Positions 1 through 22,112 of a DNA stretch of 22,112 nt are shown here, piece after piece. Positions within the stretch are counted from its first letter, which is position 1. Each line of letters starts with the position of its first letter. This DNA comes from a virus, in IMG/VR virus record IMGVR_UViG_3300037862_000053, positions 1-22,112 of that record, one strand, 5' to 3'. Under the pieces are notes generated by a model. The model worked only from the letters and a program-made list of their open reading frames with translations. It ran no database searches and was not told the origin of the DNA. A program made the translations under genes and the position numbers.

Positions 1-20
1 GGCGAACCAAGATCAAGACA

Positions 21-839
21 GTGCCAACCCGAACCGGGGAAGCGTTAGTGGTTGTTTGGGCTGACCCACAAACAGGCAAGGTTGACCACCGAGGTGGCAC
101 ACCTGAACTGATTCTTAGGGTGCAAGGGAAGCTCGCGAAGCTAGAGACCTACATCAAGACCCAAAAGACCTCAACCGCGTATTTCCTCAACGCCGGGGAC
201 AGTATCGAGGGCTTCGAGAATGTCGAGTCCCAGAGCTTCACCAACGACCTAAGCCTGATGGAGCAGATAGACCTAGAGGCGACCTTTGAGTGGTCATTCC
301 TTAGATTGCTTAGGAAGCACCACAACGATGTCACATCGGCCACAGTCGGCTCTAACCACTGCGCATGGCGCAAGGGTAAGAACTCACTGGGAAGACCTAG
401 CGATGACTGGGGCTTATTCATACAACGCCAGCACCAAAAGCTGAACGATGAGCTAGGTATGGGCATGAAGTTCGCGGAGCCTGAAACCTATTCAGAGTCT
501 CTAGCCCTAGACATCAACGGCACAATCGTTGGCCTAGTGCATGGACACCAAGCAACATCGGGCAAGTTCTCGGACTTCTGGGCCAAGCAAATCCATGGCG
601 GAGGGGCTTTATCCGCCTGTGATGTCGTTGTTAGCGGTCATTACCATACGCTCTCCATACAGCCCACAGGTCGCAATCCCTACACCGGGAAGTCCAAGTG
701 GCATCTTCAAGCCCCAACGATGGATAACGGATCATCGTGGTGGGCCAACAAAGCGGGCGGGTCAGATTCCGATCCGGGCTTATTAGTATTCACGATTGGG
801 AATGAAGGGCTAAACCTTCAATCACTAGCCGTGTTGTAA
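21..839 (+). CDS. Calcineurin-like metallophosphoesterase, probably 5'-partial
   Basis: A metal-dependent phosphoesterase of the calcineurin-like superfamily; the phage substrate is not known. The metal-binding blocks can be read in order: an ADPQTGK block near residue 14 (the family's D-x-H, here D-x-Q as in phage relatives), GDSIEG near 59, GSNHC near 110 (the GNHE block), VHGHQ near 173 and GHYHT near 206. The listed start is a GTG at 21, but the frame is open to the left edge with no stop and no clear ribosome site. Phage relatives often carry an N-terminal DNA-binding extension, so the true start probably lies outside the window. It is the first gene upstream of the packaging module and reads in the same direction. 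The superfamily is clear; the biological role (nuclease or phosphatase) is not. Confidence 0.85.
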   Translation: MPTRTGEALVVVWADPQTGKVDHRGGTPELILRVQGKLAKLETYIKTQKTSTAYFLNAGDSIEGFENVESQSFTNDLSLMEQIDLEATFEWSFLRLLRKHHNDVTSATVGSNHCAWRKGKNSLGRPSDDWGLFIQRQHQKLNDELGMGMKFAEPETYSESLALDINGTIVGLVHGHQATSGKFSDFWAKQIHGGGALSACDVVVSGHYHTLSIQPTGRNPYTGKSKWHLQAPTMDNGSSWWANKAGGSDSDPGLLVFTIGNEGLNLQSLAVL

Positions 840-840
840 C

Positions 841-932
841 TTGTCGCGGCGTAACCCCTTCACTTGGTTTGGGGCCAATCACCAATATCCCCACCTCCTG
901 GGTAGATGTTCACTCGGTGAGCGCCGCGACAA
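841..932 (+). ncRNA. Candidate structured RNA or DNA dyad, cloverleaf-like
   Basis: An 11-bp perfect inverted repeat, TTGTCGCGGCG at 841-851 and CGCCGCGACAA at 922-932, encloses 70 nt. Inside it three short hairpins can be drawn in order: TTGG/CCAA (864-867 with 875-878, 7-nt loop), CCCA/TGGG (890-893 with 899-902) and TTCAC/GTGAG (909-913 with 917-921). Together they make a four-way, cloverleaf-like fold. The GGGG loop of the first hairpin (871-874) could also pair with CCCC at 855-858 or 889-892. It has no T-loop or CCA-type tRNA features and no U-tract. It starts two bases after a stop codon and ends 20 nt before the next likely start. It could be an RNA element, a leader or a DNA packaging site. 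The pairing was done by eye with no covariation test. Confidence 0.3.
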
Positions 933-951
933 CCCAACCAAGAAGGGCGAC

Positions 952-1125
952 ATGATCAAGACACGCAAAGAGCAAGTAGATGACCTAGTAGCCATGTCAG
1001 ATGAGCTAGGACAGGCCAGAGAAGCCCTCAGAATCATGAACGCACTCACTGCCGAAGTTCCAGCAGGTGAGATGTTCCAGATGCGCTGGGATCGACTCAT
1101 CGACATCATCAACAAACCCAAGTAA
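952..1125 (+). CDS. Small hypothetical protein (57 aa)
   Basis: I do not recognise this protein. The reading frame is open back to a TTG at 841, but that start lies inside the strong inverted repeat and has no ribosome site. The ATG at 952 follows AGAAGGGCGAC, a usable purine-rich site, so I chose it. The predicted product is acidic to neutral and mostly helical (EQVDDLVAMSDELGQAREAL, then a short second helix containing MRWDRLIDIINK), with no cysteines, signal peptide or membrane segment. It is followed after 8 nt by another small ORF and then the HNH gene, so the three are probably co-transcribed. Such short helical proteins are common upstream of phage terminases; no function can be assigned. 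Confidence 0.5.
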   Translation: MIKTRKEQVDDLVAMSDELGQAREALRIMNALTAEVPAGEMFQMRWDRLIDIINKPK

Positions 1126-1133
1126 AGGACAAG

Positions 1134-1232
1134 ATGGCAAAGATGGCCTCCCTCTACGCTGAGCTCAACTCAATACCAGAGGATGAGCCAGTCCCTCCAG
1201 TATTCCTCTATGGCGAGACAAGCGATGACTAG
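1134..1232 (+). CDS. Very small ORF (32 aa) translationally coupled to HNH
   Basis: An ATG at 1134 is preceded by AAAGGA at the right distance, one of the better ribosome sites in this part of the window. It opens a 32-codon frame beginning MAKMASLYAELNS and ending GETSDD, rich in Asp, Glu and Pro. Its TAG stop (1230-1232) overlaps the ATG at 1225 that I take as the HNH start, an arrangement typical of translational coupling. No family is recognisable. It could be a real acidic mini-protein, or a leader peptide whose translation feeds ribosomes to the HNH start, which has only a weak site of its own. Confidence 0.45.
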   Translation: MAKMASLYAELNSIPEDEPVPPVFLYGETSDD

Positions 1233-1578
1233 CCCCTCCCATGGTTGGAGCAGTAGCAACAGACGCCCCGACCCCAAGGGTTGGTCACAAACTCGCAAGC
1301 AGGTCATAGCCAGAGCATTAGGTGTCTGTCAGGACATCGCAACACCAACCGACTCCAACCCTCACCCTCAACGTTGCTACTTAGAGGGGACAGAGGTGGA
1401 CCACATCGTCAACCTAGCCCAAGGTGGTTCAGAGGCACTAGAGAACCTCCAACTCTTATGCTCATGGCATCACAAGCGCAAGACAGCCAAAGAAGCAGCA
1501 TCAAAGCGCATCAGTAGGACAGAGCGACACCCTGGCGAAAGACATCCTGGGCTGATAGATGTCACCCCTGACCGGTAG
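1225..1578 (+). CDS. HNH homing-type endonuclease
   Basis: A small HNH nuclease, probably a packaging accessory. The HNH core is visible: EVDHIVNLAQGG (first His with its acidic partner), ENLQLLC (the Asn) and CSWHHKRKT (the last His), with cysteines at the start (GVCQ), middle (RCYLEG) and end (LLCSWH) that would hold a structural zinc. The N-terminus contains the NRRPDPKGW element common in actinophage HNH proteins, and the C-terminus is basic. Three in-frame ATGs exist (1183, 1210, 1225). I chose 1225 because it overlaps the stop of the small ORF upstream and the region before it is Ser/Gln-rich and unconserved in look; the product is then 117 aa. In HK97-type phages an HNH protein beside the terminase stimulates cos cleavage (family knowledge); that role here is inferred from position. 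Confidence 0.88.
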   Translation: MTSPSHGWSSSNRRPDPKGWSQTRKQVIARALGVCQDIATPTDSNPHPQRCYLEGTEVDHIVNLAQGGSEALENLQLLCSWHHKRKTAKEAASKRISRTERHPGERHPGLIDVTPDR

Positions 1579-1676
1579 TGACTGACACTAGGACAGAAGC
1601 ACTAGAGCATTTGGACCAGGTGACGGTGGTTAGAGTGGGGCAGTGCGGGTGTCGGGTGCGATTTTCTGGATTGGAT

Positions 1677-1690
1677 GGGGGTCAACCCCC
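1677..1690. repeat. Palindrome GGGGGT-CA-ACCCCC
   Basis: A 14-bp near-perfect dyad with 6-bp arms and a CA centre. As RNA it would form only a tight stem with no U-tract, so it is not a normal terminator. As DNA it is a plausible protein-binding site near a packaging site. It lies 7 bp before the second dyad at 1697-1710. Confidence 0.5.
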
Positions 1691-1815
1691 TACCTACCCC
1701 TGGCCTAGGGCGTAGAGGTGCTGTGGTTTTCCCTGTGTGCAAAATCAGGAACTTTGACACCCCTAGAACCCGCATAAACACTGGGCTGTAGGGCAGACGA
1801 CTTTTACCCAGATAC

Positions 1816-1843
1816 TTGACCGACCTAGCCATGTAACGATAAA
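1816..1843 (+). promoter_or_regulatory. Candidate promoter, possibly giving a leaderless transcript
   Basis: TTGACC at 1816-1821 resembles a -35 box and, 16 bp on, GATAAA at 1838-1843 is a fair -10 box. Transcription would start around 1850, one or two bases before the ATG at 1852, giving an almost leaderless mRNA; such mRNAs are common in actinobacteria (general knowledge). The purine run AGGGGA sits directly against the ATG, too close to act as a normal Shine-Dalgarno site. Confidence 0.35.
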
Positions 1844-1851
1844 CTAGGGGA

Positions 1852-2409
1852 ATGAATACTTGCGAAATCTGCGGCATTGAAGTTTACGCCGGAGCGCGCG
1901 GGCGCAAGCCCAGATTCTGTGGTGGGACTTGCCGGGTTCGTTCTCACCGGGGCTGGGGAATCCCATCGGAGCTCCGATCTTTACCCCGCTGGATCAGACA
2001 CCGCAATAAAGTCCCACTTACCATCCAAGGAAACGCGGCAAGTTCTACTAACCCGCTCACTTGGACTGACTTCACCAAAGCCTCCCAATCTCAGGTTGGC
2101 GATGGCCTGGGATTTGTTCTCAACGGTGACGGAATTATCTGCATCGACTTAGATCACTGCTTTGACGGCAAGCCGAACGCCGCAGCTCAGGCGTTGATTG
2201 ATTCACTGCCAAAGACTTACATCGAAGTTAGCCCAAGCGGGACTGGCTTGCACATCTGGGGATACGCCAACCTGTCCAAAGGTAGACGCTTTGACCGAAA
2301 TGGTCTCAGTGTCGAGGTCTACCCCAATGGCCGTTACCTAACAGTGACTGGTCGCGCACTTACTGACGCACCATTTCAGCACCTTGATTTGGTGAAAATA
2401 CTTCCCTAG
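1852..2409 (+). CDS. Stand-alone AEP (prim-pol) domain with N-terminal zinc finger
   Basis: A small archaeo-eukaryotic-type primase/polymerase domain protein (185 aa). The N-terminus has a treble-clef-like zinc finger: C4-x2-C7 and C23-x3-C27 (CEIC and FCGGTC). The rest matches the bifunctional primase/polymerase N-terminal domain. Motif I is CIDLDH (D99, D101), motif II is SPSGTGLHIW with H134, and motif III is probably E155 in SVEVYPNG, followed by the typical GRYLTVTG strand. There is no helicase domain; full primase-polymerases of phages and plasmids are several times longer. It sits alone between the HNH gene and the small terminase, away from any replication genes in the window. Catalytic residues look intact, so activity is possible, but the role (priming, end repair at packaging, or DNA binding) is unknown. 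Confidence 0.75.
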   Translation: MNTCEICGIEVYAGARGRKPRFCGGTCRVRSHRGWGIPSELRSLPRWIRHRNKVPLTIQGNAASSTNPLTWTDFTKASQSQVGDGLGFVLNGDGIICIDLDHCFDGKPNAAAQALIDSLPKTYIEVSPSGTGLHIWGYANLSKGRRFDRNGLSVEVYPNGRYLTVTGRALTDAPFQHLDLVKILP

Positions 2410-2426
2410 CGAAATGCCGGGGTAGC

Positions 2427-2441
2427 AATCCGAAATGGAGA
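2427..2441 (+). promoter_or_regulatory. Repeated leader element with ribosome site (copy 1)
   Basis: AATCCGAAATGGAGA occurs here and again at 6794-6808, each time ending in the ribosome site (GGAGA) of the next gene, with 7 and 5 nt respectively before the ATG. A second CGAAATG lies 21 nt upstream (2410-2416), as it does before copy 2 (24 nt). The two genes served are the small terminase and the scaffold. Confidence 0.5.
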
Positions 2442-2448
2442 ACCCCAA

Positions 2449-2904
2449 ATGGCTATGGCAGGAAGAAAACCATCAGAACGCCCCACCGTAACTAGGCACA
2501 AGCCAACCCACGATTGGGCAGAGATTCCCAATGTCAACTATGACGGCGAATCTCCAGAGCTTCCCCTTAGCCGAACTGTCATCAAAGACGGCGAGCCGAT
2601 TGAGATACCAATCGAGAAGCGCACCCGCACATGGTGGAACGCGCTTATCCAAATGCCGCACTGCATCTTGTGGCAAGCATCAGACTGGGCCTTTGCGGTA
2701 GACACCGCGATGGTTCACGCGATGGCTAACCACGGCTCTATGGCTGCAATGGCTGAGCTACGGATGCGCGAAAAGGTCATGGGAACAACTGTCGATGCCC
2801 GCAGAGATCTTAGAATCCGCTATGTCGAATTTGAAGAAGAAGCTCCGGTGCTTGAGGTAGTCGCAAGCATGGCCGAACGCCGCCAGCGATTGCTCAATGC
2901 GTGA
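2449..2904 (+). CDS. terS: Terminase small subunit
   Basis: The DNA-recognition subunit of the packaging motor (151 aa). It resembles the actinophage TerS type: a disordered basic N-terminus (AGRKPSERPTVTRHKP), an extended segment with Pro and acidic residues, then a helical core opening with RTWWNALIQMPHCILWQASDW. The AELRMREKVMGTTVDARRDL segment matches the alpha-helical repeat in which these proteins end, and the C-terminus is charged (VASMAERRQRLLNA). The start at 2449 follows TGGAGAA at good spacing; a second ATG at 2455 is possible. It overlaps the large subunit by 8 nt. The function is inferred from sequence type and from position directly upstream of TerL. Confidence 0.82.
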   Translation: MAMAGRKPSERPTVTRHKPTHDWAEIPNVNYDGESPELPLSRTVIKDGEPIEIPIEKRTRTWWNALIQMPHCILWQASDWAFAVDTAMVHAMANHGSMAAMAELRMREKVMGTTVDARRDLRIRYVEFEEEAPVLEVVASMAERRQRLLNA

Positions 2905-4555
2905 GAAAATCACCGCTGACATCCATGACCGCAACCGCTCACTAGGACTAGTCGCCCTTTGGTGGATTGAAACCTTCTGCGTTCACGGCCCCGGAGATGT
3001 CCAAGGCCAGCAAGTAAATCTCGATGACGAGTTCGCGGGATTCATTATGGATGTTTACGCGCTCGATACAACTGGCCGAAGACTCTATGACTCATCTTTT
3101 ATCTCTCGCGCCAAGGGTCGAGCCAAGTCAGAACTAGCTGGATTCATAACTCTTTTCGAGGCTATGGGGCCAGCACGATTCGACAGGTTTGCCAAAGAGG
3201 GCGACAGCTACATTAGAGATGGTTTTACTTACAACTATGCACCGGGCGAGCCTATGGGTAAGCCAGTTGTCGCGCCCATCATCCGTTGCCTGGCGACAGA
3301 AGAAGGCCAAGCCGGAAACACCTATGACAACATCTATTTCAACCTCTCAGAAGGGCCGCTATCAAACGGACTCCCAAGAGATGCCGCTGGACTGACCAGA
3401 ATCTTCTTGCCAGGTGGCGGAGAGATTATCCCATCCACCGCATCCAATAGCGCCAAAGACGGTGGCAAGGAAACATTCGTGGTCTTTGATGAGACTCACC
3501 TTTATACAACCCGCGAACTAAAGCGCATGTATGACACCGTTCGCCGAAACCTAGCAAAGCGTAAAGTCGCAGAACCATGGTCACTGGAAACCTCCACCAT
3601 GTATCTACCGGGGGAGAAGTCGGTGGCAGAGGATACCCACGATTTAGCCAAGATGATCACAGAGGGCAAGGTCAAGCGCCAGCGCCTTCTGTTTGACCAC
3701 CGCGAAGCAGACGCGGGCATAGACCTAACCGATGAAGCTCAAGTCAGAGCGGGCATTGTCGAGGCTTATGGCCCATTCTCTGCGGTGATGGATGTGGATA
3801 GAATCCTGTCCGAGTTTTACGACCCAAGAAACGATGCCCAAGATTCAAGGCGTTATTACTTCAACCAACCTACAAGCTCAAAAGATGCTTGGGTGAGCGC
3901 CCCAGAGTGGGCTGCGACCTACGCATCTAAAACGATTGCTAAGGGCGAAGAAATCACCCTCGGCTTTGACGGATCAAGAAAGCGCAACCGGGGAATTACA
4001 GACGCAACCGCGCTAGTTGGTTGCCGAGTATCCGATGGTCACTTATTCGAGATCAAGGTTTGGGAGCAACCAGATGGCCCCGCCGGGGAAGATTGGGAAG
4101 TCCCGATTACCGATGTTGATAACCAAGTCAGACAAGCGTTCGAGGACTACAAGGTGATTGGCATGTTCGCTGACCCGGCAAAGTGGGAAAGCTACATTGC
4201 GCAATGGGAAGCTGATTTTGGCAAAAAGCTGAAAGTCAAAAGCTCATCAAATCACCCTATTGAGTGGTGGATGACCGGAAACAGGTCTTATTTAGTTGTC
4301 AGAGCTTTGGAGCAATTCCAAAACGCTGTAATTGACAAAGAGCTAACCCATAACGGCGCAGCGCTATCTAGACACGTTTTGAATTCTCGCCGAAGAATTA
4401 GCCGATCAGGAATTTCGATTGCCAAAGAGCATCCCGAAAGCCCTAACAAGATTGATGCCGCTGTTGCGGCTGTCTTGGCCTATCAAGCCAGACTCCAGGC
4501 CCTATCAAAGGGCGAGGCCACTAAAAACACGTTTGTGCCAAGGCGCATAAGGTAA
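2897..4555 (+). CDS. terL: Terminase large subunit
   Basis: The ATPase-nuclease that pumps DNA into the capsid and cuts it (552 aa, normal length). The ATPase domain has the deviant Walker A seen in actinophage TerL proteins, SRAKGRAKSE (residues 70-79), and Walker B with the catalytic acid, FVVFDET (194-200). The RNase H-like nuclease domain follows, with acidic residues in GFDGS (D358), FADP (D426) and NKIDAAVAA (D520) as likely metal ligands. The start overlaps the TerS stop (ATGCGTGA), suggesting coupling. The C-terminus is basic (TFVPRRIR). The portal gene follows after 9 nt. No frameshift or missing motif was seen. Confidence 0.96.
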   Translation: MREKITADIHDRNRSLGLVALWWIETFCVHGPGDVQGQQVNLDDEFAGFIMDVYALDTTGRRLYDSSFISRAKGRAKSELAGFITLFEAMGPARFDRFAKEGDSYIRDGFTYNYAPGEPMGKPVVAPIIRCLATEEGQAGNTYDNIYFNLSEGPLSNGLPRDAAGLTRIFLPGGGEIIPSTASNSAKDGGKETFVVFDETHLYTTRELKRMYDTVRRNLAKRKVAEPWSLETSTMYLPGEKSVAEDTHDLAKMITEGKVKRQRLLFDHREADAGIDLTDEAQVRAGIVEAYGPFSAVMDVDRILSEFYDPRNDAQDSRRYYFNQPTSSKDAWVSAPEWAATYASKTIAKGEEITLGFDGSRKRNRGITDATALVGCRVSDGHLFEIKVWEQPDGPAGEDWEVPITDVDNQVRQAFEDYKVIGMFADPAKWESYIAQWEADFGKKLKVKSSSNHPIEWWMTGNRSYLVVRALEQFQNAVIDKELTHNGAALSRHVLNSRRRISRSGISIAKEHPESPNKIDAAVAAVLAYQARLQALSKGEATKNTFVPRRIR

Positions 4556-4564
4556 GGATTCTTT

Positions 4565-5896
4565 ATGGCAACCCAGCTAGACAGCTCACAACAAACGATG
4601 CTAAAGAAGCTCGCTAAAGAGCAAATGCGCATGAACTTGCTAGAACGCTACTATGACGGCGATGCACCGCTTCCAGAGGGCGCAGATGGCCAGTCACGGG
4701 CTTATCGCAGATTTCAGAAGAAGTCACGCCTGAACATGGCCCAGCTCTGCGTTGCAGCGGTTCGGGAGCGGATGCGAATTGGTGGCTTTAGAACTGGGGC
4801 AGACGATGACGAGAACGGCGATGCAGCCGCTCGCCGCCTTTGGAAGGCCAACAAGCTAGACGTTTATTCTGCGGATTTGCACAGCTTTTTTCTCAAGTTC
4901 GGTGAGGCTTATGCGATTGTCGGAATGAAAGCTGGCAGGGAATTCCCACTAGTAACAGTGGAGGACCCGCGTCAGATTCAGACCATTACCAATCCAGAGG
5001 ACCCCAGCGAAATCCTGGCGGCGGTCAAAGTCTTTGTTGAGGCTGGCTACTGCCGGGCTTATTTCTACTATCCAAACGAGATTCAGGTCTATTTCAAAGA
5101 GACAGACACTAGTCCCTATGACTCAGAAAACTACATGTTCGACGAGGATGCCAGCGGGCCAAATCCCTTGGGAGAAGTGCCAGTTGTCAAGTTTACCAAC
5201 ATGGATGAGAAGGGCGAATACGAGCCTTATCTAGACATCATTGACCGCATCAACCACATGATTCTTCAGCGTCTAGTTATAGCCACCACTCAGGCTTTCA
5301 AGCAAAAGTGGATCAAGGGCGACTTTCCAACACATGACCCAGACGGCAATGAGGTCGATTATAACGGCCTCTTTGAATCCGCACCTGGAGCCATGTGGAT
5401 GCTGCCCGAAGGCGCAGACATCGGAGAGATGGATCAAAGTAACATCCAAGACATCCTTATGGCCGTAAGAGCTGACATTCAAGACTTTGCCGCAGTTACT
5501 AGAACCCCGATGCACTACCTTAGCCCAGACGGTGCGAACCAGAGCGCAGAGGGTGCATCGCTATCTAGAGAAGGTTTGGTGTTCAAGACCGAAGACCGGA
5601 TAGCTCGGGCAACCGTTGGCTGGTCCAAGGTGATGTCCTTGATGTTCAAGTGGATGGGTGACACGGAGCGCGCCAACCTTTTAGACCTAGAACCGATTTG
5701 GGATTCTCCAGAGCGATACAGCCTTTCCGAGCGAGCCGATGCTAATAGCAAGTTCCAAGACTTGCCATTTCGCTCTCGCATGACCTTGGTCGGGCAATTT
5801 AGCCCAGCCGAAATCGCGGAGATGGAAGTCGAGCGAGCTGGCGAAGCACTGCTAACAGAGCTATTGCTTGGAAGACCCGAAGCGCCTAGCGCCTAA
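4565..5896 (+). CDS. Portal protein (SPP1 gp6-like)
   Basis: The dodecameric ring at the capsid vertex through which DNA passes (443 aa). The N-terminus LLERYYDGDAPLPEG, then SRLNMAQLCVAAVRERMRIGGF, is the hallmark opening of SPP1 gp6-type portals in actinophages. The middle carries the wing domain (residues about 100-230), then DRINHMILQRLVIATTQAFKQ, which fits the stem and clip. TRTPMHYLSPDGANQSAEG, near residue 310, precedes the long helix of the crown region, which ends with acidic and helical segments. The ribosome site TAAGGA lies 6 nt before the ATG. The stop overlaps the next gene's start (TAATG). It is flanked by TerL and a MuF-like protein, the canonical order. Confidence 0.95.
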   Translation: MATQLDSSQQTMLKKLAKEQMRMNLLERYYDGDAPLPEGADGQSRAYRRFQKKSRLNMAQLCVAAVRERMRIGGFRTGADDDENGDAAARRLWKANKLDVYSADLHSFFLKFGEAYAIVGMKAGREFPLVTVEDPRQIQTITNPEDPSEILAAVKVFVEAGYCRAYFYYPNEIQVYFKETDTSPYDSENYMFDEDASGPNPLGEVPVVKFTNMDEKGEYEPYLDIIDRINHMILQRLVIATTQAFKQKWIKGDFPTHDPDGNEVDYNGLFESAPGAMWMLPEGADIGEMDQSNIQDILMAVRADIQDFAAVTRTPMHYLSPDGANQSAEGASLSREGLVFKTEDRIARATVGWSKVMSLMFKWMGDTERANLLDLEPIWDSPERYSLSERADANSKFQDLPFRSRMTLVGQFSPAEIAEMEVERAGEALLTELLLGRPEAPSA

Positions 5897-6750
5897 TGGC
5901 AACCCAGCGTGAGTTGCTTGACGCTTACAACTCTCTAAGCTCTCGTCTAGTTCGAGGACTTGGGGTAAGAGTTGCAGGTGCGTTCACAAACCTTGGCTCT
6001 TGGCGTGATGCTGATTTTGAGGCTTTTACCAAGCTGATAGAACCAACCCTTACCGGGGGCAAGTTGCAAGCCGCCAGATTACAGGTTGGCTTTTATCAGG
6101 AAATGGCAAAGCTTCAAGGTCAGACTTTTGGAGTGCCAGCTATAGCGGCGACTGATTTCACAGTTAGCAAGCTAAGAAACGGCGCAGCGGCTCAAGAGGT
6201 TTACCGAAGGCCATTTGTTGATCTCTATACCGCGCTATCTAATGGCAAGGACATGACCCAAGCCATAGCCGCGGGTGGCACTCGCATTGGCTCGATTGTC
6301 TCTACCGACATGCAGCTTGCAAGGCGTAACGCTGGATTCTTAGCAAGGTCAAGAAACGACAACATCGTTGGCTATGCAAGAACCCTGACAGGCTCCGAGA
6401 ACTGCGCGCTTTGCGCCATAGCTTCGACCCAGCGATACAGGCGCGATAACTTGATGCCGATTCATCCGGGATGCGATTGCGGCGAAATGCCGATTTATGG
6501 CGACCAGGACCCCGGCCAAGTCATTGACCAAATACGGCTAGACAGCACCTATGACAGCATCGCGCAACAGCTCAAGCTAGACCCCGACTTTGGGGGCAGA
6601 GATGCTGGACTTGGCAAGATAATCCGCTCGCCTTCAGAAGGGGACAAGCTTGCTGACTATACCGAAATTGTTATCACTAGCGAACACGGCGAATACGGTC
6701 CGACACTGAGGTGGCGTGACCAAGAGTTCACCGGACCCAGCTCAATCTAA
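5896..6750 (+). CDS. MuF-like minor capsid protein
   Basis: A minor head protein made with the portal and carried inside the procapsid (284 aa). The N-terminal two thirds is helical. The diagnostic part is a zinc-binding C-terminal module: ENCALC (C170, C173), then HPGCDC (H190, C193, C195) followed by GEMPIYG. This is the C-x2-C...H-x2-C-x-C pattern of the Mu gpF-like domain in actinophages. The last 70 residues (from about DPGQVIDQ) have no recognised domain. The start overlaps the portal stop by one base, so translation is coupled. No protease motif is visible here, so 'capsid maturation protease', a label sometimes given to such genes, is not supported by the sequence. Confidence 0.88.
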   Translation: MATQRELLDAYNSLSSRLVRGLGVRVAGAFTNLGSWRDADFEAFTKLIEPTLTGGKLQAARLQVGFYQEMAKLQGQTFGVPAIAATDFTVSKLRNGAAAQEVYRRPFVDLYTALSNGKDMTQAIAAGGTRIGSIVSTDMQLARRNAGFLARSRNDNIVGYARTLTGSENCALCAIASTQRYRRDNLMPIHPGCDCGEMPIYGDQDPGQVIDQIRLDSTYDSIAQQLKLDPDFGGRDAGLGKIIRSPSEGDKLADYTEIVITSEHGEYGPTLRWRDQEFTGPSSI

Positions 6751-6793
6751 ATTTCAGCTCACGCTGATTAGCTCGAAATGAGCGCAAAGCCCT

Positions 6794-6808
6794 AATCCGA
6801 AATGGAGA
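6794..6808 (+). promoter_or_regulatory. Repeated leader element with ribosome site (copy 2)
   Basis: The second copy of AATCCGAAATGGAGA (first at 2427-2441). GGAGA at 6804-6808 is 5 nt before the ATG at 6814. The 51-63 nt around it form the only gap between portal/MuF and scaffold. That gap also contains GCTC-GAAAT-GAGC (6771-6783), a 4-bp hairpin. Confidence 0.5.
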
Positions 6809-6813
6809 TAATC

Positions 6814-7410
6814 ATGGCTGAATCAAAGCAATTAGAAACCGAATCAATCGAGGCTTCAGACCAGGTGGCACAAGCCTCCGACTCTCACGCCCCGGAATTG
6901 TCCGAAATGGACACGCTAAAAGCAGAGGTTGAAAAATGGAAATACCTCAGCAAGAAGAACGAAGAAAAGACCAAGGCGAACGATCACGCAGCCAAAGAGC
7001 TAGATGACATTAGGCGCTCCCAGCTATCCGACACTGAAAAACTAATTGAGAAGACACGTGAAGAAACCTCACAAGAAATCAGAAAAGAATACGCTGCGAA
7101 GCTAGTCGACTCAGAGCTAAAGAGCTTGCTAACTGGCCGTTCTCTTGACGGCGCTTCATTACTTGATTTTGACAAAGCCACATTCATTTTGAGTGACGGC
7201 AACATCGACTCAGAGGCGATTCAGTCATGGGTCGAATCTCACAGCAAAACTGCTGAACCCACAAATCCAGACTTCGGGCAAGGTGCTCGTGGTCAGAACC
7301 CAGGCAAGTCTCAAATTAGACATAGGGACGAGCTTAAAGGTATGTCAAACGCAGACATTCTGGCCGCCACAAAAGACGGCCGCTTGGATGCACTTATGGG
7401 CAAAAACTAA
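6814..7410 (+). CDS. Scaffolding protein
   Basis: An internal scaffold for procapsid assembly (198 aa from ATG 6814). An in-frame ATG at 6802 is possible, but it lies inside the ribosome site GGAGA that serves 6814, so I chose the latter. The composition is typical: acidic N-terminus (ESKQLETESIEASDQ) and a long charged coiled coil (residues about 35-105, LKAEVEKWKYLSKKNEEKTK onward). A helical segment with SLLTGRSLDGASLLDFDKATF follows. The C-terminus is flexible and basic (GQNPGKSQIRHRDELKG...), the part that binds coat protein in known scaffolds. It sits directly before the capsid gene. There is no separate protease gene nearby, so the scaffold probably exits or is recycled. Confidence 0.9.
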   Translation: MAESKQLETESIEASDQVAQASDSHAPELSEMDTLKAEVEKWKYLSKKNEEKTKANDHAAKELDDIRRSQLSDTEKLIEKTREETSQEIRKEYAAKLVDSELKSLLTGRSLDGASLLDFDKATFILSDGNIDSEAIQSWVESHSKTAEPTNPDFGQGARGQNPGKSQIRHRDELKGMSNADILAATKDGRLDALMGKN

Positions 7411-7425
7411 CGAAGGAAAACACTA

Positions 7426-8232
7426 ATGGCAATTAATAATTTCATCCCGGAAATCTGGAGCGCCGGAGTAACTCAAAGCTTCATCTCCAACCAGATTGTT
7501 ATCCCAACCCTCAACACTCAGTATCAGGGCGATGCGACACGTGGCAACACTGTCCACATCATCAACGCAACCACCCCAACCATCGTCGACTACGCAGCCG
7601 CTGGGCGCTCAATCACCGCTGAGGCGTTGAACGACACCGAGGTTCAGCTTCTTTTGAACCAGGAAAAAGCCTTCTCTGTCAACGTCGATGATGTTGATAA
7701 GGTCCAGGCCGCTGGAACCTTCAACGCTTGGACTGACGCAGCTGGAAAAGCTTTGGCAGAAGACGCAGAAGAATACCTACTGGCTCAGATGCTTGCTGGC
7801 GCAACTAACGGAAACTCAGGGGCTGTGGTTGTTGACACCGCCGAGGAAGCTAAAACCGCAGTTCGCACCATTCGCACCTTGATGGCAACTGGCAAAGTCC
7901 CATCGGCTAACCGCTTCCTAGTGGTCACTCCGGACTTTGCAGATTTGCTAATCCAGGGTCTTTCTGATGTTGCCGCCGCTGGCGCAACTGACGAACTTCG
8001 CAACGGACAGATCACAAGGCTCTATGGCCTAAATGTTCTTGAGTCACCACTTTTGGGTAGCGATGTTTCGGCTATTGGTTACCACGCTGACACCGTGGCA
8101 TTTGTGAACCAAATTCAGTCACTTGAGGCCCTGCGTAACCAGACCAAGTTCTCGGACATTGTTCGCGGCTTGAACGTCTACGGCGCAAAGGTCATTAAGT
8201 CCGAAGCCGTTATCAAATACGTCTCAGCCTAA
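7426..8232 (+). CDS. Major capsid protein, HK97 fold (P22-coat-like)
   Basis: The shell subunit (268 aa). It starts MAINNFIPEIWSAGVTQSFI and contains GDATRGNTVHIINATTPTIVDYA, then ALNDTEVQLLLNQEKAFSVNVDDVDKVQA, matching the E-loop and backbone-helix region of P22/Gp5-type coat proteins in actinophages. RFLVVTPDFADLLIQG and GQITRLYGLNVLESPLL form the A-domain, and the C-terminus is a beta strand (YGAKVIKSEAVIKYV). It has no N-terminal delta domain and is short for the family, consistent with the separate scaffold just upstream. The ribosome site GAAGGA lies before the ATG. A very strong hairpin follows 11 nt after the stop, which may raise mRNA stability or damp downstream transcription. Confidence 0.95.
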   Translation: MAINNFIPEIWSAGVTQSFISNQIVIPTLNTQYQGDATRGNTVHIINATTPTIVDYAAAGRSITAEALNDTEVQLLLNQEKAFSVNVDDVDKVQAAGTFNAWTDAAGKALAEDAEEYLLAQMLAGATNGNSGAVVVDTAEEAKTAVRTIRTLMATGKVPSANRFLVVTPDFADLLIQGLSDVAAAGATDELRNGQITRLYGLNVLESPLLGSDVSAIGYHADTVAFVNQIQSLEALRNQTKFSDIVRGLNVYGAKVIKSEAVIKYVSA

Positions 8233-8243
8233 AAAGGCTAACC

Positions 8244-8277
8244 GCTAAGGGGTCGGAGTTCGCTCTGGCCCCTTAGC
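8244..8277 (+). terminator. 15-bp hairpin with UUCG tetraloop after capsid gene
   Basis: GCTAAGGGGTCGGAG (8244-8258) pairs over its whole length, with two G-U wobbles, with CTCTGGCCCCTTAGC read from 8263 to 8277. It closes on a UUCG tetraloop (8259-8262). There is no U-tract after it (CATACCCC follows), so it is more likely an mRNA-stabilising hairpin or partial attenuator than a complete terminator. Confidence 0.7.
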
Positions 8278-8305
8278 CATACCCCGAGATTTGAGAGAGG
8301 TCTAA

Positions 8306-8908
8306 ATGGCACTGGCAACAATCGCAGAAGTAGAGGCTCGCTTAGGTCGGTCTCTTACGGTTGCAGAAACCTCGAAGGCAACGGCCTATTTGGAAGATGC
8401 CTCAGCTTTGTTTATTCAAAGAGCCGTTCAGAAGTTTGAGCAGGGCGAAAGCTCAGTGCGCTTATTTCCTCGGGATGGAGTGGTCAGGCTTACCCAGCGC
8501 CCCGTTATTGCCGTGACCGAAGTCAAAGACCTAGACGGCAATGAAATCGATTTTACTTGGGATAGACACCAGAGCATTTATGACCTTGGAAGTTACACCC
8601 CGGTAGATGTCACATATGAACACGGATCGATAACCATCCCCGCTGATGTTGTTGCCGTGGTCGCTGGCATGGTTGCCCGGACACTCTCAATAAACCCTGA
8701 TGCTGCGGCTGGAGTTCAACAGCAAACCGTTGGGCCATTTAGCCAAAGCTATGCGTCTTGGGCGGTGGGCGGTCAAGTCATGATGTCCCCAGTTGAAGCC
8801 AAGGTCGCTGACTCTTATCGAGGGATGAACTTTATCTCTACCTCAACTATTGGAAATGGGAACTATGCAGGTAATTACCCGAATCAGACAAAGTTCGGTG
8901 GGCGTTGA
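8306..8908 (+). CDS. Head-to-tail adaptor (gp6/gp15-like connector)
   Basis: The first ring below the portal (200 aa). The opening TIAEVEARLGRSLTVAETSKATAYLEDASALF is the helical bundle of HK97 gp6/SPP1 gp15-type adaptors. It is followed by a beta-rich part with RPVIAVTEVKDLDGNEI and VDVTYEHGSITIPADVVAVVAGMVAR, the usual ending of the fold. The C-terminal 40 residues (from SPVEAKVADSYRG) contain the conserved surface-exposed tail typical of actinophage versions and end in an Asn/Gly-rich stretch. The ribosome site GAGAGAGG precedes the ATG. It overlaps the next gene by 44 nt. It is the first of four tightly overlapping connector genes. Confidence 0.87.
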   Translation: MALATIAEVEARLGRSLTVAETSKATAYLEDASALFIQRAVQKFEQGESSVRLFPRDGVVRLTQRPVIAVTEVKDLDGNEIDFTWDRHQSIYDLGSYTPVDVTYEHGSITIPADVVAVVAGMVARTLSINPDAAAGVQQQTVGPFSQSYASWAVGGQVMMSPVEAKVADSYRGMNFISTSTIGNGNYAGNYPNQTKFGGR

Positions 8909-9185
8909 TTCTTACGGTGAGCCAATCATTGAGACTACCGAGACCGAGCTTTACGCAAAGGTGGCCGCAAGGACTGGCTCTAAGACAGTAGGGGCCGCAG
9001 AAATCACAGTCACCTCTGGTCTAACTGTTTACCTAGCCCCTGAAATAGACATCCAAAATAACGATGTGTTTGTTTATCTAGGCCAGCGTTACGTCTTAGA
9101 CGGCGAATCATTCAACTGGATAAATGGCCTTGGGTCATGGAACCCAGGCACTGTGATTGACCTCCAGCGAGAAGTCAATGGCTAG
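8865..9185 (+). CDS. Head closure / stopper protein
   Basis: A small beta-barrel connector protein (106 aa) that plugs the head (SPP1 gp16-like role). The pattern MQVITRIRQSSVGVDSYGEP, then a central beta sheet (AEITVTSGLTVYLAPEIDIQ, FVYLGQRYVLDGES) ending GLGSWNPGTVIDLQREVNG, is that of actinophage head-tail stoppers. The frame is open from a TTG at 8850 and an ATG at 8856. I chose ATG 8865 because ATGGGA precedes it and the product then starts with the conserved strand. It lies within the end of the adaptor gene (44-nt overlap), and its stop overlaps the next ATG. Confidence 0.8.
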   Translation: MQVITRIRQSSVGVDSYGEPIIETTETELYAKVAARTGSKTVGAAEITVTSGLTVYLAPEIDIQNNDVFVYLGQRYVLDGESFNWINGLGSWNPGTVIDLQREVNG

Positions 9186-9501
9186 TAAAATCCCCGGCGG
9201 TGCTGGAACGGTCAAGCTCAACAGCAAGGGCATGAGGCAACTAATGAAGTCCCAAGAGGTCCGAGCTGAGCTAGTTACGCGGATGATAAAAGTTCAATCA
9301 GCTTTGCCCGGCTCAAAGCTAGAGGCGCTGAGCACTCGAACCCGCGTCAGGGTGAAAGTAATGCGGGGCTCCGACTTTGAAGAAGCGAACACTGGCGACC
9401 TATCAAGAGCGCTGGATTTAGCTGGCGGTGAACGCGGCACAAAGACCAAAAACCAATTAGCAAAAGCACGAGCAAAGCGTAGAGCGAAGGGTCAAGGCTA
9501 A
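9178..9501 (+). CDS. Neck/tail-completion protein (HK97 gp10-like by position)
   Basis: A 107-aa basic protein between the stopper and the tail terminator. The frame is open from 9157, but the ATG at 9178 overlaps the previous stop (ATGGCTAG) and gives the sensible start MASKIPGGAGTVKLNSKGMR. A helix with EVRAELVTRMIKVQSALPGS follows, then a beta part with TRVRVKVMRGSDF. The tail is strongly basic (AKARAKRRAKGQG). The gene slot is that of HK97 gp10-type tail-completion proteins, but sequence similarity alone does not prove it. It overlaps the next gene by one base (TAATG). Confidence 0.65.
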   Translation: MASKIPGGAGTVKLNSKGMRQLMKSQEVRAELVTRMIKVQSALPGSKLEALSTRTRVRVKVMRGSDFEEANTGDLSRALDLAGGERGTKTKNQLAKARAKRRAKGQG

Positions 9502-9893
9502 TGAGCGATGCAGTTATTTTTAGTGACCTCATGGCTCACTTGGTATCAAGGCTAAACGCTTCTCTAGCGGCTCAGAATCGAACAGATGTTCGAGTAGCCA
9601 TCAGAGCAGACGATAGCCCTTCACAAGTCATTCTCAGGCGTGACGGTGGGAACTCAGCGGGCAAGACTCTGATGGACTCTGCCATCGGCGTGAACATTTA
9701 TGAATCTAGTTATGCAAGAGCAGAGGGTTTGGCCCTGCTTGTATCGGCACTTTTTGACGACTTGCCTGATGGAAACCCCATCACGCAAACATCTGTTCAG
9801 TCCTCCATTCAGGATGTGACGGATCTCAGGGGCGAGCGCAGATTCATGCGCTTCTCCGTAACCCATCGAGGCTCAAACCTCACTCCAAATTAG
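9501..9893 (+). CDS. Tail terminator protein
   Basis: The ring that caps the tail tube and joins it to the head (130 aa). The fold signature is an N-terminal helix (FSDLMAHLVSRLNASLAAQN), a beta strand VRVAIRADDSPSQVILRRDGG, a helix RAEGLALLVSALFDDLPDG and a final strand RFMRFSVTHRG, matching lambda gpU/SPP1 gp17-like terminators. The start overlaps the stop of the preceding neck gene. The major tail protein follows after 12 nt with its own ribosome site. The assignment rests on both fold pattern and position. Confidence 0.8.
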   Translation: MSDAVIFSDLMAHLVSRLNASLAAQNRTDVRVAIRADDSPSQVILRRDGGNSAGKTLMDSAIGVNIYESSYARAEGLALLVSALFDDLPDGNPITQTSVQSSIQDVTDLRGERRFMRFSVTHRGSNLTPN

Positions 9894-9905
9894 TAAGGAA
9901 AAATC

Positions 9906-10439
9906 ATGGCATTAGATAGCGATCTAGTAAGAGTCGCAGTTAGCGGCGCAGTTTACGTTGGGCCAACAGCGACAGCAGCACCAACCAATTCAGGAACCGC
10001 GCTAGCCGCTGGCTTTGTGGACTTGGGCTATGTCAGCTCAGACGGAATCACCGAGACAATCGACCGGGCGACCTCACAGATTAGAGCGTGGCAGAACGGC
10101 GCTTTGGTCCGTGAAGTTACCTCCGAGGGAACTTACTCAGTTTCTTTGACATTCCTAGAAACCAACCAGGAAGTTCTTGAGCTCTACTTTGGCTCTGACA
10201 TCACTGGTGGTGTTCTAAACGGTGACCCAACTGCATCAGGTGGCCGCAAGTCATTCGTTATTGACGTGGTAGACGGTGCAACTGTAGAGCGCACCTACAT
10301 CCCATCCGGTGAAATCACCGCGGTTGGAGAGCGCACCCTAGCCTCTGGCGATGCGATTGGTTACAACGTGACCATTACCGCTTACGCAGATGCAACCAAC
10401 ACCACATTTAAGAAGTTCTTTAGCTCGCTAGAGGCTTAG
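9906..10439 (+). CDS. Major tail tube protein
   Basis: The subunit that polymerises into the tail tube (177 aa). The sequence is beta-rich: GAVYVGPTATAAPTN, FVDLGYVSSDGITETIDR, VREVTSEGTYSVSLTFLETN, LELYFGSDI, RKSFVIDVVDG and GYNVTITAYADA are strands and loops of the tail-tube fold seen in actinophages. There is no Ig-like domain fused at the C-terminus. The ribosome site is TAAGGAAAAATC just before the ATG. It is followed by a 109-nt structured gap (see 10440-10548) before the tail chaperone genes. It is probably among the most abundant proteins of the phage. Confidence 0.92.
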   Translation: MALDSDLVRVAVSGAVYVGPTATAAPTNSGTALAAGFVDLGYVSSDGITETIDRATSQIRAWQNGALVREVTSEGTYSVSLTFLETNQEVLELYFGSDITGGVLNGDPTASGGRKSFVIDVVDGATVERTYIPSGEITAVGERTLASGDAIGYNVTITAYADATNTTFKKFFSSLEA

Positions 10440-10449
10440 CAAAGAATCG

Positions 10450-10544
10450 CTGACAGTTTTCATGCGGCGGCTGTCAGAGATCACGGCAGAGAGGGGAGCA
10501 ATCCCCTCTCTGTTTAGCCGCATAACTAAATAACAGAAAGCCGC
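10450..10544 (+). promoter_or_regulatory. Structured intergenic RNA with alternative pairings, RBS overlap
   Basis: CTGACAG (10450-10456) pairs with CTGTCAG (10471-10477). The loop between them contains ATGCGGC (10462-10468), exactly complementary to GCCGCAT at 10517-10523. AGCCGC occurs twice downstream (10516-10521 and 10539-10544), and either copy could pair with GCGGCT (10467-10472). The second AGCCGC sits 4 nt before the ATG of the next gene, where a ribosome site would be, and no canonical one is seen. The pairings are by eye. Confidence 0.4.
10487..10512 (+). terminator. 11-bp hairpin with GCAA tetraloop after major tail gene
   Basis: CAGAGAGGGGA (10487-10497) pairs perfectly with TCCCCTCTCTG (10502-10512) around a GCAA tetraloop (10498-10501). 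Only TTTA follows, so termination would be weak. An attenuator or mRNA-stabilising role fits better, as for the hairpin after the capsid gene. Confidence 0.65.
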
Positions 10545-10548
10545 AAAC

Positions 10549-10830
10549 ATGAGCGTTATCAAACTAACCCCAAAAAAGAAGAAGCCTGAACTTAAGGTTG
10601 ACTATTTAGGCAACACCTACACCCTCCCCGGCCACATCAGCGCAGAGATGTTTGAAGTGATGATTAGAGCGCAGGACAAAAAGGGTGACGATGGATTCCT
10701 CAGAGTGTTTCTATCAAGCGTGGTTCCACAAGATTTCAAAGCAGCCCTAGCCCAAGACGACATGGTGACACTTTTGAATCTTTGGTTGGAGCACATCAAC
10801 GGCCCAAAAGGATCTGGCTCCAAGAGCTAG
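10549..10830 (+). CDS. Tail assembly chaperone, G-like short form
   Basis: The short product of the frameshifted chaperone pair (93 aa), which helps fold the tape measure and load tail tube subunits. It starts with a basic stretch (TPKKKKPELKVDYLGN), then helices with GHISAEMFEVMIRAQDKKGDDG and VLF-type hydrophobics, a pattern seen in many actinophage G proteins. It ends LEHINGPKGSGSKS. A canonical -1 slippery heptamer, C CCA AAA, lies in frame at 10803-10809, 21 nt before the stop, so a fraction of ribosomes would make the longer GT product. There is no good ribosome site, and upstream RNA structure may control initiation. Confidence 0.85.
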   Translation: MSVIKLTPKKKKPELKVDYLGNTYTLPGHISAEMFEVMIRAQDKKGDDGFLRVFLSSVVPQDFKAALAQDDMVTLLNLWLEHINGPKGSGSKS

Positions 10831-11189
10831 TTGACAACCATGAAGCTGAGCTGGTTTACGACCTTAGAAAGCTAGGGATAAACCCAGCCAAGGTTGATCT
10901 AGATGAGCTGATTCTTTTGGTGGATGTTCTAATTCGTGACCCTCAATCTTGGACACACGCAGCACTTGCAAAGTGGAAGCATCCGATTAGTTATGAGTGG
11001 ACCGTATTAGTTGCCACCTATGACATGTTGGCCCAAGTCAATTCACGCAGAAAACCAAAGCCTTACCCTCGCCCTTGGCCTGACCCAAACGTTAGGTCAA
11101 AGGGTAAACCCCGCCAGGATGCTAGAGAAATCCTCAAAAAAGCTAGAGATGGAGCTATCAAATGGCAGAGCAAGCCTACGCTTATGTGA
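10549..11189 (+). CDS. Tail assembly chaperone, GT-like frameshift product
   Basis: The long product made by a -1 shift at CCCAAAA (10803-10809). The first 87 residues come from G, then translation continues RIWLQELVDNHEAELVYDL... in the -1 frame for 126 residues to the stop at 11187-11189, giving 213 aa. The T part contains DLRKLGINPAKVDLDELILLVDVL and PISYEWTVLVATYDML, typical of the second chaperone ORF in actinophages, and ends basic. The apparent independent ATG at 10782 in that frame lacks a ribosome site and would produce nonsense residues (VGAHQR) before the shared PK, which argues for frameshifting. It overlaps the tape measure start by 28 nt. Confidence 0.82.
10803..10830 (+). promoter_or_regulatory. 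-1 ribosomal frameshift signal with stem-loop
   Basis: The slippery heptamer C-CCA-AAA is at 10803-10809, in the exact X-XXY-YYZ register of the G frame. Four nt later a 7-bp stem with one G-U pair, CTGGCTC (10814-10820) with GAGCTAG (10824-10830), closes on a CAA loop. It contains the UAG stop of G. Confidence 0.8.
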
Positions 11190-14038
11190 CACTGATTCCC
11201 ATTGCCAAAGGCTTTCAGCAAGGCATCGCCAAAGAACTTGGCGGCGTAGAGCAGCTAGGTGGCAAAGCTGGCAAGGATTTCTCAAAGGGCTTCGGTCAAA
11301 CCGCTGACAAACTTTCTACTGGCATAATTGCAGGTTTTGCGGCAATAGCCGCTGGCGCTGGGTTGCTTTTCAAAAGTGCTATTGGTGAAGCTTCAACCCT
11401 GGAGGAATCGCTAAACGCGGTTTCGGTAGCCTATGGCAAATCAAGCGATGCAATCGTCAAGCTTGGTGAAACTGCTGCTGGTCGCTTGGGTGTTACTCAA
11501 TCAGAGTTCAACGCCTCAGCGGTTAGGTTCTCAGCTTTCGCGGAGCGCGTGGTTGGAGCAGGTGGCGATGTCGCTGGCTTTGTTGACGGCATAACCACTA
11601 GAGCTTCTGACTTTGCATCGGTATTCAACATTGACGTAGCCGAAGCCTTACAAGTATTCCAATCGGGTCTATCCGGTGAGGCTGAACCGCTCAAGCGATT
11701 CGGTATCAACTTGCTCGATTCAGAGGTTAACGCCTTTGCGCTGGCTAACGGTATCGGCGCAGTTGGAACGGCCCTAACCGAGAGCGAGAAAGTTCAAGCT
11801 CGCTATGGCTTGCTCTTGGAATCTACGGCTAAGACATCTGGAGACTTTGCTAACACCTCAGACGGCCTAGCCAACTCTCAGAGAATACTCAAAGCAGAGT
11901 TCACAGACCTGCAAGCTTCCATCGGTGGCGCACTACTTCCAGTCATGGCAGATTTGGTCAACCAGGTAAAAGACAACCTGCTCCCAATCTTTGAACAACT
12001 TGGCGACTGGCTAGATTCACCTGAGGGCATAAAGGCCATCGAGGACTTTGGCACTGCCATGAGCGAAACTGTGGGCTTCGTGGTGGATGTGACCACCGAG
12101 GTCATAAAGAACTTTGATGCCATAGTGAAAATTGGCGGCGCTTTACTTATAGCCGCAGTCAGCTGGAAGGCATACCGAGGAGCTGTAGCACTGGCAACAG
12201 GTGTCCAGTTATTGTTCAACACCGCAGTTGCAGCAAACCCTTACATCATCGCCGCAGCCGCTTTGGTTGGCATTGGCGTTGGCATGAAGATGATTTATGA
12301 CGAGGCCTCAAAGGCCACGCCAGAAGTTGAGGATTTGAGAATTGAAATACTCAAAACTGAAAACGCCTTTGTCACTTCTGCAACAAATGGAGCTTCGGCT
12401 TATCGCGGCATAATTCCCCAACTCAATGAGACCAGGGAATCGGTAAAGGCAATAGCGGATCAAGCCCAAATCACTTGGAACATGATCACTGGTTTACCAA
12501 CCGCGTTCAAGAACCCATTCAAAAAGCCCGCTGGTATGAGCGACCTAGAGCTGGAGAAGATTGCACAAGCTCAGCAAAACCTAATAGATGAAACAATTAC
12601 TCCTGCCTCAACCGCTACCGCTTCGGCATCCGCGACAGGTTTATCACCTGCAACAGTTAGGGCAAACCTTCAAACCGCTATCAAGGAAACTAGGGATGCT
12701 TATAAAGCAGCAAGGGCTGACTATAACGAAATAGTCGCTGACGCTAACAGTGACTTTTCTGAGCGCAACAACGACATCCTAGACAGCTACACGGACTCAG
12801 TGAATAAGGCGAACAAGACCTTTACCGATAAGTCTGAGGACATTGTAAAGCGTTACAGTGAGGCAATCTCCAAAGCCACTGATCGCCGCGACACCTCAAT
12901 GGCCTCAGCCCTCAAGGACTATAACCAAGGGATTGTTGACACAAACCGTAAATTTGCAGAGCAGCAAGAGTCAATCATTCAAAAGTCCATAGACCGCTTG
13001 CGTGATGGTTTCAAATCTGCGGTGAGCGTAAATGTTGCCAGCATCTTTGACTCTGACGCAATCGCTGGTTCAGTTGATGGATTAGTAGAGACTCTAAGAG
13101 ACAAGCTAGCTGGCTCCAAGACCCTTTTGGATAACGCTGCCAAGCTAACATCCGCTGGATTCTCACAGACATTTGTTGAGCAAGTGGTAGGCGCTGGAAC
13201 CGAACTCGGCAACGAACTAGCCAGCTCGATTCTGACCGCTACACCCGAGACAGTCTCAGAGCTTCAATCACTCTTTGGGCAGATTGAGACCACCTCTGAA
13301 ACTGGCATGGATGCTTTGGCTCAGACTATCTATGACAAAACTGGACTGGCGACAACGGCCCTACAGGGACTCTATGACCAGACCTTTATTGACCTAGCCG
13401 ATTCACTCACTGAGCAGAAGGCCGCCTACATAACTCAGCAAGGCGAAATCCAAGCTGAATTCAACACCTCGATAGCAGAAGCCGAGATTGCTCGGACTGA
13501 AGCGATGGCAAATGCTAATGAGGCACTGGCAGAATCCATAGCCAACTCCAAAGTAACTCGCGATGAAGCACTGCTTGATTCACAAGAAACCCTAGACGCT
13601 GCTTTATTGACAGCAGCCAATAACTTCACCGATGACATCACTGCAATCCAAAAGGTATTCCAGGAAAAGATTGGATCCATGAGGTCAGCGGTTGCTGGAC
13701 TAGCCTCAGAAATCAACGGGGTCAGGGCTGCGCTAAGTCTTGCTCAGCGTCAAACTGCATCTGCGGCATCAAGCGCGGCGGCATCAATCGCGGCGCGGTC
13801 AACTGTGAATCAACCTAGATTCATGGCGACAGGTGGCTTAGTCACAAGCGCCACTAACGCCATTATTGGAGAGGCTGGGCCAGAGGTAGTGATACCGCTA
13901 GACAGGTTTGAATCCATGATGGGAATGAGCCAACAAGGTAAGGCGGTGAATTACTACGCAGCCCCTAACCAATCCATAGATTCTGAACAGGATCTATTCC
14001 AAGCAATGCGCAGGGCAAAGGTGGTGGCAGGTTGGTAA
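11162..14038 (+). CDS. Tail tape measure protein
   Basis: Sets tail length and later helps DNA cross the membrane (958 aa, the longest gene here). At the usual 1.5 angstrom per residue it predicts a tail of roughly 140 nm. The N-terminus (AYVTLIPIAKGFQQGIAKEL) and a first hydrophobic segment (residues 54-70, GIIAGFAAIAAGAGLLF) precede helical repeats. A second hydrophobic region spans about 325-378. Residues about 500-870 are long charged helices with repeated Asp/Asn-Ala segments. The C-terminus has the common ending GGLVTSATNAIIGEAGPEVV followed by IPLDRF. No lytic transglycosylase or peptidase domain is visible. The ATG overlaps the end of the chaperone frame, with GGAG upstream. Confidence 0.95.
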   Translation: MAEQAYAYVTLIPIAKGFQQGIAKELGGVEQLGGKAGKDFSKGFGQTADKLSTGIIAGFAAIAAGAGLLFKSAIGEASTLEESLNAVSVAYGKSSDAIVKLGETAAGRLGVTQSEFNASAVRFSAFAERVVGAGGDVAGFVDGITTRASDFASVFNIDVAEALQVFQSGLSGEAEPLKRFGINLLDSEVNAFALANGIGAVGTALTESEKVQARYGLLLESTAKTSGDFANTSDGLANSQRILKAEFTDLQASIGGALLPVMADLVNQVKDNLLPIFEQLGDWLDSPEGIKAIEDFGTAMSETVGFVVDVTTEVIKNFDAIVKIGGALLIAAVSWKAYRGAVALATGVQLLFNTAVAANPYIIAAAALVGIGVGMKMIYDEASKATPEVEDLRIEILKTENAFVTSATNGASAYRGIIPQLNETRESVKAIADQAQITWNMITGLPTAFKNPFKKPAGMSDLELEKIAQAQQNLIDETITPASTATASASATGLSPATVRANLQTAIKETRDAYKAARADYNEIVADANSDFSERNNDILDSYTDSVNKANKTFTDKSEDIVKRYSEAISKATDRRDTSMASALKDYNQGIVDTNRKFAEQQESIIQKSIDRLRDGFKSAVSVNVASIFDSDAIAGSVDGLVETLRDKLAGSKTLLDNAAKLTSAGFSQTFVEQVVGAGTELGNELASSILTATPETVSELQSLFGQIETTSETGMDALAQTIYDKTGLATTALQGLYDQTFIDLADSLTEQKAAYITQQGEIQAEFNTSIAEAEIARTEAMANANEALAESIANSKVTRDEALLDSQETLDAALLTAANNFTDDITAIQKVFQEKIGSMRSAVAGLASEINGVRAALSLAQRQTASAASSAAASIAARSTVNQPRFMATGGLVTSATNAIIGEAGPEVVIPLDRFESMMGMSQQGKAVNYYAAPNQSIDSEQDLFQAMRRAKVVAGW

Positions 14039-14889
14039 GCGTGAACTATTCCCTGATTGGCGCAAGTGGCGACAGCATCGAGTTCGACTACTCAAACTAT
14101 GTTCTCAATCCAGGCTTCATGGGATTCAACATCCCAGCCGCAGAGGTTCGGATTGAGAATTCCGCGGGCGATGGGGGAGTATTCCGACACGCTAAAAGAG
14201 GGGTGCGAACATTAGATTTGCCTGTGACTGTTATCGGTTCAAGCAGACAAGATGTTCAAACCAAACTTAGGCGCTTAGGCAAGCTAACCCAAAACGTATT
14301 CGGCCCGCTAACGCTTCGAGCAACTTATTCCGATGGAGTGAGCCTTGACTTACAGACCTATTACACAGGTGGCGCTGAGGGCCAATGGGGAGTTAGTGCC
14401 GGGCAGACATATGCCCAGTGGACACTGTCACTAAAAGCGCCTCAACCTTATTGGCAATCAACCATCGTTGAACAGTTCACTGTTAGACGTGGCGCAACTG
14501 GTCGCGGGCTTTTGCCCAAATTGACCAAGCTCAGAATCTCATCAGCTCAGGCCATTGGCGCAATCCTTATAAACAACACCGGGGATGTTCCAATGTTCCC
14601 TACCTATCGAGTCCTTGGCCCGATAGATGACCTAGTTATCCGCAGCGATACAGACCAAGAGTTCAGTTTCAACGTGGACTTAGCGGCTGGGGAAATCATC
14701 ACTATTAACACTGAGACAGGTCAGGTCACAGATGAGACTGGTGCTAACCGCTACGAGGATTTGAACCCCGCACCAAAGCTGTTCAGAATCCCAGTCGGCG
14801 AAAGCACCGTGTTCATCGAGGGCATAAATGTCGATGACGACTCCCGCGTGGATTTGTTCTATGCGCTGAGGTATGAGGTGGTCCACTAA
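14032..14889 (+). CDS. Distal tail protein (Dit-like)
   Basis: The hub ring at the tail tip to which fibres attach (285 aa). It has the N-terminal tail-family domain: GFMGFNIPAAEVRIENSAGD, HAKRGVRTLDLPVTVIGSS, VQTKLRRLGKLTQN and ATYSDGVSLDLQTYYTGGA. The SLKAPQPYWQS motif marks the junction to a C-terminal galectin-like part (from about residue 160). The start is uncertain: TTG 14032 overlaps the tape measure stop, and GTG 14041 is three codons in; neither has a perfect ribosome site, though AAAGG and GCAGG lie upstream. It is directly followed by the ReqiPepy6-like tail protein (TAA then ATG). Confidence 0.88.
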   Translation: MVSVNYSLIGASGDSIEFDYSNYVLNPGFMGFNIPAAEVRIENSAGDGGVFRHAKRGVRTLDLPVTVIGSSRQDVQTKLRRLGKLTQNVFGPLTLRATYSDGVSLDLQTYYTGGAEGQWGVSAGQTYAQWTLSLKAPQPYWQSTIVEQFTVRRGATGRGLLPKLTKLRISSAQAIGAILINNTGDVPMFPTYRVLGPIDDLVIRSDTDQEFSFNVDLAAGEIITINTETGQVTDETGANRYEDLNPAPKLFRIPVGESTVFIEGINVDDDSRVDLFYALRYEVVH

Positions 14890-16053
14890 ATGCAGGTAGA
14901 AGATCTAATCATCGAAGTTAGAGCGCCAAACTTCTCACGCATTGGCCAGTTTCGACCAGGCGAATTGGTGGGCGCTAAGTTCATCCTCAAGTTCAACAAT
15001 GTTGGCAGCTGGGAGATGCGCCTTCCACAGGGTAGCCGTTTAGGTGAATTTCTAAGACTGCCCGGTTATGGGGTCATTGTGACAGGCCCAGATGACACCG
15101 TTTTATTTTCAGGCCCTACATTGGCAGCGCAGCTTCTACAGACCTCCGACAACATAGATGGCGACTGGACAATCACGGGCTCAAGCGATGACATTGTTTT
15201 ATTTGAGCGGCTGGCATACCCGACCCCATCAACCGCAGATGTCACAATCCAGACCGATGCCTACGATGACCGCTTGGGATTGTGCGAAACCATACTCAAG
15301 CAATACGTTTCAGTGAACATCGGGCCTGATGCTCCGGTCGCCCGGAGGATTGCCAACCTAACGATCCAGACATCAGCCGGGCTTGGCTTAGAAGTGCAAG
15401 GAAGAGCAAGATTTCAGCCGATCCAAGATGTCCTTTATGGCTTAGCTCAAACATCAGCGCTGGGCTACACCATCGAGCAACTTGGCGCTGGCTTACAGTT
15501 CACGGTTTACTCGCCGATAGATAGAACCAATACGGTCCGAATGGACATGGACAACAACAAGCTCTCCCGCGCTGAGTATGCGTACCAAATCGCAAGGGTT
15601 ACTAGAGCGATTATCGGGGGACAAGGTGAAGAGGAATTCCGCCGCTTTGTCGAGGTGACAAACGCTGATTCTTTGGCCTCTGAAAGCGATTGGTCTAGAC
15701 GGATTGAAGTATTTAAAGATGGTCGCAATTCCAGGGTGACTGAGTTCCTACTTCAAGACGGCGCAGAGTTTCTAGTTGATCAAGGCAAAACCATTGTGGA
15801 AATGTCGGTGACTCCAACTGATGATTTCAGTATGCGCTTTAGCCGTGACTGGTATCTAGGGGACAAGGTGACCGTGGTCATAAACCAACTAGAAGCTAGT
15901 GCCGTAGTCACCGAGGTGGGCATCTCAATCCAGGCTGACGGCGTTCGACTAGCTGCAACGGTGGGAACCCCGGTTGGCATTGAGTATGAATCAAAGGTGC
16001 TGGCAAAAACTCAGCAACTAGACCAGCGACTTTCAAACCTAGAGCGCCAATAG
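14890..16053 (+). CDS. Tail tip protein, ReqiPepy6 Gp37-like (Tal-like)
   Basis: A tail tip protein below Dit (387 aa), matching the siphovirus ReqiPepy6 Gp37-like family of actinophages. The opening LIIEVRAPNFSRIGQFRPGE and VGAKFILKFNNVGSWEMRLP is characteristic. GYGVIVTGPDDTVLFSGP, the DDIVLFERLAYPTP stretch and RRIANLTIQTSAGLG follow. The later part (PTDDFSMRFSRDWYLGDKVT, VVTEVGISIQADGVRLAATV) is the barrel that resembles gp27/Tal-type hubs. It ends in a short coiled segment (LDQRLSNLERQ) that may bind the next fibre protein. No peptidase domain is seen. A 44-nt gap separates it from the next gene, with a ribosome site AGAGGG there. Confidence 0.9.
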   Translation: MQVEDLIIEVRAPNFSRIGQFRPGELVGAKFILKFNNVGSWEMRLPQGSRLGEFLRLPGYGVIVTGPDDTVLFSGPTLAAQLLQTSDNIDGDWTITGSSDDIVLFERLAYPTPSTADVTIQTDAYDDRLGLCETILKQYVSVNIGPDAPVARRIANLTIQTSAGLGLEVQGRARFQPIQDVLYGLAQTSALGYTIEQLGAGLQFTVYSPIDRTNTVRMDMDNNKLSRAEYAYQIARVTRAIIGGQGEEEFRRFVEVTNADSLASESDWSRRIEVFKDGRNSRVTEFLLQDGAEFLVDQGKTIVEMSVTPTDDFSMRFSRDWYLGDKVTVVINQLEASAVVTEVGISIQADGVRLAATVGTPVGIEYESKVLAKTQQLDQRLSNLERQ

Positions 16054-16097
16054 CTAGCTAAACATTCTCAGCTTTACACCTAATAGATAGAGGGCTC

Positions 16098-16433
16098 ATG
16101 GCTTACATTGCCAACTTATTTGCAGAGGCGGGGGCAACCTTTTCCCGCGTCATTACTTATACAGACAGTAGCGGAAACCTAGTGGATCTAACTGGCCACA
16201 CCGCAGAGCTACAGGTTAGACCTTCTGTCTCTAGCTCGACTGCCATTCTTAGCAAAGTGCCAACCCTCGGAGGCTTAGAGGGAACAGTGGCATGGTCGTT
16301 TAGTGCCACAGAAACTGCAACACTCACAGCCGCTAAATACGTCTACGCAATAGAGCTAACAAAGACCGCAGACAATACCGTTACCCGCTTGGTTGAGGGT
16401 GCCTTGACCGTTAGCCCAGAGGTGGTTAGATAA
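16098..16433 (+). CDS. Baseplate/fibre attachment protein (BppU-N-like)
   Basis: A 111-aa beta-rich protein. The pattern [21 protein letters not shown], then [27 protein letters not shown] and [13 protein letters not shown] resembles the N-terminal domain of baseplate upper proteins, which links fibres to the tail tip (family knowledge; no search done). The ribosome site AGAGGG precedes the ATG. The stop overlaps the collagen-like fibre start (TAATG), so the two are translationally coupled and probably interact. Confidence 0.65.
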
Positions 16434-17530
16434 TGCCTATTTCAATCAGCGATCCATTAGGAACCGCAAGCTATTACACACCCGCAGGAATCAAAGGTGA
16501 CACTGGAGCTAGGGGACCGCAAGGTGTCCAAGGCATCCAAGGCCCAGTTGGTAATCAAGGAATAGACGGCCCGACAGGTTCGACTGGGGCAAATGGCCCC
16601 GCTGGTCCAAGAGGGCTAACAGGCTCATCTGGTCCACAAGGTGGGACAGGCGGCGCTGGCCCACAGGGAAACCAAGGTGAGCGCGGTCTAACTGGTAACA
16701 CTGGACCGCAGGGTATCCAAGGTGCTAGTGGCCTACAGGGCAGCACTGGTTCTTCTGGTGGTCAAGGTCCCAGAGGCATGCAGGGAATTCAGGGCCCGCA
16801 AGGTCCTAGTGGCGACACTGGAGCCACAGGCCCCGCTGGTGCAACTGGTCTGACCTGGTATGGCAACTGGTCAAGCTCGCAAGACTACAAAAAGAACGAT
16901 GCGGTTTTTTACAACGGCGCTTCTTGGTTTGCCTCGGATGACCCCTCACTGGGAAATGTCCCATCTTCTTCGAGCTCGGTGTGGTTCCCACTAGCGCTTC
17001 AAGGTGCAACTGGCGTAACAGGTCAACAAGGAATCCAAGGAATCCAGGGCGAAACTGGGGCTACTGGAGCGGACTCAAATGTAGAAGGTCCGCAAGGAAT
17101 TCAAGGCGAGCAAGGAATTCAAGGAGAGACTGGCGCAACTGGCGCGGACTCAACTGTGGCTGGACCAACAGGCCCCAAGGGTGACACTGGAGACACTGGC
17201 CTAACTGGTTCAACTGGACCAGCGGGAGCAGATGCAACGCTTACCCAAACAATAGATAACAAGACTTCTAATTACACGGTCCAGTCATCGGACAAGTTCA
17301 AACTGATTCGATCTACTGGCTCAGCAATGAACCTCACGATTCCAGATGTTTTCGCCAACGGTGAAAGGGTCGATGTAATTCAAGATGGCGCTGGCCAAGT
17401 CACATTCACTGGCTCAGGTATAACGCTTGAGTCAAAAGGCGGCAAGTTGAAAACAGCAGAACAATACTCAGCGGTGACAGTAATCAAAGTGGCCGCCGGA
17501 CAGTATCGCCTAATCGGTGATTTAGGTTAA
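16433..17530 (+). CDS. Collagen-like tail fibre with embedded carbohydrate-binding domain
   Basis: A trimeric fibre (365 aa). Residues 19-139 are uninterrupted Gly-X-Y repeats (a collagen triple helix). Residues 140-188 break the pattern with a small aromatic-rich domain ([20 protein letters not shown], then [13 protein letters not shown] and WFPLAL). That domain resembles the short carbohydrate-binding modules (CBM5/12-like) seen in many phage fibres. Residues 190-266 resume Gly-X-Y with an internal duplication. Residues about 275-365 form a beta-rich C-terminal domain with TIPDVF, RVDVI, FTGSGIT and YRLIG, closely similar to the C-terminus of the next gene, and probably the receptor-binding or trimerising tip. 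It is coupled to the preceding gene. Such fibres often vary in repeat number. Confidence 0.9.
17039..17152 (+). repeat. Internal duplication in collagen region
   Basis: The segment encoding [13 protein letters not shown] occurs at 17039-17077 and again, with the identical protein sequence, at 17114-17152, inside wider Gly-X-Y repeats. The DNA copies differ at silent positions (for example GGATCC-like versus GGATTC-like codons), so this is not a very recent event. Repeat expansion or contraction here would change fibre length. Confidence 0.65.
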
Positions 17531-17543
17531 GGGAGAGAAATAA

Positions 17544-18350
17544 ATGGCTCAAACATCATGGCCCTTTGAAAACATAGACACATCAGAAACCCAATACAGC
17601 CTCTTGTTTCGTAACGTTGGCCAGGGTGTAGTTCCAAGTAGGGGACTTGAACTAGAACCCTATGCCGACAGCTCTGGCATGAGCGTGAAGGTCAAGTCTG
17701 GAGACGGCCTAGTCCGTGGTCACTATTACGCTTCTACTGTTGAAGAGGTGCTCACCATCTCCACCGCTGACGCTTCTCTAGGGCGGATAGACCGAGTGGT
17801 TCTTAGACTGGACCCAACAGCTAACACAATTGTTTTGGCGGTCTTGGCGGGCGTTCCAGACGCGTCACCATCACCTGTGGCTTTGACCCAGACTGACGGT
17901 GACATCTACGAGTTCCCAATTGCGTTGGTTCTAGTAGATGCTGGACATACAACAATTACCGCTGGCGATGTTACAGACCAGCGGATAATTCTTGCATCAA
18001 CTGCAACCCTTCAAGCTGACCTCACCTCATTGGAAGCTGAGGTGGCGACTAAGGCTTTACTAACCCCAGCAGTCAACGCCAAGACCGCTGCTTACACATT
18101 GGCTGTGGGAGATCGTGGCGAGTTCATTACCGCATCCGGAACCTTTACCATCACAATACCTGCCGCAACCTTTAGCGCAGGGGACCGAGTGGACTTTGTA
18201 AACATTGGCACTGGCACTATCGCTTTCACAGGCTCAGGAGTCACGGTGAATTCAATTGAAGGAAAATACACAATCGACAAGCAGTTCAATGGGGCAACAT
18301 TCTTTTTCACCTCCGCTTCGGCTGGGATCTTGATAGGAGCTTTGGCATGA
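17544..18350 (+). CDS. Tail fibre/tip protein sharing C-terminal domain with the fibre
   Basis: A 268-aa protein of an actinophage tail family. SWPFENIDTSETQYSLLFRN, then EPYADSSGMSVKV, GDGLVRGHYYAST, RIDRVVLRLDPTANTIVLAV and DIYEFPIALVLV are the recognisable blocks (residues 1-150). A short linker helix (155-172) leads to a C-terminal domain (178-268) with NAKTAAYTL, FTITIP, RVDFVN, FTGSGVT and ILIGALA, which is homologous to the end of the collagen-like fibre upstream. The ribosome site GGGAGAG lies before the ATG. It overlaps the glycine-rich gene by 4 nt (ATGA). It is likely part of the host-contact apparatus; the exact role is unknown. Confidence 0.82.
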   Translation: MAQTSWPFENIDTSETQYSLLFRNVGQGVVPSRGLELEPYADSSGMSVKVKSGDGLVRGHYYASTVEEVLTISTADASLGRIDRVVLRLDPTANTIVLAVLAGVPDASPSPVALTQTDGDIYEFPIALVLVDAGHTTITAGDVTDQRIILASTATLQADLTSLEAEVATKALLTPAVNAKTAAYTLAVGDRGEFITASGTFTITIPAATFSAGDRVDFVNIGTGTIAFTGSGVTVNSIEGKYTIDKQFNGATFFFTSASAGILIGALA

Positions 18351-19147
18351 GTCCGATACCTTTGGGCATACTTTCAGCTAGTGGTGCTGCTGGCATAGTC
18401 GCTACAGGCGGAACTATCACGACCATCTCTGGCTATAAAGTCCACACCTTTAACAGCTCAGGGACTTTTACGGTCACTAGCGGTTCTGGGAATATTGAGT
18501 ATCTAGTTGTTGCAGGTGGTGGCGGCGGAGCTGATTCCTTTGGTCAAGAATCAGGCGGCGGTGGCGCTGGTGGTTATCGTGCATTTACTAATCAAAATCT
18601 GGCAACAAACTCTTATACAGTGACTGTTGGTGCAGGAGGTGCAAGGTTTGCAAACGGCAGTAATACCGTCTTTAACTCTTTGACTTCGGCTGGGGGTGGC
18701 ACGGGGTCAGGAAATAGCGGCCAGGGAGGGTCAGTCGCTGCAAGTGGAGGTTCAGGCGGTGGCGGCTGGTCAGGTGACGGTATTTCTTTGACCGGAGGCG
18801 CAGGGAACACTCCATCAACAAGCCCATCCCAAGGTAACCAAGGTGGTAATGGTGCTGGCTTTGGTACTAGAAAAGCAGGCGGTGGAGGTGGTGCTGGTGC
18901 TGTCGGTGTAAACGGAGGTGCTGGCAGCCATGGCGGTCCAGGCTTGCAGTGGGTAAATGGTACTTTCTACTCTGGTGGCGGTGGTGGATCTGCTGTGGGC
19001 AATGGTGGAGTCGGTGGTGGTGGTTCTGGGGTTGGAAGTTCCACAGCTGGAACTGCAAATACAGGTGGTGGCGGTGGTGGCGGGTTCTACAGTGGCAGCG
19101 GTAAGGCTGGCGGCTCGGGCATTGTAATTATTAGGTATGCAATATGA
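18347..19147 (+). CDS. Glycine-rich tail tip protein
   Basis: A 266-aa protein of the glycine-rich phage tail type. The N-terminus (residues about 1-60) carries GGTITTISGYKVHTFNSSGT and FTVTSGSGNIEYLVVAGGGG, the hallmark entry into the glycine-rich domain. From residue 58 to 255 it is dominated by Gly with Ser, Ala and Asn, interrupted by YTVTVGAGG and similar strands, and it ends SGIVIIRYAI, a typical closing strand. Such domains form polyglycine-II sandwiches and often determine receptor specificity (known for T4-like gp38). It is translationally coupled to the preceding gene (ATGA). Codon choice is low-complexity (GGTGGTGG runs). Confidence 0.88.
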   Translation: MSPIPLGILSASGAAGIVATGGTITTISGYKVHTFNSSGTFTVTSGSGNIEYLVVAGGGGGADSFGQESGGGGAGGYRAFTNQNLATNSYTVTVGAGGARFANGSNTVFNSLTSAGGGTGSGNSGQGGSVAASGGSGGGGWSGDGISLTGGAGNTPSTSPSQGNQGGNGAGFGTRKAGGGGGAGAVGVNGGAGSHGGPGLQWVNGTFYSGGGGGSAVGNGGVGGGGSGVGSSTAGTANTGGGGGGGFYSGSGKAGGSGIVIIRYAI

Positions 19148-19164
19148 TGAAAGCGCAGGACTAA

Positions 19165-19500
19165 TTGGCACACTTCGCAGAGCTAGACGAAAACAACATC
19201 GTCACTAGAGTTTTGGTAACAGATAACAATGCTCCTAACGAAGGCTACGACTGGCTCGTAGAGAACTTAGGTGGCACTTGGGTTAAGACTTCCTACAACG
19301 GGAACATCCGCGAGAACTACGCCGGTATTGGGTTCACTTACGACCCAGAGCTAGACGCTTTTATCTCGCCAAAGCCCTTTGAATCCTGGGTCTTAGTCGA
19401 GGAGAGCGCTAGATGGGAAGCGCCTATAGCTTACCCAGACGATGAGCTTTTTTATCGGTGGGATGAAACAGTCTTGGACTGGGTAGAGGTTGAGCTATGA
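19165..19500 (+). CDS. Conserved phage tail-associated protein (unknown function)
   Basis: A 111-aa acidic, tryptophan-rich protein. HFAELDENNIVTRVLVTDN and ENLGGTWVKTSYNGNIRENY, then AGIGFTYDPELDAFISPKPF and SWVLVEESARWEAPIAYPDD, are the blocks of a small protein common in aquatic phages (cyanophages and freshwater phages), usually beside tail fibre genes. Its function is not established. The start is TTG at 19165, supported by GCAGGA 5 nt upstream; no ATG is available. The stop overlaps the next gene (ATGA). Its presence supports an aquatic origin. Confidence 0.72.
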   Translation: MAHFAELDENNIVTRVLVTDNNAPNEGYDWLVENLGGTWVKTSYNGNIRENYAGIGFTYDPELDAFISPKPFESWVLVEESARWEAPIAYPDDELFYRWDETVLDWVEVEL

Positions 19501-19733
19501 ACGAGGAGCCTCACGCTCGGGTAACTCTCCAAATGCTCTATGGAAAGCAACTGGAAAACGAACGCCTTCTAATTCAACTCACCGCAAAGCTCGGCTATCT
19601 AGACACGATGCCCGAGCGGGTATCTGCCCTAGAGATTTACCAAGCCAAATCCGCTTGGGTGGAGAAAATAGCTTGGGCCGCTTTGGTCGCTGGCGTGGTC
19701 TCAATGATCAACTCAATCATGAGAGTCATCTAA
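19497..19733 (+). CDS. XhlA-like / DUF2746-like membrane protein
   Basis: A 78-aa protein with an amphipathic coiled N-terminal part (RVTLQMLYGKQLENERLLIQ, then MPERVSALEIYQAKSAW) and one C-terminal membrane segment (residues about 57-74, KIAWAALVAGVVSMINSIM). This layout fits hemolysin XhlA-like or DUF2746 proteins, which sit next to holins and endolysins in many Gram-positive phages and aid lysis. It overlaps the previous gene (ATGA). The stop TAA overlaps a possible 11-aa ORF. Confidence 0.68.
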   Translation: MNEEPHARVTLQMLYGKQLENERLLIQLTAKLGYLDTMPERVSALEIYQAKSAWVEKIAWAALVAGVVSMINSIMRVI

Positions 19734-19768
19734 TGGGTAAAAAATACAAACCAAAGAAACCGAGGTGA
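19733..19768 (+). CDS. Possible 11-aa basic mini-ORF
   Basis: ATG at 19733 overlaps the XhlA-like stop (TAATG) and encodes MGKKYKPKKPR before TGA at 19766-19768. The composition is 7 of 11 basic. Its end overlaps the ribosome site (GAGGTGA) of the next gene, so translating it could couple the two genes. It may equally be chance. I could not find an independent ribosome site. Confidence 0.2.
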   Translation: MGKKYKPKKPR

Positions 19769-19773
19769 CAGCA

Positions 19774-20010
19774 ATGTCTAAGAAGAAACAGACCCCACCA
19801 CCTAATGCTGAGTTCAAAGATTGGGACTTTATACCGACTGAGGAACCAGCTCAGGAACTTCCAACCACTCACACAATGGCAGAGGGCGAGAACATCCTTA
19901 CGGTTGCGAGACGCTATTTGCCAGAGGGTATGACCAGATCAGAGTATGCAAACAGGCTAGTCAAGACCAACCCCTCATTCGCGGTTGGCAGGATCATAAA
20001 CCTTGTCTGA
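19774..20010 (+). CDS. LysM-domain protein
   Basis: A 78-aa protein with a C-terminal LysM module (residues about 32-78). THTMAEGENILTVARRYLPE matches the LysM start (xYTVxxGDTLxxIAxxY), followed by helices and the closing VGRIINLV. LysM binds GlcNAc-containing cell wall. The N-terminus (MSKKKQTPPPNAEFKDWDF) is Pro-rich and basic, with no signal peptide. The frame is open from GTG 19765, but ATG 19774 has the strong ribosome site GAGGTGA at ideal spacing, so I chose it. The stop overlaps the TTG start of the M23 peptidase. It looks like the wall-binding half of a split endolysin. Confidence 0.72.
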   Translation: MSKKKQTPPPNAEFKDWDFIPTEEPAQELPTTHTMAEGENILTVARRYLPEGMTRSEYANRLVKTNPSFAVGRIINLV

Positions 20011-20500
20011 GCGAGTCGCTGATTGGCGGCTTGTCTACGATGCCAAATACATCACAGCCCATTACGGCGAGATGTCCGCATTTCGCAAAGCCAACAACAT
20101 GCAACCCCATTCGGGAACAGACTGGGCCAGACCTCTTGGCACACGCATCCCCGCTATTGCCAAAGGAACTATCCGCCTAATCGAGTTCTCAAAAGTCTTG
20201 GGTTGGGTTGTGGAGCAAACCGCTATGGATAAAGACGGAGTGATTTGGTATCTCGGTTATTCTCACATGGATGAGAAGCCAGGCTATTCGGTGGGCCAGA
20301 AACTTACCAAGAGCCAGACCATCGGACTGCTTGGCAATAGTGGCCAAAGCTCTGGGCCTCATGTCCACGTCACAGCATCGAGATTTCCTAGGGGAGTATT
20401 CGGAGTGACCGGCGACAAGGTCGATGTCTACAAGCTGATTCTGGCAAACATCAAAGGAGCGAAAGCGGAGGTCTGCCCATGTTGCGAAAGGCCACTGTAA
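20003..20500 (+). CDS. M23 peptidase (LytM-type endolysin)
   Basis: A zinc peptidase that cuts peptidoglycan cross-bridges (165 aa). The M23 signature is complete: H36-x3-D40 in HSGTDWA and H120-x-H122 in GNSGQSSGPHVHV, with H88 in YSHMD near the active site. It has no signal peptide, so it depends on the holin. It has no wall-binding domain of its own; the LysM protein just upstream probably supplies it. The C-terminus ends in an unusual CPCCERPL, a possible metal or redox motif not normal for M23. The start is TTG 20003 overlapping the LysM stop. The next gene starts inside its 3' end (22-nt overlap). Confidence 0.9.
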   Translation: MSERVADWRLVYDAKYITAHYGEMSAFRKANNMQPHSGTDWARPLGTRIPAIAKGTIRLIEFSKVLGWVVEQTAMDKDGVIWYLGYSHMDEKPGYSVGQKLTKSQTIGLLGNSGQSSGPHVHVTASRFPRGVFGVTGDKVDVYKLILANIKGAKAEVCPCCERPL

Positions 20501-20781
20501 AAAAGGTATGCCTCTCAGTCCTAGACGCGATGTTCTTTCTAGGCGCTCCACCTAAGTCAGAGCCTGATAACTGGAAGTTCAGACGAAGGCTTATCTATGG
20601 CTCGTATCGGATCGCGGTGGCCATGATTGTCTTTGGCGCGATTACCTTCTTCTTTGATACGGGCGTGAGCAACCAACTCGTGATTGGTGGGGTGGCACTT
20701 CTGAGCATCATCGCAACCGCCTACACCGCAATCGCAACAATCGAAGATGTAAAACGAAACAGACAGGAACCGGACTATTGA
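20479..20781 (+). CDS. Two-TM membrane protein, possible holin/antiholin
   Basis: A 100-aa protein with two predicted membrane segments. The first (residues about 43-61, YRIAVAMIVFGAITFFFDTG) and the second (about 66-87, QLVIGGVALLSIIATAYTAI) are separated by a short loop. The N-terminus is basic (MLRKATVKKV), the C-terminus charged (DVKRNRQEPDY). The size and position fit a holin partner or antiholin. The ribosome site GCGGAGG is strong, with the ATG inside the M23 gene. The stop overlaps the TTG of the next membrane protein. Confidence 0.65.
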   Translation: MLRKATVKKVCLSVLDAMFFLGAPPKSEPDNWKFRRRLIYGSYRIAVAMIVFGAITFFFDTGVSNQLVIGGVALLSIIATAYTAIATIEDVKRNRQEPDY

Positions 20782-20975
20782 AGATTTTTACAGTTGAATT
20801 CTGGAACTACGCCGGAGAACGAGCAATCAAGACATTTGCCCAGACTGCTATTGCGTCTCTAGGTGCTGGCAGCGTTGGACTATTTGAGCTGGACTATGCC
20901 GGGCTTTTTAGCGTGGCAGGTGGAGCGGCTTTTCTGTCGGTGCTGACTTCTATCGTTGCCAAATCTAAAGCGTAG
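20778..20975 (+). CDS. Holin (r1t-type)
   Basis: A small membrane protein (65 aa) resembling the r1t holin family. VEFWNYAGERAIKTFAQTAI and ASLGAGSVGLFELDYAG, then a hydrophobic tail (residues about 40-62, AGLFSVAGGAAFLSVLTSIV), match the family's WxxAxERAxKTxxQ opening and SVAGxAAxLSxLTS ending. It would open the membrane to release the peptidase. The start is TTG 20778 overlapping the previous stop (TTGA). AGGA lies upstream at 20764. It is the last gene of the plus-strand operon. Confidence 0.85.
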   Translation: MKIFTVEFWNYAGERAIKTFAQTAIASLGAGSVGLFELDYAGLFSVAGGAAFLSVLTSIVAKSKA

Positions 20976-20978
20976 GAA

Positions 20979-21051
20979 AAACGTGACATTTGTAGCCAAT
21001 TGTTTACATTTGCCCACTATTGTCTAAATTCGTAGTCAAGCGCATTGACTA
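20979..21051 (+). other. Candidate attP: 20-bp-spaced repeats plus core-like dyad
   Basis: ACATTTG occurs at 20986-20992 and 21006-21012, 20 bp apart. The longer ATTGTTTACATTTG (20999-21012) matches ATTGTCTAAATTCG (21019-21032) at 11 of 14 positions, again 20 bp apart. Directly after these is the perfect dyad TAGTCAA-GCGCA-TTGACTA (21033-21051), 7-bp arms with a 5-bp centre. This is the layout of arm-type repeats beside a core site. It lies beyond the 3' end of int, as in lambda. No tRNA-like sequence is present, so the integration target is unknown. Confidence 0.4.
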
Positions 21052-21074
21052 TCAATTACCAGTCGCACCCAAAT

Positions 21075-21121
21075 AAAGACCCCTCGAAAGACTTTGATTA
21101 GTCTCTCGGGGGTCTTTTTTT
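21075..21121. terminator. Strong intrinsic terminator between convergent genes
   Basis: AAAGACCCC (21075-21083) pairs with GGGGTCTTT (21109-21117). The stem continues inward with CGA/TCG and AGAC/GTCT around small bulges. A run of Ts follows on the plus strand (to 21121). On the minus strand the same stem is followed by TTTATTT-like sequence, so it can serve both the lysis operon and the integrase. Confidence 0.88.
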
Positions 21122-21127
21122 ATGACC

Positions 21128-21991
21128 TTATTGGGGGGGGGGGGGGGATGTGTTCCAATCGGTAGCAAAGGAAACAGCCTTTAGATCATCGCTTGTTATA
21201 GCTGTATATAGCTGAGTGGTTGCCACCGATGCGTGACCTAGTAACTCTTGCACCGCTCGGATGTCCTTAGTGGCTCCATAGGCTACCGAGGCGGCCCGGT
21301 GTCTAAGGCTGTGGGCGGCATACTTCTTGCCCAAATTCCTTTTTAGTTGCACGTGAACATAACTCACCGAGCGCGCCTTTTGAGTGTCCGGGTTCCTGAA
21401 ATAAAACCCCGGCTCAACGCCAAACTCCATCTGGTCTAAGGCTGCGGTTAGAGTCGCGTTCATCGGAATGATGCGCTCTTTTTGACCCTTACCCAATACC
21501 CGCAATAGGTTGCCCTCACGGTCCTCCATGTGAAGGTTAGTTATCTCGGCAAGCCTGAGCCCGCCCATAGCACCCAAAAGGATTATTGCCTTGATTTCCT
21601 CGGTGGCTCGTTCATAAGCGTGCATTAGATCCGCCTCTGGAATGGGTCTTGGTAAGGGCCTCGGTATCTTGACAGCTTCCATCAGATAGGCCGGGTCATG
21701 GCTTATGAGCTTTCGCTTTCGGGCCCAGGCGTAAAAGCCTCGAATCGCTGTCCGGTAGCTCTTGCGGTATTCGGGTTTAGCATCCCTAAGAACGCTGGCC
21801 ATAAAGTGGTCAATTTGCGCCTCATTGCAATGGGGAAAGTTCTTCATGTGCTTTTTGAAGTAGCCCAGTTGATACATTCTTTTTTGAATGGTGGAGGGCA
21901 AACGGCCTGACCCCACTAGGTGCTCTTGGTATAGATCCAGCAATAGAAAACCCCTCTTTTTCGAATCGCCTTTGTCTCGAACAACTGACAT
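21128..21991 (-). CDS. int: Tyrosine recombinase integrase
   Basis: A site-specific recombinase (287 aa). The N-terminal core-binding domain (residues about 15-105) contains SGRLPSTIQKRMYQLGYFKK and YRTAIRGFYAWARKRKLI. The catalytic domain has all residues: R146 in GGLRLAEI, K168 in LGKGQKER, H227 and R230 in HSLRHRAAS, H253 in LGHASVATT, and the nucleophile Y262 in QLYTAI. An arm-binding domain of lambda type is not obvious at the N-terminus, which is short. The start at 21991 is the first ATG after an in-frame stop; its ribosome site is weak. The last codons before TAA are made by a 15-C run on this strand (TSPPPPQ), so the extreme C-terminus is at risk of slippage. It is the only minus-strand gene. 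Confidence 0.93.
   Translation of the reverse strand: MSVVRDKGDSKKRGFLLLDLYQEHLVGSGRLPSTIQKRMYQLGYFKKHMKNFPHCNEAQIDHFMASVLRDAKPEYRKSYRTAIRGFYAWARKRKLISHDPAYLMEAVKIPRPLPRPIPEADLMHAYERATEEIKAIILLGAMGGLRLAEITNLHMEDREGNLLRVLGKGQKERIIPMNATLTAALDQMEFGVEPGFYFRNPDTQKARSVSYVHVQLKRNLGKKYAAHSLRHRAASVAYGATKDIRAVQELLGHASVATTQLYTAITSDDLKAVSFATDWNTSPPPPQ
21133..21147. repeat. Homopolymer run of 15 G within integrase 3' end
   Basis: Fifteen consecutive Gs on the plus strand encode the Pro run at the end of the integrase. A one-base loss would shift past the TAA and add about 26 residues; a two-base loss would end after a few. It could be a phase-variable tract or a sequencing artefact. Confidence 0.9.
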
Positions 21992-21999
21992 TAGGCAGC

Positions 22000-22014
22000 G
22001 CTTCTAAAAGAAGC
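22000..22014. promoter_or_regulatory. Inverted repeat upstream of integrase start
   Basis: GCTTCT-AAA-AGAAGC, a perfect 6-bp dyad with a 3-nt centre, lies 9-23 bp upstream of the integrase ATG. GTAAACGTTAC (around 22027-22037), with GTAA/TTAC arms, is a further weak dyad in the same upstream stretch. These may be operators or part of the int leader structure. Nothing else is seen in 21992-22112; the TAACGT within it might be a -10 element on the minus strand, without a convincing -35. Confidence 0.3.
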
Positions 22015-22112
22015 AAGAGGCAGGTAGTAAACGTTACTTTTTTCCGGTCCCTTTTTTGGGGACTCAGTTGGTTCGTGAAGCTGAACATCTCGGGATTTTG
22101 AGACTGTTTCTG

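Follow-up and report, generated by a model that had tools for sequence, protein, structure and literature searches.

A candidate structured RNA with a three-way junction conserved behind an exonuclease gene in related phages

Results and Discussion

Identification of the element and its relatives

Directly behind an exonuclease gene, the viral DNA analyzed here (a stretch of 22,112 bases, hereafter the window) carries what sequence comparison identifies as a new candidate structured RNA, outside the Rfam families. We searched IMG/VR with the exonuclease and obtained 21 loci; in four other virus contigs (L001 to L004), the element stands directly behind the same gene. The exonuclease of L001 is 99% identical to that of the window, and those of L002, L003, and L004 are about 75–78% identical at the protein level. 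In all five sequences, 1–7 nt separate the exonuclease stop codon from the element. The letters of the element diverge strongly between the window and L002 to L004, yet the same three-way junction can be folded in each. Compared in this way, the fold is conserved in shape rather than in letters among these related phages. Coordinates are collected in Table 1.

A covariance model scored L001 to L004 at 72–82 bits, scores which are not independent for L002 to L004, as the model was built from these and the window. The sample amounts to five sequences from four distinct lineages, with the window and L001 being near-identical. In the source alignment of covariance model R1, the variable P3 loop of L002 to L004 had been shortened, and the full-length sequences were realigned afterwards.

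Table 1. Features of the element, its flanking genes in the window, and its homologues
Feature	Position	Strand	Remarks
Exonuclease or metallophosphoesterase-like gene, 5' part beyond the window	21..839	+	PHROG 284 exonuclease, E = 1.6e-47
Whole element, candidate structured RNA of ~92 nt, three-way junction	841..932	+	Fold z, homologues, covariation
P1, 5' strand, pairs with 922-932	841..851	+	Compensatory changes in 6/11 pairs
J1/2, UAA	852..854	+	AA invariant
P2, hairpin CCCC(12-nt loop)GGGG	855..874	+	Arms 855-858/871-874; pair 2 is C-G, G-C, or A-U
J2/3, CCAA	875..878	+	4-6 nt in relatives, one A invariant
P3, long interrupted arm	879..920	+	P3a, P3b, P3c, internal loop, and bulge
P3a	879-883/916-920	+	100% of cells paired; 3/5 pairs compensatory
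P3 internal loop, asymmetric	884 (1 nt) vs 910-915 (6 nt; 5 nt in others)	+	
P3b	885-889/905-909	+	Compensatory changes
P3c	890-892/900-902	+	
P3 apical loop, length variable	893-899	+	
P3 2-nt bulge, UA or UC	903-904	+	
P1, 3' strand	922..932	+	Covariation and inverted repeat
57-aa ORF, no known family	952..1125	+	Not conserved in L002-L004
HNH endonuclease gene	1183..1578	+	PHROG 333; module differs from L001
Homologue in L001	2328-2420		Near-identical to window; sole hit independent of the model
Homologue in L002	1098-1192		Divergent
Homologue in L003	5819-5921		Divergent
Homologue in L004	5817-5922		Divergent

Covariation supports the fold

The element came to attention through an uninterrupted 11-bp inverted repeat, which is indeed perfect (TTGTCGCGGCG at 841–851 and CGCCGCGACAA at 922–932). 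The window contains two perfect inverted repeats of at least 11 bp with a loop of up to 120, against a mean of 0.96 in shuffled sequence (0.15 when the loop is restricted to 60–80). Since shuffling yields about one such repeat per window, the repeat by itself is weak evidence. The element has a minimum free energy (MFE) of −40.3 kcal/mol (z = −4.57), and other 92-nt stretches fold with comparable strength. The strong evidence is covariation in the relatives, not the repeat alone.

In an alignment of the five sequences fitted to the model, 13 of the 27 pairs changed on both sides with pairing kept, 92% of cells were paired, and 23 cells were double-changed. The covariation score was 0.541, compared with 0.270 after shuffling, and none of 500 shuffles reached it. 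Sliding the partners by 1–3 columns reduced pairing from 92% to 37–48%. Because this alignment had been fitted to the structure, the count was repeated with the window's own pairs on a MAFFT alignment computed from sequence alone, before a structure had been defined. There, 84% of cells were paired, and 12 pairs and 20 cells were double-changed (4/500 and 0/500 shuffles).

Covariation of the outer stem, which the preliminary description had proposed as the check for an RNA, was found in P1 and also in P2, P3a, and P3b, with the best support in P1 and P3a. Among the sequences, P1 occurs in the compensated variants GUCGCGGCG/CGCCGCGAC, GCUGCGGCG/CGUCGCAGC, and CCUGCAACG/CGUUACAGG. Pairing-preserving compensatory changes are thus present beyond chance, which is the mark of a conserved structured RNA.

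Two side observations concern hairpins elsewhere in the window. The second perfect 11-bp inverted repeat, at 10487–10512 (CAGAGAGGGGA), and a strong hairpin between structural genes at 8230–8280 (GGGGTC...GGCCCC) are both candidates for terminators or processing sites.

Architecture of the predicted RNA

The region had been described as a cloverleaf of three small hairpins; both the MFE fold and the fold common to the relatives are instead a three-way junction. Nor does the proposed GGGG/CCCC loop pairing exist as a separate interaction, as the CCCC and GGGG in question are P2 itself. P3 has a second CCC/GGG at its tip, and there is no loop–loop pairing apart from the helices. P2 has only 4 bp and is weak in L003. 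The junction spacers are AA between P1 and P2 and 4–6 nt between P2 and P3. A U852.G921 wobble can form (the pair is U.G in four sequences and C.A in L002), leaving 0 nt between P1 and P3, so these two helices probably stack coaxially.

In the window, the P3 loop (893–899) has the sequence ACCUCCU, which equals, probably by chance, the anti-Shine-Dalgarno core of 16S rRNA. The idea that it acts as a ribosomal anti-Shine-Dalgarno mimic was dropped, as L002 to L004 do not conserve the loop.

Strand, coding potential, and termination

Wobble pairs on the plus strand (a P1 pair that is G-C, G-U, or A-U; U-G in P3a; and the junction pair) would read A.C on the opposite strand, and they favor a plus-strand transcript as the functional RNA.

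The stretch is non-coding, as had been claimed. It starts one base past the exonuclease stop codon (837–839) and ends 19 bases before the ATG at 952, and the window and the divergent L002, L003, and L004 share no reading frame across the element. In line with this, a conserved protein start at the TTG at 841 was not found. Readthrough or frameshifting was considered and rejected, as in the window a second stop closes the exonuclease frame within five codons, and the relatives have no frame in common. The statement that the element is not a terminator also holds, since 841–932 contains no terminator-like site and CCCAACC comes after the element. No promoter-like site was found directly upstream of it in the window.

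Gene neighborhood and module border

The window and L001 are 99% identical through the exonuclease gene, the element, and the 57-aa ORF, and they are unrelated from about position 1110, roughly 180 bases past the element. Their HNH genes differ, and their large terminase (TerL) proteins are only 26% identical over part of their length. From this comparison, position ~1110 is a sharp module-exchange border, and the element belongs to its exonuclease side, as the identity ends beyond the element. The next feature downstream of the element varies: the 57-aa ORF in the window and L001, a 38-aa ORF in L002, an unrelated 44-aa ORF in L003, and genes for tRNA-Met and tRNA-Trp in L004. A link to HNH/terminase modules, as suggested in the preliminary description, is therefore not supported; the exonuclease is the constant upstream neighbor, and the downstream genes vary.

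We also used relatives to place the genome end. Contigs carrying TerL relatives repeatedly start about 500–600 nt before TerL, 20–30 nt before a GTTCAAAAC-like motif. Clustered contig ends between HNH and the small terminase gene (TerS) were seen at seven TerL loci (L050, L052, L053, L059, L070, L074, and L122) and at four HNH loci (L003, L345, L347, and L349), in the latter about 30–60 nt past HNH. The GTTCAAAAC-like motif is also present past the HNH gene in L002 and L004. These patterns point to a probable cos-type end between HNH and TerS in this phage group, a placement that comes from the contig ends of relatives. The distance from the element to the likely end is about 575 nt in L002 and at most 656 nt, at the contig end, in L003.

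Search for further copies

Several searches for additional copies gave no credible one. Four degenerate-pattern scans of IMG/VR gave, among the matches listed, only the known copies and chance matches. Relatives of TerL, the whole records of 50 relatives, and relatives of HNH contained no copy beyond L001 to L004. Exonuclease relatives of at most 64% identity (L005, L036, and others), scanned with model R2 with filters off, lacked the element. Across 400 Microbacteriaceae genomes, the best E-value was 0.0014 per genome, which is the chance level over 400 genomes. On present evidence, the element appears confined to one phage clade, related to prophages of Leifsonia-type actinobacteria.

Individual matches were examined and rejected. 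In L200, a match to R1 (21.7 bits) runs from the last part of a long phage gene into the beginning of the following one, and a match in L327 lacks P3 and begins where a phage-like gene ends. A run of mycobacteriophage-like pattern matches looks like coding DNA, and the one that was tested (L025) scored nothing. At L031:4176–4260 (minus strand), there is a perfect P3-like hairpin with no P1, which at 9.7 bits is at noise level and was not counted. Four tRNA genes in a row directly follow this hairpin (CCCCGGTTGCTCCCC...GGGTCGAGCGACCGGGG), and a related terminase lies downstream.

Comparison with known RNAs

No Rfam 15 family matched over the element at the gathering cut-off, either in the window or in L001 to L004. 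Relaxing the threshold did not change this for window positions 780–1000 (E up to 5, riboswitch families included) or for the stretches around the element from L002 to L004 (E up to 1). Together with the covariation, the absence of a family match supports the preliminary description's proposal of a new structured RNA, even as the other parts of its interpretation, the HNH/terminase linkage and the DNA packaging site, are respectively unsupported and disfavored.

The element had also been judged not to be a tRNA, correctly so: ARAGORN found 0 genes in the window, and tRNA model RF00005 gave no match at the gathering cut-off or at E up to 5. Of the original observation, the repeat and the non-coding, non-tRNA, and non-terminator character stand, and the cloverleaf with three small hairpins does not. 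The likeness to phage tRNA genes is one of setting: the candidate RNA too is small and structured, and it occupies an interval that holds tRNA genes in relatives. A tRNA is a four-way cloverleaf with a T arm (GGUUCRA) and a CCA end, whereas the element is a three-way junction without either. The stable RNAs C and D of phage T4 are small structured phage RNAs to which the element can be likened in the same way.

Three further phage RNAs were compared. The phi29 pRNA (RF00044) is a three-way junction whose structure is kept while its sequence is poorly conserved (PMC5340915), and it resembles the element as a phage three-way-junction RNA near packaging genes with a structure that outlasts sequence. 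However, the pRNA model gave no match to the window, the element is about half as long, its companion gene is an exonuclease rather than packaging genes, and the phages here have a terminase and a cos-like end instead of a phi29-like motor. The HK022 putRNA, a phage RNA of ~70 nt, acts alone on RNA polymerase and consists of two stem-loops in a V shape without an outer closing stem (PMC9378689). The likeness lies in size (~70–90 nt), in transcription within a phage operon, which is predicted for the element, and in two arms, but each of the five sequences has P1 as a closing stem. Staphylococcal cabRNA demonstrates that host defense can sense structured phage RNAs, and it arises near terminase genes; it lies inside the terS-terL coding sequence and its fold is not conserved (PMC10686824), in contrast to the intergenic element with its conserved fold. 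We claim no homology to cabRNA, and we place the element in none of the compared families.

Possible functions

The sequence comparison establishes the conserved fold, the strand bias, the fixed place behind the exonuclease gene, and the independence from downstream genes. The reading that we tentatively prefer, and to which we give slightly less than an even chance, is a new phage structured RNA that is carried in the exonuclease operon transcript and is released or persists as a small RNA. Positions 841–932 would be transcribed within a rightward polycistronic message containing the exonuclease gene, and the RNA would fold co-transcriptionally after the ribosome leaves the exonuclease stop codon. 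The folded RNA would then persist or be trimmed out as a discrete small RNA of ~90 nt, resembling the tRNAs of other group members in the same interval. P2 and the invariant unpaired bases (J1/2 AA, J2/3 A, and the UA/UC bulge) could form the surface for a phage or host protein or RNA partner. The constant upstream gene may reflect shared descent alone, or it may reflect action in cis on the exonuclease mRNA. This latter role, in which the element works in place behind the stop codon as a 3'-UTR or intercistronic element, ranks just below the released small RNA and is nearly as likely. It could block 3'-5' exonucleases, separate the early from the late message as a processing site, or serve as a put-like antitermination or pausing RNA for the polymerase moving into the late genes. 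The invariably short distance to the stop codon fits such a role, as do the position close to where the exonuclease module meets the late module, the latter being swapped as a block, and the precedent of HK022 putRNA, which needs no partner to act on RNA polymerase (PMC9378689). The V-shaped put fold is different, however, and two tRNA genes (L004) or another hairpin (L002) stand between the element and the late genes. Moreover, exonuclease relatives of at most 64% identity, L005 and L036 among them, manage without the element, so it is dispensable for the exonuclease gene in general.

The remaining explanations are considerably weaker. A leader that controls translation of the next gene, either riboswitch-like or protein-binding, is improbable. 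In the window and L003, a start codon with a purine-rich stretch resembling a ribosome-binding site does follow the end of the structure at 15–20 nt, but the downstream genes are unrelated, L004 has tRNA genes in place of an ORF, no alternative terminator or sequestering hairpin was seen, and no riboswitch family matched the window at E up to 5. We consider a DNA site, meaning a cos or pac packaging site or a cruciform recognized as DNA, to be very improbable. Inverted repeats do occur in packaging sites, and the element is located close to the right-hand end of the linear genome. Judged from the contig ends of relatives, though, it does not occupy the physical genome end, as a cos or pac site would; with the likely end 0.57–0.66 kb downstream (L002 and L003), these relatives probably have their packaging site elsewhere. 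TerL of the L002 type also occurs in many phages without the element, and divergent sequence with kept pairing and G-U or U-G pairs is the signature of an RNA read from one strand, not of a conserved DNA word. The least probable reading is a chance inverted repeat or functionless relic. A repeat of 11 bp is expected about once per window, but the pairing survives the double changes, exceeds all 500 shuffles, and holds on the structure-blind alignment, so that at the level of structure conservation, this reading is already refuted by the sequence comparison.

A more specific version of the released small RNA seems rather unlikely to us. In it, these sequences would be the first representatives of a new class of trans-acting RNA encoded by phages. 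Such an RNA would be a three-way junction with coaxial stacking that is set free from the transcript past the exonuclease gene and binds a host or phage machine. If this is true, RNA polymerase or the ribosome could be the target, for example, as could the exonuclease itself or a defense sensor. To our knowledge, few small RNAs have been described from phages of uncultured actinobacteria. The covariation support, defined architecture, and fixed gene address of the candidate make it testable by RNA-seq and deletion.

Other RNAs and signals in the same interval

Toward the right genome end, this phage group has an RNA-rich interval, in which relatives carry tRNAs and tmRNA-like fragments. tRNA genes lie in or near the corresponding interval in L004, L031, L042, L336, L337, and L345, and L039 has a tRNA-like match. 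Upstream of HNH, in the interval that holds tRNAs in relatives, L344 (2575–2656, plus strand) and L345 (1976–2058, plus strand) encode RNAs of 82–83 nt in which the two ends of the tmRNA model are matched (acceptor, GG-UUCG-C, and T arm). Nearly the whole mRNA/pseudoknot part is missing, leaving only the tRNA-like domain, and the absence of this middle part keeps the matches (E = 1e-14 and 3.5e-13) below the family cut-off.

Two further shared sequences were noted. L344:2480–2562 and L345:1678–1752 have in common GGTGRCTCCACG...GCGTGTTGAGGGGTCGGTTGGYGGG within an inverted repeat, beside a −10 box resembling TATATG; the RNA cluster may begin there with a further structured RNA. Past the exonuclease in L005 (~5880), L036 (~6040), and L336 (~1090, minus strand), a common TTYGCGACACGCCGA lies just upstream of TTGACA/TTGGAA promoter-like sequences and may be an operator of a late or RNA promoter.
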